From: Haloarchaeobius salinus
Lineage (GTDB): Archaea > Halobacteriota > Halobacteria > Halobacteriales > Natrialbaceae
DNA: 64,000 nucleotides
NCBI RefSeq assembly: GCF_024464185.1
Contig: NZ_JANHAU010000001.1
Location: 186,001-250,000 of the forward strand
Direction of reading: 5' to 3'
Made by a program: the position numbers and the translations under genes. The notes under the pieces were generated by a model. It did no database searches, was not told the origin of the DNA, and was given only the letters and a program-made list of their open reading frames with translations. Shown here one piece after another: positions 1-64,000 of this stretch. Positions within the stretch are counted from its first letter, which is position 1; each line of letters starts with the position of its first letter.

Positions 1-1
1 C

Positions 2-3000
2 CAGGAGTACGCCGAGGAGGCGCTCCGCCTGTACGACCTGCCCGTCGACGTCAGCCTCGGGCAGGCCCACGTCCGCATCGAGCCGCTCCCCGATGCGACC
101 GAGATCCGGGCGATCCGCTCCCGACACGTCAACACGCTCGTCACCGTGCGGGGCATCGTCCGCAAGGCGACCGACGTCAAGTCGAAGATGCAGGTCGCCG
201 CCTTCGAGTGCCAGCGCTGTGGCACGCTCACGCGCATCCCGCAGTCGACCGGCACCTTCCAGGAGCCCCACGAGTGCCAGGGCTGTGAGCGACAGGGTCC
301 CTTCGTGCTGAACCACGACCAGAGCGAGTTCGTCGACGCCCAGAAGATCCGCGTGCAGGAGTCGCCCGAGGGGCTTCGCGGCGGCGAGACGCCACAGGCC
401 ATCGACATCCACATCGAGGACGACATCACCGGCGAGGTGACCCCGGGCGACCACGTCGCCGCCACCGGCATCCTCCGGCTCGAACAGCAGGGCAACCAGC
501 AGGAGAAGTCGCCGCTGTTCGACCACTACCTCGAGGGCGTCTCGGTGCGCATCGACCAGGAGCAGTTCGAGGACATGGAGATCTCCGAGGCCGACAAGGA
601 GGAGATCGTCGCGCTCTCGAACGAGCCCGACATCTACGAGCAGATGGTCGGCTCCATCGCGCCCTCCATCTTCGGCTACGACCAGGAGAAGCTCGCGATG
701 ATCCTCCAGCTGTTCTCCGGCGTCACGAAGTTCCTCCCCGACGAGTCACGGATCCGTGGCGACCTGCACATGCTGCTGATCGGGGACCCGGGTACGGGTA
801 AGTGCGTAAGAGGAGACACCAGAGTCACGCTGGGCGACGGCACGGAAGTGGAGATTCGCGAACTCGTCGAGTCGAATCTTGGCGACCCGAAAGAGATCGA
901 CGACGGCTGGTGGGACGAGGTCAGTATCGGGGTTCCCTCCCTGCAACCCGACGGGAAGATAGGGACGGAGCAGGCGACGAAGGTTTGGAAGCGCGAAGCC
1001 CCCGAGACGATGTACCGGATTCGGACGGATACCGGGAAGGAAATCGAGGTGACACCGTCGCACCCGCTGTTCGTTCCCGCTGGCGCAGGGTTCCGTGCGG
1101 TCGAGTCACGGGAGCTGAGCGAGGGTGATTTCGTCGGGGCTCCGTCCAGTCTCGACCACGACTACGACGACACGCTCGCTGTCGACCACCGCCGAGCAAT
1201 CTCACACAACGCGATTCCGCTCGACCTTCCCGAGGAGTGGACGCCGTCGCTGGCCCGATTGGTCGGTTACATCGTCGCCGAGGGATACGTCGAGCAGCGT
1301 TCGGACAACACCGGGTTCGTCAGCATCACGAACGACGACCGCGAGATTCTAGAAGATAGCATCGACGCGCTGGAGGCACTCGGGCTGAACTGGACCGAGC
1401 GGGGAGCACACGAGGGGAAATCTGCACGCGAAATCATGTGCTCCGCCGGTGAGTTCGTTAGCTTCCTCGAATCCCTTGAACCGGCGATGCTCGGACGGTC
1501 GGCCGAGCAGCGCGTCCCTGAACCGATATTCCGTAGCTCGCCGGAGATTCAGCGTGCGTTCCTGAAGGCGTACATCGACGGGGAATGCCACATCTCCACA
1601 TCGCAGCGCGAAATCTCGGTTGCCTCGATGAGCCGCGAGTTGCTCGACGGTGTTCGAAGTCTGCTGCTCTCGTTCGGTATCACGGCACAACTCCGGGAGA
1701 AGGCTGGCGGGAGCTACAGACTCAGAATCAGCGGTGATGCCTTCGCGAGCTACGTCGAGCGGATTGGATTCGTGACCGGGCGGAAAGCAGCGTCGGCAGC
1801 AAAACACGAGGGAGTGAACTCCAACACCAACACGGATGTTGTCCCTGCTGTCGGCGACTCGCTGCGTCGGATTCGTGAGTCTCTCGGGCTGACGCAGTCC
1901 GACTGTGGTCTTCCCCGGTCGACGTACCAACACTACGAACGAGGTGACCGTAACCCGAGTCGGGAGAGCCTCGATGCGGTCGTGCGGACGTTCGAGGACA
2001 GTCTGCCGGCCAACGAGTACCACGATGCGTCCGAAGTCGTCGCCGACGGTGGGTCGATAGCACACGAAGTCGCTGCACTCCGGCGTCTCTGCGATAGTGA
2101 CCTACAGTGGGAACGCATCGAATCCATCGAGCCCGTCACGCCCGACTACGACTGGGTGTACGACCTCGAAGTCGCGGGAACCCACAACTACCTCTCGAAC
2201 AATCTGGTCTCGCACAACTCCCAGATGCTCAGCTACATCCGTCACATAGCACCACGCTCCGTCTACACCTCCGGGAAGGGCAGCTCCAGCGCAGGGCTCA
2301 CGGCAGCCGCGGTCCGCGACGACTTCGGCGACGGCCAGCAGTGGACGCTCGAGGCCGGCGCGCTCGTGCTGGCGGACCAGGGCATCGCGGCCGTCGACGA
2401 GCTCGACAAGATGGCCGCGGACGACCGCTCTGCGATGCACCAGGCGCTCGAACAGCAGGAGATTTCGGTGTCGAAGGCGGGCATCAACGCGACGCTGAAG
2501 TCGCGCTGTTCGCTGCTGGGCGCGGCGAACCCGAAGTACGGTCGGTTCGACCAGTACGAGCCGATCAGCGAGCAGATCGACCTGGAGCCGGCGCTCATCT
2601 CGCGGTTCGACCTCATCTTCACGGTGACGGACCAGCCGGACGAGGAGCACGACCGCGACCTCGCCCAGCACATCCTGACGACGAACTACGCGGGGGAGCT
2701 GAACACGCAGAAGACAGAGCTGACGAACGTCGGCGTCGACCAGGCAGAGATCGACGAGATGACGGAGACGGTGGACCCGGTCATCGACCCGGAGCTGATG
2801 CGGAAGTACATCGCGTACTCGAAGCAGAACTGCTATCCCCGGATGACCGAGGACGCGCGGGACGCCATCGAGCAGTTCTACGTGGACCTGCGCTCGAAGG
2901 GGATGGAGGAGGACGCGCCGGTGCCGGTGACGGCACGCCAGCTGGAGGCGCTGGTGCGGCTGGCGGAGGCGTCCGCGCGGGTGCGGCTCTCCGACACGGT

Positions 3001-3322
3001 CGAGGAGTCCGACGCGGACCGCGCCATCACCATCGTGCGTGACTGCCTGAAGGACATCGGCGTGGACCCGGAGACGGGCGAGTTCGACGCCGACGTGGTC
3101 GAGACGGGGACGTCGAAGACCCAGCGCGACCGCATCAAGAACCTGAAACAGCTCATCGGCGACATCGAGGAGGACTACGACGAGGGTGCGCCGGTCGACG
3201 TGGTGCTCGACCGGGCCGACGAGATCGGGATGGACCCCTCGAAGGCCGAGCACGAGATCGAGAAGCTCAAACAGAAGGGCGAGGTGTACGAGCCCCGCAC
3301 CGACCACCTGCGGACGACCTGA
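2..3322 (+). CDS. mcm: Replicative DNA helicase MCM, 5'-truncated by the window edge, intein-containing
   Basis: Replicative minichromosome maintenance helicase that unwinds DNA ahead of the fork. The frame is open from base 2, so the true start lies upstream; about 634 host residues remain after removing the intein, so roughly 60-70 N-terminal residues are missing. Visible parts are a zinc-binding pair of CxxC motifs (ECQRC near 205-220 and ECQGC near 270-285), the Walker A motif GDPGTGK-S interrupted by the intein, Walker B AAVDELDKM, sensor 1 GAANPKYG, the arginine finger SRFDL, and a C-terminal winged-helix-like region. The stop shares one base with the next start, so transcription probably continues into the downstream cluster. 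Confidence 0.97.
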   Translation, partial: QEYAEEALRLYDLPVDVSLGQAHVRIEPLPDATEIRAIRSRHVNTLVTVRGIVRKATDVKSKMQVAAFECQRCGTLTRIPQSTGTFQEPHECQGCERQGPFVLNHDQSEFVDAQKIRVQESPEGLRGGETPQAIDIHIEDDITGEVTPGDHVAATGILRLEQQGNQQEKSPLFDHYLEGVSVRIDQEQFEDMEISEADKEEIVALSNEPDIYEQMVGSIAPSIFGYDQEKLAMILQLFSGVTKFLPDESRIRGDLHMLLIGDPGTGKCVRGDTRVTLGDGTEVEIRELVESNLGDPKEIDDGWWDEVSIGVPSLQPDGKIGTEQATKVWKREAPETMYRIRTDTGKEIEVTPSHPLFVPAGAGFRAVESRELSEGDFVGAPSSLDHDYDDTLAVDHRRAISHNAIPLDLPEEWTPSLARLVGYIVAEGYVEQRSDNTGFVSITNDDREILEDSIDALEALGLNWTERGAHEGKSAREIMCSAGEFVSFLESLEPAMLGRSAEQRVPEPIFRSSPEIQRAFLKAYIDGECHISTSQREISVASMSRELLDGVRSLLLSFGITAQLREKAGGSYRLRISGDAFASYVERIGFVTGRKAASAAKHEGVNSNTNTDVVPAVGDSLRRIRESLGLTQSDCGLPRSTYQHYERGDRNPSRESLDAVVRTFEDSLPANEYHDASEVVADGGSIAHEVAALRRLCDSDLQWERIESIEPVTPDYDWVYDLEVAGTHNYLSNNLVSHNSQMLSYIRHIAPRSVYTSGKGSSSAGLTAAAVRDDFGDGQQWTLEAGALVLADQGIAAVDELDKMAADDRSAMHQALEQQEISVSKAGINATLKSRCSLLGAANPKYGRFDQYEPISEQIDLEPALISRFDLIFTVTDQPDEEHDRDLAQHILTTNYAGELNTQKTELTNVGVDQAEIDEMTETVDPVIDPELMRKYIAYSKQNCYPRMTEDARDAIEQFYVDLRSKGMEEDAPVPVTARQLEALVRLAEASARVRLSDTVEESDADRAITIVRDCLKDIGVDPETGEFDADVVETGTSKTQRDRIKNLKQLIGDIEEDYDEGAPVDVVLDRADEIGMDPSKAEHEIEKLKQKGEVYEPRTDHLRTT
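803..2218 (+). other. MCM intein (472 aa) with LAGLIDADG endonuclease and HTH domain
   Basis: In-frame intervening protein starting with Cys directly after the P-loop lysine and ending His-Asn before Ser, the +1 nucleophile. Splicing blocks are intact: CVRGDTRV at the N-terminus, TPSHPLF (block B), and VYDLEVAGTHNYLSN plus VSHN at the C-terminus. Two LAGLIDADG-type blocks are visible, LVGYIVAEGYV near intein residue 150 and FLKAYIDGECH near 253, both with acidic residues. Residues about 352-400 form an XRE-like helix-turn-helix (LRRIRESLGLTQ, then RSTYQHYERGDRNPS). Codon third positions look more A/T-rich than in the flanking mcm. Splicing and homing activity are inferred. Confidence 0.95.
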
Positions 3323-3636
3323 TGGACCGAATCTCAGCACTCAGAAACGTCGAGGACGCCCTGGCGTCGTTCGAGGACGGCGACTGCGACCTGGCGGAGC
3401 TCGAACGGCGCGTCCAGGCGGTCCTGCGGACGTACGTCAGCGAGTTCGACGTGGGGGAGTCGCTCGCGGTGTACCGGGTCGCGCCGGCGGGCGGCGGCGG
3501 CGGCGACGAAATCTCGGCCGACGGCACCAGCGGACTCGTTCTCGTCGCGTCGGGGCCGACCGAGGCCCGGGCGCAGGCCCGCGAGCTCGCTGCCGACCTC
3601 CCGGAGTCGCTGTCGGTCGAGCGCGTCTCGGACTGA
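3322..3636 (+). CDS. Small acidic haloarchaeal protein of unknown function
   Basis: A 104-residue protein beginning MDRISALRNVEDALASFEDG. The N-terminal half is helical and acidic (ELERRVQAVLRTYVSEF), a Gly-rich linker (GGGGGD) follows, and the C-terminal half looks like a strand-helix-strand unit (GLVLVASGPTEARAQARELA). I recognise no catalytic motif. It starts inside the mcm stop codon (TGATG), so it is probably co-transcribed and translationally coupled with the helicase. The link to replication rests only on this position. Confidence 0.85.
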   Translation: MDRISALRNVEDALASFEDGDCDLAELERRVQAVLRTYVSEFDVGESLAVYRVAPAGGGGGDEISADGTSGLVLVASGPTEARAQARELAADLPESLSVERVSD

Positions 3637-3674
3637 CCGGTGACTTTTTTACACACAGATTCGAACGAAACCGC

Positions 3675-4013
3675 GTGTTCCTCGTCATCACGTACTCGAC
3701 GGCGGCGCGGGAGACGCTCCGGAACGTCTGTCGGACGCACGAGGACGTGGTCGTGCGGCGGTTCGGGCGGGCGGCGCTGTTCGACCGGACCGAGTTCGGC
3801 GCGTTCTGTGCGCTGCGACTCCGGGCGAAACACGGCGGCGACGTGCAGGTCGAGCGGACCCGCCCCCTGAACGAGTTCGAGCCGGCGTTCGAGCGGGTGC
3901 GGGCGGCGGTCGAGGCGTACGAGGCGCGGGACTCGCCGTACACGCCGTACGAGCGGTTCGCGACCGGGACCGACCATCCATCGCCGGGCGAGATGCGGGC
4001 GCGGGAGCTGTGA
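3675..4013 (+). CDS. Conserved haloarchaeal protein of unknown function in the mcm cluster
   Basis: A 112-residue protein starting at GTG (VFLVITYSTAARETLRN). This start is chosen because a T-rich TATA-like box (TTTTTTA, about 3645-3651) lies at leaderless distance and similarity to a compact alpha/beta domain begins here. Motifs include VVVRRFGRAALFDR and a conserved-looking RAKHGGDVQVERT. No catalytic signature is evident. It overlaps the next gene by four bases (GTGA), so the two are likely coupled. An upstream extension in frame exists but lacks plausible sequence. Confidence 0.8.
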   Translation: MFLVITYSTAARETLRNVCRTHEDVVVRRFGRAALFDRTEFGAFCALRLRAKHGGDVQVERTRPLNEFEPAFERVRAAVEAYEARDSPYTPYERFATGTDHPSPGEMRAREL

Positions 4014-4882
4014 AGGTCGTCTACGGCGCGTGGTCGGCGACGGGGGCGGCGGTCGACCTCCGGAAGCGTGGCCTCACCGCCGAGACGGTGCTGCGTGCGG
4101 TCCGGTGCGACGGCGCTGTCGGGACCGGGAGCAGCACGCAGGACGGAGGGCCGACGCTCCGGGTCGACTGTCCGGCACCGGGGCCGGTCCACGAGGCTAT
4201 CGGCGTCGTCGGGACGGACCGTTCGGTCCCCACGCGACGGGTGCTGGCCGCCGTGGCGCGCCAGCGAGGACTCACATCGCCGCAGGCGGACCGCATCGAG
4301 CAGCTGGAGCGGGAGCTGTCGGCAGCCGGGACGGCCGACGGGGACGCGACCGCACGCCGACGGGCACGCAGGCGTCTGTCGGAGGCGGGAGCCAGAGAGA
4401 CCGAACTGAGAGAGCGCGTCGCGGCGCTCCGGGGGGCGCTGCGCGAGCGCCGGCGGCTCGACGAGCCGACCGAGGAGCTGGCTGCCGAGCTGCGCGAGGC
4501 GGCACGCGAGCTGACCGACGTGGAGACCGACCGCATGGCGGCGGAGGAGGCGCTGGCGACGGCACGCCGTGGAGCCAGGGACGCCCGAGACGCGCGGGAG
4601 CGACGGCTCGCCGTCGAGGACGACCTGGCGAACGCCCGGCGGGCGGCGCGTGCGTGGCTCGTGGAGCGGGTCGCGGACGAGTTCGCGGACGCACTGGCGG
4701 CGATGCCGGGGACGGCGGGGCCGGGCGAGACGGCGGGGACGTACGAGGGTGACGACGTGACGGCGGCACTGGCGGTCGTCAGGGTCGCCGACGTGACCGC
4801 GCCGGTCGTCCTGTCGTGCGACCGGTTCGCGTCGGCGGGCTCCGCTGCGACGGCGCTCGACGCCCCCGTTCTCACGGTTTAA
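4010..4882 (+). CDS. Coiled-coil haloarchaeal protein of unknown function
   Basis: A 290-residue protein starting at GTG that overlaps the preceding stop by four bases. The N-terminal 100 residues form a mixed alpha/beta region (KVVYGAWSATGAAVDLRKRG). Residues about 100-230 are a long Arg/Glu/Ala-rich stretch (QLERELSAAG, ELRERVAALRGALRERRRL) typical of a coiled coil. The C-terminal 60 residues look like a compact strand-rich tail (TAALAVVRVADVTAPVVLSC). It could be a structural or scaffolding partner for its neighbours, but this is only inferred from the coiled coil and the tight gene order. Confidence 0.8.
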   Translation: MKVVYGAWSATGAAVDLRKRGLTAETVLRAVRCDGAVGTGSSTQDGGPTLRVDCPAPGPVHEAIGVVGTDRSVPTRRVLAAVARQRGLTSPQADRIEQLERELSAAGTADGDATARRRARRRLSEAGARETELRERVAALRGALRERRRLDEPTEELAAELREAARELTDVETDRMAAEEALATARRGARDARDARERRLAVEDDLANARRAARAWLVERVADEFADALAAMPGTAGPGETAGTYEGDDVTAALAVVRVADVTAPVVLSCDRFASAGSAATALDAPVLTV

Positions 4883-4907
4883 GCCCGAACACGCGGCCAG
4901 AGGGGGT

Positions 4908-5315
4908 ATGGTCGAACTCGACGTGGAGACGGAACGACGCGACTGCGTGACGTTCGTCGCGGCGACGGTCCAGAACGCGAGCGACGTGGCGCGACGCGTG
5001 ACGCTCCGGACGGACTGTCGACCGCTGTGGCCGCCGCGGCGACAGGGCGTGCCGGCGGCGGGCTGGGACGAGGGCGGGGTCACCCTGACGGTGCCAGCGG
5101 GTCGGACGACGGGGGTCGGCTTCGCGACGCCCGTTGCACCCGACGAGCCGGTGCTGGCGGTCCAGGAGACGGTGCCGGTGGCCGGTGAGGAGGCGCACAC
5201 GGAGCCGACGCCCGAGCACGTCGTCCGTGCGCTCGGCGACCCGACGCCGCCGGCCGATGCGGTGCCGGTCGCGGCCGAGAACGAGACGGCGACGGCCGAG
5301 GGGGGGCGGCGATGA
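4908..5315 (+). CDS. Predicted beta-rich haloarchaeal protein of unknown function
   Basis: A 135-residue protein (MVELDVETERRDCVTFVAAT) rich in beta-branched residues and resembling an Ig-like or CARDB-like fold: VQNASDVARRVTLRTDC and PAGRTTGVGFATPV read like alternating strands. No signal peptide or membrane segment is visible, so it is probably cytoplasmic. It begins 25 nt after the coiled-coil gene and overlaps the downstream MinD-like ATPase by four bases, so the two are probably translationally coupled and may act together. The function is unknown. Confidence 0.8.
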   Translation: MVELDVETERRDCVTFVAATVQNASDVARRVTLRTDCRPLWPPRRQGVPAAGWDEGGVTLTVPAGRTTGVGFATPVAPDEPVLAVQETVPVAGEEAHTEPTPEHVVRALGDPTPPADAVPVAAENETATAEGGRR

Positions 5316-6001
5316 GGGTCGCGGTGACGGGCGGGAAGGGCGGGGTCGGCAAGTCGACCGTCGCGTACAACCTCGGCGCGGTGGCCGACGCGGTCGTCGT
5401 CGACGGCGACCTCGGGATGGCGGACCTCCCCGGCGGCACGGGTCCGGACCTCCACGACGTGCTCGCGGGGCGGGCGAACGCCGTCGAGGCCGTCCGGGAG
5501 GGCGGTCCGGTCGATCTGCTCCCGTGTGGGCGGTCGCTCGCCGGTGCGCGGGCGGCCGACGTGCGGGGGCTCGTCGACGCGGTGCGGGCGGTCGAGCGCG
5601 CCTACGGCGACGTGGTCGTGGACTGCCCGGCCGGTCTCGCTGCCGATGCGGGGATGCCGCTGCTCGCCGCCGACCGGACGGTGCTGGTCGCGCTGCCGGA
5701 CGCGTTCGCGTTGCCGGACGCGCTGCGGACGCGGGCGCTGGCCAGGGAGCTCGACGCGGGGCTGGCACAGGTCGTGCTGAACCGGACTGGGACGAACCCG
5801 CCCCGGGCGGCCGTCGAGCGGGCGCTCGGTGCGCCGGTGACGACGGTTCCGGAATCGGCGGCGCTCGCCCGGGCCACCGCGGCGGGCCAGCCGGTGACGG
5901 CGACGATGCCCGATTCGGCCGCTGCCGAGTCGTTCCACGCGCTCGCGGCCGCCATCACGCCGCCCCGTCGCGGAGCGCGTAGAACCCGGCGCGGACGGTG
6001 A
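5312..6001 (+). CDS. MinD/ParA-family P-loop ATPase
   Basis: A 229-residue deviant Walker ATPase with an intact KGGVGKST P-loop at residues about 8-16, the switch aspartates in VVVDGDLGMADL and a Walker B-like VVVDCPAGL. Members of this family localise or position cargo such as chromosomes, septa and chemoreceptors, or act as metal chaperones. The C-terminus has no obvious amphipathic membrane-targeting helix like that of bacterial MinD; it is basic (RRGARRTRRGR). It is coupled to the upstream gene, and its last 47 bases overlap the convergent tfb gene antisense. The cargo is unknown. Confidence 0.9.
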   Translation: MRVAVTGGKGGVGKSTVAYNLGAVADAVVVDGDLGMADLPGGTGPDLHDVLAGRANAVEAVREGGPVDLLPCGRSLAGARAADVRGLVDAVRAVERAYGDVVVDCPAGLAADAGMPLLAADRTVLVALPDAFALPDALRTRALARELDAGLAQVVLNRTGTNPPRAAVERALGAPVTTVPESAALARATAAGQPVTATMPDSAAAESFHALAAAITPPRRGARRTRRGR

Positions 6002-6836
6002 CCGAGGACACGTCGGCGACGTCGGCAGCATCGGCCTGCGTGAGGTCGCGGTCGTGTTCCCGTGCGGCGAGGTAGAGACACGCCGCGGCGAAGCCGCCCG
6101 GATTGCGCCCCGACGCGGTGCCGTCCTCGACCGCCTCGCCGGCCAGCTCGCGGGCACGGGACTCGACCGCCGTCGGGAGCCCGAGCTCGGTCGCGTAGCG
6201 CGCGAGGTACTCGCGGGGGTCGATCGGCCCGGTCGGCAGGCCGAGTTCGCGGTTGAGCGCGTCGTAGGCGGCCTTCAACTCGTTCGTGGTCGCGCGGGCG
6301 GGTTCGACGACCTCCTCGATGGTTCGCGAGATGTTCTGCACCCGGCAGACGGCGTACACCGTCGCGGCGGCGAACCCCTCCAGCGACCGGCCCTGGAGGA
6401 GGTCCTCGTTCTGGGCTGACTCGAACAGTGCACACGCCTGCTCGCGGACGTGCGCCGGGAGCGACAGCGCGCCGACGACCCGGCGGACCTCGGTGAAGGC
6501 GTACACCTTGTTGCGCTCGCGCTTTGAGCCGGTGCGGGCGCGGTTGTGCTGCCGGCGCATCCGGGCGACCGAGCGGCGCTTTCGCCCCGTGAGCCGTGTC
6601 GTCTCGCCGCGCCCGTAGCCGATCTCGGTCGAGAGCCCGCGGTCGTGCCGGGAGCGCGTGAGCGGCGCGCCGGTCCGCTTGCCCGAGGCCTCGCCGTCGG
6701 TGCTCGAACGCCACTCCGGCCCGCGGTCGATGCGGTCGGCACCGACGACCAGGCCGCACTCGTTACAGACCGTCTCGTCGCGCTCGCGCTGGAGGTGACC
6801 GCTGCATTCGGGACAGCTCGTCTGAGCCTTGCTCAT
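5955..6836 (-). CDS. tfb: Transcription initiation factor TFB
   Basis: Archaeal TFIIB homologue that bridges TBP-promoter DNA and RNA polymerase. The 293-residue protein has an N-terminal zinc ribbon (CPECSGHL and CNECG within the first 30 residues), a B-reader/linker region (GPEWRSSTDGE, ARMRRQHNRA) and two cyclin-like repeats, about residues 115-200 and 205-290. The last residues of the second repeat overlap the 3' end of the MinD-like gene on the opposite strand. Haloarchaea typically carry several TFB paralogues; which one this is cannot be told here. A strong TATA box lies at leaderless distance upstream. Confidence 0.96.
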   Translation of the reverse strand: MSKAQTSCPECSGHLQRERDETVCNECGLVVGADRIDRGPEWRSSTDGEASGKRTGAPLTRSRHDRGLSTEIGYGRGETTRLTGRKRRSVARMRRQHNRARTGSKRERNKVYAFTEVRRVVGALSLPAHVREQACALFESAQNEDLLQGRSLEGFAAATVYAVCRVQNISRTIEEVVEPARATTNELKAAYDALNRELGLPTGPIDPREYLARYATELGLPTAVESRARELAGEAVEDGTASGRNPGGFAAACLYLAAREHDRDLTQADAADVADVSSVTVRAGFYALRDGAA

Positions 6837-6860
6837 ACCTGAAGGTTCGTCCCGACAGGT

Positions 6861-6868
6861 TATTTAAA
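6861..6868 (-). promoter_or_regulatory. TATA box of tfb
   Basis: TTTAAATA on the minus strand, 25-32 nt before the tfb ATG. This spacing fits a leaderless transcript and supports the start at 6836. Confidence 0.7.
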
Positions 6869-6976
6869 CGGGTGTGGTCGGTGGATGGAACCGGACGAGA
6901 CGGGGGCTCGAACCCACCGGTGACCGGTAGGTACCGGCACGCACCGGCGGTTCCCGACGGCGGTCGACCCGCACCC

Positions 6977-6983
6977 TTTTATT
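6977..6983 (+). promoter_or_regulatory. TATA box deciding the start of the 7007 gene
   Basis: TTTTATT centred about 27 nt upstream of the ATG at 7007. It supports that start over an in-frame upstream ATG at 6872, which would lie before the promoter. Confidence 0.6.
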
Positions 6984-7006
6984 CAGGCACGCACGAACCG
7001 ATAGCT

Positions 7007-7522
7007 ATGGGGCTGGCGGACATCGCCGATGGACTGTGCGTGACGACCGAGCAGCGCGACCGCGGCGTCGCCGTCGCCGACGACACCGGGAGCGATCTGC
7101 CCGGGCGGCTGGCCGAATACGCCGACGACCTGCCGTGCTCGGTCGAGGCTGCCGCGGCCGTCGTCGACGCCTACGTCGGCGGCAGCGCGGTCGACACGGC
7201 CGGCCACGAGGCGGGTGTCGCGCCGACGACGGCCGCGAAGGTGCTCCACCTGCTCGGGCTCGAGGGCGTCTCGCCCGTCTCGCCGCAGGGTCGCGCGCTG
7301 GTGCGCGACTGGCTTTCGGGCGAGCTCTCGCGCACCGACGCCCGGGCGCTCAGCGGCGCGAGCGAGCGCGAGTTCGCACTGGCGGCGTTCGTCGAGAGCC
7401 ACGAGCCGCTCCCGGGTGCAGAGGACGTGGTCGCGGACGTTTTTTCGCGGTCGGACGACGCGTCGGTCGCGAAACGGGACGTGCTCGCGGAGACGATGAG
7501 CGGCGCGGACGACTTCCTCTGA
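7007..7522 (+). CDS. Conserved haloarchaeal protein of unknown function, HTH-like
   Basis: A 171-residue acidic protein starting MGLADIADGLCVTTEQRDRG. The middle (AAAAVVDAYVGGSAVDTAGHEAG and APTTAAKVLHLLGLEG) looks like a helix-turn-helix of the kind found in haloarchaeal regulators, followed by helices (ALVRDWLSGELSRTDARAL). There is no membrane segment and no catalytic motif. It is divergent from tfb and has its own TATA box. A DNA-binding role is possible but unproven. Confidence 0.85.
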   Translation: MGLADIADGLCVTTEQRDRGVAVADDTGSDLPGRLAEYADDLPCSVEAAAAVVDAYVGGSAVDTAGHEAGVAPTTAAKVLHLLGLEGVSPVSPQGRALVRDWLSGELSRTDARALSGASEREFALAAFVESHEPLPGAEDVVADVFSRSDDASVAKRDVLAETMSGADDFL

Positions 7523-7523
7523 G

Positions 7524-8372
7524 TCAGGTCGTCACCGGTGTCTCGACGCGCTCGTCCTCGAACACCCGGTACATCACCGCCTGCGAGCTGTAGTTGAGCG
7601 CGGTGAACAGCCCGCCGACGACGGAGTAGCCGAGCAGGAACTCGGGGCTCGGGATGGTCGCCGAGACGGTCGAGGAGCCGACGGCGGTGTACCGGAGCAC
7701 CATCGCGGACTGTGAGACCAGCTCCCGGCTCTCGGCCGAGGAGCCGAACACGCTCCCGGTCTCGACGGTGCCGGGGAACGGGATGCCGAAGGCGTACGCG
7801 ATGAGGAGCGCGCCGACCGCCGAGAGGAGGCCGGTGACGATCTGCACACCGAGCACCGTCACGACGTTGCCCCCGGCCCGCTCCCAGCTCTGGCGCACCG
7901 CGTCGGTGGCGGTCTCACCGTCGATGAACGCGGCGGGGAGCGCGAGGTGGAGGCGCAGCGCGACGTACAGCACCGGGAGGATGACGCCGACGATGCCGAC
8001 GAGGACTGCGAGCACCAGCAACGGCGGGAAGACGAAGCCGACGAGCGCGACGACTCCGACGACCATGAAGCCGGCGAGGACGACCGAGACGGCGATGATG
8101 GCGATGATGACGGTCGCGCCGATGGCCGAGAGGGTGCGCCGGAGGTAGCTCCGGTCCGTCACGGGCGTGTCGACGAGTGCCTGGTGGGTCAACACCACCG
8201 CGAGCCCGCCGACGACAGGGGTGGTGACGTTCGAGACGTAGGGGACGAACCCCAGCGCCACCACTGCGACGCCGGCGAGGAGGATGCGGGGGTCGGCCGA
8301 GAGGGCGTCGGCCGCACGGGAGAGCACGCCGACGGTCCCGACGTCGGACGTGCGGGCGGATTCTACTGCCAT
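7524..8372 (-). CDS. Polytopic membrane protein of unknown function
   Basis: A 282-residue integral membrane protein with about six hydrophobic segments, for example ILLAGVAVVALGFVPYVSNV, IIAIIAVSVVLAGFMVVGVV and LLVLAVLVGIVGVILPVLYV. The motif AAFIDGETATDAVRQSWERAGGN between segments resembles haloarchaeal DUF7847/DUF4013-like membrane proteins, in which a short amphipathic loop follows LRLxLALPA. Function unknown. A TATA-like AAATTTTAC near 8397-8405 suggests its own leaderless start, but the ParA-like gene lies just upstream in the same direction and the two may be co-transcribed. Confidence 0.85.
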   Translation of the reverse strand: MAVESARTSDVGTVGVLSRAADALSADPRILLAGVAVVALGFVPYVSNVTTPVVGGLAVVLTHQALVDTPVTDRSYLRRTLSAIGATVIIAIIAVSVVLAGFMVVGVVALVGFVFPPLLVLAVLVGIVGVILPVLYVALRLHLALPAAFIDGETATDAVRQSWERAGGNVVTVLGVQIVTGLLSAVGALLIAYAFGIPFPGTVETGSVFGSSAESRELVSQSAMVLRYTAVGSSTVSATIPSPEFLLGYSVVGGLFTALNYSSQAVMYRVFEDERVETPVTT

Positions 8373-8414
8373 ACGGGAACAGATATGTAACTTCCCGTAA
8401 AATTTTTTCGTCTC

Positions 8415-9185
8415 TCAGAAGCGTGATGAGAGGCGCGTGCGCAGCCCGCCCTTCGGGAACGTCACGTCGAGTTGCGTATCGAACACCGCCTCCGCCGTGG
8501 TCGCGAGCTGGCGGGCGAACGGACCGGTCGCGCCGTCGACACAGACCGGCGCGCCCGCGACCTCGCGCACCTCGCTCTCGGGGACGGCCACGTCGGCGGA
8601 CTCGACGGGGGTCGATCCGGGGTCGGTCGGCCCGGCTGTGCGGTTGACGACGACCCGATGCGGTTCGACACCGACGTCGGCCAGCCGGTCCCGGACGCGG
8701 GCGAGTGTGTCCACGCCCCGCTTCGACGACGGGACGACGCACGCGACGTTGTCGGTCGCGTTGACCGCCGCGATGGAGGGGTTGTCCGCCACCGGCGGTG
8801 TGTCCACGAGCACGTGGTCGTAGGCGACCGTCGCGTCGCGGATCTCCTGGCCGAACCGCTCGGCCGCCTCCCCGGACTTCGCGCGGGCGATGCGCTCGAA
8901 CGGCGCGTAGGTCGGGCAGACGCTCACGTCGCCCGGCGTGTCCACGCGCAGGTCGACCATCGCCCCCTCCGGCGTCACGTCCTCGTCGGTGAGCAGTCGC
9001 GTCAGATCCGCGTCGATGCGCCCGTGGACGTACTGACTCAGCCCCTGTGTGGCGAACGCGGCGTCGAACACCGCCACGTCGCGCCCGTCGCGCGCCAGCG
9101 TCGTCGCCAGCTCGACCGTCAGTCGCGTCGCGCCCGCGCCGCCGGCGACGCCCACCACGGCTGCCGACCGGTCCTGTTCGAACAT
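8415..9185 (-). CDS. ParA/MinD-like protein with degenerate P-loop
   Basis: A 256-residue protein with the overall SIMIBI ATPase layout: VVGVAGGAGATRLTVE at the N-terminus, VAVFDAAFATQGLSQYV at the switch I position, and HVLVDTPPVADNP at Walker B. Where ParA/MinD proteins have KGGxGKT, this one reads AGGAGATR, so both P-loop lysines are absent. Later elements (VACVVPSSKRGVD, VVVNRTAG) are family-like. It may bind nucleotide weakly or act as a structural partner. A TTTTTTAAG box near 9209-9218 supports the leaderless start. The membrane-protein gene follows 42 bp downstream. Confidence 0.88.
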   Translation of the reverse strand: MFEQDRSAAVVGVAGGAGATRLTVELATTLARDGRDVAVFDAAFATQGLSQYVHGRIDADLTRLLTDEDVTPEGAMVDLRVDTPGDVSVCPTYAPFERIARAKSGEAAERFGQEIRDATVAYDHVLVDTPPVADNPSIAAVNATDNVACVVPSSKRGVDTLARVRDRLADVGVEPHRVVVNRTAGPTDPGSTPVESADVAVPESEVREVAGAPVCVDGATGPFARQLATTAEAVFDTQLDVTFPKGGLRTRLSSRF

Positions 9186-9233
9186 ACAAATTACTCGGCC
9201 GTTACCTCTTAAAAAATGTCCGGGTCGCTCCGG

Positions 9234-9659
9234 TCAGTCGAGTACCGTCCCGATGTCCTCGGCGATGTCGTCGAGTTCGTCGTCGCTCACGTCCGTCGGC
9301 CCGTCGAACAGCGCGTGGATGGGGCCGTAGCCGTCGCCCTCGTACCGCGGCACGACGTGGTAGTGGACGTGGGGCACCTCCTGACCCGCCGCCTCGCCGT
9401 TGTTGCACGCCACCGTCGTCGCGTCCGCGTCCATCGCCGCCTCGACCGCCGGCGCGACCTCGTGGACCGCCGCCGCCAGCGCCGCGCTCTCCTCGTCGGG
9501 CAGGTCGCCCAGCGTCTCGTGGTGTGCCTTCGGGATGACCAGCGTGTGCCCCGGCGCGAGCGGGTTCACGTCGAGGAACGCGAACGCGTGCTCGTCCTCG
9601 TAGACGGTGCGGCTCGGGATGTCGCCCGCAACGATCTGACAGAAGATGCAGTCCTCCAT
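9234..9659 (-). CDS. HIT-family (histidine triad) nucleotide hydrolase
   Basis: A 141-residue HIT protein that probably hydrolyses nucleotide phosphoramidates or dinucleoside polyphosphates. CIFCQIVAGDIP at the start and the triad motif VPHVHYHVVPRY (HxHxH) are complete. The zinc/structural cysteines CxxC are at the N-terminus as in Hint proteins. LNPLAPGHTLVIPKxH-type sequence (VNPLAPGHTLVIPKAHH) is also present. It stands alone between the ParA-like gene and the divergent hisI. The specific substrate is unknown. Confidence 0.95.
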   Translation of the reverse strand: MEDCIFCQIVAGDIPSRTVYEDEHAFAFLDVNPLAPGHTLVIPKAHHETLGDLPDEESAALAAAVHEVAPAVEAAMDADATTVACNNGEAAGQEVPHVHYHVVPRYEGDGYGPIHALFDGPTDVSDDELDDIAEDIGTVLD

Positions 9660-9859
9660 ACCTGTGGAGTCCGCTGGATTCGTGAAGAACTTTTCCCGGG
9701 AGTCAGCTCTGTGCGGGGTGGGGGGGACTGAAAGGGGCTTTCTGGCTGTTGTGAGTCGCCGAAAGTCCCACGGCAACCGAGTCACCATCAGGGTCTCCGA
9801 ACCAATCCCGAACGACCCACAGGAAAAGACCCATATCCGCGACGGCCGAGGCTCCGACA

Positions 9860-10231
9860 ATGACAGACGCGCTGTCCGAACTCGACTTCGGCGACGACGG
9901 CCTGGTCCCGGTCGTCGCGCAGGACGTCGATTCCGAGGAGGTGTTGATGCTCGCGTACGCGAACGACGAGGCGGTCGAGCGGACCGTCGAGACGGGGCGA
10001 GCGCACTACTACTCGCGGTCGCGCGACGAGCTGTGGGAGAAGGGCGCGACGAGCGGGCACACGCAGGCCGTCGAGTCGGTCCGGATGGACTGCGACGGCG
10101 ACGCGCTCCTGTATCGTGTCCGGCAGACGGGCGGCGCGTGCCACACGGGGTATCGGTCGTGCTTCTACCGGACCGTCGAGGGGGAGACGGTCGGCGAGCA
10201 GGTGTTCGACCCCGACGACGTGTATGAGTGA
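9860..10231 (+). CDS. hisI: Phosphoribosyl-AMP cyclohydrolase
   Basis: Catalyses ring opening of phosphoribosyl-AMP, the third step of histidine biosynthesis, in the cytoplasm. At 123 residues it is a stand-alone HisI without the HisE pyrophosphatase domain. Zinc and magnesium ligands are visible in [11 protein letters not shown] and in [16 protein letters not shown], which carries the conserved cysteines. [11 protein letters not shown] is the substrate-binding signature. No other his genes are nearby, as is usual for dispersed haloarchaeal his genes. Its last eight bases overlap the next gene. Confidence 0.97.
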
Positions 10232-11327
10232 GGCAGTCGAGCGCCTGCAGCGGGCGCGCGAGGCGGTCGAGTCGGCGGAGGCGGCGGTCGAGCGCCACGG
10301 TCGGGACGAGCTGGAGACGGTCGAATCGGCGTACGATTCGGCGACGAAGCTGCTCGATCGGTACGAGGACACCGCGACGGGGACGGGCGACTTCCAGTCG
10401 TTCGTGCGGTTCCAGGACGAGTTCGCGACGACGGTCGAGGAGCTGGACGACGACCTGCCACGCCGGGCGGCGTTCGAGGAGGCACTCGACGCGGTGGATC
10501 AGCGCCGGCTCTCCGAGTCGGACTTCGCGGCGGCTCGGGAGGCGCTCGAGCCGGCGCGGGAGCTGGTCGAGATCCGCCAGCAGGAGCGTGATGCCCGCAC
10601 GGAGCTGCGGGAGGCCGAGCGTGGGGCCAAGCGCCGGCTACAGGAACTGGCCGATGCCATCGCGGAGCACGAACGACTGCTCGAACTCGGCGAGGCGGAC
10701 CTCGACGCGCCGGTCGAGCGGTTGCGCGGGCCCGTCGAGGAGTACGACGAGGCGGTCGTCGCGGCCTTCACCGACTACCGGACCGACGTGTCCGCGCGCG
10801 AGCTGCTGGAGTTCGCGGCGAGTGCGGCGCACTACCCGCTCGTGGGCGTGCAGGAGCCGCCGGCGGACCTCGTGGAGTACGTCGAGTCCCACGAGGCCGG
10901 CACCGAGACGGTGCCGCGGCTGCTCGAGCTGGCGGACTACTCGCCGTCGAAGCTGGACCACTACGTCGACGACTCGACCGCGCTGAAGCGGGCGGTCGCG
11001 ACCCGGCAGACGTACCTCGACCGGCTCGACGGCTCGGCGCTCCAGCTCGACTGGCCGCCCGGCCCCGCCGCCGAACTGCGCCGGCGCTGCGAGGAGCGGA
11101 TCACGCTGGTCTCCCGGGTCGCCGACGAGGACGTCGTCGCGACGCTGCGGACGGTACGCGAGCTGACCTGGGACGACGAGTACGACCGACTGCGGACGGC
11201 GGCGGTCGCGCTCGACGAGCTCGACGCCGAGGGACGCGAGCGACTGGCCTCGGGCTCGGTCGCGGACGAGCTGGCGGCGCTGCGCGGCGAGCGGGAGACG
11301 CTGCAGGACGCGCTCGACGACCGGTAG
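10224..11327 (+). CDS. Coiled-coil haloarchaeal protein of unknown function
   Basis: A 367-residue, strongly acidic, almost entirely helical protein starting [19 protein letters not shown]. Long Glu/Arg/Ala-rich heptad-like stretches ([38 protein letters not shown]) indicate extended coiled coil; the centre ([21 protein letters not shown]) may be a globular insertion. No enzyme motif is seen. I believe it belongs to a widespread haloarchaeal family (DUF7118-like), but this is from memory. It overlaps hisI by eight bases, so translation is probably coupled. That pairing does not by itself imply a histidine role. Confidence 0.85.
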
Positions 11328-11416
11328 TGCCGGGGCACGACCCCGTCTCCGGCCCGTCCATTCCTGGGCCTTGACTGGTAATAATCGTCTCATATCGGTC
11401 CCGCGTAGCCCCGACT

Positions 11417-12085
11417 ATGCGACGCAGAACAGCACTCGAAATCGTCGGTGCGGCCGGTGCGCTCGGGCTCGGCGCGGGAACCGTCACGGGAGACCGACGG
11501 AACCGGAACACGGACGAGCAACGACTCGTCATCGAGAACCGCACCGACGAGGTGTGTCGGACCGAGGTTCGGGTCGACGGCGACGTGAGCCTCGACGACG
11601 GCCGGAGCTACGCCGGACGGGACTCGGCCGTCGACGGGCGCATCGTCAGCATCACGGACCCACACGGGAGCGACAAGTTCCGCATCGACGGGGAGATCCG
11701 ACGCATCCGGTGGGACTGCGACGAGCCACCGCGCATCACGATCGACGGCCGGCGTATCGACCCGCGGGACTACGACGGGGACGACGACGACGATGACGAC
11801 GATGACGACGACCGCGACGACCACCGCCCCAGCCGACTCGTCATGACCTCTCGCGACGACGACGCCCGCTTCCGGGTGCGGTTCACCGGCCGGAGCATCG
11901 GCCGGCGTGGCGCGCGGACGGAGACGTACGGGCCGGGCGAGACCATCAGAACGAGGGTGCTGGACCGGACCGAGTTCCGCTACGCGGGGCGACTCGCGCT
12001 GCTGGAGCTCCAGGGTGCGGTCGACGTGGACGTCCGACAGCGAACCGGCGACGAGGACGACTGGTGGGAGGACTGGTGGGACTGA
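11417..12085 (+). CDS. Predicted exported protein with poly-Asp tract
   Basis: A 222-residue protein with an N-terminal RRRTALEIVGAAGALGLGAG segment that looks like a twin-arginine type export signal (RR followed by a hydrophobic core), although the motif is minimal. The mature part has a strand-rich region with two cysteines (EVCRTEVRVDGD, RWDCDEPP), an eleven-residue Asp run and a second strand-rich domain ending DWWEDWWD. It is probably secreted or surface-exposed. The Asp run may bind cations or simply be a low-complexity linker. Function unknown. Confidence 0.8.
   Translation: MRRRTALEIVGAAGALGLGAGTVTGDRRNRNTDEQRLVIENRTDEVCRTEVRVDGDVSLDDGRSYAGRDSAVDGRIVSITDPHGSDKFRIDGEIRRIRWDCDEPPRITIDGRRIDPRDYDGDDDDDDDDDDDRDDHRPSRLVMTSRDDDARFRVRFTGRSIGRRGARTETYGPGETIRTRVLDRTEFRYAGRLALLELQGAVDVDVRQRTGDEDDWWEDWWD
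11780..11812 (+). repeat. GAC/GAT microsatellite encoding eleven aspartates
   Basis: Eleven consecutive Asp codons (GAC with GAT interruptions) within the exported protein gene. Such trinucleotide tracts are prone to length change. Confidence 0.95.
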
Positions 12086-12091
12086 GGGGAC

Positions 12092-13456
12092 TCAGGCGGT
12101 CTCCTTCGCCGTGACGAGGGCCTCGGACATCCCGTCGGCGAGGTCGCTCGCACGGGCGGCGTCGCGCGCCTCGGCGTAGACGCGCACGAGCGGTTCCGTG
12201 CCCGAGGGACGTGCGAGCACCCACGCGTCGCCGTAGTCGAGTCTGAAGCCGTCCTTCGTGTCGAGCTCCGCGTCGGCGGCCTCGGCACGCTCCTCGGCGG
12301 CGGCGAGCATCGCGGTGCGTTCTGTCTCGCGGTCGTACTCGACGTTCCGGCGGACGTTGTGGTAGCCGCCGTAGGGGTCGACGACCTCGCTGACGGTCGC
12401 GTCGGCGAGCAGTTCGAGGAAGCGTGCGGCGGTGTAGGCACCGTCGCGGGCGATGTGGTAGTCCGGGAAGAAGATGCCCCCGTTGCCCTCGCCCGCCAGC
12501 GGGACGTGCTCGCCCTCGGCGAGCAGCTCGCGGACGCGGGTGATGATGTTCGTCGAGCCGATGGGTGTGAGTTCGAGGCGCGCGCCGGTCTCCTCGACCA
12601 CGTCGACGAGCCGCTGGGAGACGTTCACGGCGGAGACGGTCACGTCCGAGGGGTCGAGTTCCGCGGCGGCGAGCGCGGCGAGCGTGGCGTCGCCCTCGAC
12701 GTACTCGCCGTGCTCGTCGTAGAAGATGGCGCGGTCGGCGTCGCCGTCGTGTGCGATGCCCACGTCGGCGTCGGTCGCGCGGACGAGGTCGCCGAGGTCG
12801 CCGAGGTTCTCCGGGACGGGCTCGGGGTCGCGGCCCGGGAAGTGGCCGTCGGGCTGTGCGTTGACCGTGACGACGCGACAGCCGAGCCGGCGGAAGAACT
12901 CGGGCGAGGTGAGCGCGCCCGCGCCGTGGCCGGGGTCGAGCGCGACCGTCAGGTCGGCGTCGGCGATGGTCTCGCGGTCCACCGCGGCGAGCACGCGGTC
13001 GACGTAGCGGTCGGCGGCGTCCTCGACGCGGGTGCTCCGGCCCACCTCGTCCCAGGTCGCGTGCTCGAACGTCTCGCCGAGGAAGATGTCCTCGACGCGT
13101 TCGAGGTCGGGGACGGCGAGCTCGACGCCGTCGTCGCCGACGAGCTTGACGCCGTTGTACTCCGCCGGGTTGTGGCTGGCCGTTATCATCATCGCCGGGA
13201 CGCCCTCGCGCTCGGCGTAGGCCTGCGCGCCCGGCGTCGGCACGCGGCCGAGCCGGTCCACGTCGACCCCGACGCTGGTGAGCCCGGCCGCGGCCGCGTC
13301 GGCGAGCATCTCGCCGGTCACCCGTGTGTCCCGCGCGATGGCGACCCGGTCGGCACCCCACGCCGTCCCGGCCGCCTTGGCCACGCGGAGGACGAACGTC
13401 GGCGTCAGCGCCTCGTTGGCGACGCCGCGTGTCCCGCTGGATCCGAATACCTTCAT
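12092..13456 (-). CDS. glmM: Phosphoglucosamine mutase
   Basis: Interconverts glucosamine-6-phosphate and glucosamine-1-phosphate on the way to UDP-GlcNAc, used in N-glycans. At 454 residues it has the four alpha-phosphohexomutase domains: FGSSGTRGVAN at the N-terminus, the phosphoserine loop MITASHNPAEYNG, the metal loop DGDADRAIF, the sugar-binding GEGNGG, and the phosphate-binding RPSGTEPLVRVY near the C-terminus. GEGNGG rather than GEESGG favours GlmM-type over phosphoglucomutase activity. A TATA-like ATTTGAC lies about 27 nt upstream. Confidence 0.93.
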   Translation of the reverse strand: MKVFGSSGTRGVANEALTPTFVLRVAKAAGTAWGADRVAIARDTRVTGEMLADAAAAGLTSVGVDVDRLGRVPTPGAQAYAEREGVPAMMITASHNPAEYNGVKLVGDDGVELAVPDLERVEDIFLGETFEHATWDEVGRSTRVEDAADRYVDRVLAAVDRETIADADLTVALDPGHGAGALTSPEFFRRLGCRVVTVNAQPDGHFPGRDPEPVPENLGDLGDLVRATDADVGIAHDGDADRAIFYDEHGEYVEGDATLAALAAAELDPSDVTVSAVNVSQRLVDVVEETGARLELTPIGSTNIITRVRELLAEGEHVPLAGEGNGGIFFPDYHIARDGAYTAARFLELLADATVSEVVDPYGGYHNVRRNVEYDRETERTAMLAAAEERAEAADAELDTKDGFRLDYGDAWVLARPSGTEPLVRVYAEARDAARASDLADGMSEALVTAKETA

Positions 13457-13553
13457 TCAGGTGCGTCTGAGTGCGGTGGCGTCAAATGGATTCCGAAGCA
13501 CGACCGGACGAACCGGAACTTTATTTCATATCGAGAACAATAGTTCCGATGAG

Positions 13554-13799
13554 ATGACAGTGCTCTCCACTGCGGACGAAGGCAAGTACCTCATGGACAT
13601 CGAGGGCGAACAGATCGGCATCGTCACCGAGGTCGACCCGAAGGAACAGGTCGCCTACGTCGAGCCCGAGCCGGGTATCTCGGAGGCGCTCATCCAGGGG
13701 TTCGGCTTCGGCGACGCGGACGAGGACGATATCGAGGTCCACGCGGACGCCGTCGAGACCGTCACCGACACCGAACTGCGCGTCGCGACCGACCTCTGA
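13554..13799 (+). CDS. Small PRC-barrel-like haloarchaeal protein
   Basis: An 81-residue acidic protein (MTVLSTADEGKYLMDIEGEQ) whose sequence KYLMDIEGEQIGIVTEVDPKEQVAYVEP reads as the strand pattern of a PRC-barrel, a fold in RimM and photosynthetic reaction centre proteins that often mediates RNA or protein contacts. The tail is very acidic (DADEDDIEVHADAVETV). The start at 13554 is preferred because TTTATTT near 13520-13527 is at leaderless distance. Function unknown. Confidence 0.85.
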   Translation: MTVLSTADEGKYLMDIEGEQIGIVTEVDPKEQVAYVEPEPGISEALIQGFGFGDADEDDIEVHADAVETVTDTELRVATDL

Positions 13800-13871
13800 C
13801 GGTCGACCACCGCCTCCGTTCGCGACGCGCCGACCGCATCGTTTTCGACCCCGGCCCACCCACCTTCAGCT

Positions 13872-14747
13872 ATGAGCGCCGAGAAGGACATCAGCCTCGA
13901 CGAGAAGCGGGTCTACGACGGCGACGAGCGCAAGGCGACGCTGTACGTGGCCGCCGGTGTCGGCTGCGTCGCGGTCGACGTGGTGGACGAGCGCGTCGGC
14001 GGCTTCGAGCTCGCGGCGCGCGGGACGGCACGGGACGTGGCGGCCGGTGACGACGTGGTGGCGGTAGCGACGGACGAGGGCGTGCTGGTCGGCAGGGTCG
14101 GCGCGGGCGGGGAGGACACCCACGTCGACGCCTTTGAGGGGACGGGCCACGGCGCGGCGGTCGCCGTCTCGGTGGTCGACGGACCCGAGATTCTCGCGGC
14201 GAGCCCCGGCGGCGACCTCTCGCGGCTCGCTGTCGACGGGGACGGCGACTGGACCGACTGCGGCTCCGTCGAGGGCGAGGTCCGCGCGCTCTCGGGCGAC
14301 CTCTGTGCCGCCGCCGACGGCGTCTACCGGCTCGACGGCGAGCCCACCCACGTCGGCCTCGACGACGCCCGGGACGTGAGCGCGACCGGCACCCCGCGAG
14401 CCGCCACCGCCGACGGGCTCTACCGCCTCGGCAACGGCTGGCTGGACGAGCTGGCCGGCGACGCGACGGTGGTGGCCAGCGACGGCGGCGACACCGGTAC
14501 CGAGGACGCCGACGAGCCCGAACGTGCCCACGCCGTCGTCGACGACGAACTGGCCGCACTCTCGGCCGGCGAGTGGGTCGCCTACCCCGATCAGCCCGAG
14601 GGAGGGGTCGTCGGAGTCGCCTACGACCGGACGACGTACCTCGTGACCGAGGAAGGACGGGTGTTCGCGGCGGCCGGCGATGGCTGGCGCTCGCAGTCCC
14701 TCGGCGTGCCGGACGTGGCAGGTGTCGCGGCTGTCGGGCCGAACTGA
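13872..14747 (+). CDS. Predicted beta-propeller-like haloarchaeal protein
   Basis: A 291-residue protein made of repeated short strand units (VAAGVGCVAVDVVDE, DVVAVATDEGVLVGRVG, LYRLGNGWLDEL, TYLVTEEGRVFAA), the pattern of a small beta-propeller. No signal peptide or membrane segment is present, so it is probably cytoplasmic. It lies 89 bp before prs in the same direction; this pairing with PRPP synthetase looks familiar to me from other haloarchaea, but I cannot confirm it here. No catalytic residues are recognised. Confidence 0.8.
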   Translation: MSAEKDISLDEKRVYDGDERKATLYVAAGVGCVAVDVVDERVGGFELAARGTARDVAAGDDVVAVATDEGVLVGRVGAGGEDTHVDAFEGTGHGAAVAVSVVDGPEILAASPGGDLSRLAVDGDGDWTDCGSVEGEVRALSGDLCAAADGVYRLDGEPTHVGLDDARDVSATGTPRAATADGLYRLGNGWLDELAGDATVVASDGGDTGTEDADEPERAHAVVDDELAALSAGEWVAYPDQPEGGVVGVAYDRTTYLVTEEGRVFAAAGDGWRSQSLGVPDVAGVAAVGPN

Positions 14748-14836
14748 CGCCATCGGGCGGGAAACATCCCGGAACCGGGACGCGACCCACTCGGCATAAC
14801 GAAAGTGGAATTAGGCAGGCCGGCGAGCACTCCCAC

Positions 14837-15691
14837 ATGATACTCCCAGGCTCGGCCTCCCAGTCGCTGGCGGCCGAACTCGCGGCCGAACTCGGCGAGC
14901 CCATCGCGCCCGTCGAGTACGAGCGGTTCCCCGACGGGGAGCTGCTCGTCCGCATCGGCGACGTGTCGCCCGAGCGTGCAATCGTGGTCGCCTCGACGGC
15001 CACGAGCGACGCGTTCGTCGAACTGCTCCAGCTCCAGGACGCCGCCCGCGAAGCCGGCGCGAGCGAGGTCGTCACCGTGCTGCCGTACATGGGCTACGCG
15101 CGCCAGGACGAGGCGTTCACCCCCGGCGAACCGGTCTCCTCGCGGGCCGTCGCACGGGCCATCTCGTCCGGCGCGGACCGGGTGCTGACGGTCAACCCGC
15201 ACGAGGAGGGGGTCTGTGCGTTCTTCGACCCGCCCGCGGTCGCGCTCGACGCCGCGCCGCGGCTGGCCGAACCGCTGCCCGACGACCTGACGGAGCCGCT
15301 GTTCCTCGCGCCGGACGAGGGGGCCTGCGACCTCGCCGGGTCGGTCCGGGACGCCTACGGCCGCGGCGAGACGGACTACTTCGAGAAGGTCCGCCGGTCG
15401 GGCACCGATGTCGAGGTCACGCCCAGCGACGCCGGCGTGGCCGGCCGTGACGTGGTCGTCGTCGACGACATCGTCGCCACCGGGTCGACGATGAGCGAGT
15501 CCATCGGCGTGCTGAACGAGCGCGATGCGGCCCGGGTGTACGTCACGACGGTCCACCCGCTGCTCGCGCGGAACGCCCCGACGAAGCTCGCCCGCGCCGG
15601 CGTCGCGGCCGTCTACGGCACCGACACGCTCGAACGCCCGGTCAGCGCGGTCTCCGTGGCACCGGTTGTCGCGACCGAACTATCGGAATAA
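14837..15691 (+). CDS. prs: Ribose-phosphate pyrophosphokinase (PRPP synthetase)
   Basis: Makes PRPP from ribose-5-phosphate and ATP for histidine, purine and pyrimidine synthesis. The 284-residue protein shows YERFPDGELLVRI (ATP loop), VLPYMGYARQDEAF, TVNPHEE, FLAPDEGA and the PRPP-binding loop VVVVDDIVATGSTM. The start is the ATG giving MILPGSASQ, typical of archaeal Prs, with GAATTAGG near 14808-14815 as TATA candidate. It uses the product of RpiA, encoded at 25.4-26.1 kb. Confidence 0.96.
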   Translation: MILPGSASQSLAAELAAELGEPIAPVEYERFPDGELLVRIGDVSPERAIVVASTATSDAFVELLQLQDAAREAGASEVVTVLPYMGYARQDEAFTPGEPVSSRAVARAISSGADRVLTVNPHEEGVCAFFDPPAVALDAAPRLAEPLPDDLTEPLFLAPDEGACDLAGSVRDAYGRGETDYFEKVRRSGTDVEVTPSDAGVAGRDVVVVDDIVATGSTMSESIGVLNERDAARVYVTTVHPLLARNAPTKLARAGVAAVYGTDTLERPVSAVSVAPVVATELSE

Positions 15692-15700
15692 AAACACGGA

Positions 15701-15745
15701 TTCTTTATAACTCGTCTCGTTCGTAGGGTACGTAACCTCCCTACG
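15701..15745 (+). promoter_or_regulatory. Promoter and 5'-UTR hairpin of the H-NOX-like gene
   Basis: A TATA box CTTTATAAC at about 15701-15710 would start transcription near 15730, leaving a short leader. A 7-bp inverted repeat, CGTAGGG (15722-15728) and CCCTACG (15739-15745) with a 10-nt loop, spans this start. It could be an operator or an RNA stem. A GGTGGTG near 15752-15758 could serve as Shine-Dalgarno for the ATG at 15764. Confidence 0.5.
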
Positions 15746-15763
15746 CGGGGCGGTGGTGTGGCC

Positions 15764-16300
15764 ATGCACGGGATACTACACAAATCACTGAAGGGGTACG
15801 TCGGGGAGCACGTGCCGGGAACGACCTGGGACGAGGTACTGGAGGCGGCGGGCATCGAGCCGAAGCTCTACCTCCCGGTGTCGCGGTACCCGGACGAGGA
15901 GTTCACCGACGCGATCACGGTCGTCGCCGAGCAGACGGGCACCTCGGAGGCGGTCGTCCAGCGCAACGTGGGCGTCTACCTCGCGCCGGAGCTGCTCAAC
16001 ACGTTCAAGGCACACGTCAAGCGTGGCTGGGGCACGGCGGAGGTCATCGCCAACCTCGAGGCCATCTACCGGCAGATCGAGACCGGCGACGACGAGGCCG
16101 CACTCCCGTCCGTCTCGACCGACCGCATCAGCGAGGACACGTACATCGTCCAGTACCAGTCCGAGCGGCGGCTCTGTGACCTCGCGAAGGGCATCATCGA
16201 GGGTATCGCCGACGACTTCGACGACGAGGTCACCATCTCCGAGGACGCCTGCATGCACGACGGCGACGGGCACTGCGAGCTGACCGTCGAGTTCGCGTAG
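15764..16300 (+). CDS. H-NOX-like (heme NO-binding domain family) protein with Tyr at the proximal position
   Basis: A 178-residue protein starting MHGILHKSLKGYVGE, matching the M-x-G start of H-NOX gas-sensing domains; GTG at 15758 would add two residues. Counting from this Met, Y131-S133-R135 (YQSER) falls exactly where H-NOX proteins have the YxSxR heme-propionate motif. The proximal heme ligand, normally His102, is Tyr (NLEAIYRQI). The C-terminus (ACMHDGDGHCELTVEF) resembles the cysteine-containing end of V4R domains. No signalling domain is fused and no kinase or cyclase is adjacent. It may bind heme differently or not at all. Confidence 0.85.
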   Translation: MHGILHKSLKGYVGEHVPGTTWDEVLEAAGIEPKLYLPVSRYPDEEFTDAITVVAEQTGTSEAVVQRNVGVYLAPELLNTFKAHVKRGWGTAEVIANLEAIYRQIETGDDEAALPSVSTDRISEDTYIVQYQSERRLCDLAKGIIEGIADDFDDEVTISEDACMHDGDGHCELTVEFA

Positions 16301-16322
16301 GCGACCGGGACCGACGTTCCGC

Positions 16323-18440
16323 TCACTGTCGCCGGTGCAGTCCGATTCCCGCCAGGAGACCGACCAGCGCCGCCACCGCTCCGGTGACACCGAAGCCCGG
16401 CATCGGCAACTCGCCGCTCCCTCCACCGCCGTCACCGGTCGCGCCGTCCTCCGCGTCGCCGTCACCGGCCGTCCCGGCCGTCGTCGCCGGCTCGACGGCG
16501 GTGACTGTCACCTGCTCGCCGCCGATGCGGACGACGTGCTCGCCGGCCTCGCTGATGGTCACCCTCCCGGTGTACGTGAGCCGGCTCCGGGGCGGGAGCC
16601 GGACGGTGTCGGTGTGGCTCTCCTCGCCGTCGAGCGACAGCGAGACGTCGCCCGCGGCCGGCCAGGCCGCCTCGTTGTCGACGGTCGCCCGGACGGTGAA
16701 CGCCTCGCCGACGGTCACCGACTCGGGAGCCTCGATGCTCGTCACCCGCGGCGTCGCCGGCTCGCGCACGGTCACGGTCAGCTCGCGGTTGGCGACGCGC
16801 ACGTCGTAGGTGCCCGCCTCGTCGAACGTCCGTTCGAACGCGAGCGTCTCGGTCTCGCCGGGGCCGAGCTCGCCTGACTCCGTCGCCTCGACAGAGCCGT
16901 CGACGACGAGCTGCGTCTCGTAGGTCCCGTCGCCGTCGCCGACGTTCTCCACGGTGGCACCGATCTCGAGCGTCTCCCCGACCGCCAGCGTCGGCGACAT
17001 GTTGACCGTCGTGTTCCGGTACGGACCCGCGACCGTCGGCGAGCCGTCGGCCAGCATGTACGCGAACGAGGCGGGCACCGGCCCGAACAGCTCCGCGTGG
17101 GTCTCGCGCGACCATGGCTCGGGTGCCTCGGACCCGGTCGTGTACCGGTCGGCGTACGAGCGCACGTCCGACCCCGACACCGCCTCGACCGCGGCCAGGA
17201 TGTCGCTGTTGTCGACGTTGCTCTCCTGGTCATTCAGCCGGCGCAGCACCCGCTGGAACGTCGCTTCGCCGTCGGTCGCCGTCCGGAGTTCGCGGTCGAT
17301 GCCCCCGGTGACGAGCGCGCCCTTGAGGTAGTTCGCGCTGTTGCTCCAGGTCGCCGGCTCGGCGAGTACCGCCGTCGACTGCGGATCCGCCGTCCCGCGT
17401 TCGAGCTTCTCGCGGAACGCGTCGAAGCCGATGTGGCCCTGCTCGTAGGCCAGCAGCGCCGCGTAGTAGTCCGCCGACGCCTCGGTCAGCCAGCGGCCCG
17501 ACCGGTCCGTGCGGAACTCCTGTCTCGTGTGGACGTACTCGTGCAGCCAGACGTTGTTCGCCCGGTCGAGCCGTGCGTCCGCGACGACCCACGCGTCCGT
17601 GTCGCCGTACTGGAGCCCGGCCGAGGACCAGTCGACGGTCCGCGGTGCGGCGATGACGAGCGCCGTCTCGTCGCGCTGGCCCACCCGGAGCCGTTCGCTC
17701 GCGTTCGCGAGGCTGGCCAGCACGGCCTCGGGCGATTCGCGCATCTCCGCCGCGTCGGGCACGGCGAGCGTGATCTCCTGGCCGTCGGCGGTCTCGCTGT
17801 AGGTCGTCATCGGGCCGAGGTAGGCCATGTAGCCGCCGGTCGTCCCCTCACCGGCGACCGTCACTTCCCGTTCGAATCGGAGGGAACCTTCCCAGTACCC
17901 ACTGGCATCCACACCCATGCTGGGTGCTCGCACGAGTGCCCAGTCGCCCGTATCGGCGAAGGCGTACTCCGCCACCTGCGCGTCGGCGCTCGTGGCACCC
18001 AGTCCCTCGGCGAGTGCCGCCCGCCCGCCCATGTCGCTCGTCTCGTTCGCGTCGTAGGTGAACGTCACCGAGCCGCCGGACCCGTCGCCCGTCCAGACGT
18101 ACCGGCCGCCGTCGCGCTCGAAGTTCTCGGTCGACTGCACGTCGGCGTTGGACTGCAACTGCACGCCGAGCTCGGTCACCTCCTCGGGGATGTCGAAGCT
18201 GACCACCGTCCGTATCTCGCCGGGCCGGTCCGGCGTCAGGTGGAGCGTGAGCGTCCGCGATATCGTCGGGCCGGCCGTCTCCGCCGCCGCGTGGACGGTT
18301 TCGTTCGACGCGATCGCGTCCGATGCCGACCTGGAGGGGTCGAGCGTCGCCGCGTCGGACGTCTCCGACACCGGCGTCGCGGCGGGCGCGGCGACGAGCG
18401 AGACGAGCAGGACGGTGAGCAGCGCGACCCGACGGTCCAT
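16323..18440 (-). CDS. Secreted gluzincin-type metallopeptidase with CARDB-like domains and PGF-CTERM
   Basis: A 705-residue exported protein. An N-terminal Sec signal (RRVALLTVLLVSLVAAPAA) is followed by a beta-rich region, then the zinc motif HEYVH near residue 300 and a downstream TEASADYYA that fits the third zinc ligand of M1/M61-type gluzincins. Residues about 480-660 contain two CARDB/Ig-like repeats (VGETLEIGATVENVGDG; VGEAFTVRATVDNEA). After a Gly/Asp/Ser linker it ends MPGFG, a hydrophobic helix and HRRQ, the PGF-CTERM signal processed by archaeosortase A with lipid attachment. It is predicted to be a cell-surface protease with unknown substrate. Confidence 0.9.
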   Translation of the reverse strand: MDRRVALLTVLLVSLVAAPAATPVSETSDAATLDPSRSASDAIASNETVHAAAETAGPTISRTLTLHLTPDRPGEIRTVVSFDIPEEVTELGVQLQSNADVQSTENFERDGGRYVWTGDGSGGSVTFTYDANETSDMGGRAALAEGLGATSADAQVAEYAFADTGDWALVRAPSMGVDASGYWEGSLRFEREVTVAGEGTTGGYMAYLGPMTTYSETADGQEITLAVPDAAEMRESPEAVLASLANASERLRVGQRDETALVIAAPRTVDWSSAGLQYGDTDAWVVADARLDRANNVWLHEYVHTRQEFRTDRSGRWLTEASADYYAALLAYEQGHIGFDAFREKLERGTADPQSTAVLAEPATWSNSANYLKGALVTGGIDRELRTATDGEATFQRVLRRLNDQESNVDNSDILAAVEAVSGSDVRSYADRYTTGSEAPEPWSRETHAELFGPVPASFAYMLADGSPTVAGPYRNTTVNMSPTLAVGETLEIGATVENVGDGDGTYETQLVVDGSVEATESGELGPGETETLAFERTFDEAGTYDVRVANRELTVTVREPATPRVTSIEAPESVTVGEAFTVRATVDNEAAWPAAGDVSLSLDGEESHTDTVRLPPRSRLTYTGRVTISEAGEHVVRIGGEQVTVTAVEPATTAGTAGDGDAEDGATGDGGGGSGELPMPGFGVTGAVAALVGLLAGIGLHRRQ

Positions 18441-18487
18441 CGTGTCCAACTGACGGTCGGCGAGAGGATGTGTCTTGTGCCCGGGTG

Positions 18488-21400
18488 TCAGTCGTCCGCG
18501 GTCGCCTCGGCGACGGGTTCGACGGCGAGCGTCATCGTGACGCCCTCGACCGCCCACTCCTTGCGGTGGCCGTCGTCGACGCTTCCGAACTCGGCACGGG
18601 TCTCCTCGGCGATGAGGCCCTCGTGGCGGCGCACGAGGTCGGCGACGCGCTCGTCTTCGACGTCGACCTCGAGGCGGATCTCGGCGTCGATGTCGAGTTC
18701 GAGGTCCTTGCGCATCTCCTGGACGCGGCGGACGACCTCGCGGGCGTAGCCCTCGCTCTCGATGTCCTCGGTGAGCGTCGCGTCGACGTAGACGACGCCG
18801 CGCTCGTCGCCGGCCACGTCGAACCGGCTGCCGGTGACGCCCTCGGGCGTCTCGCTGACGAACTCGACCATCGACTCCTCCAGGTCGGGTTCGCCGACGG
18901 CTTCCCGGAGCGCGTCGAGGTCAGGCGCGTCGATGCGGGCCTCGTTGAGCGCGTTCATGACCTCGGGTGCGCGGTCGCCGAAGGCCGGGCCGAGCTCGCC
19001 CATGTCGGCGCGGGCGGCGTAGGCGAGTTCGGCCCACTCCGTCTCGGGCGCGACGAGCTCGATCTCGCGCGAGTTCAGTCGGTCGGCGAGCAGGTCCCGG
19101 TGACGCTCGACGGCCTCGTAGGCGCGCTCGTCGTCGGGGACGACCACGACGCGCTGGACGGGCCAGCGGAGCTTCCGGTCGGCCTGCTGGCGGGCGTTCG
19201 AGCCGGCCTCCTCGACCGCGCGGAGCAGCTCCACGTCGGTCTCGAGCTGCTCGTCGGCCCAGAACTCGTCGGGCTCGGGCCAGTCGCACATGTGGACGGT
19301 GTCGTGGCCGTCGTCGCCGGTCAGCGCGTTGTAGATGCGGTCGCTGACGAACGGCGCGTACGGCGCGAGCAGCTTCACGACGTCGTTGAGGACGGCGTAG
19401 AAGGTGGCGTACGCGGCCGTCTTCGACGCGCTGTCCTCCTCGTCCCACATCCGCTCGCGGACGACCTGGATGTAGAACCGGGAGACGTCCTCGACGACGA
19501 ACGAGAGCAGCGCGTCGAGCGCGCGGTCGGGGCGGCGGTGCTCCAGCCACTGCTCGCTCATCTCCGCCTTGACGGACTGGAGCCGGGCGAGCACCCACTC
19601 GTCGACGAGCTCGGTGTCGGCGTCGGTGACGTCGACGTCGTCGGGGGAGAACCCGTCCATGCGCATGTACGGGAGCGGGAACCGGAACACGTTCCAGAGG
19701 ATGTTCAGGTCCCGGGTCATGTTCTCCATCTCGTCCCACGAGAAGCGCATGTCCTCCTCCTGGGGGTTGCGCGAGAGGAGGAACAGGCGCATCGGGTCGA
19801 CGCCGTACTCGTCGATGACCTCCTTCGGGTCGACGAGGATGCCCTTGGACTTGGACATCGTGCGGCCGTCGGGCATGAGCGCCCAGCCGTGCATCAGCAC
19901 CTCCTCGTAGGGGATCTCGCCGAGGGCGGCGCTGCCCATGCCGAGCTGGGACCAGAACCAGCCGCGGGTCTGGTCGTGTGCCTCCATGATGAGGTCGGCG
20001 GGCCACAGCTCCTCGAAGTCGTCCGTCTCGCTCGGGTAGTCGAGGGTGCCCCACGACGCGACCGAGGAGTCGAGCCACACGTCGAACACGTCGGGGACGC
20101 GGGTGGCCTCGGCACCGCAGCCGCCGCAGTCCATCGTGAGGTCGTCGACCGTCGGCTTGTGCAGGTCGACCTCGTTCGGGTCGACGTCCTGATGGACGCG
20201 GTCGGCGAGCTCCTCGCGCGTGCCGACGACGTTCAGGTGGTCGCACCCGTCGTCGTCGCAGGTCCAGATGGGGATGGGGATACCCCAGTAGCGCTGTCGG
20301 GAGACGTTCCAGTCCGGCGAGCCCTCGACGAAGTCGCGGAACCGGTTGTCCCGGGCGTCGGGCGGGTGCCACTCGCTGTCCTCGATGTTCTCGAGGAGTT
20401 CGTCCTTGATGTCCGAGACGGTGATGAACCACTGGTCGGTGACGAGGCGGACGATGTCGGTGTCACAGCGCCAGCACTTCCCCTCGCCCTCGACCAGGTA
20501 GTCCGGGTCGTGGGCGAGCAGGAGCCCCTTCTCGTCGAGGTCCGCGATGACGTTCTCGTTGGCGTCGCGGACGAACTGCCCGGCGTACGTCCCGCCAAGC
20601 TCGGTGTAGCGGCCGTCGCTGCCGACCGGGCAGAATATCTCCAGGCCGAGCTCGCTGCCGCGCTCGAAGTCCTCCTCACCGTGGCCGGGCGCGGAGTGCA
20701 CCATCCCGGACTTGTCGTCGGCGTCGGCGTACTCGGCGGTGTACACCTGCCCCGTGCCCTCGCCCTGTGGGTGCTCGGGCACCTCCTCGGGCAGCGGGTA
20801 CTCGTACTCCATGCCGACGAGGTCGTCGCTGTCGAGCTCGTCGAGGACCTCGTAGTCGTCGTAGCGCCCGGCCTTCAGGACGGTCTCGACCTGACTGGCG
20901 GAGACGTACAGCACGTCCGTCTCGCCGTCGCGTTCCGCGCGGACCTTCGCGTACTCGGCACCGTCCTCGACGGCGACGAACGTGTTCGCGGGGATGGTCC
21001 ACGGGGTCGTCGTCCAGATGACGAGGCTGCCCTCCTCACCGACCAGTGGGAACTGCACGTAGATGGCGGGCTTGGTCACGTCGTGGCGCTCGACCTCGTT
21101 GTTCGCGATGGCGGTCTCGCAGCGCGGGCACTGGTTGATGGAGCGCTGTCCCTGCTCGACGAGGCCGCGGTCGTGGGCCTGGTCGAAGCCCCACCAGGCG
21201 GCCTCCATGTACTCCGGGGTGACCGTCCTGTACGGGTTCTCCCAGTCCATCCAGACGCCGAAGGACTGGAAGTCGGACTGCAGGCCCTCGAGCTGCTCGT
21301 TCGCGAACTCCTTGCACGCCTCGATGAAGGCGTCCTCGCCGTACTCCTCGATGTCCTTCTTGTTCTCGAAGCCGAGTTGCTCCTCGACCTTCGTCTCGAT

Positions 21401-21679
21401 GGGCAGCCCGTGCATGTCGTAGCCGGGCCGGTCGGTCACGTCGTAGCCCTGCATCCGGTAGAAGCGGATGAAGGCGTCCTTGAGGGACTTGTTCCACGTC
21501 GTCCCCATGTGCGCCGCACCGGAGGTGTACGGCGGGCCGTCCACGAAGAAGAATCGCTCACCGTCGGCCCGGTGCTCCTTCGTCTGCTCGTAGGCGTCGA
21601 CGTCGTCCCAGTACGAGAACATCCCGTCCTCGACCGCGTCCGGGTCGTACTGGTCCGACACCTCCCCGAATCGTTCCAT
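18488..21679 (-). CDS. ileS: Isoleucyl-tRNA synthetase
   Basis: Charges tRNA-Ile. The class I signatures are GAAHMGT (HIGH-type, following PPYTS) and TMSKSKG. The editing (CP1) domain lies between them, with TTTPWTIPAN; the anticodon-binding and C-terminal domains complete about 1063 residues. I prefer the Met at 21679 (MERFGEVSDQYDP) because TTTAAT at 21704-21712 lies at leaderless distance from it. The upstream Met at 21703 would add eight residues and put the TATA box next to the start codon. It is a single gene, convergent with no neighbour. Confidence 0.96.
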   Translation of the reverse strand: MERFGEVSDQYDPDAVEDGMFSYWDDVDAYEQTKEHRADGERFFFVDGPPYTSGAAHMGTTWNKSLKDAFIRFYRMQGYDVTDRPGYDMHGLPIETKVEEQLGFENKKDIEEYGEDAFIEACKEFANEQLEGLQSDFQSFGVWMDWENPYRTVTPEYMEAAWWGFDQAHDRGLVEQGQRSINQCPRCETAIANNEVERHDVTKPAIYVQFPLVGEEGSLVIWTTTPWTIPANTFVAVEDGAEYAKVRAERDGETDVLYVSASQVETVLKAGRYDDYEVLDELDSDDLVGMEYEYPLPEEVPEHPQGEGTGQVYTAEYADADDKSGMVHSAPGHGEEDFERGSELGLEIFCPVGSDGRYTELGGTYAGQFVRDANENVIADLDEKGLLLAHDPDYLVEGEGKCWRCDTDIVRLVTDQWFITVSDIKDELLENIEDSEWHPPDARDNRFRDFVEGSPDWNVSRQRYWGIPIPIWTCDDDGCDHLNVVGTREELADRVHQDVDPNEVDLHKPTVDDLTMDCGGCGAEATRVPDVFDVWLDSSVASWGTLDYPSETDDFEELWPADLIMEAHDQTRGWFWSQLGMGSAALGEIPYEEVLMHGWALMPDGRTMSKSKGILVDPKEVIDEYGVDPMRLFLLSRNPQEEDMRFSWDEMENMTRDLNILWNVFRFPLPYMRMDGFSPDDVDVTDADTELVDEWVLARLQSVKAEMSEQWLEHRRPDRALDALLSFVVEDVSRFYIQVVRERMWDEEDSASKTAAYATFYAVLNDVVKLLAPYAPFVSDRIYNALTGDDGHDTVHMCDWPEPDEFWADEQLETDVELLRAVEEAGSNARQQADRKLRWPVQRVVVVPDDERAYEAVERHRDLLADRLNSREIELVAPETEWAELAYAARADMGELGPAFGDRAPEVMNALNEARIDAPDLDALREAVGEPDLEESMVEFVSETPEGVTGSRFDVAGDERGVVYVDATLTEDIESEGYAREVVRRVQEMRKDLELDIDAEIRLEVDVEDERVADLVRRHEGLIAEETRAEFGSVDDGHRKEWAVEGVTMTLAVEPVAEATADD

Positions 21680-21703
21680 GTCGGAGGTGTCTCGCTCCGA
21701 CAT

Positions 21704-21712
21704 TAAAGGACA
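21704..21712 (-). promoter_or_regulatory. TATA box deciding the ileS start
   Basis: CCTTTAATG on the minus strand lies about 27 nt before the ATG at 21679 but abuts the alternative ATG at 21703. It therefore argues for the shorter protein. Confidence 0.5.
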
Positions 21713-21781
21713 ATCGGTCCTGCAGACGACGGCGCGTCGTCCGATGTCGGCGTCGACGGGAGCGACCGCTCCGCCAGTCCC

Positions 21782-21955
21782 TCAGCCGTCGTCGGTGAGT
21801 CGGTAGGACCGGCCGCCGTCGATGACGACCATCTCCCGCTCGGCCTCCCGGAAGATGCTCTCGGGATACTCGTGTGTCCGTTCCCCCTGGTCGGTGGAGA
21901 AGATGCTCTCCTGACCCCCTTCCCGCATGGTCGGAACTTTGCGGTACGTTGACAT
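21782..21955 (-). CDS. Small conserved haloarchaeal protein, 57 aa
   Basis: A 57-residue hydrophilic protein (MSTYRKVPTMREGGQESIFS) with a mixture of charged and strand-forming residues (EMVVIDGGRSYRLTDDG). No cysteine or membrane segment is present. I believe related short proteins are widespread in haloarchaea, but no function is known to me. The Met at 21955 is chosen over longer in-frame starts because the upstream extension is of low-complexity, non-protein-like composition. Confidence 0.7.
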   Translation of the reverse strand: MSTYRKVPTMREGGQESIFSTDQGERTHEYPESIFREAEREMVVIDGGRSYRLTDDG

Positions 21956-22025
21956 CAGTCTGGTGGCCGCCCGCCAGTGGTTTGCTTTCGTCGTCAGGGT
22001 CGAGACGGCCGCCCCAGGAGGCCGA

Positions 22026-22301
22026 TCACTCGGCGACGACGCGACGCACGCGCGGCAGGAGCTGCTCGTAGCCGACGAGGTAGACCGCCGCGTAGAGGAT
22101 GGCGGCACCCATGAACGCGTACCAGAGCGTCATCACGGAGAGGCCCTCCGTGAGGAAGGTGTGCCAGCTCTCCAGTTCGGCACCGACACCGAGCACGGTC
22201 AGCAGGCCTGCGACGACCGAGTAGCCGGCGATGGGAAGCAGTTCCGGCAGCAGTTCCAGCAGTGTCCACGACATGGCTGTTCGGAGCCCCCTGACGTTCA
22301 T
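22026..22301 (-). CDS. Small membrane protein, three predicted helices
   Basis: A 91-residue membrane protein with hydrophobic stretches PELLPIAGYSVVAGLLTVLG, GLSVMTLWYAFMGAAILYAA and YLVGYEQLL. A second Met (MSWTLLELL, start 22274) is also possible, with GAAAGATAG as its TATA. Function unknown. It is divergent from another small membrane protein gene, and the two could share a promoter region. Confidence 0.75.
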   Translation of the reverse strand: MNVRGLRTAMSWTLLELLPELLPIAGYSVVAGLLTVLGVGAELESWHTFLTEGLSVMTLWYAFMGAAILYAAVYLVGYEQLLPRVRRVVAE

Positions 22302-22324
22302 CTATCTTTCGGGGCCGCTACGTG

Positions 22325-22342
22325 GCGCGCGAAAAAGCTTTG
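22325..22342. promoter_or_regulatory. Possible bidirectional promoter
   Basis: GAAAAAGCTTTG reads as an A/T-rich box on both strands. It sits about 27 nt from the start at 22367 on the plus strand and from the start at 22301 on the minus strand. Confidence 0.45.
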
Positions 22343-22366
22343 AGGACCCTCCGAGGACACGAGTTC

Positions 22367-22594
22367 ATGCGACAGCGAAACTCGCTGGACTACGCTCGCC
22401 TGACGAAAGTCGGCTTCCTGCTCGGCCTCGGTCTGTTCGTCGCCGGTGCCGGCGGCGAGTTCGTCGGCCACGCCATCTGGGGGACCCTGCCCGCGTGGGA
22501 GGAGACCCTGCTGACCGACTCCGTCGGCCTCGGCATCGTCGTCGGCTTCGTCTCCGTGTTCGGCTTCGGCATCGCGATGCCGCTGCTGGAGTGA
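22367..22594 (+). CDS. Small membrane protein, two predicted helices
   Basis: A 75-residue protein (MRQRNSLDYARLTKVG) with two hydrophobic helices, FLLGLGLFVAGAGGEFVGHA and GIVVGFVSVFGFGIAMPLL. The start at 22367 is chosen over an in-frame upstream ATG because the A/T-rich box near 22331-22341 lies between them at leaderless distance. The stop overlaps the GTG of the uracil-DNA glycosylase gene by four bases, so the two are probably coupled. Function unknown. Confidence 0.8.
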   Translation: MRQRNSLDYARLTKVGFLLGLGLFVAGAGGEFVGHAIWGTLPAWEETLLTDSVGLGIVVGFVSVFGFGIAMPLLE

Positions 22595-23217
22595 CCCGGT
22601 TCCCCCAGCCCGACGACCGGCTCGTCGTCGAGCCCGGCTGCGAACGCTGCCCCGCACTCGTCGACTGCCGGGAGCGCATCGCGTGGGGCAACGGCCCGAC
22701 GGACGCCGACGTGGTCGTCGTCGGTGAGGCCCCCGCGAGCGGCGAGCCCGACGCCGACAGCTGGCGGGGCGGCAACTGGACCGGGATGGCCTACACCTCC
22801 CGGCACTCCGGTCGCCGGGTGCGGGGGCTGCTCGCAGACGCGGGGTTCCCCGGCGCCTTCTACACGAACGCGGTGAACTGCTTCCCCTGCGACGGCGACG
22901 GGAGCAACCGCGAGCCCACCGCGGAGGAGCTGGCGAACTGCCGGGACCATCTCGGAACCGAGCTCGAAGCCGTCGACCCGTCGGTTGTCGTCCCGACCGG
23001 CAAGCACGCCACCGAGACGGTGTTCGCGTTCGACGACCGGGCCCTCGACGGCTTCCTCGACGCGGTGCTCTCGCCCGTCGAATCCGGGGTGCTCGGCTGT
23101 GCCGTCCTGCCGATTCTGCATCCGTCGTACCAGGACGTGTGGGTGTCCCGGCTGGGCTACGAGCCCGACGAGTACGTCGCCGCGGTCGGGGACGAACTCG
23201 CGTCGCTCGTCGGGTGA
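22591..23217 (+). CDS. Uracil-DNA glycosylase, Fe-S family (type 4/5-like)
   Basis: Removes uracil from DNA, countering cytosine deamination. The 208-residue protein carries the cluster-binding cysteines of the archaeal Fe-S family (CERCPALVDC near residue 17 and later NAVNCFPCDG and ANCRDH), the catalytic loop GEAPASGEPD, and the C-terminal HPSYQD that corresponds to the HPS/HPA motif. GTG start by overlap (GTGA) with the preceding gene. Whether it is strictly type 4 or type 5 cannot be decided by eye. Confidence 0.9.
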   Translation: MTRFPQPDDRLVVEPGCERCPALVDCRERIAWGNGPTDADVVVVGEAPASGEPDADSWRGGNWTGMAYTSRHSGRRVRGLLADAGFPGAFYTNAVNCFPCDGDGSNREPTAEELANCRDHLGTELEAVDPSVVVPTGKHATETVFAFDDRALDGFLDAVLSPVESGVLGCAVLPILHPSYQDVWVSRLGYEPDEYVAAVGDELASLVG

Positions 23218-23650
23218 GGTCGTCGCAGTGAGGACCGCCGAACGGAACTGATTCAGCCGGCGGTAGCGCCGTTGAACGGCCCGCCCACGGTGGGAGATAC
23301 CGGATTCCACTTTCACTTTCACCGAGCCTCGCTCACCTCTTTTACGCGTCCGTTCGTGATTGCTACTGGCGTCGGACGCGTCCCCGACGCCCCGACGCAC
23401 GCTGCACTGCGTCGGAGACCGACGACAGCGGCGGAGGTGATCGCACTCAGCACACAGCTCCGCGTGGCACTCGCGACCGGTGGCGTCACCCTGGTGAGCC
23501 AGGGGATGGCGTCCGGCTGGCTCCTGCTGGTCGTCGCGGTGTTCGCGCCAAGAACAGACGACTCCGAGGCACAGTCCGACTGAGAGACGCCGTCTCGACC
23601 GGCGACGACAACTGACGCGCTTTTGTACGTCGACTCCCGAGTTCGGGACA
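23218..23650 (+). other. Intergenic region, possible 48-aa membrane ORF
   Basis: About 430 bp without a clear gene. One plus-strand reading from GTG 23437 to 23583 gives a 48-residue peptide with a single hydrophobic helix (SGWLLLVVAVFA) and an acidic tail; no good TATA spacing supports it. Nothing else convincing is seen. Confidence 0.35.
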
Positions 23651-24205
23651 ATGACGAGTTCGCCGACGGTACTGGCCGTCTCCGGCAGTCTCCGCGACAC
23701 GAGCTACACGCACAGCGCGCTGGCGCACGTCCTGCGGGCGGCCGAGGCCGAGGGTGCCGACACCGACGTGCTGGACCTCCGGACCGCCGACGTTCCGATG
23801 TTCGACCCCGACGAGGACGACCAGGGCGTCGAGCGCTACACGCGACAGGTCCGGGTGGCCGACGCGGTCGTGCTCGGGACGCCGGTGTACCACGGTTCGT
23901 ACTCGGGCGTGCTGAAGAACTTCCACGACTACTGCGGCTTCGACGACTACGAGGACACGCCGGTCGCGCTGGTCGCGACGGCGGGCGGGGGCTCCTACGG
24001 CAGCACGCTCGAGCACCTGCGGAGCACGGTCCGCGGGGTGCACGGCCACGTCATCCCCGGGCAGGTCGGTATCCGGAACGCGTCCTCGAAGTTCGCGCCG
24101 GACCCCGACGAGGCGGACGGGCGGGCGGTCACCGACGCCGACATCGCGGACCGGCTGGAGACGCTCGGCGAGGATATCGTCGCGGCAGCACGGCGCTTCG
24201 AGTAG
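23651..24205 (+). CDS. NADPH-dependent FMN reductase-type flavoprotein
   Basis: A 184-residue flavodoxin-like protein. SGSLRDTSYTHSAL at residues 10-23 is the FMN phosphate loop, and GTPVYHGSYSGVLKNFHDY is the second FMN signature. Homologues reduce FMN, quinones, chromate or azo compounds with NAD(P)H; the substrate here is unknown. ATAGGGGGSYGS-type loop (ATAGGGSYGSTL) is also present. It is convergent with the GIY-YIG gene with no gap, and a TTTTGTAC box lies near 23621. Confidence 0.93.
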   Translation: MTSSPTVLAVSGSLRDTSYTHSALAHVLRAAEAEGADTDVLDLRTADVPMFDPDEDDQGVERYTRQVRVADAVVLGTPVYHGSYSGVLKNFHDYCGFDDYEDTPVALVATAGGGSYGSTLEHLRSTVRGVHGHVIPGQVGIRNASSKFAPDPDEADGRAVTDADIADRLETLGEDIVAAARRFE

Positions 24206-24451
24206 TCAGTCGTCGACGAGCCGCTCTTTCCGGTGCCGCGAGAGCTGTTTGATCTCGTACTCGCGGGACATCGCGGTGCCGCGGTCGTCGTAGGACTCGA
24301 CGTGGACGAGTTCGACCGGTGTGCGGCCGCGGGTGTACTTCGCGCCCTCGCCGGCGTCGTGCTCGGCGACGCGGCGCTCGACGTCGGTGGTGTAGCCGGT
24401 GTACAGCGTGTCGTCGGCACAGCGGAGGACGTAGACGTGGTGGCTACTCAC
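24206..24451 (-). CDS. GIY-YIG domain protein, YhbQ/UPF0213-like
   Basis: An 81-residue stand-alone GIY-YIG nuclease domain: [21 protein letters not shown] holds the two tyrosine motifs (Y-V-L and Y-T-G), the catalytic Arg and the following EH. The [15 protein letters not shown] segment and a Glu in SREYEIKQL fit the YhbQ group of small putative structure-specific DNases. No DNA-binding domain is attached. Its stop abuts the flavin reductase stop. The biological role is unknown. Confidence 0.93.
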
Positions 24452-24511
24452 GGCTGGTCGGTTCGAGGTGGGAGTACTGAAAGGCTTCGCGTACCGGGCG
24501 ACCGTGTCCTT

Positions 24512-24661
24512 TCAGGGCTGCTGTGCGCGTCGCTTCGCCTCTTCGGCGATTCCCGCGTTCGCCGAGCAGTTGACGCACGCGAGTATCTCTCCGTGTTCGT
24601 CGGCGAACACGCGGGCGAACTGTTCCGAAACATGGGAACCGCAGTTGTCACACGATGGCAT
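24512..24661 (-). CDS. Zinc-finger microprotein, 49 aa
   Basis: A 49-residue protein with two CxxC pairs (SCDNCGSHVS and ACVNCSANAG) that should bind one zinc, and a basic C-terminus (EEAKRRAQQP). Haloarchaea contain many such small zinc proteins, some with regulatory phenotypes, but I cannot assign this one. It lies 60 bp upstream of the GIY-YIG gene in the same direction and may be co-transcribed with it. Confidence 0.85.
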   Translation of the reverse strand: MPSCDNCGSHVSEQFARVFADEHGEILACVNCSANAGIAEEAKRRAQQP

Positions 24662-25073
24662 GGTGGGGTTCCGTCGGACGGGCGTCCGGTACCCGTCGCT
24701 ACGATTCGGACCACCAAATACCTGTTCCAGATTCTCACCCAAATTCGTACAGGGACAAACTAAATTGCTGAATAGCAAGCTCTGGTTTGCAACCACCACT
24801 GGTGATTGTGGTGAACAGAATAAAACTTGCCCGAGATGGAAACTGTGGGCGCGATTCGCCCGACACCGATGCGGGACGTGTACCGACGGTATCTGGTCGG
24901 GAAAACGCAAGCAAGCGTCGACCTCTCTCCGGTGTCCGGTGGTTTCGACGACGGTCACATCCGGCAACGGACGTGTCCGTTTCGGTTCGTGTTACGCCTA
25001 CACGACCGTCTCAGGGCCTATGGCCGGACTATTTGGCAAGTATTATAAAGGGTGCGCGGGAATCACCGCTCGT
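24662..25073 (+). other. A+T-richer intergenic region, possible 70-aa ORF or ncRNA
   Basis: About 410 bp with visibly more A/T than the surroundings around 24700-24830. A box GAATAAAAC (24818-24826) precedes a possible ORF 24836-25048 (70 residues, METVGAIRPTPMRDVYRRYL) that ends inside the TATA box of the next gene. Its composition is not typically haloarchaeal (few acidic residues). A small inverted repeat (ACCACCA...TTGTGGT) lies near 24792-24811. An untranslated RNA or a decayed gene are alternatives. Confidence 0.35.
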
Positions 25074-25241
25074 ATGGCAGACCTCATCGTCAAGGCAGCC
25101 GTCAAGGAAGCGCTTCAGGACAAGAACGTCGCATCGGACTTCTACGACGCACTCGACGAGGAAGTCGAGGAGCTCCTCGAGGACGCCGCCCGACGCGCGG
25201 AGGCGAACGACCGGAAGACGGTCCAGCCGCGCGACCTGTAA
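25074..25241 (+). CDS. 55-aa histone-fold-like protein (DUF1931-like)
   Basis: A 55-residue, mostly helical protein: MADLIVKAAVKEALQDKNV, then SDFYDALDEEVEELLEDAAR and RAEANDRKTVQPRDL. The last part, a helix then ANDRKTVxPRDL, is the loop-2/helix-3 signature of histone folds. The protein matches haloarchaeal DUF1931-type small histone-like proteins, but is too short for a standard DNA-wrapping core and is acidic. TATTATAAAG (25041-25050) is a very good TATA box at leaderless distance, suggesting strong expression. Confidence 0.88.
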   Translation: MADLIVKAAVKEALQDKNVASDFYDALDEEVEELLEDAARRAEANDRKTVQPRDL

Positions 25242-25370
25242 GCGCGTCTCCTCACTTCTAATCGTTTCTCCACCCGGTAGCGACGGCCGTGTCGCCCGGG
25301 CGGGACTCACCCGTGCCCAGCGACAGCGATGGCGCTCGGTCCGCAGTCCACCGTGCCCGGCGACGGCCCG

Positions 25371-26072
25371 TCAGCGACCCAGCACGTCGACGCCGTCCCC
25401 GTGGCCGACGTGGACCTCGTCGGCGAGGTCGACGAACAACCCCTGCTCGAGGACGCCCGGGAGCGCGGACAGCTCGGTCGCGAGCGTCGCCGGGTCGTCG
25501 ATGGGGCCGAAGTCACAGTCGAACACGAGGTTCCCGTTCTCGGTGACGACGGGACCGTCCTTGCGCCTCGCCATCCGGAGGTCCGGCTCGCCGCCGAGGT
25601 CGCGGACCGCGGCGGCGACGGTCGGCCGGGCGTTGGGCAACAGCTCGACCGGAACCGGGTAGTCGAGCGGGTCGACCAGCTTCGAGGGGTCGGCGACGAC
25701 GACGAACCGGTCGGCTGCCGCGTCGACGATCTTCTCGCGGGCGTGGGCCGCCCCGCCGCCCTTCACGAGGTCGAAGCCACCACCCGGCCGCTCGGCGACC
25801 TGGTCCGCCCCGTCGATGGCGACGTCGACGCCGTCGACCGCGTCGAGGCTCGTCAGCGGGATGTCGGCGTCGAGCGCGAGCTGCCGGGACTGGAACGAGG
25901 TGGGGATGCCCCGCACGTCCAGCCCCGCGTCGACCGCGTGGCCCAGCCCACGGATGGCGTGGGCCGTCGTGGAGCCGGTGCCCAGGCCCACGACCTCGCC
26001 GTCCTCGACGAGACCCGCGGCGTGCTCGCCGGCGCGTCGCTTCGCCTCCGAACTACCCTCGGTGTTCTTCAT
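25371..26072 (-). CDS. rpiA: Ribose-5-phosphate isomerase A
   Basis: Interconverts ribulose-5-phosphate and ribose-5-phosphate. The 233-residue protein shows VGLGTGSTT (phosphate loop), [18 protein letters not shown] with catalytic aspartates, and [13 protein letters not shown] with the catalytic lysine and glutamate region. Haloarchaea make pentoses mainly without the oxidative branch, so RpiA supplies the substrate of Prs at 14.8 kb. It is monocistronic here and divergent from the ABC transporter genes. Confidence 0.96.
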
Positions 26073-26267
26073 GCGTACACGTGCGCCGGGCTGGCCCTAA
26101 TGCGTTCCCGTGCGTGGCGTTCCGCCGGGAACGTCGGCGACAGACCCTGTCCTCACAGGGTGCTCGGACGGACACCAGACCAGTCCGGAACGATGCGCTA
26201 TCGGGGCGCTACACGGTCGCACTCGTTGGGACGCACCTTTTTGCCCGCGACGACCCTGCAGATGTGT

Positions 26268-26989
<722 letters not shown>

Positions 26990-26993
<4 letters not shown>

Positions 26994-28228
26994 AACCGCT
27001 GACGAACCTCCGGATGTCGTGGCGGGCCATCCGGAGCCACAAGCTCCGGTCGACGCTGACGACGCTCGGCGTGGTCATCGGCGTCGCCGCCGTCATCACG
27101 TTCGTCACGCTCGGGGCGAGCCTGCAGGCGGGCATCATCGGCGACATCAGCCCGGACGACCGACAGAACATCTACGGCTGGGCCGCCCCCGAGGAGTCCG
27201 GGAACCAGGGCCCGCTCGCCGGCGCACAACCCGTGTTCACGCAGGCGGACGTGGAGAACCTCTCCGAACAGCCCGGCGTGCGGACCGCCTACGGCTACAC
27301 GCCGATCCCGTCACAGAGCGTCGACTTCGGGGGTGAGCGCATCCCCAGACAGGATGCGGTGGTCGCAACCGGGGTGGAGTACGTCGACGCCGACGAGATA
27401 GCGACGGGGCAACAGTTCCGCATGGGCGAACGCGAGGCCGTCCTCAACCCCGCGATGGCGAACGCCTTCGAGCGGAACGTCACCGTCGGCGACACCATCA
27501 CCGTCACCACCTTCGGCGGCCGGCAGGTGAACGCGACCGTCGTCGGCATCACCGCGGACTCGGAGGCCCGCTCGCCGTTCGAGGGCTTCGGCCCCGGGCC
27601 CCGGGTGTACCTGCCGCTCGACCCGTACTACACCGAGTTCGTCTCCGGCGCACAGGAGACGCCCCGGTTCGCTGCCATCGTCGTCGAGGCCGACAGCCTC
27701 GACGCGGTCGACCGCGCGAAGGAGTCCACCCGGACCTACCTCGAGACCGAGTCCGACGCCGAGGCACAGGCGGGCGACGAGCTCACCTACCAGCTCCAGA
27801 CCAGCGTCGAACTCCTGGGACAGCTGCAGGCCGTCCTCGACCAGCTGCAGGCCTTCGTCGTCGGCATCGCCGCGCTCAGCCTCGTCGTCGGGAGCATCGG
27901 CATCGCCAACATCATGCTGGTCTCCGTCACCGAGCGCACCCGCGAGATCGGCATCATGAAGGCCGTCGGCGCGCAGAAACGCGACATCCTGACGCTGTTC
28001 GTCACGGAGGCGGTCATCGTCGGCATCATCGGCTCGGTCCTGGGGACCCTGCTCGGCCTCGCGGCGGGCTGGGCCGGTGCCCAGTACATCGACATCCCGC
28101 TCACGTACCCCATCGAGTGGTTCGGTATCGCCGTCGCCGTCGGCATCCTCGTCGGGGTCGGCGCGGGCCTCTACCCGGCCTGGCGCGGGGCCAGAACCGA
28201 CCCCATCGACGCGCTCCGGTACGAGTGA
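26990..28228 (+). CDS. ABC transporter permease, MacB/FtsX type
   Basis: A 412-residue permease with one N-terminal transmembrane helix ([22 protein letters not shown]), a large extracellular MacB_PCD domain of about 240 residues, and three C-terminal helices of the FtsX domain ([60 protein letters not shown]). [15 protein letters not shown] is the coupling loop. It is translationally coupled to the ATPase gene and together they form a complete MacB-like pair; no separate periplasmic adaptor is seen. Confidence 0.96.
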
Positions 28229-28280
28229 CCCCGCACGCGCGCCGGTCCGGTCGCCGACCCGCGACCCGGGGTGAGCCGCG

Positions 28281-29558
28281 ATGACGGCCACCCACGCCCA
28301 GCCGACGCCGCAGTCCGTCCCGCGACGCCGCGCGATGTTCGCCGTCGTCCTCGTCGTCTTCCTCGACCTGGTCGGCTTCGGCATCGTCATCCCCATCCTG
28401 CCGTTCTACGTCCGGAGCTTCGCCGTCTCGGACGTCTACATCGGCCTGCTCGCCGCCTCGTACTCGGTCATGCAGTTCGTGTTCGCGCCCCTGCTCGGTC
28501 GCCTCTCCGACTCCCGAGGCCGTCGTCCCGTCCTCGTGCTCTCGCTGCTCGGGAGCGTCGTCGCCTGGACGGTCTTCGGGCTCGCCGGCGCGCTCTGGGT
28601 GCTGTTCGTCGCCCGGATGCTCGCCGGCGCGATGGGCGGCAACATCGCCACCGCGCAGGCGTACGTCGCCGACATCACGCCGCCGGCGGAGCGGGCCGCC
28701 GCACTCGGCATCCTCGGCGCGTCGTTCGCGCTCGGGTTCATCTTCGGCCCCGCCATCGGCGGCGTGCTCGCCAGCGACGCCGTCGTCTCGGCCGCCCGCG
28801 ACGTGCTCCCCGGATTCGTGCCAGCGACGCGCTTCTCCCTGCCGAGCTTCGCCGCCGCCGGCATGTCCGTGCTCGCCATCGTCGTCGCCCTCCTGTTCCT
28901 CCCCGAGCCCGAGCGCCGTCGGTCGGCCAGCGAGCGCGAGACGCTCCTCGGGAGCTTCCGGACCGCACTCGCCGACGCGAACCTCCGCGGACTCGTCGCC
29001 GCCTTCTTCCTCGTCTCGCTCGCGTTCTCCGGCGTGCAGGTCGCGTTCATCCCGTGGCTCGCCGACACCTTCGGCTACGGCGAGCCCGAGGCCGCGCTCT
29101 TCCTGACCTACATCGGCGTCCTCGGCGTCGTCGTCCAGGGCGGGCTGGTCGGCCGGGTGTCCCGGCGCATCGGCGACCCTCGGATGGCCATCGTCGGTGC
29201 GACCGCGCTGACGGTCGCGCTCGCCGTCATCCCGTTCGCCCCGACGCTCGGCCGGGTGCTGCCTCCCGTGGCGTCGCTCCCGCCCTCGGCGTTCGCACTC
29301 GTGCTGTTACTGCCGTTGCTCTCGTTCGGGAACGGGCTGTTGAACGCCGCGCTGGGTGCGCTGGTGTCCACGTCGGCGAGCGCGGACCGGCAGGGGAGCG
29401 CGTTCGGCGTCACGCAGGGTGCCGGGAGCCTCGGGCGGACCGTCGGCCCGCCAGCGATGGCCGGGCTGTACGCCTTCGCGGCGCACTGGACGCCGTTCGT
29501 GGTGGGTGGGCTACTGGTGGTTCCGGTGGTCGCGATTCTGGTTTCGCGTTTGAGATGA
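28281..29558 (+). CDS. MFS transporter, TetA/drug-exporter type
   Basis: A 425-residue major facilitator with about 12 helices. GRLSDSRGRRPVLV after the second helix is MFS motif A; DLVGFGIVIPILPFYV in the first helix is typical of TetA-like drug/H+ antiporters. A second half-motif GRVSRRIGDPRM follows the eighth helix. It sits 52 bp after the ABC permease and may be co-transcribed, which would group two export systems. GGGGTGA about 8 nt before the ATG could be its Shine-Dalgarno. Substrate unknown. Confidence 0.93.
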   Translation: MTATHAQPTPQSVPRRRAMFAVVLVVFLDLVGFGIVIPILPFYVRSFAVSDVYIGLLAASYSVMQFVFAPLLGRLSDSRGRRPVLVLSLLGSVVAWTVFGLAGALWVLFVARMLAGAMGGNIATAQAYVADITPPAERAAALGILGASFALGFIFGPAIGGVLASDAVVSAARDVLPGFVPATRFSLPSFAAAGMSVLAIVVALLFLPEPERRRSASERETLLGSFRTALADANLRGLVAAFFLVSLAFSGVQVAFIPWLADTFGYGEPEAALFLTYIGVLGVVVQGGLVGRVSRRIGDPRMAIVGATALTVALAVIPFAPTLGRVLPPVASLPPSAFALVLLLPLLSFGNGLLNAALGALVSTSASADRQGSAFGVTQGAGSLGRTVGPPAMAGLYAFAAHWTPFVVGGLLVVPVVAILVSRLR

Positions 29559-29750
29559 GTCTCCCCTATCCGTCCGGGTTCGTGGGTCACTGTCGGTCGT
29601 GCAGTCCCGCCGGAGCGAGAGCAAGCTCTCAGTGCCACCGGAATCGCTCCGGGATTCCGAGACAGCCGCGCGCCGGGCGGTGGGTCGTGGAATCCAGCAT
29701 CGCGGTGCGGTCGGCGGGGTTTTATCGCGCCGGCCGTGGATTGGTCGCGT

Positions 29751-31130
29751 ATGGACGCGATTTCGTTCGGCACCGACGGCTGGCGTGCGACACTCGACGA
29801 GTTCACCGCTCCCCGGGTCCGGATGGTCGGGCAGGGGGTCGCCACCTACCTGCGCGACGAGGGCCACGAGGGCGGGACCGTCGCCGTCGGCTACGACGCC
29901 CGGGAGTCCTCGCCGGGGTTCGCCGAGGAGCTGGCGCGCGTGCTCTGTGCCAACGGCTTCGACGTGGTGATGCCCGAGGGTCGCGACCGCCCGACGCCGC
30001 TGACCGCGTGGCAGTCACAGGAGCGCGACCTCGCCGGCGCGCTGATGATCACCGCGAGCCACAACCCGCCGGAGTACAACGGCGTGAAGTTCATCATGGG
30101 CGACGGCTCGCCGGCGCTGCCGGGGGCCACCGACGCCATCGCCGAGCGGCTGGCGGAGCCCGACCCGCTGCCCGAGTCCCAGCACGGCACCATCTCCGAG
30201 GTCGACGAGGTGACCCCCCACGCCGAGCACGCGATGGAGCTGGTCGGGCGGGACCTCGACGGCCTGCACGTGGTGTACGACGCGATGCACGGCTCGGGCC
30301 GTGACACGACCGACGCACTGCTGGCGTCGGCGGGCGCGACGGTCGACCGCATCCGCTGCGAGCGCGACCCGGAGTTCGGCGGCTCCTCGCCGGAACCCAG
30401 CGAGGAGAACCTCCAGGAACTCATCGAGACGGTTCGCGAGCGCGACGCCGACCTCGGTATCGCCAACGACGGGGACGCCGACCGCATCGCAATCGTGACG
30501 CCCGGGCGCGGTTTCCTCGACGAGAACCTGTTCTTCGCGGCGACGTACGACTACCTGCTCGAGTCGGATTCGGGGCCGGTCGTCCGCACCGTCTCGACGA
30601 CGTTCCTGCTCGACCGCATCGCCGAGGCCCACGGCGAGGAGGTCATCGAGACCCCCGTCGGCTTCAAGTGGGTCGCGCAGGCGATGGGCGAGCACGACGC
30701 GCTGATGGTCGGCGAGGAGTCCGGCGGCTTCGCGGTGCGGGGCCACATCCGCGAGAAGGACGGCGTGCTGATGGCGCTGCTCGCCGCCGCCGTCGAGGCC
30801 GAGCGGTCCTACGACGAGCGCGTCGACGCCCTCCTCGACGAGTTCGGCGAGATCCACCAGCACAAGCTCAGCGTCGACTGCCCCGATTCCGAGAAGGCCC
30901 GCGTCGTCGACGACCTCGGCGAGGACATCCCCGAGGAGGTCGCCGGCGTCGCCGTCGCCGACGTGGTGACGAAGGACGGCTTCAAGCTGCTCCTCGAGGA
31001 CGGCTCCTGGCTGCTCGTCCGCCCGAGCGGCACCGAGCCGAAGATGCGCGTCTACGGCGAGGCCGGGAGCACGGAGCGCGTCGAGGCTATCCTCGCCGAC
31101 GGAAGGGAACTCGTCGAGGCGCACGTCTGA
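29751..31130 (+). CDS. Phosphoglucomutase/phosphomannomutase family protein
   Basis: A 459-residue alpha-phosphohexomutase beginning MDAISFGTDGWRATLDEFTA. The phosphoserine loop is MITASHNPPEYNG, the metal loop NDGDADRIAIV, the sugar loop GEESGGFAVRG (glucose/mannose type, unlike GlmM at 12-13 kb) and the phosphate loop RPSGTEPKMRVY. The start at 29751 rather than 29736 is favoured by GGTTTTATC near 29718-29726 at leaderless distance. It probably handles glucose- or mannose-phosphates for glycans or storage sugars. Confidence 0.94.
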   Translation: MDAISFGTDGWRATLDEFTAPRVRMVGQGVATYLRDEGHEGGTVAVGYDARESSPGFAEELARVLCANGFDVVMPEGRDRPTPLTAWQSQERDLAGALMITASHNPPEYNGVKFIMGDGSPALPGATDAIAERLAEPDPLPESQHGTISEVDEVTPHAEHAMELVGRDLDGLHVVYDAMHGSGRDTTDALLASAGATVDRIRCERDPEFGGSSPEPSEENLQELIETVRERDADLGIANDGDADRIAIVTPGRGFLDENLFFAATYDYLLESDSGPVVRTVSTTFLLDRIAEAHGEEVIETPVGFKWVAQAMGEHDALMVGEESGGFAVRGHIREKDGVLMALLAAAVEAERSYDERVDALLDEFGEIHQHKLSVDCPDSEKARVVDDLGEDIPEEVAGVAVADVVTKDGFKLLLEDGSWLLVRPSGTEPKMRVYGEAGSTERVEAILADGRELVEAHV

Positions 31131-31193
31131 GCCGGCGACAGGAAATCTAAGCATCTCGATAGGATTTTACGACGCGAGCAGGAACCGTCCGGT

Positions 31194-31508
31194 ATGGACG
31201 AGAACACCCTGAACGCCGTCCTGCTCTCCATCGGTGCCGTCGCCGTCGTCTACTCGTTCCTCACCGCATCGATCCTGCTCGGCATCCTCATCGTCCTGTT
31301 CCTGCTCGCGGTGTCGCTCTTCTACCGGCTCGTCACCGCCGTCGAGCGCATCGCGGACAGCACCGAACGGCTGGCTGCGACGACGACCGGCGGCGGCCGA
31401 ACCGGCTCGCGTCGTAGAAGCAGCGACGGCCGCGCGACCGATGCCGACCGAGACACCGAGGAGCGTCCGTCCGTCGAGGAACGCAGCACCGACGAGCTGT
31501 TCGAGTAG
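31194..31508 (+). CDS. Small membrane protein with acidic/basic cytoplasmic tail
   Basis: A 104-residue protein with two closely spaced hydrophobic segments (LNAVLLSIGAVAVVYSFLTA and SILLGILIVLFLLAVSLFY), an amphipathic helix (RLVTAVERIADSTERLAAT), then a Gly/Ser/Arg-rich disordered tail ending acidic. Function unknown. It follows the phosphohexomutase by 63 bp in the same direction and has AGGATTTTAC (31161-31170) as a possible own promoter. Confidence 0.82.
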   Translation: MDENTLNAVLLSIGAVAVVYSFLTASILLGILIVLFLLAVSLFYRLVTAVERIADSTERLAATTTGGGRTGSRRRSSDGRATDADRDTEERPSVEERSTDELFE

Positions 31509-31514
31509 GCTCCG

Positions 31515-31922
31515 TCATCGCACCCCGAACAACCGGTCGCCACGCTCCCTGATCTCGAACCCCAGCGACTCGTAGAACGGTCGCACGTCGGCGTCGAATA
31601 CGGCCGTCAGGTGCCCGTCGGGGCCGCATCGGTCCAGCGCGGCCACGACCAGTGCGCCTCCGATCCCCTGCCCGCGTCGGTTCGGGCGGACCGCGACGGC
31701 GTCGACGTGTGGGCCGTCGGTTCCCGCCTCGCCGTCCGGTACGAGCACCAGCGCGCCCAGCACCCGCCCCTCGGTGACCGCGACCAGCACGTCCCCCCGG
31801 TCGAGTGCTGGCCCGAGTTCGTCGGTCCGGAGCATCGCGGCGTCGAGCACCGCCGCAACCGCGCCGCGCTCGTCGGGTCGGCCCTCGCGGACGTGGACGT
31901 CCGTGGGTGGCCCGTCAGGCAT
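31515..31922 (-). CDS. GNAT-family N-acetyltransferase
   Basis: A 135-residue GNAT protein: VDAVAVRPNRRGQGIGGALV contains the acetyl-CoA pyrophosphate loop (R-R-G-Q-G-I-G) and FYESLGFEI the C-terminal motif. The substrate is unknown. Its start overlaps the peroxiredoxin stop by eight bases, placing it as the last gene of the samp2-peroxiredoxin-GNAT unit. It is convergent with the small membrane protein gene, six bases apart. Confidence 0.93.
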   Translation of the reverse strand: MPDGPPTDVHVREGRPDERGAVAAVLDAAMLRTDELGPALDRGDVLVAVTEGRVLGALVLVPDGEAGTDGPHVDAVAVRPNRRGQGIGGALVVAALDRCGPDGHLTAVFDADVRPFYESLGFEIRERGDRLFGVR

Positions 31923-32433
31923 CCTCGGTCGCGGTCGGTTCGGCCTCCCGCAGTCGGTCGAGTTCGTCCAGAAGGTCGTCTATCTCGGGCCGGTCGAACG
32001 TCGACTCGCCGGCGTAGGACCACACCACGGTCGGCTCGTCACCGCGGGCGTCGACGATGACCGCCTCCGGCATCCGGCCGAGGAAGTCGCTGAACCGCCC
32101 GAGGATACCGAACTTCACGGGCTGGTCGTAGGCGTCGCTGGCGATCGCCTCGGGGTCCGCCAGCAAGGGATACGGCAGGTCGTAGCTGTCCTGCCACTCC
32201 GCGGCGCGCTCGCGGTCCTCCGGCAGCACCGAGGCGACGATGGCGTCGCGTTCGGTGAACTCGTCGTAGCGCTCCGTGACGTCCTGCACCTGCTTGCGGC
32301 AGTTCGTGCAGTAGAAGTCGCGCTGGAACAGCAGCACGACGAACTCGTGGTCGGCCGCGAGGGCCCGCAGCGAACACGGGTCCGGCCCGGGGCCGACGTT
32401 CGCCAGCTCGAAGTCGGGTGCGAGTTCGGTCAT
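31915..32433 (-). CDS. Peroxiredoxin / AhpC-TSA-like thiol protein
   Basis: A 172-residue thioredoxin-fold protein. FQRDFYCTNCRKQVQDV near residues 38-54 is the active site; instead of the PxxxTxxC motif of classical peroxiredoxins it has CxxC, closer to the AhpC/TSA-like or PRXL2-like group. PLLADPEAIASDAYDQPVKF is also family-like. It may reduce peroxides or act as a thiol oxidoreductase. It starts within the end of samp2 (four-base overlap) and is followed by the GNAT gene, so all three are probably one translationally coupled unit. Confidence 0.9.
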   Translation of the reverse strand: MTELAPDFELANVGPGPDPCSLRALAADHEFVVLLFQRDFYCTNCRKQVQDVTERYDEFTERDAIVASVLPEDRERAAEWQDSYDLPYPLLADPEAIASDAYDQPVKFGILGRFSDFLGRMPEAVIVDARGDEPTVVWSYAGESTFDRPEIDDLLDELDRLREAEPTATEDA

Positions 32434-32627
32434 CCGCCCTTGATGAGCCGCAGGACGGTTACCTCGCTCGATTCGACCGGCTGGTCCTCGGGCACGGGGC
32501 GACCGTCGACGAGCACGCTCACCTCGTGGGGGCTCAGGTCGACCGCCGCCAGGAGGTCCGCGTACGTCGGCTCCGGGAGGTCGACCTCGTGGGTGGTCTC
32601 GCCCTTCACGTCGACCGTCACCTGCAT
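32430..32627 (-). CDS. samp2: Ubiquitin-like small archaeal modifier protein SAMP2
   Basis: A 65-residue beta-grasp protein ending in the diglycine needed for activation by the E1-like UbaA and for isopeptide or thiocarboxylate formation. The sequence, especially YADLLAAVDLSPHEVSVLVD, RPVPEDQPVES and the end VLRLIKGG, closely matches my memory of Haloferax SAMP2, which modifies proteins and also supplies sulfur for tRNA thiolation. First gene of a unit with the peroxiredoxin and GNAT genes. No E1 or JAMM protease gene is in this window. Confidence 0.93.
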   Translation of the reverse strand: MQVTVDVKGETTHEVDLPEPTYADLLAAVDLSPHEVSVLVDGRPVPEDQPVESSEVTVLRLIKGG

Positions 32628-32740
32628 AGGTCGAGGTTGGCGGTCCGTCCGCGTAAGGGTGTCGTCGTACGACCAGCGAGGATGGGACCCCGCGCCCTCG
32701 TCTCGGGGGCTTTATGCACGGACGACTCCTCCAACCGGAT

Positions 32741-35700
32741 ATGAGCGAGGCCGACGCGACCGGCGACGAATCAGGGGGTCGCAAGCAGGTCTGGATCGAG
32801 AAGTACCGCCCCGACGGGCTCGACGAGGTGGTGGGCCACGAGGACATCATCGGGCGCATCCGGAGCTACGTCGAGCAAGATGACATTCCCCACCTCATGT
32901 TCGCAGGGCCGGCAGGCGTCGGGAAGTGTGTGACGGGCGAGACGCCCGTTCTCACGACCCGAGGAGTGGAGCGTATCGAGGATGTCGTCGGTGATGTGGA
33001 CGGGTTCGGCGAGCCCGACGATGGTCTGGAGGTTCTCACGTTCGGAGACGACGGCACGTTCGAGTACGTCGCACCGTCGAAGGTGTTCGGCAAGGAGGCG
33101 GACGAGCTCGTCACCGTGAGTACTCGCGACGGGAACGAGTTCAGCGTAACACCCGAGCACCGGCTCCTGACGCTCTCGACCGACGGACTGGCGTGGCGGC
33201 AGGCCGAAAACCTGCGGGGCGGCGACAGAGTCGTCCGGCCACGTGAAACACCGATTATCGACGGTGAGCCGACGCTCGACTGGGCGAGCGCAGTCGATTC
33301 TGACCGAATCTACGCCTACATTTCATCTGACCTCGCCGACGAGCACGGCCTGACCGGGGCGGAGGAGTACGTCGGCGCGAAGCGGCAGGTGTTCCGGGCG
33401 TACGCGAACGGTGAGTCGCGAGAGGCAGTGGCCGAGACGACGAACCTCGACCCGGATACCGTCGTGAAGTACTGGCAGGAAGCGGCCGAATCGCTCGACG
33501 AAGGGGCGCCAACGCGCGTCTCACTCGCGACCCTATTCGAGCGCGGTGTGGCGGCGGCCGAGGTACGACAGGCGGTCGACAGAATCGAGTACGTCAACGC
33601 GAACAACTACCGGTCGGACCCGATCTCGGTCCCAGACGAGGTGACGCCGGACGTCGCGAAACTCGTCGGACTTACTGTTGCAGAAGCGCGAATCGACAAC
33701 GGCCGGATCCGATTCTACAACACCGACGAGGATCTGCTCGACGAGTTCGAGCGTATCCTCGTCGAGACGTTTGACCTCGAACCGACGCGTGGCGAACAGG
33801 GCGGAACGCCGTTCGTCCGTGTCATCTCCGAGACGCTCACGCACTTCCTCCGGTCTTGCTTCGACGTGTTCGAGAGCGCTGCCGGCGGCGGTGGTATCGG
33901 TTCGGCCATCGTCACCGCCCCGGAGGACGCGAGGACGACGTTCCTTCGAGCGATGTTCGACGCTGAGGGGTACGTCGCGAAGAACGGTGCAATCGAACTC
34001 ACACAGAAGAACGCCGACCACATCACGCTCGTCTCGTACCTCCTTGCGGGCATTGGAATCCCGAGCAGGCGAAAGACGGAGCGCAAGGCCGCCACGAACG
34101 GTTCCGGCGAGGAGTCGACGTACCACACGCTCTCCGTCTCCGGGGCTCCTGCTCTCCGTCGGTTCGAGGAGAAGGTCGGGTTCTCGCTCGGGTACAAGGC
34201 CGAACGGCTGGCCGAACACGCAACGAAGGAGTCGAACCCGAACTACGATACGATGCCGACCCAGGCCGCGGTCGATACGGTCTGTGAGCAATTGCACATC
34301 GACAGGAACTCCGCAGTCCCCGAGAGCCTGAACCCCGAATCGCCCGGACGAGAGAACTACGAAGCCGCGATGGAGCAGGTGCTGTCGACGGCGACGGCCC
34401 GGCTCGATGCCGCACAGGCCGCGACCGAACGCGTCGCGGCACTTCGTCGGGACATTCAGGAGGTCACGAAGACACCTGCGACGTGGGTCGGCTCGCGAGA
34501 GCAACTCGAACCGCTTCCGACGCGAAAAACGGTCTCGGCCGAGACGGATGTCCGAACCGATAGGCTCCTCGAATACGCCGACGGACGTCGGGCACCGACC
34601 GCGAGACGGACCGAGGAGATACTCGTTCATCTCGGTGACACCGACTCCGTCCCGCCAGTCGGGCGCGTCCAGACGGAACTGGTCGAACTCGTCGACGAGC
34701 TCGGGGTCTCGTTCGAACGACTCGCAGCAGAGACGGGACTCCGGGGCAACGACGTTTCGAACCTGTTGCGGAACGACGACCACGACCTCGGTTCGCTCCC
34801 GCGCTTCGAAGCCGTCGCCGACGCGGTCGAGAGCGTCGCCAACGAGATGTGCTCGATGGAGGTTGTCGAGGCACTCACGACGCTCGACACTCTCGTCGGA
34901 GGCGACCTCTACTACGACGAGGTGGAGTCCGTCGAGCGAGTCGAAGCGGACCAGCGTGTGTACGACCTCACCGTTCCGGAGAGCCACAACTACGTCGCCG
35001 GGGAGGTCCCGACGGTGATGCACAACACCGCCACCGCCGTCTCCATCGCCAAGGAGGTCTATGGCGACGACGACTGGCGCGAGAACTTCCTCGAACTCAA
35101 CGCCTCGGACCAGCGCGGCATCGACGTGGTCAGGGACCGCATCAAGAACTTCGCGCGCTCCTCCTTCGGCGGCTACGACTACCGCATCATCTTCCTCGAC
35201 GAGGCCGACGCGCTCACCTCGGACGCGCAGTCGGCGCTGCGCCGGACGATGGAGCAGTTCTCGAACAACACGCGCTTCATCCTCTCGTGTAACTACTCGA
35301 GCAAGATCATCGACCCCATCCAGTCCCGCTGTGCGGTGTTCCGGTTCTCGCCGCTGTCGGACGAGGCGGTCGCGAAGCAGGTGCGGTACATCGCCGGCGA
35401 GGAGGGCATCGAGTACACCGAGGACGGGGTCGACGCGCTCGTGTACGCGGCCGACGGCGACATGCGCAAGGCCATCAACGCGCTGCAGGCGGCGTCGGTG
35501 ATGGGCGACGCGGTCGACGAGGAGACGGTGTACGCTATCACGTCGACCGCCCGGCCGGAGGAGGTCGAGGCGATGGTGAGCGACGCGCTCTCCGGTGACT
35601 TCGTGGCGGCGCGGGCGAAGCTCGACGAGCTCATCACCGAGCGCGGGCTGGCCGGCGGCGACATCATCGACCAGATCCACCGGTCGGCGTGGGAGTTCGA

Positions 35701-35824
35701 GCTGGAGGAGCAGGCTGCGGTCCACCTGCTCGACCGGCTCGGCGAGGCCGACTACCGAATCACGACCGGCGCGAACGAGCGGGTGCAGCTGGAGGCGCTG
35801 CTCGCCTCGCTCGCGCTGGAGTAG
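32741..35824 (+). CDS. rfcS: Replication factor C small subunit, intein-containing
   Basis: Clamp-loader ATPase that loads PCNA. The precursor has 1027 residues; without the 700-residue intein it is 327, the normal RFC-S size. Host motifs: WIEKYRP near residue 20, Walker A GPAGVGK-T split by the intein, Walker [11 protein letters not shown], sensor 1 [11 protein letters not shown] and the arginine-finger SRC. The start at 32741 is supported by GGCTTTATG at 32708-32716; an in-frame ATG at 32714 lies within that box. The intein must splice for a working clamp loader. Confidence 0.96.
32927..35026 (+). other. RFC intein (700 aa) with LAGLIDADG endonuclease and extra HTH-like regions
   Basis: Begins [10 protein letters not shown] directly after the P-loop lysine and ends VMHN before Thr. 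Block B (VTPEHRLL) and block F ([15 protein letters not shown]) are intact. LAGLIDADG-type blocks are [11 protein letters not shown] (near residue 243, glycine lost) and [13 protein letters not shown] (near 338). Two further helix-turn-helix-like segments flank them: [20 protein letters not shown] (158-184) and [20 protein letters not shown] (594-618). At 700 residues it is among the larger inteins. Base composition is less G+C-rich than the host gene. Confidence 0.95.
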
Positions 35825-35952
35825 TCGCCTGCCGGAGCCGGAACTCGATAATTCGAGGCTCGAGGGCGCAAATATCAACTTCTCGGACGGTGTGCGGGCC
35901 GAGACATTTATACCGACCAACAGCATCGTCCGTACACGAACCACGGAGTACC

Positions 35953-36543
35953 ATGACAGAACGTCGGACCGACGTCCTCGTCGTCGAGGACAACAGAGAG
36001 TTGGCGAGCCTCTACTCGTCCTGGCTGGGTGCCGAGTGGTCGGTCACGACCGTCGCAGACGGCGACGAGGCCGTCGAGGCGGTGACACCGGAGACGGAGA
36101 TTATCGTGCTCGACCGTCGGTTGCCAGGTCGCTCCGGCGACGAGGTGCTCGAACGTGTTCGCGAGGACGGCAACGACTGTCAGGTCGTCATCGTCACCGC
36201 CGTCGAGCCCGACTTCGACATCATCGAGATGGGCTTCGACGACTACCTCGTCAAGCCCGTCGACCGCGAGACGCTGAACCGCTGTCTCGAGCGGCTCCGG
36301 TGCCGGAGCGAGTACGACGCTGAGCTCCGCGAGTACTACGCGCAGGTCTCGAAGAAGGCCGTGCTGGAGGCCAGAAAGCCCGAGCACGCGCTCCGTGACT
36401 CCGAGGAGTACCTCGAACTCGAGGAGCGCGTCGAGACACAGGCCGACCGTGCGGACAGCCTCCTCGACGAGCTCATCGAGAGCGGCGGCGACACCCAGCT
36501 GTTCCACGGGCTGCTCGGCGGACACGCCGACACCGCGAACTGA
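35953..36543 (+). CDS. Response regulator with HalX domain
   Basis: A 196-residue receiver protein. VLVVEDN holds the acidic pocket, IIVLDRRLPGRSGDE the phosphoacceptor Asp near residue 54, VTAVEPD the switch Thr region and DYLVKPVD the conserved Lys. Residues about 125-190 (RSEYDAELREYYAQVSKKAVL onward) match the helical HalX domain typical of haloarchaea. It has no DNA-binding domain. ATTTATACC (35908-35916) is a clear TATA box. The convergent histidine kinase next door is a plausible partner. Confidence 0.93.
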   Translation: MTERRTDVLVVEDNRELASLYSSWLGAEWSVTTVADGDEAVEAVTPETEIIVLDRRLPGRSGDEVLERVREDGNDCQVVIVTAVEPDFDIIEMGFDDYLVKPVDRETLNRCLERLRCRSEYDAELREYYAQVSKKAVLEARKPEHALRDSEEYLELEERVETQADRADSLLDELIESGGDTQLFHGLLGGHADTAN

Positions 36544-36555
36544 GCCCGGCCGCCC

Positions 36556-38493
36556 CTATCGTGTTCCGTTCTGTCCGACGACGAACTCGAAGCGGAGCCC
36601 GTCGTCGTCGACGACGTCGACCGACCAGCCGTGGGCTTCGGCGATCTCGCGCACGATGGTCAGTCCGAAGCCGGTGCCGACCTCGCTCGTCGTGAAGCCG
36701 GATTCGAGGATCCTGTCGGGGTCGTCGCCGTCGTAGCCGATGCCGTCGTCGGCGACGTAGAACCCCTGGTGGTCCGGGAGCGAGCCGACGCTGACGTGCA
36801 GTGGCTCGCCGTCCGGCCGGCGGCCCGAGGGGCCCTCGGTGTCCGCCGGGTCGTCCTCCTCGTCGGTGCCGTGGGTGACGGCGTTCCGGAACAGGTTCTC
36901 GAGCAGCTCCACGAGTCGGTCGCGGTCGGCCGCGACGGTGACGGCGTCGGCGACCGACAGCGTGGCGTCGCCGGTCCGGACGCTGGCCCATGCCTGCGTC
37001 GTGACGGAGTCGAGGTCGACCGGCTCGGCCTCCCCGACCACGTCGCCCTGTCTGGCCAGCGTGAGCAGGTCGTCGACGAGCGTGTTCATCCGGCCGTGTG
37101 CGCGGCGGATCTCGTCGAAGTGCTCGGGCTCGCCGGTCTCCTCGGCGAGGTCGACGTAGCCCTGCGCGATGGAGAGCGGGTTGCGGAGGTCGTGGCTGAC
37201 GATGCTCGCGAAGGCGTCGAGGCGCTCGTTCTGCCGTTCGAGCTCGCGCTGGCGCTGTTTCTCCTCGGTGATGTCGGTGTAGATGGCGAAGCCCTGGAGG
37301 CTGCGCTCGCCGCGTTCGAACGGGACGACGTGCAGCAGGAAGTCGCGGACGTCGTCCTCGGTCTTGCGCCGGGAGACGACCTGGAGGCTCTCGCCGGCGA
37401 GGAGCTTCTCGTTCAGCGACGCGGCCTCGTCCTCGAACCCGTCGGGGACGATGTACTCGTCGATGTCCTCGCCGACGACCTCCGCGCTCGCCCAGCCGAA
37501 GGTCGACTCGAACGCGGGGTTGACCTCCTGGACCTGGAGCTCGCCGTCGACGAGCGCGAACCGGACCGCCGGGTCGGGGACGTTCTCGAACAGCGCGGAG
37601 AGGCGGTCGTGCTCCCGTCGGAGGCGCGTCTCGGCACGGAGCCGTTCGACGGTCTCGGCGACGTGGGTCATCAGCAGTTCGACCAGCTCCCGGTCGCGGT
37701 CGTCGAACGCGTGGGGGTCGGGGGAGCCGGCCTGCAGGACCCCGAAGTCGCCGACCGGAACCGAGAGGATGGAGCGGTACTCGGGGTCGTCCCCGTCGAG
37801 GGCGAGGTCGTCGCGGTCGAGGTCGAGTACGTCGTCGACGACGATGGACGTGCCGGTCTGGTAGGTCTCGCCCGCGATGCCCTCGTCGACCGCGATCTGG
37901 CCCGCGCCCGCGTAGCCCTTCTCCTCCATGTCGCCGGACACCGCGACCGGCACGAAGTAGCCGTTCTCGGCGACGTCGATGCCGACGAGGTCGAGTTCGA
38001 GGATCCCCTCGGCGGCGCGGACGGCGGCCTCGTACACCGCTGTCTCGCTCTCACAGCCGACGAGCTCCGTCGCGACGCGATGGAGGCGGGTCACCGTGGT
38101 GGCGCGCTCCCTGAGTGCGGTCGGGTAGTCGTCGCCGGCGACCTGCCAGGCGACCTCGTCCGCGAGCCGGTCCGCCGCTCCGTCCGTGCCGTCGTCGCGG
38201 ACGAAGCCGTCGAAGGCCGCGAGACGTCTGACGGCGGCCGGGTCGGCGTCGGCGAACACGACCACCGGGGCGTCGACGGTGGCGGCCGCAGTCAGGAGAT
38301 CTGCGTCGGTCGTCGGGTCCGTGGCGACGACGAGACAGGCGGGGTCGTCGCCGAGCTCGTCGCGGGCGGACCGGGCCACGGCCGTCCACTCGTCTTCGAG
38401 GGCGGCCGTGACCGTCGCGGCGCGCTCCTCGCCGGGCGCGAGTACCGCGACCTGCACGGAGACCTGGTTGAGCTCCGTTTCGGCGTTGCTCAC
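36556..38493 (-). CDS. Sensor histidine kinase (pseudo-receiver, GAF, PAS, HisKA, HATPase)
   Basis: A 645-residue soluble histidine kinase. An N-terminal receiver-like domain (residues 10-115) lacks the usual Asp signature. GAF spans about 130-285 (MEEKGYAGAGQIAVDEGIAG), PAS about 300-410 (NPAFESTFGWASAEV). The HisKA box is FASIVSHDLRNPLSIAQG with the phosphorylated His; the kinase domain has N-box NLFRNAVTHG, G1 VADDGIGYDG and G2 GTGFGLTIVREIAEAHG. No membrane segment is seen, so it senses a cytoplasmic signal. TATA box GTTTAACT at about 38519-38526. Confidence 0.94.
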   Translation of the reverse strand: MSNAETELNQVSVQVAVLAPGEERAATVTAALEDEWTAVARSARDELGDDPACLVVATDPTTDADLLTAAATVDAPVVVFADADPAAVRRLAAFDGFVRDDGTDGAADRLADEVAWQVAGDDYPTALRERATTVTRLHRVATELVGCESETAVYEAAVRAAEGILELDLVGIDVAENGYFVPVAVSGDMEEKGYAGAGQIAVDEGIAGETYQTGTSIVVDDVLDLDRDDLALDGDDPEYRSILSVPVGDFGVLQAGSPDPHAFDDRDRELVELLMTHVAETVERLRAETRLRREHDRLSALFENVPDPAVRFALVDGELQVQEVNPAFESTFGWASAEVVGEDIDEYIVPDGFEDEAASLNEKLLAGESLQVVSRRKTEDDVRDFLLHVVPFERGERSLQGFAIYTDITEEKQRQRELERQNERLDAFASIVSHDLRNPLSIAQGYVDLAEETGEPEHFDEIRRAHGRMNTLVDDLLTLARQGDVVGEAEPVDLDSVTTQAWASVRTGDATLSVADAVTVAADRDRLVELLENLFRNAVTHGTDEEDDPADTEGPSGRRPDGEPLHVSVGSLPDHQGFYVADDGIGYDGDDPDRILESGFTTSEVGTGFGLTIVREIAEAHGWSVDVVDDDGLRFEFVVGQNGTR

Positions 38494-38554
38494 TGTCAGA
38501 CCGATACCGCCGCGTGGGGTTTAACTCTGCGGCCGGTGCGTTCGGGGCCGGCGG

Positions 38555-39070
38555 TCAGTTCAGCGCCCAGATGGCGTAGTTCAGCACGGTGGCGAAGCTC
38601 ACCCACGCCAGATAGGGGACGAGCAGTGCGGCGGCGGGTCGGTCGACGCGGTCGAACGCCGCGATGGTGCCGGCGACGAGCACCCAGAGGACGGCGATGA
38701 TGCCGAGCGCGAGGCCCGGACGCTGGAGCGTGAAGAACGTCGGCGTCCACGCCACGTTGAACAGCATCTGGAGGGCGAACGCGCCGAGGGCGACCCGGAC
38801 CGCGCGGTGCCCGGTCCCCGCGCGCCAGACCCGGTAGAGCGCGACGCCCATGAGGGAGAAGAGGATGGTCCAGGCGACGCCGAACGCCCAGCCCGGCGGG
38901 TAGAACCACGGCTTCTCGAGCGACTGGAACCACGCGCTGTCCGGGCCGCCGAGGATCGCCGGGGTCGCGCCGACGACGTTCACCAGCACGACGAAGCCGA
39001 GGACGCGGAGCAGCTCGCCGCCGTCCGGGAGTCGCGAGGTGACGGTCGAACCGTCGTTCGTGGAAGGCAT
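38555..39070 (-). CDS. tspO: TspO/MBR-family tryptophan-rich membrane protein
   Basis: A 171-residue, five-helix membrane protein of the TspO/translocator family, which binds porphyrins and cholesterol-like ligands. [20 protein letters not shown] is the signature of helix 1-2; [19 protein letters not shown] and [19 protein letters not shown] follow. In prokaryotes it is often linked to tetrapyrrole or stress regulation. A minus-strand CGTTAAGT near 39096-39103 is its likely TATA box. It is divergent from alaS. Confidence 0.95.
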
Positions 39071-39244
39071 ACCGGTAGATTGGGCGTCTCGCAACTTAAC
39101 GAGGGTCGGTACCATGTCGTGCCCTGGCGACGGCGTCTCGTGCTCCACGGCGGACCGCACCCCAGCCCCGCCAGCGTCGCGAAATTTGCAGGAAGGGCGG
39201 TTGCGGAACTGTTTTACCGACCGAAGGGCCACTGTGGGACAACT

Positions 39245-42022
39245 ATGAGCGAACTCGAGGAGGAGTACCGTCTCGACTATTTCGAGACGGAGGGGTTCGT
39301 GCGCCGGGAGTGTCCCAGCTGTGGCGCTCACTTCTGGACGCGCGACCACGACCGGGAGCTGTGCGGTGAGCCACCCTGCGAGGACTACAGCTTCATCGAC
39401 AACCCCGGCTTCGACGAGGAGTACACGCTCGAGGAGATGCGGGAGGCGTTCCTCTCGTTCTTCGAGGACCACGACCACGAGCGCATCGAGCCCTACCCGG
39501 TGGCGGCGAACCGCTGGCGGGACGACGTGCTGCTGACCCAGGCATCTATCTACGACTTCCAGCCGCTCGTCACCTCCGGGCAGACCCCGCCGCCGGCGAA
39601 CCCGCTGACCATCAGCCAGCCCTGCATCCGGATGCAGGACATCGACAACGTGGGCAAGACGGGCCGGCACACGATGGCGTTCGAGATGATGGCCCACCAC
39701 GCGTTCAACACGCAGGAGGAGGTCCCCGAAGACGAGTACGCCTACCACGGCGAGGTGTACTGGAAGGACGAGACGGTGCAGTACTGCGACGAGCTGTTCG
39801 AGTCGCTCGGCGCGAACCTGGAGGAGATCGTCTACATCGAGGACCCGTGGGTCGGCGGCGGCAACGCCGGGCCCGCCATCGAGGTCATCTACCGCGGTGC
39901 CGAGCTGGCCACCCTCGTCTTCATGTGCATGGAGCAGGACCCCGAGGGCGAGTACGAGATGAAGGACGGCAACCGCTACTCCTTCATGGACACGTACATC
40001 GTCGACACCGGCTACGGGCTGGAGCGGTGGACCTGGATGTCCCAGGGGACGCCGACGGTGTACGAGGCCGTCTACCCCGACATGATCGCGTTCCTCAAGG
40101 AGAACGCCGGCATCGACCTCGCCGAGGACGAGGCCGAACTCGTCAACCGCGCCGCGAAGCTCGCCGGCCGGATGGACATCGACGAGGCCGAGGACATGGA
40201 GACGGCCCGTGGCGACATCGCGGAGCGTCTCGACGTCGACGTCGACCGGCTGGAGGCGCTGATGGAGCCGCTGGAGGACATCTACGCCATCGCCGACCAC
40301 TGCCGCACGCTCGCGTACATGTTCGGCGACGGCATCGTCCCGTCGAACGTCTCGACGGGCTACCTCGCCCGGATGGTCCTGCGCCGCACCAAGCGCCTCT
40401 GTGACAACGTCGGCGTCGACGCGCCGCTCGACGAGCTCGTCGACATGCAGGCCGACCGCCTGGGCTACGAGAACCGCGACACGGTCCGCGACATCGTCCG
40501 CACCGAGGTCGAGAAGTACCGCGAGACGCTCGACCGCGGCAGCCGCCGGGTCGAACAGCTCGCAGAGGAGTACGCCCGCAAGTCCGAACCCATCCCGACG
40601 AGCGAGCTCATCGAGCTGTACGACAGCCACGGCATCCAGCCGGACATGGTCGAGGCCATCGCCGACGAGGCCGGTGCGCGGGTCAACGTGCCCGACGACT
40701 TCTACTCGCTCGTCGCCGAGCGCCACGACAGCGCCGCCGCCTTCGAGGAGGAGGACGAGGGCGAGGCCGAACGGCTCGACGACCTGCCCGAGACGGAACG
40801 GCTCTACTACGAGGACCAGCAGCGCACCGAGTTCGAGGCGGTCGTCCTCGACGTGTTCGAGCGCGAGGACGGCTACGACGTGGTGCTCGACCAGACGATG
40901 TTCTACCCGGAGGGCGGTGGCCAGCCCGCCGACACCGGCAGCCTCTCGACCGACGACGTGACCGTCGAGGTGACCGACGTACAACGGCGCGACGGCGTCG
41001 TCCTCCACCGCACCGACGAGAGCCCCGGCAAGGGCGAGTTCGTCCGCGGCCAGATCGACACGTACCGGCGCAAGCAGCTGATGCGCAACCACACCGCCAC
41101 GCACGTCGTCATCCACGCCGCCCGGCAGGTGCTCGGCGAGCACATCCGCCAGGCCGGCGCACAGAAGGGCGTCGACGCCTCGCGCATCGACGTCCACCAC
41201 TACGAGCGCATCACCCGCGAGGAGGAGAAGGAGATCGAGCGCTACGCCAACGAGCTGGTGATGGAGAACACGCCGGTGAAACAGGAGTGGCCCCACCGGA
41301 ACGAGGCCGAGGAGAAACACGGCTTCGACCTCTACCAGGGCGGCATCCCGCCGGGCACGAACATCCGGCTCATCCACGTCGCCGAGGACGTGCAGGCCTG
41401 CGGTGGCACCCACGTCGCCCGCACCGGCGACATCGGTGCCATCAAGATCCGCACGACCGAGCGCGTCCAGGACGGCGTCGAGCGCATCAGCTTCGCCGCG
41501 GGCGACGCCGCCATCCAGGCGACCCAGCGCACCGAGGACGCGCTGTACGAGGCCGCCGACGTCCTCGACGTGACCCCCGAGGAGGTGCCCGAGACGGCCG
41601 AGCGGTTCTTCGAGGAGTGGAAGGCCCGGGGCAAGACCATCGAGGACCTCACGGAGCAGCTCGCCGAGGTCAGAGCGTCGGGCGCGGACGGCGCGGAGGA
41701 GGTCGACGTCGGCGGGACGCCCGCGGTCGTCCAGCGCGTCGACGCCGACATGGACGAGCTGCGTGCGACGGCCAACGCGCTCGTCGAGGAGGGCAAGATT
41801 GCGGTGCTTGGCTCCGGGCTCGACGGCGCGCAGTTCGTCGTCGCCGTGCCCGACGGCAGCGAGGTCAACGCCGGCGCGGTCGTGAGCCAGCTCGCGTCGA
41901 AGGTCGGCGGCGGCGGCGGCGGCCCACCGGACTTCGCACAGGGCGGCGGTCCCGACACCGACGAACTGGACGACGCGCTCGACGACGCGCCCGACGTGCT
42001 CCGGGCCGTCCTCGACCACTGA
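39245..42022 (+). CDS. alaS: Alanyl-tRNA synthetase, archaeal type
   Basis: Charges tRNA-Ala. The 925-residue protein begins with the archaeal N-terminal region carrying [13 protein letters not shown], then the class II core ([32 protein letters not shown]). The editing domain has HTATH (41091-41105 region) and CGGTH, the zinc and catalytic ligands that remove mischarged Ser and Gly. The C-terminal part ends with a Gly-rich [15 protein letters not shown] and a coiled region. TGTTTTACC at 39208-39216 is the TATA box supporting the ATG at 39245. Confidence 0.96.
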
Positions 42023-42063
42023 CCGACGGAACGTTTTTCCTGCCGACACGTCTCGGTCGAACT

Positions 42064-42108
42064 ATGTGTCGACAGCGGTGCGACCGTCAGCGGGAGGTGG
42101 CCCCGTGA
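42064..42108 (+). CDS. Putative 14-codon leader ORF before the first DUF4013 gene
   Basis: ATG at 42064 encodes MCRQRCDRQREVAP and stops at TGA 42106-42108, overlapping the GTG start of the main gene as GTGA. A T-run at 42034-42038 lies about 27 nt upstream, so this ATG would be the first codon of a leaderless mRNA. The last codons (CGGGAGGTGGCC) contain the Shine-Dalgarno of the main gene. The same arrangement precedes the second DUF4013 gene. It may couple or gate translation. Confidence 0.5.
   Translation: MCRQRCDRQREVAP
42092..42098 (+). promoter_or_regulatory. Shine-Dalgarno deciding the start of the first DUF4013 gene
   Basis: GGAGGTG lies six bases before GTG 42105. A strong Shine-Dalgarno is unusual among the mostly leaderless genes here and favours 42105 over the in-frame GTG at 42066. 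Confidence 0.6.
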
Positions 42109-42914
42109 GCCGCGACGACGAGTCCAGGGCGACGTGGGACGCCACCGCCGGCCCGCCGCCACGGGACGACGGGGTCGCTCCCGAGCGCCGTCGGGAGACG
42201 GGGGCTGACGGGTCGGACCGCTGGGTCGACCGGCTCGGCGACCCGCGGTACGAGCGGCGGGCCGCCGAACCCCGGGACGAGGCGGGGATGGACCCGGGCA
42301 TCTTCGACGCCGGCGTGGTGACGTTCAGCCTCCGGTACCCGTTCTCCGAGGGTGGGTCGGCCGCGCTGCTCACCGGGGTCCTCGGCATCCTCTCCTTCCT
42401 CGTCGTGCCGGGCGTGGTGGCGGCGGGCTACGTCACCCGTCTCGCCGGCGCGGCCGCGCGAGCCGAGGAGCCGCCCGGGTACGACGACATCTGGGGCATC
42501 GCGAAGTGCGGCCTCGCCGTCACCGTGCTCTGGTGGGGTGCCGTCGGTGGACTGGGAACGCTGGTGTACCTGAGTGCGGGCGAGAGCGTGCTGCTGGCCA
42601 GCGTACTCGCCCTCGGCGGCTCGTACCTGCTGCCCGGGCTGTTCACGACGTACGCGGCGACCGAGGACCTCCGGGCGGCCGCCGTCCGCACGCCCGAGTT
42701 CGCGTTCACCCGGAAGTACGCGCTCCACTTCTTCGCCGACAGCGTGCTCCTGGTCGGACTCCTGGTGGTGGGCGTGTTCGTCCTGTTCCTGTTCACCTTC
42801 GCGACCCTGCTCGTGCCGCTCGCGGCGATGGTCCCGGCCGCGTACTGGGGCTACCTCTACGGCGAGGCCATCGAGGAGGGGCTGGTCGAACCGCTGCCGC
42901 CAGCCGACGCGTAG
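42105..42914 (+). CDS. DUF4013 family membrane protein (first copy)
   Basis: A 269-residue protein starting at GTG (VSRDDESRATWDATAG). The first 65 residues are hydrophilic and Asp/Arg/Pro-rich; then GIFDAGVVTFSLRYPFSEGG and several membrane helices follow (LLTGVLGILSFLVVPGVVAA, GLAVTVLWWGAVGGLGTLVY, VLLASVLALGGSYLLPGLFT, FADSVLLVGLLVVGVFVLFL). GYVTRLAG and GYLYGEA are typical DUF4013 loop sequences. Function unknown. An alternative GTG at 42066 would add 13 residues. It is followed 90 bp later by a longer paralogue with the same leader-ORF arrangement. Confidence 0.88.
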   Translation: MSRDDESRATWDATAGPPPRDDGVAPERRRETGADGSDRWVDRLGDPRYERRAAEPRDEAGMDPGIFDAGVVTFSLRYPFSEGGSAALLTGVLGILSFLVVPGVVAAGYVTRLAGAAARAEEPPGYDDIWGIAKCGLAVTVLWWGAVGGLGTLVYLSAGESVLLASVLALGGSYLLPGLFTTYAATEDLRAAAVRTPEFAFTRKYALHFFADSVLLVGLLVVGVFVLFLFTFATLLVPLAAMVPAAYWGYLYGEAIEEGLVEPLPPADA

Positions 42915-42969
42915 CGCCCGCTCGCCTGCCGGAAGGTTTTTTCCGCCCACCTGCGAACGTGTCAAATAG

Positions 42970-43008
42970 ATGGCGGGCTACAGCGTCCGGCAGGTGACGG
43001 TGCCGTGA
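42970..43008 (+). CDS. Putative 12-codon leader ORF before the second DUF4013 gene
   Basis: ATG at 42970 encodes MAGYSVRQVTVP and stops at TGA 43006-43008, overlapping the GTG of the main gene as GTGA. A T-run at 42937-42942 is at leaderless distance. The codons CGG CAG GTG ACG contain CAGGTGA, a Shine-Dalgarno about seven bases before GTG 43005. The end of the peptide (R-Q-V-x-x-P) resembles the end of the first leader (R-E-V-x-P), which suggests common origin. Confidence 0.5.
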   Translation: MAGYSVRQVTVP

Positions 43009-44162
43009 CCCGTGACGGGGACGACCCGGCGGACGAACGCGCACCCGACCGCGAGCGAGGTGACGACGGCGACGACGAGCCCGAGTACCCGAACTACACG
43101 TGGGAGGGCGACGAGGCCGAGTGGCGCGCCGACAGCGAGCCGACCGACCGGCAGGAGCGCCCCGACGACCACCGGAGCCCCGGGGACGAGCGAGCGGTGG
43201 ACGGCGACCGCCGAGATGCGCGACAGCCCGGGGAGGCCGACGACCGACGGCGTGCCGCACGCCCGCCACGCGAGGACCGTCACCGGTCGGACGACCGACG
43301 CCACGATGCGCGACGCCACGATGCGCGACGCGCCCCGGAACCGGCGGGCGGCGACCCCACCGAGACCCGCGACGGCGTCGGCTGGAACTTCGACACCCCA
43401 CACCAGCACCACGGCGCACGCCGGGACGACTACGACCGCCGCAGTCGGACGGCCCACGGCAGGACGGCCCACGGCCGGTCTCGCCGCCGCGACGGCACCG
43501 ACGACGTGAAGCCCATCGACTGGCGGCGAAAGGGCGCGTTCGACTTCGCGTTCTCCTACCCCATCCAGCGCGGCTGGGGGCCGCTGCTGAAGGCCGGTGC
43601 GGTCGTGTTGTTCAGCCCGCTGCTCGTCTTCCTCCCGCTCGTGTTCCTGTTCGGCTACGTGTTCCGGCTCACCCGCTACGCCGCACAGGGCCGCCCCCAG
43701 CCCGCGTTCGAGGACTTCGGCGACATGCTCACCGACGGCGTGGGCTACGTCCTCGTGTTCACGCTCGCGTGTGTCGTCTGGCTGGGTGCCGTCGTCGGTG
43801 GCGCGATGCTCCACGACGCCGTCGCCTGGATCTTCGGGCTCGTCGGCTTCTACCTGTTCCCGGCCGCCCTGACCGTCTACCCGGTCACCGGGAGCGTCAC
43901 GAAGACGTTCTCGTCCAGTCTCACCTTCGACCTCGCGTTCAGCAGGCACTACGTCAAGTACTCCCTGCTCTACGTCGTGCTGTTCGTCGTCCTCCGCATC
44001 ATCGCCTCGTTCAGCATCCTCCTGCTCGTCGTCGGCGTCGCCTGGGGCTCGGCCTTCATGTACCTCGCGAGCGGCGCGTACTGGGGCATCGTCTACCACA
44101 AGGCCGCGAGTGCTGGCGTCCTGCCGACGGCGGAGTCGGTCGACCAGCGAGACGGCTACTGA
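43005..44162 (+). CDS. DUF4013 family membrane protein (second copy, long charged N-terminus)
   Basis: A 385-residue paralogue of the preceding gene. About 165 N-terminal residues are disordered and extremely rich in Asp, Arg, Glu and Pro, with repeated RHDAR and RTAHG units. The membrane part starts FDFAFSYPIQRGWGPLLKAG, followed by helices FSPLLVFLPLVFLFGYVF, YVLVFTLACVVWLGAVVGGA, AVAWIFGLVGFYLFPAALTV and LLYVVLFVVLRIIASFSILL. GYVFRLTRYAAQGRPQP matches the DUF4013 loop. Function unknown; the tail could be a cytoplasmic interaction region. Confidence 0.88.
   Translation: MTRDGDDPADERAPDRERGDDGDDEPEYPNYTWEGDEAEWRADSEPTDRQERPDDHRSPGDERAVDGDRRDARQPGEADDRRRAARPPREDRHRSDDRRHDARRHDARRAPEPAGGDPTETRDGVGWNFDTPHQHHGARRDDYDRRSRTAHGRTAHGRSRRRDGTDDVKPIDWRRKGAFDFAFSYPIQRGWGPLLKAGAVVLFSPLLVFLPLVFLFGYVFRLTRYAAQGRPQPAFEDFGDMLTDGVGYVLVFTLACVVWLGAVVGGAMLHDAVAWIFGLVGFYLFPAALTVYPVTGSVTKTFSSSLTFDLAFSRHYVKYSLLYVVLFVVLRIIASFSILLLVVGVAWGSAFMYLASGAYWGIVYHKAASAGVLPTAESVDQRDGY
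43297..43326 (+). repeat. 15-bp tandem repeat, two copies, in the DUF4013 N-terminus
   Basis: GACGCCACGATGCGC occurs twice in a row and encodes DAR-RH units. Being a multiple of three, gain or loss of copies keeps the frame. Confidence 0.9.
43449..43478 (+). repeat. Second 15-bp tandem repeat in the DUF4013 N-terminus
   Basis: ACGGCCCACGGCAGG and ACGGCCCACGGCCGG are adjacent near-identical 15-mers encoding TAHGR repeats. Confidence 0.9.
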
Positions 44163-44571
44163 GCGGTTGGACTCCGAACACACCCCGAGAGACGATACCC
44201 GCACCAGCCACACGGCCAAGACACCCCGCGCCGGCAGGCGCGTGGGTGTCGAGGGGGAGGGCTGGCGCGGTGCGGTCGCGGTAGGGTTGGAACGAAAGGA
44301 GCGACGAGCACGTCGGGACTTCCTGGCTGCTGTCGTCGTCACGAGTCCTGCCGGGTCCAGCCACTGGTCGACTGACGCCTCGGCCGGGGTCCACACAGAA
44401 GCAGCTACCGACGGTCGGTTCCACGCCACCAAAAGGATATGATAGTGGCGTATCCCAGTCCCCACTCGGTCCCGGCCGAGCAGGGCATCGATCAGGAGGC
44501 AACGACTGATCCGATCTGGGGGGTCGTAACCCCGTGTACGATTCCGATACGCACCACCGTAAACGTATTGG
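44163..44571. other. Intergenic region between DUF4013 and the HD hydrolase gene
   Basis: About 410 bp between a plus-strand stop and a minus-strand stop. No convincing gene is seen on either strand. It holds the hairpin at 44220-44250 and, near 44430-44450 and 44550-44575, some A/T-richer sequence. It could contain two 3' UTRs or an RNA gene I cannot recognise. Confidence 0.5.
44220..44250 (+). terminator. Hairpin downstream of the second DUF4013 gene
   Basis: GACACCCCGCGCC (44220-44232) and GGCGCGTGGGTGTC (44237-44250) form a 13-bp stem with one bulge and a 4-nt loop, about 58 nt after the stop. No T-run follows, so a classical archaeal terminator is not evident; it may be a 3' end stabiliser. 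Confidence 0.4.
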
Positions 44572-45774
44572 CTAAACGAAGGCTTCCCGGTCGCCGGAGG
44601 GGCGGGTTCCCGAGGCGGGCAGGTCGAGCGCTTCGAGGGCCGCGTCGCGGACTGGCTCGACGTACTCCTCGGGGGTGTAGACGCCGAGCCGCCACTGGAC
44701 GGTGTTGGCGGCCTGGAGGCCCTGGACCAGCGGCGAGGCGTCCTGCAGTCGGCGGACCTCGCCGTTGACGACGACGCGGGTGGAGGACTCTGGCATGGCG
44801 GGGCGGCCCGGCACGTCCACCAGGACGGCGCGCTCGGGGACGCCGGCCGCCTCGGCGATGGCCCGCTCGGTCTCCCGCTCGTCCTCGTGGCTCGAATCGA
44901 CGATGCGGTCCGGCACGTCGTCGAGTTCGGCCCAGACGGCGCGCTTGTAGAGGTCGCGCTCGGCCAGGCGGGCGGCGGCCTCGGCGGTTGGCTCGTGGTC
45001 GCGCAGCGCGGCGACCAGCTCGTCGTCGGTCATCCGGGCGAAGCGCTCGGCGTCGAGGCCGGTGCCGTCGAGCAGGCGCTCGCAGGCGCTCTCGAGCATC
45101 TCGCCGGCGATGCGGGGGACGTGGTGGCGGTAGACGGTCGCGTTCATCAGCGCCCGGGCGACGAGCATCGACTCGGCGGTCGCGAGGTTCCCCTCGGCGA
45201 GCGCGAGGTCGCCGTCGATGAAGGTGAGCGAACGGAGGAGGCGCGCCTGGTCGATGGTGCCGTAGGGCACGCCGGAGTGGTGGGCGTCGCGGACGAGGTA
45301 GTCCATGCGGTCGACGTCGAGCTCGCCGGAGACCAGCTGGCCGAGTTCGCCCTGCCCGTCGATGAGGTCGGCGACGACCGTCGTCGAGAGACCGTGCGAC
45401 TCGAGCACGTCGGCGAGCTCGCTGCCGGCGAGCAGCTCGTGCACCTCGTCGTGGTGGCGGCCGAGGCGGCGCTCGATGATGCCCTCGGTCTGGTGACCGT
45501 ACGGGCCGTGGCCCACGTCGTGGAGGACGGCGGCGGCCTGGACCGCCTCGGCTCGCCCGCCGTCGACGTCGAGGTGGCGGCAGGCGCGCCGGGCGAGGTG
45601 GTAGACGCCCAGCGAGTGCTCGAACCGGGTGTGGTTCGCGGAGGGGTAGACGAGCCGCACCGTGGAGAGCTGCTTGATGTGGCGGAGTCGCTGCATCGCC
45701 GCCGTGTCGAGCAGGTCGGCGACGACGCCCGACACCTCGATGTAGTCGTGGACGCTGTCCTTGATCGCGTGCAT
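44572..45774 (-). CDS. HD-domain phosphohydrolase, SAMHD1/dGTPase-like
   Basis: A 400-residue metal-dependent phosphohydrolase. HTRFEHSLGVYHLARRACR and AAVLHDVGHGPYGH provide the H...HD metal ligands, and the last Asp is in GELDVDRMDYLVRDAHHSG. This arrangement is that of the SAMHD1/dNTPase and related archaeal HD proteins, so a nucleotide is the likely substrate. The C-terminal third is helical and acidic. The Met giving MHAIKDSVHDYIEV is chosen; a minus-strand CTTCTTTTGCC near 45799-45809 fits as promoter. Confidence 0.94.
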   Translation of the reverse strand: MHAIKDSVHDYIEVSGVVADLLDTAAMQRLRHIKQLSTVRLVYPSANHTRFEHSLGVYHLARRACRHLDVDGGRAEAVQAAAVLHDVGHGPYGHQTEGIIERRLGRHHDEVHELLAGSELADVLESHGLSTTVVADLIDGQGELGQLVSGELDVDRMDYLVRDAHHSGVPYGTIDQARLLRSLTFIDGDLALAEGNLATAESMLVARALMNATVYRHHVPRIAGEMLESACERLLDGTGLDAERFARMTDDELVAALRDHEPTAEAAARLAERDLYKRAVWAELDDVPDRIVDSSHEDERETERAIAEAAGVPERAVLVDVPGRPAMPESSTRVVVNGEVRRLQDASPLVQGLQAANTVQWRLGVYTPEEYVEPVRDAALEALDLPASGTRPSGDREAFV

Positions 45775-45854
45775 TGTCGATACCTCGCAGTGGCGTGGCA
45801 AAAGAAGCCCGGAACGGTCAGGCGGGGGGTATCGCCAGGGGGCCCGCGGGTGGG

Positions 45855-46874
45855 TCAGCCCGAGGGCGTCGTGGTCGGAGCAGCCGTCGTTCCGTTGGTC
45901 GTGGTGTCGCCCCCGTCCTCGCCCTCCGTCGTCGTGTGGTAGGGCTCCGTGGTCGGGACGTCGTGGTTGAGGGCGTCGACGGTCGAGAGGTACGTCGTCC
46001 CCTCGTAGCGAAGGACGTAGGACAGCTCCCCGACCGACCTGTCGACGTGGTCGTTGGAATGGATGCGTTCGATCAGCGCCGCGAAGGCGTCAGATGCCTC
46101 CCCCTCCTCGACATACCTCTCCTCGTCGATGGCCGTCGCGACCATCTCGCGCTGCTCCTCTGAGAGGTCGGTCCGGTCGAGCGTGAAGACGTGCTCGTCG
46201 ACGACGCGGTCGGCGTACGTCTCGATATCGGGTGCGACCGGTTCGAGTTCGTAGCGGAAGCGGCCGTTATCGTCGACGTACCGTCCGTTGTACTCGACCC
46301 GGAACGTCCGGCCCTCGTACCTGACGGCGTCGTACTCCTGCTCCGGGACGAAGACCGACTCGGCGTCGTCCGGGTAGACGAGGCGTGGGTACGAACTCTC
46401 GGCGCTCCCGGCCCTGGACAGGTGCTCGGGGTGGGCGTCGTCGAACATCTCCCGGTCGGCCGGCGGGAGGTCGCCGTACGAGACGACCCTCGCGTCCTCG
46501 TCGAGCTCGACGGTCGTGTTGTCCCCACGACCGATGTATGTCACCTCGAACGTCTGCAGCGTTCGGGACTCGACGGCGACGCGGACGGTCCGGACAGCGA
46601 AGACCTGGCCGTCGTACCGTACGGCCTCCCCGTCGTCGAGCAGGGGTCTGGACTCGTCCGTAGCGGTCTCCACGTACGAACCGTTCTCGTGGGCGAGTCG
46701 GACGGCGGACGATTCCTGACTGTCGAGGTCGTCGGCGGTGGTCACGAGCAGTTCGCCGAGGTCGGCCTCGCGGAGGGGCGTCAGCTGGAGTTCGACCCGT
46801 GGCGGACCGTGACAACCTGCGAGGGCGACGGGGAGGGCGGCACCGGCCGCGGCGAGGAACTGACGACGTCGCAT
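45855..46874 (-). CDS. Predicted Tat-exported lipoprotein of unknown function
   Basis: A 339-residue protein with a twin-arginine lipoprotein signal: RRRQFLAAAGAALPVALAGC, the Cys being the lipid-attachment site. The mature part consists of repeated beta-like units each containing a YDG/YEG turn (AVRYDGQVFAVRTVR, AVRYEGRTFRVEY, LRYEGTTYLST), and it ends in a Thr/Gly/Asp-rich low-complexity tail. The repeats suggest an internally duplicated domain. Function unknown. It shares a divergent promoter region with the alpha/beta hydrolase gene. Confidence 0.88.
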   Translation of the reverse strand: MRRRQFLAAAGAALPVALAGCHGPPRVELQLTPLREADLGELLVTTADDLDSQESSAVRLAHENGSYVETATDESRPLLDDGEAVRYDGQVFAVRTVRVAVESRTLQTFEVTYIGRGDNTTVELDEDARVVSYGDLPPADREMFDDAHPEHLSRAGSAESSYPRLVYPDDAESVFVPEQEYDAVRYEGRTFRVEYNGRYVDDNGRFRYELEPVAPDIETYADRVVDEHVFTLDRTDLSEEQREMVATAIDEERYVEEGEASDAFAALIERIHSNDHVDRSVGELSYVLRYEGTTYLSTVDALNHDVPTTEPYHTTTEGEDGGDTTTNGTTAAPTTTPSG

Positions 46875-46900
46875 CACGTCGTATCGTCGTCACCATCCGT

Positions 46901-46909
46901 GAATACTTT
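46901..46909. promoter_or_regulatory. Divergent promoter box
   Basis: GAATACTTT lies about 27 nt from the ATG at 46874 (minus) and from the ATG at 46935 (plus), so one A/T-rich core may serve both genes, possibly exclusively of each other. Confidence 0.5.
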
Positions 46910-46934
46910 CCGGTGGCGACCGCTCCGCACAGCT

Positions 46935-47705
46935 ATGCCGACGACGACGCGCGACGGGACGACGCTGCAGTACCGGACCGACGGCGAGGGGGAGACGGTG
47001 GCGTTCGTCCCCGACATCGGCGTCGGGCCGTGGTTCTGGGGCTGGCAGCACGCCGGTCTCGCCGGGCCGTTCGAGACGCTGACGTGGGCGATGCGCGGGA
47101 CCGACGGTTCGGACCCGCCGGCCGGTCCACTCTCGGTGGCGACACTGGCGAACGACCTCGACGCCGTGCTCGCCGACCACGGGGCCGACTCGGTCCACCT
47201 CGTCGGCAGCGGCCTCGGGGCGATGGTCGCGCTGCAGTACGCCCGCAACTCGGGCCGGGTGCGGAAGCTCGCCCTGCTCGCCGGCGCGGCCACCGGCGAC
47301 GCCTACGACCCGGGCCCGCTGTTCGCCGACCCGGACGACCCCGCCGCCTGCCGGGAGACGCTCTCGACGGCGCTCTCGGCCGAGTTCCGGGCCGCACAGC
47401 CCGACGTGCTCGACGGTATCGCGGAGTGGCGCACGGGCGAGGACGCGGACCGGGAGCCGTGGGAGCACCAGCGCGCCGCACTCGACGGCTTCGACGCCGG
47501 GCCGCTGTACGAGATAGACCACCCCACGCTAGTCGTCGTACCCGGCGTGGACGAACTGCTCGCCCCCGGGGCGGGCCGACGACTCGCCGAGGAGCTCCCG
47601 CGCGGGGAGGCGGTCGCGTACCCCGACGCCGGCCACTTCGTCGGCATCGAGCGGTCGCGGCCGGTCAACGACGCGCTGCTCGGGTTCTTCGAGCGGGTGG
47701 ACTGA
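46935..47705 (+). CDS. Alpha/beta-hydrolase fold protein lacking the nucleophile serine
   Basis: A 256-residue alpha/beta-hydrolase. The fold is clear (VAFVPDIGVGPWFWGWQ; LANDLDAVLADHGADSVHLV; PTLVVVPGVDELLAP; YPDAGHFVGIE). The nucleophile elbow, normally VGHSxGG, reads VGSGLGAM, so the serine position is Gly. The acid (VDELL) and histidine (AGH) positions are present. It may be catalytically inactive, or use another mechanism or an adjacent Ser. Probably cytoplasmic; no partner gene is evident. Confidence 0.88.
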   Translation: MPTTTRDGTTLQYRTDGEGETVAFVPDIGVGPWFWGWQHAGLAGPFETLTWAMRGTDGSDPPAGPLSVATLANDLDAVLADHGADSVHLVGSGLGAMVALQYARNSGRVRKLALLAGAATGDAYDPGPLFADPDDPAACRETLSTALSAEFRAAQPDVLDGIAEWRTGEDADREPWEHQRAALDGFDAGPLYEIDHPTLVVVPGVDELLAPGAGRRLAEELPRGEAVAYPDAGHFVGIERSRPVNDALLGFFERVD

Positions 47706-48147
47706 CGGGCGACTGGTCGGGACAAGCGGCCGCGAACGGTGGATGGCGGGAGGAGGAGGGCGGGGTGTGGCAGGGTCGGCGGGGGATCGGCACGGGGGGT
47801 GCCCGGACAGCGGTGGAATCCCCGGGGCACGGTGGCTGGCCCGGGAGCGGCGTGTCGTGACAGGTATGGGTGGGGTGCGTTGGGGGTGCGGTTGGTGGAC
47901 TGTCGTGCGGTGTGGTGGGTGCGGTCTGCGAGCGGTGCGGTCGTGGAGTTCGACGCGTCGCGGGCGACGGCACGGTCCGTCCGTCGTCCCTTGGGGGGTG
48001 TTCCGACGCGTCAACCGCAACTGTTGTTTCGGTGTGGCCGCCAGTAGAGGTTCGTCCTACAGAGTTAGGCATCGCGGTGCATCGCCGTCGTCGGCAGGAT
48101 TCGCCGGGGCACAACGTCCTTTAGGGGTGGTGCCCTGCGTTTCGAGC
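47706..48147. other. G-rich intergenic region
   Basis: About 440 bp with no convincing gene. The plus strand is unusually rich in G runs from about 47740 to 47960 (for example GGGCGGGGTGTGG and GGCGGGGGATCGG), giving several possible G-quadruplexes. Open frames across it encode low-complexity Gly/Arg or Pro/Thr peptides. The promoter of the next gene lies at its end (CCTTTAGG, 48118-48125). Confidence 0.6.
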
Positions 48148-48855
48148 ATGACCCGACTCCGCATCGCGCTGTTGAACGCCGCCCACGACGGGGCGGACAC
48201 CCGCCGGAACTTCCGGCGAGAGCTGGACACCGACGTGGCCGAGTTCTCCGTCACCGACGGCGAGCTACCCGAGACCTTCGAGTACGACGCCGTGGTCGTC
48301 ACGGGCTCGCGCTCGTCGGTCTACTGGGACGAACCGTGGATCCGGGCCGCACGCGAGTACGCCCGCGAGGCCGCCGGTCGCGGCCTGCCCTGTCTGGGGG
48401 TCTGCTGGGGCCACCAGCTGCTCGCCGAGGCACTCGGCGGCGAGGTCGACGACATGGGCGAGTACGAGATCGGCTACCGCGAGGTCGAGCGCAGCGGCGA
48501 GGACCCGCTGCTCGACGGGCTCCCGGACCGCTTCACCGTGTTCACCACGCACTCCGACGCGGTCGTCGACCTTCCCGAGGGGGCTCGGGAGATCGCCACG
48601 AACGAGTACGGCACCCACGGCTTCCGGAAGGGCAACGTCTTCGGCGTGCAGTTCCACCCCGAGTACGACCCCGAGACCGCCCGCACCGTCACCGAGGGCA
48701 AGGACGAGCTGAGCGACGAGCGCAAGGACCGCGTCGTCGCCGGTATCACCGACGAGAACTACGCGAAGGCGTGCGAGGCGAAGACGCTGTTCGACAACTT
48801 CCTGCAGTACGCCACCGCGGTTCGCGAGGAGCGGCCCGCCACGGCGAGCGACTGA
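48148..48855 (+). CDS. Class I glutamine amidotransferase-like protein
   Basis: A 235-residue stand-alone GATase1 domain. The nucleophile is in CLGVCWGHQLLAEALGG (near residue 85), and the His-Glu pair in GVQFHPEYD completes the triad. VVVTGSRSSVYWDEPWI at residues 50-66 is typical of GMP-synthase-like amidotransferases. No synthetase domain is fused and none is adjacent, so it may hydrolyse another gamma-glutamyl compound or donate ammonia in trans. Leaderless promoter CCTTTAGG. Confidence 0.93.
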   Translation: MTRLRIALLNAAHDGADTRRNFRRELDTDVAEFSVTDGELPETFEYDAVVVTGSRSSVYWDEPWIRAAREYAREAAGRGLPCLGVCWGHQLLAEALGGEVDDMGEYEIGYREVERSGEDPLLDGLPDRFTVFTTHSDAVVDLPEGAREIATNEYGTHGFRKGNVFGVQFHPEYDPETARTVTEGKDELSDERKDRVVAGITDENYAKACEAKTLFDNFLQYATAVREERPATASD

Positions 48856-48938
48856 GCTCGGCTGGCGCTCGTTCGCCCGCCTGCCGGCAGATATCCGGGA
48901 AACGAATATAACCATCGGAGCCGTTCCTGCAAGCAAGT

Positions 48939-49760
48939 ATGAACGTCATCTCCCGCGTCCGAGAGCCGGAGTACACCGGCGAGAACCGGTGCTGGCCCTG
49001 TACGACCGTGAACGTCCTCATCGCACTCGTGCTGGCGGGCGTCGTCGACGTCGCCCTCCTGACCGTCGCGAACGCGAGCACCAGCGTCGCCGGCGGGGCC
49101 GCCCTCGCCGTCCTCGTCGTCTCCGCGGCGAGCATCTGGCTCCGGGGCTACCTGGTGCCGGGTACGCCGACGCTCACGAAGCGGTACATGCCCGAGTCCG
49201 TCCTCAGACTGTTCGGCAAGGAGCCCGAACATCCGATGCCGACGGCCGGCGACACCCGCGAGGTCGACCCCGAGACGTACCTCTCCGACGCCGGTGCCAT
49301 CGAGCCCTGCGACGACATCGACGACGTCTGCCTCACCGAAGCCTTCGCCGAGCGCTGGGACGACGCACTCGCCGCCATCGAGGAGCCCGGCCCCGAGGAC
49401 GTCCGGGCCGTCTTCGGCCTCGGCGACGGCGACTACGACCTCGACTTCCGCGCGGAGGCCGTCATCCTCGAACGCGACGGCCAGCGCGCCGGCGAGTGGC
49501 CCTCCCGGACCGCGCTCCGGGTCGACATCGCCGGCGGCCACGCCCTCGCAGACTCCGACCGCGACGCCTGGGCCGACCTCGACCCCATCGCCCGGGGCCG
49601 CGTGCTCAACGGCCTCCGGGTGTTCCTCGAGGACTGCCCCGACGGCGGCCCCGTCGAGATGAAGGAGGAGACCGTCGAGTCGTGCTGTAACGCCTACGAG
49701 GTCGTGGCGTTGACGTGTGCCGACAGCGGCGAGCGCGTGCTCGAACAGCGCGTGACGTGA
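48939..49760 (+). CDS. Haloarchaeal membrane protein with CxxC and cysteine-rich end
   Basis: A 273-residue protein (MNVISRVREPEYTGENRCW). A CWPC motif near residue 18 is followed by two membrane helices (VNVLIALVLAGVVDVALLTV and AGGAALAVLVVSAASIWLRG) and a soluble acidic domain. Two further cysteine groups occur: PCDDIDDVC near 122-130 and SCCNAYEVVALTC near the C-terminus, so metal binding or disulfides are possible. Function unknown. GAATATAACC (48904-48913) is its TATA box. Confidence 0.85.
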   Translation: MNVISRVREPEYTGENRCWPCTTVNVLIALVLAGVVDVALLTVANASTSVAGGAALAVLVVSAASIWLRGYLVPGTPTLTKRYMPESVLRLFGKEPEHPMPTAGDTREVDPETYLSDAGAIEPCDDIDDVCLTEAFAERWDDALAAIEEPGPEDVRAVFGLGDGDYDLDFRAEAVILERDGQRAGEWPSRTALRVDIAGGHALADSDRDAWADLDPIARGRVLNGLRVFLEDCPDGGPVEMKEETVESCCNAYEVVALTCADSGERVLEQRVT

Positions 49761-49893
49761 CTGCGAGTTTTTGGTTGTAAGATAGTTGGTTCTGCTGTGG
49801 CTTCGGAAGCTCAGTCAGTCGTGACCGGAACAGTCAGACAGGTCTCAGACAACATTTAGGAGTATTTTTCAGCACGTGGCCCCGACCAACTGT

Positions 49894-51057
49894 ATGCTCG
49901 ACTTCGTCGGCCTCGAATCCGACCTCGACGACGAGGAGCGGCTCATCCGCGACACCGCCCGCGAGTTCGTCGAGGAGCGCGTCAGACCCGACATCGGCGA
50001 CCACTACGAGGCGGGGACGTTCCCCACCGAGCTCATCACGGAGATGGGCGAGATGGGGTTCTACGCCCCGAACCTGGACGGCTACGACCTGCCGAACGTC
50101 TCCGAGACGGCGTACGGCCTCCTCATGCAGGAGCTGGAGGCGTGTGACTCCGGCCTGCGCTCGATGGCCAGCGTGCAGGGCGCGCTCGTCATGTACCCCA
50201 TCCACGCCTTCGGCAGCGACGAACAGAAGGACGAGTGGCTCCCGCCCATGGGTCGCGGCGAGAAGATCGGCTGCTTCGGCCTCACCGAGCCCGAACACGG
50301 CTCGAACCCCTCGGGGATGGAGACCCGCGCCGAGGAAGCCGAGGGCGGCTACGTCCTCAACGGCTCGAAGACCTGGATCACGAACGCGCCCATCGCCGAC
50401 GTGGCGGTCGTGTGGGCGCGGGACAGGTCCAGCGACGGCAACCCGGTGCGCGGCTTCCTCGTGGAGACCGACCGCGACGGCTTCTCGGTCAACAAGATCA
50501 CGGAGAAGCTCTCGCTCCGGGCCTCCATCACCGGCGAGTTCGGCCTGAACGACGTGTTCGTGCCCGAGGAGAACGTCCTCCCCGGCGTCGAGGGCATGAA
50601 GGGCCCGCTCTCGTGTCTCACGCAGGCCCGCTACGGCATCGCCTGGGGCGCAGTCGGCGCGGCACGCGACTGCTTCGAGGTCGCCCGCGAGTACGCCACC
50701 GACCGCGAGCAGTTCGACAAGCCCATCGCGAGCTTCCAGCTCCAGCAGGGGAAGCTCGCCGAGATGGCGACCCAGATCACGACGAGCCAGCTGCTCGCAC
50801 ACCGCCTCGCCGAGCTCAAAGAGCGCGGCGACCTCCGCCCGCAGCACGTCTCGATGGCCAAGCGCAACAACGTCCGGATGGCCCGCGACCAGGCCCGCGT
50901 CGCCCGCGAGATGCTCGGCGGCAACGGCATCACGTCGGACTACTCACCGATGCGCCACATGGCCAACATGGAGACGGTGTACACCTACGAGGGAACCCAC
51001 GACATCCACACGCTCATCCTCGGGCAGGATTTGACGGGTATCGCCGCCTTCGAGTAG
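49894..51057 (+). CDS. Acyl-CoA dehydrogenase, glutaryl-CoA dehydrogenase-like
   Basis: FAD enzyme introducing a double bond in acyl-CoA. The 387-residue protein has the FAD/substrate motifs GCFGLTEPEHGSNPSGM and YVLNGSKTWITNAPIAD, and the arm DREQFDKPIASFQLQQGKLA. The catalytic base is the Glu in TYEGTHDIHTLILGQ, the placement found in glutaryl-CoA and short-chain dehydrogenases. The start at 49894 (MLDFVGLESDL) is supported by TATTTTTC at 49863-49870; GTG 49876 is less likely. No beta-oxidation genes adjoin. Confidence 0.94.
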   Translation: MLDFVGLESDLDDEERLIRDTAREFVEERVRPDIGDHYEAGTFPTELITEMGEMGFYAPNLDGYDLPNVSETAYGLLMQELEACDSGLRSMASVQGALVMYPIHAFGSDEQKDEWLPPMGRGEKIGCFGLTEPEHGSNPSGMETRAEEAEGGYVLNGSKTWITNAPIADVAVVWARDRSSDGNPVRGFLVETDRDGFSVNKITEKLSLRASITGEFGLNDVFVPEENVLPGVEGMKGPLSCLTQARYGIAWGAVGAARDCFEVAREYATDREQFDKPIASFQLQQGKLAEMATQITTSQLLAHRLAELKERGDLRPQHVSMAKRNNVRMARDQARVAREMLGGNGITSDYSPMRHMANMETVYTYEGTHDIHTLILGQDLTGIAAFE

Positions 51058-51208
51058 GGAGGTTCTGAGTGGAGCGAAGAACCTTCGAATCGCGAACGGC
51101 GAGCGCCAGCGAGGAACCGCCGAAGTACGAGCGGGGTGCGCTAGCGACCCGCGAGCAACTGACGGCCCTCGGCACCAAACCTACCTGTCCGGCCCGCGAA
51201 GCACGACC

Positions 51209-51346
51209 ATGGCCTCGACACTCGGCTGGTCGCTGCTGAGCTCCGGGATCGTGACCCTCGTGCTCGCCGCGCTTCCCGGCGACGACGTGCTCTGGGGTGT
51301 CCTGCTCGTGGTCCTCGGACTCGTCGTGATGGGTCGGCGGCTGTGA
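51209..51346 (+). CDS. 45-aa membrane microprotein
   Basis: ATG 51209 gives a 45-residue peptide, MASTLGWSLLSSGIVTLVLA then LPGDDVLWGVLLVVLGLVVM and GRRL. Two hydrophobic helices separated by a short GDD turn and a positive C-terminal end are typical for haloarchaeal membrane microproteins. Function unknown. No strong TATA box is visible directly upstream. Confidence 0.6.
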   Translation: MASTLGWSLLSSGIVTLVLAALPGDDVLWGVLLVVLGLVVMGRRL

Positions 51347-51464
51347 GGGCGGGACCGAAACGCTGAATTCGGCGCGCCGACGAGTCGGTATCGTTCTCAG
51401 CAGGCAACAGCCGTGGCTGGGCCACGCTGTCGCCGGCCGCCGCACGTCACGCGGCGGAGCAACG

Positions 51465-52220
51465 ATGACAGGCGAAATCCGAGACGACGGAGCCGAATCG
51501 ACAGCAACGGGACCGACGAACGACATCGACGCGGTGCTGTTCGACCTCGACGACACGCTGACGACGTACGAGCAGGACGGGGGCGAGATTCTGCCCGAGG
51601 CGTTCGACCGGGCGGGCGTCGAGCCGTTCTGCACCTACGCCGACCTCGAGGCGGTCGCGAGCGAGCAGGCGTTCCCACCGGACCGGACCCACACCGACTT
51701 CTGGACTTCCGCGTTCGAGCGCGCCGCGGACCGGAACGGCGGCGACCCCCGCGACGCCCGGGCGCTGTACGAGGCGTTCGGCGCGGTGCTCGCCCGCGAC
51801 CGGGTCGAGTTCCGCCCCGGTGCGGAGACGGCACTTCGGGTGGCTCGGGCGGACTACCGCATCGGGCTCGTCACGAACGGCGAACGGGAGCTGCAGACGG
51901 CCAAGCTCGAAAACCTGGGCATCGCGGACGCCTTCGAGAGCGAAGTCTACGTCGACGAGGTGAGCGAACCGAAGCCCGCCACCGAACCGTTCGAGACGGC
52001 CCTCACGGCCCTCGGCGTCGACCCGGACCGGGCGCTCCACGTCGGGGACTCCTTCCACCACGACGTTCGCGGGGCGGCGCGGGCGGGGCTCCAGGTCGCG
52101 TGGTGCCCGACCGACGGGACGACGCCGAGTGAGGTCCGGGAGACGGCTCCGGACGGCGGCCGCGTCGAGCCGGACCGGGTGCTGGAGAGCCTGCACGGAC
52201 TCGCCGACCTGCTCGGCTGA
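51465..52220 (+). CDS. HAD-superfamily hydrolase
   Basis: A 251-residue haloacid-dehalogenase-like phosphatase. Motif I is VLFDLDDTLTTYE with the nucleophile and acid aspartates, motif II is LVTNGERELQ, motif III lysine is in EPKPATEPFE, and motif IV is HVGDSFHHDV. The cap is a helical insertion after motif I (C1 type). It is a phosphoglycolate phosphatase-like member; the substrate is unknown. The first 20 residues are a hydrophilic extension and a later start cannot be excluded. Confidence 0.93.
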   Translation: MTGEIRDDGAESTATGPTNDIDAVLFDLDDTLTTYEQDGGEILPEAFDRAGVEPFCTYADLEAVASEQAFPPDRTHTDFWTSAFERAADRNGGDPRDARALYEAFGAVLARDRVEFRPGAETALRVARADYRIGLVTNGERELQTAKLENLGIADAFESEVYVDEVSEPKPATEPFETALTALGVDPDRALHVGDSFHHDVRGAARAGLQVAWCPTDGTTPSEVRETAPDGGRVEPDRVLESLHGLADLLG

Positions 52221-52262
52221 GCCGGACAAAGCACTTACCGACGGACCCGAAACCGGCGGGCG

Positions 52263-53192
52263 ATGCCCTCCCGCAGAGCCCTCCTCCGGACCGGTGCGCT
52301 CGGACTGACGGCCGCCCTCGGCGGCTGTCTGTTCGGCGGTGACGCCGACGACGGCGACGACGAGACACCGACCCAAACCCCGACAACCGCCCCGACGACA
52401 CAGCTCACCGCAGAGCCAGATCCGGTGCAGCGACTCCAGCGCGTCGACCCTCCGGCGGTGCCCGACGATGCGACCGCTGTCCTCGCCAACGAACGCGTGC
52501 GGACCCTCGTCAGCGACGCCGCCGCAACCGACGGACGCGTCGACTACCTGCCCGAGGACGGCCCAGTCGAGGAGGACGACCGGCTGGTGTTCGACGCGTT
52601 CGACCGCATCCGGTTTCGGGGTGAGACGTACAACCCCACGTCGAGCTACGCCGGGTTCGCACAGGAGGCGACGTACGTGGTCGAGGCGACCGAGACGACG
52701 GAGCGCGAGGCGAGCGGCGAGGTCCTCGACTCCGCGAACCTGACCGACGCCGAGCGCGAGATCGCGGACCGGCTGCTGGCAGCGGGGAGCTACACCGCCG
52801 GCGGGCACGAGGAGGTCCCCGACGCGTTCCACACGTTCGAGACCGCCGACTACCTCCGGACCGACGACACGGTGTACCGGCTCCAGGGCCTCGTCGGCGA
52901 CAACATCGGTCACCACATGCTCACGCTCCGAGACGCCGACGCGGGGCCGGACGTGACGGTCGTGACCGTCGCGGACCGCGTGGTTCCGTCCGACCTCCGC
53001 GAGCAGGTGCAGGCCGCCGTCTCGACGGGGAACGCCGAGCCGTCCGACGACGAGCTGGAGGGCTTCCGCGCGGTGCTCGGCGACGCCCGGTTCGTCTGCA
53101 CGGCCCACGCCGTCGTCGAGCTCGTCTCTGGTGCGCCGCGGGACTCACGGCGACATGATAACCGGGGGTCTACCGGCAACTGGTTGCAGTAG
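52263..53192 (+). CDS. Predicted Tat-exported lipoprotein of unknown function
   Basis: A 309-residue protein with a Tat lipobox signal (SRRALLRTGALGLTAALGGC, Cys as lipid site), then a Asp/Thr-rich linker. The mature domain is acidic with alternating helices and strands; VFDAFDRIRFRGETYNPTSS and YLRTDDTVYRLQGLVGDN stand out. It may be a surface-bound ligand-binding or structural protein. It is unrelated by eye to the lipoprotein at 46 kb, apart from the signal. It follows the HAD gene by 42 bp in the same direction. Confidence 0.86.
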   Translation: MPSRRALLRTGALGLTAALGGCLFGGDADDGDDETPTQTPTTAPTTQLTAEPDPVQRLQRVDPPAVPDDATAVLANERVRTLVSDAAATDGRVDYLPEDGPVEEDDRLVFDAFDRIRFRGETYNPTSSYAGFAQEATYVVEATETTEREASGEVLDSANLTDAEREIADRLLAAGSYTAGGHEEVPDAFHTFETADYLRTDDTVYRLQGLVGDNIGHHMLTLRDADAGPDVTVVTVADRVVPSDLREQVQAAVSTGNAEPSDDELEGFRAVLGDARFVCTAHAVVELVSGAPRDSRRHDNRGSTGNWLQ

Positions 53193-53253
53193 CGAAACTG
53201 GTCTTCCTACGTCCGTACGTGACTCTCGATGCGTCGACTTTCCCGCTTCCATC

Positions 53254-53631
53254 TCACCCGCTCCGAGCCGGTGGCTCGCAGCGCCGGAGCCTCCCCAGGT
53301 GGTCCCGGTTGTCCGCCAGCGACCGGTACATCGGTTCGCGGATTGCCTCCCGGACGGTTCCGGGGAGGAGCTGGAACGCGGCCATCGGGAGGCGCTCCCA
53401 GGAGTCCATCCGGGCGACGACCTCCTCGGCGGCCGCGCCACAGGAGTACGTCTCGTCGCCGACGAACAGGTGCGCACAGGACTCGTAGTCGGCTGGGAGC
53501 CGCGCCAGCTGCTCGTCGGTGAGCTCGGAGAACCCGACGAGGGCGAACGGGCCGCGGGCCGCGGCGTACCGGGCGCTCCACGTGCAGAAGCCGCAGTCGT
53601 CGTCGTAGACGATGGTCGGCCAGGCGTTCAT
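53254..53631 (-). CDS. DCC-family thiol-disulfide oxidoreductase (DUF393)
   Basis: A 125-residue protein beginning MNAWPTIVYDDDCGFCTWSA; the DxxCGxC motif in the first twenty residues defines the DCC family of thioredoxin-like proteins. FSELTDEQLARLPADYES and AAFQLLPGTVREAIREPMYR agree with the family. Probably a cytoplasmic thiol oxidoreductase with unknown substrate. The shorter Met start is chosen because the family motif begins near residue 8. It lies 39 bp downstream of the cupin gene in the same direction. Confidence 0.9.
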   Translation of the reverse strand: MNAWPTIVYDDDCGFCTWSARYAAARGPFALVGFSELTDEQLARLPADYESCAHLFVGDETYSCGAAAEEVVARMDSWERLPMAAFQLLPGTVREAIREPMYRSLADNRDHLGRLRRCEPPARSG

Positions 53632-53670
53632 GCGTGGACGTTGGTGCCGCGCCGACATGAAGGGGGGTCC

Positions 53671-54138
53671 TCAGGTGAACCGGCCGGTTTCCGCCCCGCA
53701 GTCGTCGCAGGTGGTGACGAGCGCGTCGCGGGCGTCCGTGAGCGAGATGGTCTGCTCGGTGCGCTCGCCGCAGTCGTCGCAGTGGCGGACCATGGTGTAG
53801 TCGCCGGAGACGCGTGGCGTGCCCATCGCGAGCACGACGGCACGCTCGTCGCCCTCGTTGGTGCCGAGCTGCCACTCGCCGGGAGCGAAGCGGACGACCT
53901 CGTTCGATTCGACGGGGACGTCGCCGTCCTCGGTCTCGAACGTGACGCTGCCGGACTGGACGTAGAACACCTCCTCCTGTTCGTCGTGGCTGTGGTAGCC
54001 GAAGCCGAGGCTGTCACCGGGGGCGAGCTCGTAGTAGTTCAGCGCGAGGTCGGTCGCCCCGAGCGCGTCGGCCAGGGGCCGTTTCACGTCGGCGGGGCCC
54101 ATGCGCGAGTCCGCGTCCGCGATGGTCACCTTCTCCAT
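53671..54138 (-). CDS. Cupin protein with C-terminal zinc-ribbon-like domain
   Basis: A 155-residue protein. Residues 35-100 form a cupin barrel with metal-binding histidines and Glu in GFGYHSHDEQEEVFYVQSG and the second motif RFAPGEWQLGTNEGD. After this, two CxxC pairs (HCDDCGERTE and TCDDCGAETG) make a zinc-ribbon-like tail of about 40 residues. Substrate unknown; it may bind a small ligand and regulate, or isomerise a sugar. It is divergent from the CsaA-like gene, with the DCC gene downstream. Confidence 0.9.
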   Translation of the reverse strand: MEKVTIADADSRMGPADVKRPLADALGATDLALNYYELAPGDSLGFGYHSHDEQEEVFYVQSGSVTFETEDGDVPVESNEVVRFAPGEWQLGTNEGDERAVVLAMGTPRVSGDYTMVRHCDDCGERTEQTISLTDARDALVTTCDDCGAETGRFT

Positions 54139-54216
54139 GACCGAGGCGACGGGGGCCGACGGCAAATAGCTGCAGGCTGCGGGAGCTTTAGGTGCTGGCA
54201 GTTCGACGGGACGGCC

Positions 54217-54537
54217 ATGAGTGGCCCGTTCGACGTGCGCGTCCGTGTCGCCGAGGTGGTCGACGCCGAGCCGTTCCCCGAGGCGCGAAAGCCCGAGCTC
54301 GTGAAGCTCACGCTCGACGTGGGCGACGAGGAGCTGCAGTCGGCCGCCCAGCTCGGCTACCATCACGACGTCGACGACCTTCCCGGCCGGCAGGTGCTCT
54401 GTGCGACGAACCTCGGCACGGTGAACATCGCGGGCTACGTCTCCGAGGCGCTGACGGTCGGCGTCCCGGGCGACGACGGCAACCCCGTACTGGTCACGCC
54501 CGACGAGGACGTACCGCTTGGCGGGGATCTGTACTGA
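54217..54537 (+). CDS. CsaA-like tRNA-binding domain protein
   Basis: A 106-residue OB-fold protein. FPEARKPELVKLTLDVGDEE, SAAQLGYHHDVDDLPGRQV and IAGYVSEALTVGV match the CsaA/Trbp111 single-domain tRNA-binding family, which includes the C-terminal part of MetRS. Homologues are homodimers that bind the tRNA elbow and are sometimes called export chaperones. The aromatic SSAQI motif is modified to SAAQL here. TTTAGG at 54187-54192 can act as TATA for a leaderless start. Confidence 0.88.
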   Translation: MSGPFDVRVRVAEVVDAEPFPEARKPELVKLTLDVGDEELQSAAQLGYHHDVDDLPGRQVLCATNLGTVNIAGYVSEALTVGVPGDDGNPVLVTPDEDVPLGGDLY

Positions 54538-54912
<375 letters not shown>

Positions 54913-54947
54913 CGGCTCGACGCGGCTGAGGGCGGACCGAGAAACAG

Positions 54948-55109
54948 CTACGTTCGGTCGACGTCGACTTCCTCTTTGAGCTGCTGGAGTTCGTCCGCCT
55001 CCGCGAGGTCGTCGAGACGGTCGCGGAAGTGCTCCTCGCACAGCCCGACCTTGATGCCCTTGGATTCGACCGCGAACGCGGCATCCAGGTCGCAGTAGTG
55101 GCACTTCAT
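54948..55109 (-). CDS. 53-aa zinc-binding microprotein
   Basis: A 53-residue protein starting MKCHYCDLDAAFAVESKGIK, with C-x2-C then LCEEHFRDRL, giving a C2-C-H zinc site, and an acidic helical tail (LAEADELQQLKEEVDVD). It resembles small conserved haloarchaeal proteins (I believe DUF6757). The shorter Met start is chosen because it begins directly at the zinc motif. It is convergent with ferredoxin and upstream of nothing obvious. Function unknown. Confidence 0.88.
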   Translation of the reverse strand: MKCHYCDLDAAFAVESKGIKVGLCEEHFRDRLDDLAEADELQQLKEEVDVDRT

Positions 55110-55196
55110 GATGCCTCCTTGGTGGCGCACCCGTTTGAACGCTACGCTCGCGGGCGATACCGGTACGGAACCACACACGGCCGCCCCACGGTCGAG

Positions 55197-55979
55197 TCAG
55201 GCGATACGGGCGGCGATGCGCTCGTACTCCGCCTCGGACAGCCCGGTGATCCCGAGGTCGTCGTCGTGGGCGTCGCTCCCGCCGGTGACGAGCAGGTCGT
55301 ACTCGTCGACCGCACGCTCGACGAGCGCCGTGTCGACGGCGTGGCCGTAGTCGTAGTACCGCTCGACGGCGGGGAGGTCGGCGCACAGTTCGAGCGCGGC
55401 CCCGGGATCTGGGTAGCGGAACGGGTGTGCGAGCGAGACGAGCCCGCAGGCCTCGGTCAGCACCGCGTGACCCTCCTCGAAGGAGGGCACGTCCCGCGGG
55501 ACGTAGCAGGGACCGTCGTCGCCGATGAGGTGCTCGAACACCTCGCCGTACTCGTACTCCGTGTCGGGGTGGTCGGCGACGGCACGGGCGATGTGCGGGC
55601 GGCCGAGCCCGGGGCGGCTCTCCAGCCCGAGGTCGACGTCCAGGCGGTCCTCCACGTTTGCGATGATGGCTGCACCGCGCTGCTCGCGGTCGGTCTGGAG
55701 GTGGTCGACGAGCGCGGCCAGGTCGCTGCCCCCGTCCTCGACGCCGTAGCCGAGCAGGTCGACGCGCTGGTCGCCGGCCTCGACGCGGAGCTCGATGCCG
55801 TGGACGACCGTGACGCCGTCGCGCTGGACCACCGGCGCGTCGAGGTCCGGGTGGGTCCGGTCGTGGTCCGTGACCGCGACGACGTTGACCCCGGCGCGCT
55901 TCGCCGCCGCCGGCACCTCGTCGATGGTCATCGTCCCGTCGGAGTTCGTCGTGTGGACGTGGAGGTCCGCGTACACCAT
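55197..55979 (-). CDS. PHP-domain metal-dependent phosphoesterase
   Basis: A 260-residue PHP protein (polymerase and histidinol phosphatase domain). Metal ligands: ADLHVHTTNSDG (HxH), VAVTDHD, GIELRVE, LVSLAHPFRY and GGSDAHDDD. Such stand-alone proteins hydrolyse phosphoesters, for example 3',5'-nucleoside bisphosphates, histidinol phosphate or nucleic acid ends. No partner gene is adjacent. Histidinol-phosphatase activity is possible but cannot be inferred from the motif alone. Confidence 0.93.
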   Translation of the reverse strand: MVYADLHVHTTNSDGTMTIDEVPAAAKRAGVNVVAVTDHDRTHPDLDAPVVQRDGVTVVHGIELRVEAGDQRVDLLGYGVEDGGSDLAALVDHLQTDREQRGAAIIANVEDRLDVDLGLESRPGLGRPHIARAVADHPDTEYEYGEVFEHLIGDDGPCYVPRDVPSFEEGHAVLTEACGLVSLAHPFRYPDPGAALELCADLPAVERYYDYGHAVDTALVERAVDEYDLLVTGGSDAHDDDLGITGLSEAEYERIAARIA

Positions 55980-56114
55980 ACCCGGCGTTCGACCGCCCGG
56001 GGGAAACCCGTTCCGACACGTCGGCTCCCGAACCTTAAGGTGTCCTAGGGACCTGGGTCGGTCGAAGGTCGTTTATGGACAATGTTTATAATTATCTTTC
56101 ACGGAGGACGTGGT

Positions 56115-56405
56115 ATGTTCCGCAACGGAACGGACGAGCGAATCGAGAACCAGACCTACCCACTGACAGCCGACGAACTCGCCGCGGAGCTCGGCGACGC
56201 GGAGCTCGACCTGACCCACGGGTCACAGACTGTCGCGGAGGTTCTCGAGCAGATTCGCTGCGACGAGACGTTCCAGGCCCCGGAGGACGTCCGGTTCACC
56301 CTCGTCGGTGGCGTCTCGGAGGACGCCGTCGGCCGGAAGGGCTACTCGGACCGCGACCCGACGCCGCCGGGCAGCCCGGAGGCCCCCGAGACGGTCTCGT
56401 TCTGA
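56115..56405 (+). CDS. DUF5789 family protein
   Basis: A 96-residue acidic protein (MFRNGTDERIENQTYPLTAD) with helices ELAAELGDAELDL and TVAEVLEQI, then a conserved-looking RFTLVGGVSEDAVGRKGYSD and a Pro-rich tail. It matches the haloarchaeal DUF5789 pattern, in which a short LGDxxLxL...TxxEVL repeat recurs. Function unknown. The start at 56115 is chosen because TTTATAATTATC (56085-56096) is an excellent TATA box at leaderless distance; a longer reading would start inside it. Confidence 0.9.
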   Translation: MFRNGTDERIENQTYPLTADELAAELGDAELDLTHGSQTVAEVLEQIRCDETFQAPEDVRFTLVGGVSEDAVGRKGYSDRDPTPPGSPEAPETVSF

Positions 56406-56453
56406 GTCACGGCAGCTTCCCTGTATCACCGTTCTCACACCAGGTAGCCGTCG

Positions 56454-57461
56454 CTACAGCAGTGTCATCGCGCTGTCGAGGTACAGCGGTAGGTCGCCCT
56501 TCGTGTAGCCCTCCGCGGAGCCGTCCGGCCGGACCCGGTAGACGACGGCGGGCTTGTGGCGGACGTCGGGCTGTTCGCCCTTCACGGTGGCCCACTGCTC
56601 GTCGGTGAACCCCGAGCAGTCGACGAACAGGACGACGCCACCGCCGTGGTTCGCGAGCTGGCCGGTCGTCTTCACCTCCGCCGTATCGCGGACCGCCACG
56701 ACCGGGCTGTTCGTACTCCGGCGGTTCGGCGGCCGGGGTCGCGTGACCTCGACCAGGTAGCTCGTGCCGTCGGGCTCGGTCGCCCGGTAGTCGAGGAAGT
56801 GCCCCGTCGTCACCTCGATCTCGGGCGTGATGTCGTAGCCGGCGTCGGTCAGCAGCTTGGCGGCGACGAACTCCGAGATGGCCGCGCACATCCGCCAGTA
56901 GTCCAGCGTCTCGCTCGTGCCGAGCTTGCCCGCCATCTCCTCGCGGTAGTCGTCGAGGTAGCCCGGTCTGAGCACGGATTCGAGGTACGACAGGGCCTCG
57001 TCGGGGTCGGAATCGGGGAAGCCACACGCCCGCTCGTGGAGGAACTCCCTGGTCGTCTCGCGGCCGTCCTTCGACATCAGCACGGTGAGGAAGTACCAGC
57101 GGACGTGCGGGTAGTCGTCGAGCCACGGTGCCTCGACCGCGAGGTCCGCGATCAGCTCGCGCTGGGCCCACCGGGTGACGGGGTAGGGAACGTCGTCCCA
57201 CTCGTACTTGTCCGTCCGCCAGAGCGTACTCGGGGTCTCGGTGTTGCCGAGCCAGTACGCCACGTCGCCGTCGTAGCAGAACAGCGCCATGTCGCCGTTG
57301 TCCATCTCGAAGCGCCACGCCTGCCAGCCGTTCGGCGGTTTGTAGTGCGGCGATACGAGCTCTGCACCGAGGTTCGCGTCGAGGTCCGCCAGCAGGTCCC
57401 GGCGAACGCGGTCGTCGTCCCAGCGTTCGTGCGAGCGCCGGAAGCGGAGGGGTCGTGCCAC
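56454..57461 (-). CDS. DUF5784 family protein, possible PD-(D/E)XK nuclease fold
   Basis: A 335-residue cytoplasmic protein of the haloarchaeal DUF5784 family. The N-terminal half carries an aromatic-rich region (YKPPNGWQAWRFEMDNGDMA; LFCYDGDVAYWLG). In the C-terminal half, FVAAKLLTDAGYDITPEIEV then HFLDYRATEPDGTSYLVEVT resembles the Glu/Asp-x(n)-ExK-like core of restriction-type nucleases (D then E-V-T). Histidine/lysine placement is not convincing, so this is a suggestion. It is followed by nothing on its strand and lies convergent to DUF5789. Confidence 0.75.
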   Translation of the reverse strand: MARPLRFRRSHERWDDDRVRRDLLADLDANLGAELVSPHYKPPNGWQAWRFEMDNGDMALFCYDGDVAYWLGNTETPSTLWRTDKYEWDDVPYPVTRWAQRELIADLAVEAPWLDDYPHVRWYFLTVLMSKDGRETTREFLHERACGFPDSDPDEALSYLESVLRPGYLDDYREEMAGKLGTSETLDYWRMCAAISEFVAAKLLTDAGYDITPEIEVTTGHFLDYRATEPDGTSYLVEVTRPRPPNRRSTNSPVVAVRDTAEVKTTGQLANHGGGVVLFVDCSGFTDEQWATVKGEQPDVRHKPAVVYRVRPDGSAEGYTKGDLPLYLDSAMTLL

Positions 57462-57640
57462 ACTGGAGGTTGGTCGGCTTGATTTAAACGGGTTCGGGTA
57501 GCGTCGGTCGGGGTCCTGGCCCGTCCACGGTCAGCTGCCCCGGCTCGACACCCCCCCCGTTTCGACTCGACCCCGCTCTCCGCGACCGTTTTCGGCGATA
57601 GTTTGATATAGTGTAGCAACCAATCATGGTTCGTATTGCC

Positions 57641-57814
57641 ATGTCAATGGGTGCCTACGACGATGACGAGCACGAGCGGCGCGAGCAGCAGGCGAGTCGG
57701 GTCGACACCGACTTCGACGACGAGCGGACGGTGTACCACGGGAAGGTCGAGTACGATTCGGGCGACTCGACCGAGGACCTGCTCGAACAGTTCGAGCAGA
57801 TAAAGTCCGATTAG
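57641..57814 (+). CDS. DUF5786 family protein, 57 aa
   Basis: A 57-residue acidic protein starting MSMGAYDDDEHERREQQASR and ending LLEQFEQIKSD; TVYHGKVEYDSGDSTEDLL is the conserved core. I recognise it as the haloarchaeal DUF5786 family. No cysteines or membrane segments. The start at 57641 matches family proteins beginning MSMGAYD; a TTTGATATAG box lies at 57601-57610. Its stop overlaps the convergent membrane gene by four bases. Confidence 0.92.
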   Translation: MSMGAYDDDEHERREQQASRVDTDFDDERTVYHGKVEYDSGDSTEDLLEQFEQIKSD

Positions 57815-58593
57815 GAGTCGTTCTGCCGACGGACGCTCAGCCCCACCGAGAGCGACGTGGCCAGCGTCACGGCGCAGACGTGGGCGACGATGACGGCCGA
57901 CAGCACCGGCCGGCCGAGCACGAACGGCACGAGCAGCAGCTGTGCGACGGCGAACCAGAGGTTCAGCAGGTCGGTCCGGGCGAACGCCCACGAGGTCTCG
58001 TGGTCGAACTCGTAGACGTACGCCCGCCAGATGGCGACGACGCCGGCCCACCAGCCGGTGCCGATGCGGTAGGCCACGTCCCAGAGGATAAGCAGCATCA
58101 GGTACACGGCGAGCACCGGCGGCTCCTCGCCGAACAGGCTGGTTATCAGGGGGTCAGACGAGCGCGCCGGGTCGACGACGAACAGGTGCGTGACGACCGC
58201 GATGAACGCGAGGACACCGAGGACGACCTCGACGCTCGACCCGAACAGGAGCCGCTGGTAGTCGTCGGGCGTCGGGAGCCGCCGGATGGAGTCGCCGAGG
58301 CGGAGCATCAGCGCGCTCCCGACCGCGGCGACGGCGACCGCCGCGGTCCCCGCCGGCACCGCCGACCAGAGGCCGTAGTACCACGCCAGCACGAGCAAGG
58401 CCGCCTCGAAGCCGAGCAGCTGGATGGTGACCGCCGCGCGCTCCGATAGCTCGATGCCGGGGAGCGCGCCGACGATGCTCTCGTACACCCAGGTCTCGCC
58501 GAACTGCTCCTCGGACTCGCGGGCTGGCCGCCCTGGCGTGTCGCCCGCGTCGTCGCTCGCCGCCGTGGACGTGCCCGACGCGGGGTCGCTCAT
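57811..58593 (-). CDS. Polytopic membrane protein of unknown function
   Basis: A 260-residue membrane protein with six or so helices: VTIQLLGFEAALLVLAWYYG, AVPAGTAAVAVAAVGSALM, VVLGVLAFIAVVTHLFVVD, VLAVYLMLLILWDVAYRIG, LLNLWFAVAQLLLVPFVLG and LSAVIVAHVCAVTLATSLSV. The YIVG-containing N-terminus (ESEEQFGETWVYESIVG) is hydrophilic. It overlaps the upstream SDR gene by four bases, so the two are probably coupled; a role alongside that putative redox enzyme is possible. Function unknown. Confidence 0.85.
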   Translation of the reverse strand: MSDPASGTSTAASDDAGDTPGRPARESEEQFGETWVYESIVGALPGIELSERAAVTIQLLGFEAALLVLAWYYGLWSAVPAGTAAVAVAAVGSALMLRLGDSIRRLPTPDDYQRLLFGSSVEVVLGVLAFIAVVTHLFVVDPARSSDPLITSLFGEEPPVLAVYLMLLILWDVAYRIGTGWWAGVVAIWRAYVYEFDHETSWAFARTDLLNLWFAVAQLLLVPFVLGRPVLSAVIVAHVCAVTLATSLSVGLSVRRQNDS

Positions 58594-59513
58594 GCTGGCT
58601 CCTCCACGGTGACGGGCGTCGGTGCTGCCGGGTCCGCGGCGAGCGCCTCGCGGACGGCCGTCTCGAACGGCGTCAGCTCGACGTCGACGTGGTCGGTGAT
58701 GCTGTCGTCGGTGACGACCACCGGGTTCCGGAGGCCGGCGATGAGCGGCCGCGCGACGCCCTTGGGTACGTCGGTCACGAGGCCGACCCAGTACGCCGAC
58801 AGCTCCGGCGAGAGGACCGGGACCGGGACCACACGGAGCCGCTGGCCGGTGACCCGCGCCGTCGTCTCCAGCATCCCGCGGTAGGTGAGTACGTCCGGAC
58901 CGCCGATCTCGAACGTCCGGCCCGCCGTCTCCGGGGCGTCCAGCACGCCGACGAGGTACGCGACCACGTCGTCGATGGCGATGGGCTGGCACGGCGTCGA
59001 CACCCACTTCGGCGTCACCATCACCGGCAGGCGCTTGACGAGCTGGTGGACCATCCGGAAGCTGGCGCTGCCCGCGCCGACGATGATTGCGGCCCGGAGC
59101 GTCGTCAGCTCGAACGCGCCCTCCTCGAGGAGGCGTTCGACCTCGCGGCGCGAGCGCAGGTGCTCCGAGAGCCGGTCGCGCTCCTCGCCGAGGCCGCCGA
59201 GGTAGACGACGCGGGAGACGCCGACCGCGTCCGCCGCGTCGACGAAGTTCCGTGCGGCGCGACGGTCGCGGTCCTCGAAGTCCTCGCCGGACTGCATGGA
59301 GTGGACGAGGTAGTACGCCGCGTCGACGCCATCGAACGCGGGTGGGAGCGTCTCGGGGTCGAGCAGGTCGCCGGTGACGACGGTCACGTCGTCGGGAGCG
59401 TCGTACCGGGCGGGGTCGCGGACGAGCGCGACCACGTCGTGGCCCGCGTCGCACAGTGCGGGGACGAGGTTGCCCCCGACGAACCCGGTCGCACCGGTGA
59501 CGAGCACGCGCAT
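58590..59513 (-). CDS. NAD(P)H-binding atypical SDR (NmrA-like)
   Basis: A 307-residue Rossmann protein with GATGFVGGNLVPALCDAG at the N-terminus, YLVHSMQSGEDFEDRDRRAA, and VVYLGGLGE. The catalytic Tyr-x3-Lys of classical SDRs is absent, as in NmrA/complex I NDUFA9-like atypical SDRs that bind NAD(P) and act as reductases, isomerases or sensors. The C-terminal domain contains GGPDVLTYRGMLETTARV. First gene of a pair with the membrane protein. A minus-strand TTTAAGCAG near 59535-59543 is its TATA box. Confidence 0.92.
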   Translation of the reverse strand: MRVLVTGATGFVGGNLVPALCDAGHDVVALVRDPARYDAPDDVTVVTGDLLDPETLPPAFDGVDAAYYLVHSMQSGEDFEDRDRRAARNFVDAADAVGVSRVVYLGGLGEERDRLSEHLRSRREVERLLEEGAFELTTLRAAIIVGAGSASFRMVHQLVKRLPVMVTPKWVSTPCQPIAIDDVVAYLVGVLDAPETAGRTFEIGGPDVLTYRGMLETTARVTGQRLRVVPVPVLSPELSAYWVGLVTDVPKGVARPLIAGLRNPVVVTDDSITDHVDVELTPFETAVREALAADPAAPTPVTVEEPA

Positions 59514-59565
59514 ACACTCACGAAGGGGTGGCTGCTGCTTAAAGCGTCACCCCGACTCGTTGCTC

Positions 59566-60450
59566 TCACTCCACCGCGTCCCAGCCGGGCGTCCCCGGCG
59601 CGCCGGCCTCGTCCTCGACGCGCCCGGCGACCTCGGCGTCGGGTGCCGTCTCGCCCTCGCCGGACGCGCAGGCGGTCCAGGCCTCGTGCGCGCTCGTGAC
59701 CCAGGAGTCGGCGGACAGCACGGCGTCGCGGTACTGCTCGTGGTGGCGCTCGCTGTGTTCGGTCGTCCCCGGGGCCGACGCGGCCGCCCAGCCGACGAAC
59801 CCGGCGCGGTCCGCGCGGGTGAGCGTCCCCGCGGCGGCCCGGCTCACGACACCGGTCAGGTCGTCCGGTTCCGGGTGGAGGAACACCTTCTCGCCGAGCG
59901 CCTGCGGGCCGAGCAGCAGGCCCCCGACGGACTCGGGTGGCTCGTCGTCGAGCAGCCGGTCGCCACCGAACCCGGCCTCGACGCGTTCGCACTCCGTCTC
60001 GCGCTCCAGGAGGAGGTTGTGCCCCGGATAGTCGGCACACTCCGACGGGTAGAGCTCGTCGTCGTGGATGCGACACTGGAGCGTCGTCGGGTCGAGGAAC
60101 ACGCAGCTCCGGAGCCACCGCTCGTCGTCGGTCCCGACGGGTGCGACCGGCTTCGGGGTCTTCCGCAGGCCGACGAAGAACGCCGGCTGTCCACCGAGGG
60201 CGGCGAGCCGGTGGCCGTCGACGACGACCGCGTCGTCCACCGACGGCGGCACCGTCCAGAGCCGGGGGACGAGTGCGTCGCCGTAGCCGGCGTCGCAGAA
60301 GCGCCGCAGCTCCGTCCGGGTCAGCGGCACGAGGTTGTAGACGTCGTCGAGCGGCTCGTGCGGGCCGCGGCGCTCGTGGTCGCTCGAGTGGTCCGTGAGG
60401 GGTCGCCAGTCCACACAGCAGCCGGCACAGCCCTCGCAGTCGACCTCCAT
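59566..60450 (-). CDS. YkgJ-family cysteine-cluster protein
   Basis: A 294-residue protein of the YkgJ/CxxCxxCC family: CEGCAGCCVDW at residues 5-15 and, later, SCVFLDPTTLQCRIHDD and YPSECADYPG, giving the cysteines that probably bind iron-sulfur or zinc. The C-terminal half is longer than in bacterial YkgJ and rich in helices. Some members are methyltransferase-linked or Fe-S proteins, but the function here is unknown. The Met directly before the motif is used; a minus GCCGATTTGC near 60472-60482 is a possible promoter. Confidence 0.9.
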   Translation of the reverse strand: MEVDCEGCAGCCVDWRPLTDHSSDHERRGPHEPLDDVYNLVPLTRTELRRFCDAGYGDALVPRLWTVPPSVDDAVVVDGHRLAALGGQPAFFVGLRKTPKPVAPVGTDDERWLRSCVFLDPTTLQCRIHDDELYPSECADYPGHNLLLERETECERVEAGFGGDRLLDDEPPESVGGLLLGPQALGEKVFLHPEPDDLTGVVSRAAAGTLTRADRAGFVGWAAASAPGTTEHSERHHEQYRDAVLSADSWVTSAHEAWTACASGEGETAPDAEVAGRVEDEAGAPGTPGWDAVE

Positions 60451-60542
60451 ACGTCGTGGTTCGTGCGCCAGCGGCAAATCGGTGCCTCCGACGCCGACTG
60501 GTCCCTATCTCTCTCTATTCTGCACCCAAACCTATTCCACAC

Positions 60543-60842
60543 ATGAGTGTGAAGGCCGTTCACATGGTGATTGGCAGGAGCGGTGGTGTCAGCACGGTGG
60601 CGAACCGCGAGGTGGTCGCGAGCTTCGCCCTGCTGGCGTCGCTGGTCGCACTCGGTCGGCTCACGACGCTCGGGCCGCTCGGGACACCGGGCACACTGCT
60701 GGTCGAGGGCTACGAACTGGTGGAGGCGTTCCTGACGGACGTCGTGGCGGTCTCCGCACCGACCGTCGTGCTGTTCCTCGCGTACCTCTACGTCCTCGCC
60801 GTCGGCGTCGCCTGGTTCGTCCGCAACACGGGAAAGAGCTAA
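60543..60842 (+). CDS. Small membrane protein with three helices
   Basis: A 99-residue protein with ASFALLASLVALGRLTTLG, a connecting TPGTLLVEGYELVEAFLTDV and SAPTVVLFLAYLYVLAVGVA as hydrophobic regions, ending in a basic RNTGKS. The start at 60543 (MSVKAVHMVIGRSGG) is supported by the TCTATTC box at 60513-60519, though a Met eight residues later is possible. Function unknown. It may be co-transcribed with the zinc microprotein gene 25 bp downstream. Confidence 0.72.
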   Translation: MSVKAVHMVIGRSGGVSTVANREVVASFALLASLVALGRLTTLGPLGTPGTLLVEGYELVEAFLTDVVAVSAPTVVLFLAYLYVLAVGVAWFVRNTGKS

Positions 60843-60867
60843 CGCCGTCCAGCCCCGAGGCTGGAGC

Positions 60868-61074
60868 GTGAGCACGGACCCCTGCGACGGCTGCGGTAGC
60901 CCGGTGAAGATACGCGGCGGCATCGGCGACTTCTGGTCGTTCGGCCGCGGCGGAAGCGACAACGAGGGGATGCTGTTGACGTTCGACAGCGACGGCTCCG
61001 AGCACCTGCTCTGCTACGACTGCATCGAGAAACTCCCGGACGAGCCGACCGCGGCCGACGTCGAGTCCCTGTAG
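60868..61074 (+). CDS. 68-aa zinc-ribbon microprotein
   Basis: A 68-residue protein starting at GTG (VSTDPCDGCGSPVKIRGG). Two CxxC pairs (CDGC and CYDC) form a zinc ribbon, with an intervening GGIGDFWSFGRGGSDNEGM. Such proteins are conserved in haloarchaea; function unknown. It is convergent with the RNA-binding protein gene with no gap. Confidence 0.85.
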   Translation: MSTDPCDGCGSPVKIRGGIGDFWSFGRGGSDNEGMLLTFDSDGSEHLLCYDCIEKLPDEPTAADVESL

Positions 61075-61494
61075 TCAGCTCTCGTCGCGCGGCTCGACCG
61101 GCCTGCCATCCTCGGTCGGCGGCGCGACGTGGTCGACGAACGCCTCGACGGACGGCTCGTTCACCCGCATCCGGACGTGGATGTCGCCCAGCTCGTCGGG
61201 GTTGCCCACCGAGAAGTTCACGACACCCTGGAACGCCGCCTGCTTCTTCAGGTCGAACTCCACGACGTTCCCGTCGCGGTGCTCGAAGAACTGGCCGCGG
61301 GCCGTATCGAGGATGGCCCGCTCGTGCAGCAGCTCCGAGAAGTGGTCGACCTGGTGGGTCGTCGCGAGCAGCTCGCCGGGCTGTTCCTCGACCGTGGCCT
61401 CGGGGAAGATGTTCCGGATGGCGTCCGCGACCCGGTCCGTGACCTCCGTGTCCGTCACCGGCGCGGTGATCTGCACGTCGACGCTGTAGATCAT
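61075..61494 (-). CDS. RNA-binding domain protein, UPF0201-like
   Basis: A 139-residue protein (MIYSVDVQITAPVTDTEVTD) of the archaeal family with coding sequence VADAIRNIFPEATVEEQPGE and FFEHRDGNVVEFDLKKQAAF. Family members have an alpha/beta fold resembling the L5-like RNA-binding domain, and often accompany UPF0200 or dephospho-CoA kinase-like genes, as here. Four-base overlap with the UPF0200 gene indicates coupling. The RNA target is unknown. Confidence 0.88.
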   Translation of the reverse strand: MIYSVDVQITAPVTDTEVTDRVADAIRNIFPEATVEEQPGELLATTHQVDHFSELLHERAILDTARGQFFEHRDGNVVEFDLKKQAAFQGVVNFSVGNPDELGDIHVRMRVNEPSVEAFVDHVAPPTEDGRPVEPRDES

Positions 61495-62060
61495 CGCTGC
61501 ACCCCCGAGACGGCCTCGGGACCTTCGGCGAGCAGCGCCTCGACCTGCTCGCGGAACGCCGCCAGCGTGTCCGTGTTGTCGATGACGAGGTCGGCCCGGT
61601 CCATCGCGTCGTCCATCCCGAAGCCGCGCTCGCGTTCGTCGCGCTCGCGCAGGCTCTCGCCGTCCTCGTCCGTTCTATCGCGGCCGCGCTCGGCCAGCCG
61701 GTCCTTGCGGATCTCGAACGGAGCCTCGATGCTCACGAGCACGAAGTCGTCACCGAACGCGGCCTCGAACGTGTCGAGTTCGACGCCCGAACGCAGGCCG
61801 TCGACGAGCACGGTGTCGTGGTCCGCGAGGTGGTCGCGGATCATGGGCAGCGACCGCTGGGCGATGGCGTCGGGGCCGTTCTCCTCGCGCAGCGCCTGTG
61901 CGATGCGGCCGTGGTGTTCGGCCGGGTCGAGCCCGCGGTCGCGACACTCCTGTCGGATGACGTCGCCCATCGTCACGACGGGGATGTCGTGCTCGCGGGC
62001 GACGTTCGCCGCCTCGCCCTTGCCGCTCCCGGGCAGGCCGACTGTTCCGATGACGGTCAT
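61491..62060 (-). CDS. UPF0200 family P-loop nucleotide kinase-like protein
   Basis: A 189-residue P-loop protein. GLPGSGKGEAANVAREHDIP carries Walker A; VDGLRSGVELDTFE holds the Walker B-like Asp; RLAERGRDRTDEDGESLRER is the LID-like region; RADLVIDNTDT the C-terminal signature. It resembles adenylate/dephospho-CoA kinases and is the archaeal UPF0200 family, whose substrate I cannot state. GGGTTAAGCC at about 62082-62092 is its promoter on the minus strand. Followed by the RNA-binding protein gene with four-base overlap. Confidence 0.9.
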   Translation of the reverse strand: MTVIGTVGLPGSGKGEAANVAREHDIPVVTMGDVIRQECRDRGLDPAEHHGRIAQALREENGPDAIAQRSLPMIRDHLADHDTVLVDGLRSGVELDTFEAAFGDDFVLVSIEAPFEIRKDRLAERGRDRTDEDGESLRERDERERGFGMDDAMDRADLVIDNTDTLAAFREQVEALLAEGPEAVSGVQR

Positions 62061-62165
62061 CGCTCGGGAATTGTCGTGACGGCGGCTTAACCCCACCGCT
62101 CTCCCGCCGACGGCACCGTGCCCCGCTGCCAACGCTTTTCGCCGGTGAGCACGTCATGGTCACGT

Positions 62166-62540
62166 ATGGCCCGTTCCCTCCTCGTCCGTGCGGTGTGGTT
62201 CCTCCTCGTCGGCTGGTGGCTCACGTTCGTCGCCATCAACGTCGCGTGGCTCCTGAACGTCACCATCCTCGGCATCCCGCTCGGGGTCGCCATCATCAAC
62301 CGCGTGCCGACGCTGCTGACGCTGAAGGAGCGCCGCCAGCCGATCGACCCCGACGCAGGTCGGAGCCAGCACTCGCTGCTCGTCCGGGCGGTGTACTTCC
62401 TCCTCGTCGGCTGGTGGCTCAGCCTGCTCTGGGCGAACGTCGCCTGGGTCTTCGCGGCCTCCATCGTCGGCCTCCCCGTCGCCATCGTGATGTTCAACTA
62501 CCTGCCGTACCTGACCTCCCTCTACCGGTTCGACGGCTGA
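62166..62540 (+). CDS. YccF-like membrane protein with internal duplication
   Basis: A 124-residue membrane protein composed of two near-identical halves, each reading SLLVRAVxFLLVGWWLxxxxxNVAW followed by a helix and a GxPxxVxxxN loop; the second copy begins near residue 71. YccF domains of this kind occur across prokaryotes with unknown function. CTTTTCGCC at 62131-62139 precedes the Met at 62166 by about 27 nt. A longer start at 62118 is not supported by the promoter. Confidence 0.88.
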   Translation: MARSLLVRAVWFLLVGWWLTFVAINVAWLLNVTILGIPLGVAIINRVPTLLTLKERRQPIDPDAGRSQHSLLVRAVYFLLVGWWLSLLWANVAWVFAASIVGLPVAIVMFNYLPYLTSLYRFDG

Positions 62541-62635
62541 GCGACGACCACGCCATCGGTCTCGAAAGCATCGGCGGGCACGCCGAGCTGGTCCGTCCAG
62601 TACGTTTCGAGCGCCCGCTCCGTCGCCGGCTGCAT
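62522..62635 (-). pseudogene. Possible 5' fragment of an acetyltransferase gene
   Basis: Minus-strand ATG 62635 encodes 37 residues (MQPATERALETYWTDQLGVP, then ADAFETDGVVVAQPSNR) before a stop inside the YccF 3' end. The pattern E-Y-W-x-x-x-L-G-x-P-x-x-x-F-x-x-x-G-V resembles the N-terminus of some GNAT proteins as I remember them. The rest of such a gene is absent, so it would be a truncated remnant. Chance is possible. Confidence 0.3.
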
Positions 62636-62752
62636 GGTCGTCCCGACGCATGCACCCGTGGAAACACCTGGACCGGCGTGCGAGCACGTCGCACCAGCCG
62701 CGTCGGTCGAATCCCGACCGTTTTTCTACGATGGCGACATAGCCGGAATCGA

Positions 62753-62827
62753 GGGCACGTAGCTCAGCCTGGATAGAGCGTCGGACTTCTAATCCGATGG
62801 TCGTGGGTTCAAATCCCATCGTGCTCG
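62753..62827 (+). tRNA. tRNA-Arg (anticodon TCT)
   Basis: A 75-nt cloverleaf: acceptor GGGCACG with CGTGCTC (one G-U), D stem GCTC/GAGC, anticodon stem TCGGA/TCCGA with loop CTTCTAA (anticodon TCT), T stem GTGGG/CCCAT with loop TTCAAAT, discriminator G. It decodes AGA/AGG. No CCA is encoded and no intron is visible. A TTTTTCTACG box at 62721-62730 is about 27 nt upstream. Confidence 0.97.
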
Positions 62828-62879
62828 TCTGTCGTCACGAACTCGTGAGTGACGACGACGAGCAGCCGTGGGATTTGAA
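62808..62879 (+). repeat. Long inverted repeat folding back on the tRNA-Arg 3' end
   Basis: The T-arm and acceptor of tRNA-Arg and following bases (62808-62838) are repeated in inverted orientation at about 62848-62879 (ending GTGGGATTTGAA). The arms match over 11, 8 and 8 bases with small mismatches between, and the centre TCACGA-AC-TCGTGA is itself palindromic. Single-stranded or transcribed, it would form a strong hairpin that competes with tRNA folding. Confidence 0.85.
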
Positions 62880-62909
62880 GCAGGGAGCGGAACGGAGTGG
62901 AGCGACCGA

Positions 62910-62932
62910 GGTTCAAATCCCATCGTGCTCGT
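62910..62932 (+). repeat. Direct 23-bp copy of the tRNA-Arg 3' end
   Basis: Bases 62806-62828 of the tRNA region recur identically at 62910-62932, 104 bp downstream. A tRNA 3' end flanked by an exact direct copy resembles attL/attR of a tRNA-targeting element, here with only about 80 bp between. Confidence 0.9.
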
Positions 62933-63081
62933 TCGCTGCGCTCACTCGCACGATGTAGTCCCCCTCGCTCGCGACGCTCGCTCGCGGGACTCCCATCGTG
63001 CTCGTTCGCTGCGCTCACTCGCCCGATGTAGTCCCCCTCGCTCGCGACGCTCGCTCGCGGGACTCCCATCGTGCTCGTTCG
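62919..63081 (+). repeat. 73-bp tandem repeat derived from the tRNA 3' end
   Basis: Two 73-bp units (62919-62991 and 62992-63064) differ at one base; a third starts at 63065 and matches for 17 bases. Each starts CCCATCGTGCTCG, the tRNA acceptor end, and contains smaller repeats of CTCGCTCGCG type. No ORF uses the region. Confidence 0.93.
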
Positions 63082-63389
63082 TCCGTGACTCTACTGCATC
63101 GTCTCTGGATACCTGATAGATAATGGTGTGTCCCTCGTCGAGGGGTGGACGCTAGAACACTAGCCTGCGTACTGATACCTGACAACGCAGTACAGAGACG
63201 TGCGTCGTCGGAACGGGGGGTAGTCCCGGCGGGCCGGCAGGCTCTCCGGCCAGCACCGTCGGTCCCCACCGGGGGGACGGGACCGGCGTGTGGGACGGGC
63301 CGCCGTGGAGTACGAACCGACGATGCAGGGAGGGGGGTCCAGTACCGCAACGACGCGGTCGACCCGTGCGGCGGACGGACCCGACGGCC
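63082..63389. other. Intergenic region without recognised gene
   Basis: About 300 bp between the tandem repeats and a minus-strand membrane gene. A slightly A/T-richer stretch near 63105-63135 is present. I see no coding, tRNA or repeat signal. Confidence 0.5.
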
Positions 63390-63704
63390 TCACCCGGCGG
63401 TCGCGGTCGTCCGTTTGCTCCTGACGTACCTGATGTAGCCGTACATCACACAGCACATCGACGCGAGCAGGAGGACGACGTGGACGACGGGGTGGACGTC
63501 GAGCGGTGGGAGGAGTCCGAAGGCACGCTCGAACGTGAGCATCGTGAGGACGAACAGGGCGCTGCCTGACTGGAGGACGACGAGCGCCCGTCGACGCTCT
63601 GCGGACACGCCACGGCGACGGCGGACCCACTCGGAACGGGCGACGACGAGGGCGAACACGACGGCGAGCGCGGCAACGAGTAGCCACGTGGCGGGCGTGG
63701 TCAT
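63390..63704 (-). CDS. Small membrane protein, three predicted helices
   Basis: A 104-residue membrane protein: TWLLVAALAVVFALVVARSE, LVVLQSGSALFVLTMLTFER and VVHVVLLLASMCCVMYGYIR, with basic loops (WVRRRRGVSAERRRA; RYVRSKRTT) consistent with positive-inside topology. Function unknown. It is divergent from the MaoC gene; minus-strand CCGAATACTTTTGC at about 63729-63742 is a clear TATA box. Confidence 0.85.
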   Translation of the reverse strand: MTTPATWLLVAALAVVFALVVARSEWVRRRRGVSAERRRALVVLQSGSALFVLTMLTFERAFGLLPPLDVHPVVHVVLLLASMCCVMYGYIRYVRSKRTTATAG

Positions 63705-63802
63705 CAGGGGACAGTAGGCCTCCCCGCCGCAAAAGTATTCGGTCGCTGACTATCGCGGTGACCGATATGCAGGTTTTAGTCGGAACCGGCCCACCCGGTG
63801 GT

Positions 63803-64000
63803 ATGGAGTACTTCGAAGATATCGAGGTCGGCGACACCCGGGAGTACGGCAGCTACACCGTCGAGGCGGCGGAGATCATGGAGTTCGCCGGGCAGTACGA
63901 CCCGCAACCGTTCCACACCGACGAGGAGGCCGCCGCGGAGAGCTTCTTCGGCGGGCTGGTCGCGAGCGGTTGGCACACCAGCGCCATCACGATGCGCCTG
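63803..64000 (+). CDS. MaoC-like (R)-hydratase, truncated by window end
   Basis: The first 66 residues of a hot-dog fold protein (MEYFEDIEVGDTREYGSYTV). YDPQPFHTDEEAA contains the hydratase signature Asp-x4-His of MaoC/PhaJ (R)-specific enoyl-CoA hydratases, and FGGLVASGWHTSAITMRL matches the following helix. It probably hydrates enoyl-CoA in fatty-acid or PHA metabolism, or acts as mesaconyl-CoA hydratase. GTTTTAGTC at 63773-63781 is the TATA box. The C-terminus lies outside the window. Confidence 0.93.
   Translation, partial: MEYFEDIEVGDTREYGSYTVEAAEIMEFAGQYDPQPFHTDEEAAAESFFGGLVASGWHTSAITMRL

Follow-up and report, generated by a model that had tools for sequence, protein, structure and literature searches.

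A histidine-less H-NOX lineage of haloarchaea that retains the zinc-site cysteines and may sense redox state independently of heme

The stretch of Haloarchaeobius salinus DNA analyzed in this work (64,000 nucleotides, hereafter the window) encodes a stand-alone H-NOX protein in which the proximal histidine, the heme ligand of the characterized members of this family, is replaced by a tyrosine. The protein belongs to a set of haloarchaeal paralogues that has lost this histidine across the whole lineage, conserves the three cysteines of the H-NOX zinc site in most of its members, and is encoded beside the prs gene. Given that the heme-holding histidine is replaced lineage-wide and the zinc-cysteine site is kept, the protein is probably a sensor of a signal other than nitric oxide, and most likely it does not sense NO through a His-ligated heme. 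Our best explanation, to which we give an even chance, is that this His-less paralogue has no NO sensing of that kind and acts as a zinc-thiol redox sensor that does not depend on heme. What is at stake is whether H-NOX truly signals via its zinc-cysteine site independently of heme; a 2022 review considered that it would be extremely challenging to tell heme-free and heme-independent mechanisms apart in vivo (PMC8738867). A natural lineage without the heme ligand but with the zinc site allows heme-independent signalling to be tested in archaea, where the genomes that also carry a heme-type paralogue offer an internal control.

The reading frame opens with an ATG at position 15764 (MHGILHKSLK...), and direct translation yields 178 residues; an alternative GTG start at 15758 would lengthen the protein by no more than two residues, and the coordinates of Table 1 stand. 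The HNOB profile (PF07700) matches the protein along positions 1-162 of its 163 (E=1.6e-26, 93.6 bits against a cut-off of 25.5), and a phmmer search of the PDB aligned query residues 1-177 with the H-NOX protein of Shewanella oneidensis (So; E=3e-15). The V4R profile (PF02830) also matches, on residues 122-176 only (34.1 bits against a cut-off of 31, E=2.8e-8), but this match is overlapped by the far stronger HNOB match (93.6 versus 34.1 bits), and the protein is therefore filed under HNOB. Membership in the V4R or MsvR families instead of H-NOX was ruled out by profile scores much weaker than that of HNOB. The AlphaFold2 model, generated with 30 haloarchaeal sequences as input, shows the H-NOX fold (pLDDT 90.1, pTM 0.87), and every top Foldseek match is an H-NOX protein, the best one being that of Shewanella (4u9b, TM 0.90, 2.2 A). 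The assignment to H-NOX that had been made from the letters of the DNA is upheld by these searches. The gene is the only HNOB gene in this 3.85 Mb genome; named orthologues from Haloarchaeobius are 89% identical to its product, and dN/dS within the genus (0.21-0.42) denotes purifying selection, which argues that the gene is not a pseudogene.

Table 1. Features of the H-NOX gene of the window and of its surroundings (positions are those of the window; So, S. oneidensis H-NOX)
Feature	Position	Strand	Basis
prs, ribose-phosphate pyrophosphokinase, upstream neighbour of the His-less gene	14837..15691	+	Pfam PF13793, 5.4e-24
Possible archaeal TATA box, TTTATAA	15704..15710	+	Read in the sequence
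Stand-alone 178-aa H-NOX (HNOB) protein, His-less haloarchaeal set	15764..16300	+	Translation, Pfam, phmmer, tree, AlphaFold2, Foldseek
His6, diagnostic of the His-less set	15779..15781	+	17/17 basal, 51/54 derived, 0/44 His set
Tyr102 (codon TAC), proximal heme-ligand position (So His103)	16067..16069	+	HMMER alignment; Tyr in 17/17 basal proteins
YxSxR heme-propionate motif: Tyr131 (16154-16156), Ser133 (16160-16162), Arg135 (16166-16168)	16154..16168	+	Sequence, alignment
Cys138, first putative zinc ligand (So Cys139)	16175..16177	+	Alignment
Glu160, putative fourth ligand of zinc (equivalent to So His161; Vibrio has Gln here, MopR-type V4R sensors Glu)	16241..16243	+	Alignment for the position, inference for the ligand (PMC7108781, PMC10715001)
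Cys163, putative zinc ligand (So Cys164)	16250..16252	+	Alignment
Cys171, putative zinc ligand (So Cys172)	16274..16276	+	Alignment
CARDB-domain secreted protein, conserved convergent downstream neighbour	16323..18437	-	Pfam, locus survey
ileS, beyond the CARDB-domain gene	18488-21703	-	Locus survey

In the HMMER alignment Tyr102 stands opposite So His103, and Tyr131, Ser133 and Arg135 stand opposite Tyr132, Ser134 and Arg136. The window protein thus lacks the proximal histidine of the heme-binding, NO/O2-sensing H-NOX proteins and keeps the YxSxR propionate motif, exactly as the sequence-only reading had stated, and its count of the residues agrees with the direct translation. That reading had also called for a structure prediction, and a model with a different histidine in the proximal pocket would have refuted it. 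The only histidines of the protein are residues 2, 6, 16, 84, 165 and 170, so that none lies between residues 84 and 165, and the predicted helix that bears Tyr102 (residues 98-108) carries no alternative proximal histidine. A sequencing error at this codon was excluded, since tyrosine is also present in 16 other proteins of the basal grade described below, including those of the congeners L053, L055 and L061. The hinge glycines Gly70 and Gly143 are kept. O2-sensing H-NOX proteins have a distal-pocket tyrosine (Tt Tyr140), and residue 140 of the window protein, in a register that comes from sequence numbering alone, is a leucine.

A survey of 391 Halobacteria genomes detected HNOB in 85 of them; 119 candidate frames were collected, and the tree was built with 117 rows, including So H-NOX. 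In this tree, 44 haloarchaeal proteins with His102 group together (the His set), and all of them have the YxSxR motif and the three zinc-site cysteines; 71 others are devoid of His102. The latter include a basal grade of 17 proteins, to which the window protein belongs, and a derived branch of 54 proteins (support 100/99), in which position 102 is occupied by Tyr (23), Ala (10), Val (8), Thr (8), Arg (2) or other residues present once each. The branch that splits the His and the His-less sets has a modest support (71/44); nevertheless, His6 and the location beside prs agree with it independently, and for this reason we favor a single origin of the His-less set. The His-set proteins show 31-37% identity to the window protein. 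Among the 82 genomes represented in the tree, the two sets occur together in 26, the His set alone in 11 and the His-less set alone in 45; in the genus of the window, three genomes carry both, and the Tyr form is the only one in the window genome and in two others. Three cases deserve a separate mention: a highly divergent H-NOX-like frame (L115, genome G043) that has Phe as the proximal residue, reads FxSxT at the motif and sits on a very long branch, and that was left out of the set counts; an H-NOX-like gene broken across two reading frames, apparently a decaying copy (L114, genome G052); and a haloarchaeal-type His H-NOX in a contig titled as a Deltaproteobacteria MAG (L161), probably a mis-binned haloarchaeal contig.

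The two sets also differ in their genomic location. The prs gene lies next to the His-less gene, upstream and in the same orientation, in 68/71 loci (15/17 in the basal grade and 53/54 in the derived branch), and in 0/41 His-set loci; six of the derived loci were scored as 'down' by the script and were read as upstream given that the H-NOX open frame extends back into prs. On the other side, the CARDB-domain gene and ileS are found in most loci. The gene for an HVO_0234-like beta-propeller protein (PF23366, 6.8e-75; 13872-14747, + strand in the window) is part of the same conserved block as prs. In contrast, a gene encoding an MCP transducer (PF00015) is directly downstream of the His-type gene in 26/41 loci, sometimes with a 4-base overlap. 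No conserved signalling neighbour and no partner was found for the His-less gene among the surveyed loci. The MCP genes near L040 and L054 were excluded as partners, since they adjoin a lipoprotein gene, lie 1.5-3.5 kb away and are unpaired with the H-NOX gene.

To describe constraint site by site, parsimony changes were counted on the tree. In the His set (tree length 11.4) there are no changes at the heme-related positions 102, 115, 131, 133 and 135, nor at the zinc cysteines 138, 163 and 171. In the basal Tyr grade (tree length 4.9, mean of 3.5 changes per site), 36 positions are invariant, among them Tyr102, Gly70, Gly143 and all the zinc cysteines (Cys138, Cys163 and Cys171); Arg135 changed four times (to Lys, Leu, Asn and His), Pro115 twice, and Tyr131 once (to Phe), so that the heme-propionate motif accumulates five changes. 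The exact YxSxR motif is present in 10/17 proteins of this grade and in 19/54 of the derived branch. In the derived branch (tree length 11.6, mean of 8.8 changes per site), position 102 changed 14 times, the cysteines 3-4 times, and Tyr131, Arg135 and Pro115 did not change. Within the His-less set, then, the axial-ligand position is constant only in the basal grade, and it is just there that the propionate motif is relaxed. This pattern is not that of one simple heme site and speaks against classical heme sensing; it is compatible with Tyr ligation in the basal grade or with another pocket ligand in the derived branch. Some derived proteins (e.g. L064, L072) have two extra residues between Arg135 and Cys138 (THREQRYC type) and, along with them, a Ser133 to Thr change, two traits that are absent from the basal grade and the His set.

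The carboxyl end of the protein was compared with the zinc site of S. oneidensis H-NOX, whose ligands are Cys139, His161, Cys164 and Cys172 (PMC7108781). The three cysteines are found in the window protein at the equivalent places, as they are in 17/17 basal and 44/44 His-set proteins, and the fourth place is occupied by Glu160 rather than by His or Gln. Bacteria have His or Gln at this place, and the haloarchaeal proteins of the His set and the basal grade mostly have Glu. Glu160 is plausible as a zinc ligand because the MopR-type V4R sensors hold a structural zinc with three Cys and one Glu (PMC10715001); one of the neighbouring histidines (165 or 170) could possibly be the fourth ligand instead. 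The suggestion that a V4R-like cysteine end serves another ligand was therefore not sustained, given that this end aligns with the zinc site of So H-NOX with Glu160 as the putative fourth residue. Elsewhere in the phylum, archaeal full-length H-NOX proteins have the His and YxSxR and none of the cysteines; together with the His-less sets that keep the cysteines, this indicates that the heme and the zinc sites are separable in both directions. Cys138 was lost in 9/54 derived proteins, and the losses of cysteines in a few derived sub-lineages imply that some members can do without the zinc site, a point that weighs against the zinc-redox reading. In nine derived proteins (L059, L075, L077, L090, L094, L097, L045, L060 and L091) the zinc cysteines are partly or wholly gone, so some derived members would have neither a heme ligand nor an intact zinc site.

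In the mechanism that we propose, Cys138, Cys163 and Cys171 would hold zinc together with Glu160 or a nearby His; oxidants would turn the zinc-site cysteines into disulfides, and the resulting shift would be relayed by the helix beginning at Cys138 and by the glycine hinge (Gly70, Gly143) to the face of the protein that may meet a partner encoded elsewhere. We infer the zinc binding, the absence of heme, the redox response and the partner by analogy with better known proteins. In the heme-free form of Vibrio cholerae H-NOX, oxidation of the zinc site has been modelled to move the hinge region, and the oxidized protein inhibits its partner kinase (PMC7108781). In Caulobacter, oxidation of the zinc-bound cysteines activates H-NOX, which then inhibits the kinase, but the NO complex has no such inhibitory effect (PMC12329717). 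The alpha subunit of soluble guanylate cyclase (sGC) includes a heme-free pseudo-H-NOX domain, which in the human protein is devoid of the proximal His (PMC8196705).

Among the alternatives, it is conceivable, albeit rather unlikely, that the old heme pocket binds another small molecule (a porphyrin without iron ligation, a lipid or an aromatic compound) as in the V4R/MopR sensors, zinc being only structural. The V4R match points in this direction, as does the pocket of the MopR-type sensors, which binds phenol next to a structural Cys3Glu zinc (PMC10715001), and the window protein has no N-terminal plug of the sGC alpha type, since it starts at the canonical M1. The constancy of Tyr131, Arg135 and Pro115 in a derived branch that has no axial ligand would be consistent with a pocket ligand bearing a carboxylate and counts against the zinc-redox reading, as does the variable fourth-ligand place of that branch (Glu, Lys, Arg). 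However, no ligand or regulated gene has been identified, and the resemblance to MopR at the profile level does not reach significance (E=0.8).

It is also unlikely that Tyr102 is the axial ligand of a ferric heme, in which case the basal grade would be an Fe(III)-favouring heme or redox sensor that receives a second input from the zinc site, and the derived branch would later have lost the Tyr ligation. Tyr102, unchanged in the 17 basal proteins along a tree length of 4.9, is constrained there and may serve a function, for instance as a ligand of ferric heme, and the YxSxR motif is intact in the window protein and three congeners. Tyrosine-ligated heme occurs in other folds, for instance in a Sec14-like protein, whose ligand is reportedly a Tyr. 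The heme described for that protein is penta-coordinate and ferric (PMC7462610). Against this idea, 7/17 basal proteins have a relaxed propionate motif, among them two of the genus of the window in which residue 135 is Lys, and position 102 is free to vary in the derived branch. The question of whether Tyr is fixed among the haloarchaeal homologues has then a divided answer: it is in the basal grade, and it is not in the derived branch. Of the two outcomes foreseen in the sequence-only reading, a Tyr-ligated heme or a heme-free protein, the first, although unlikely, would fit the constancy of Tyr102, and heme independence is favored because the derived branch changes position 102 repeatedly and the basal propionate motif is relaxed.

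Finally, it is improbable that we are dealing with a degenerate domain that has a structural or adaptor role and no sensing of its own, as the protein's stand-alone nature, the lack of a conserved signalling neighbour, the decay of the heme motif and its patchy presence (71/391 genomes) might suggest, given the purifying selection, the invariant basal positions that include all the zinc cysteines, and a location conserved across families.

The zinc-thiol reading can be placed among the known systems. The window protein resembles the H-NOX of S. oneidensis, V. cholerae and Caulobacter in its fold, full-length alignment, YxSxR motif, glycine hinge and the three zinc cysteines; in contrast, those proteins have a proximal His and heme, His or Gln at the fourth zinc position, and a histidine kinase or cyclase as a partner, whereas the window gene has no adjacent partner. 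It shares the absence of the proximal His with the sGC alpha pseudo-H-NOX (human alpha, PMC8196705), which is eukaryotic, fused to a cyclase chain, and has its pocket plugged by an N-terminal extension. In 598 bacterial H-NOX proteins of groups 1-4 the proximal His is absolutely conserved (PMC7108781), but fewer than 10% of the group 5 proteins (Paracoccus denitrificans type) have it; these mostly show Pro at this place and no conserved Cys (PMC8738867), unlike the window protein with its Tyr and conserved Cys3 site. The V4R sensors (MopR, PoxR) and MsvR/MetOD1 belong to the same fold superfamily and have the Cys3Glu make-up of the zinc site, and their profiles match the C-terminal part of the window protein, which, unlike them, has a complete H-NOX N-terminal half. 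The haloarchaeal His-type proteins have the zinc cysteines in common with it, but their His102 and YxSxR are invariant and their genes often adjoin an MCP transducer gene instead of prs. The loss of the His was thus already known from sGC alpha and bacterial group 5; a His-less group that retains the zinc site was not described in the literature searched (open-access full text), where no paper on haloarchaeal H-NOX was found either.

A broader scenario, which we regard as speculative and rather improbable, is a natural separation of function that began with one His to Tyr change. The lineage founded in this way would have left His-ligated NO sensing behind, possibly by way of a Tyr-ligated ferric heme that Haloarchaeobius would still have, and would have become a heme-free sensor of the zinc-redox or pocket-ligand kind in Natrinema and its relatives, whereas the His paralogue would have kept its connection with chemotaxis in some of these cells.

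A link of the His paralogue with denitrification was considered and discarded as uninformative, since nirK (TIGR02376) is present in 25/37 genomes with this paralogue versus 27/43 without it (Fisher p=0.81). Some His-type genes occur as a tandem pair (L002, L004 and L027), which in L004 and L027 lies upstream of a chemotaxis-type gene. In one haloarchaeal genus, the His-type H-NOX gene and an MCP-like gene are adjoined by a gene encoding a truncated hemoglobin (Bac_globin, 2.8e-24), located at position -1 on the opposite strand in L026 (956-1318), L024, L019 and L029, an arrangement that suggests a cluster for NO sensing and detoxification.
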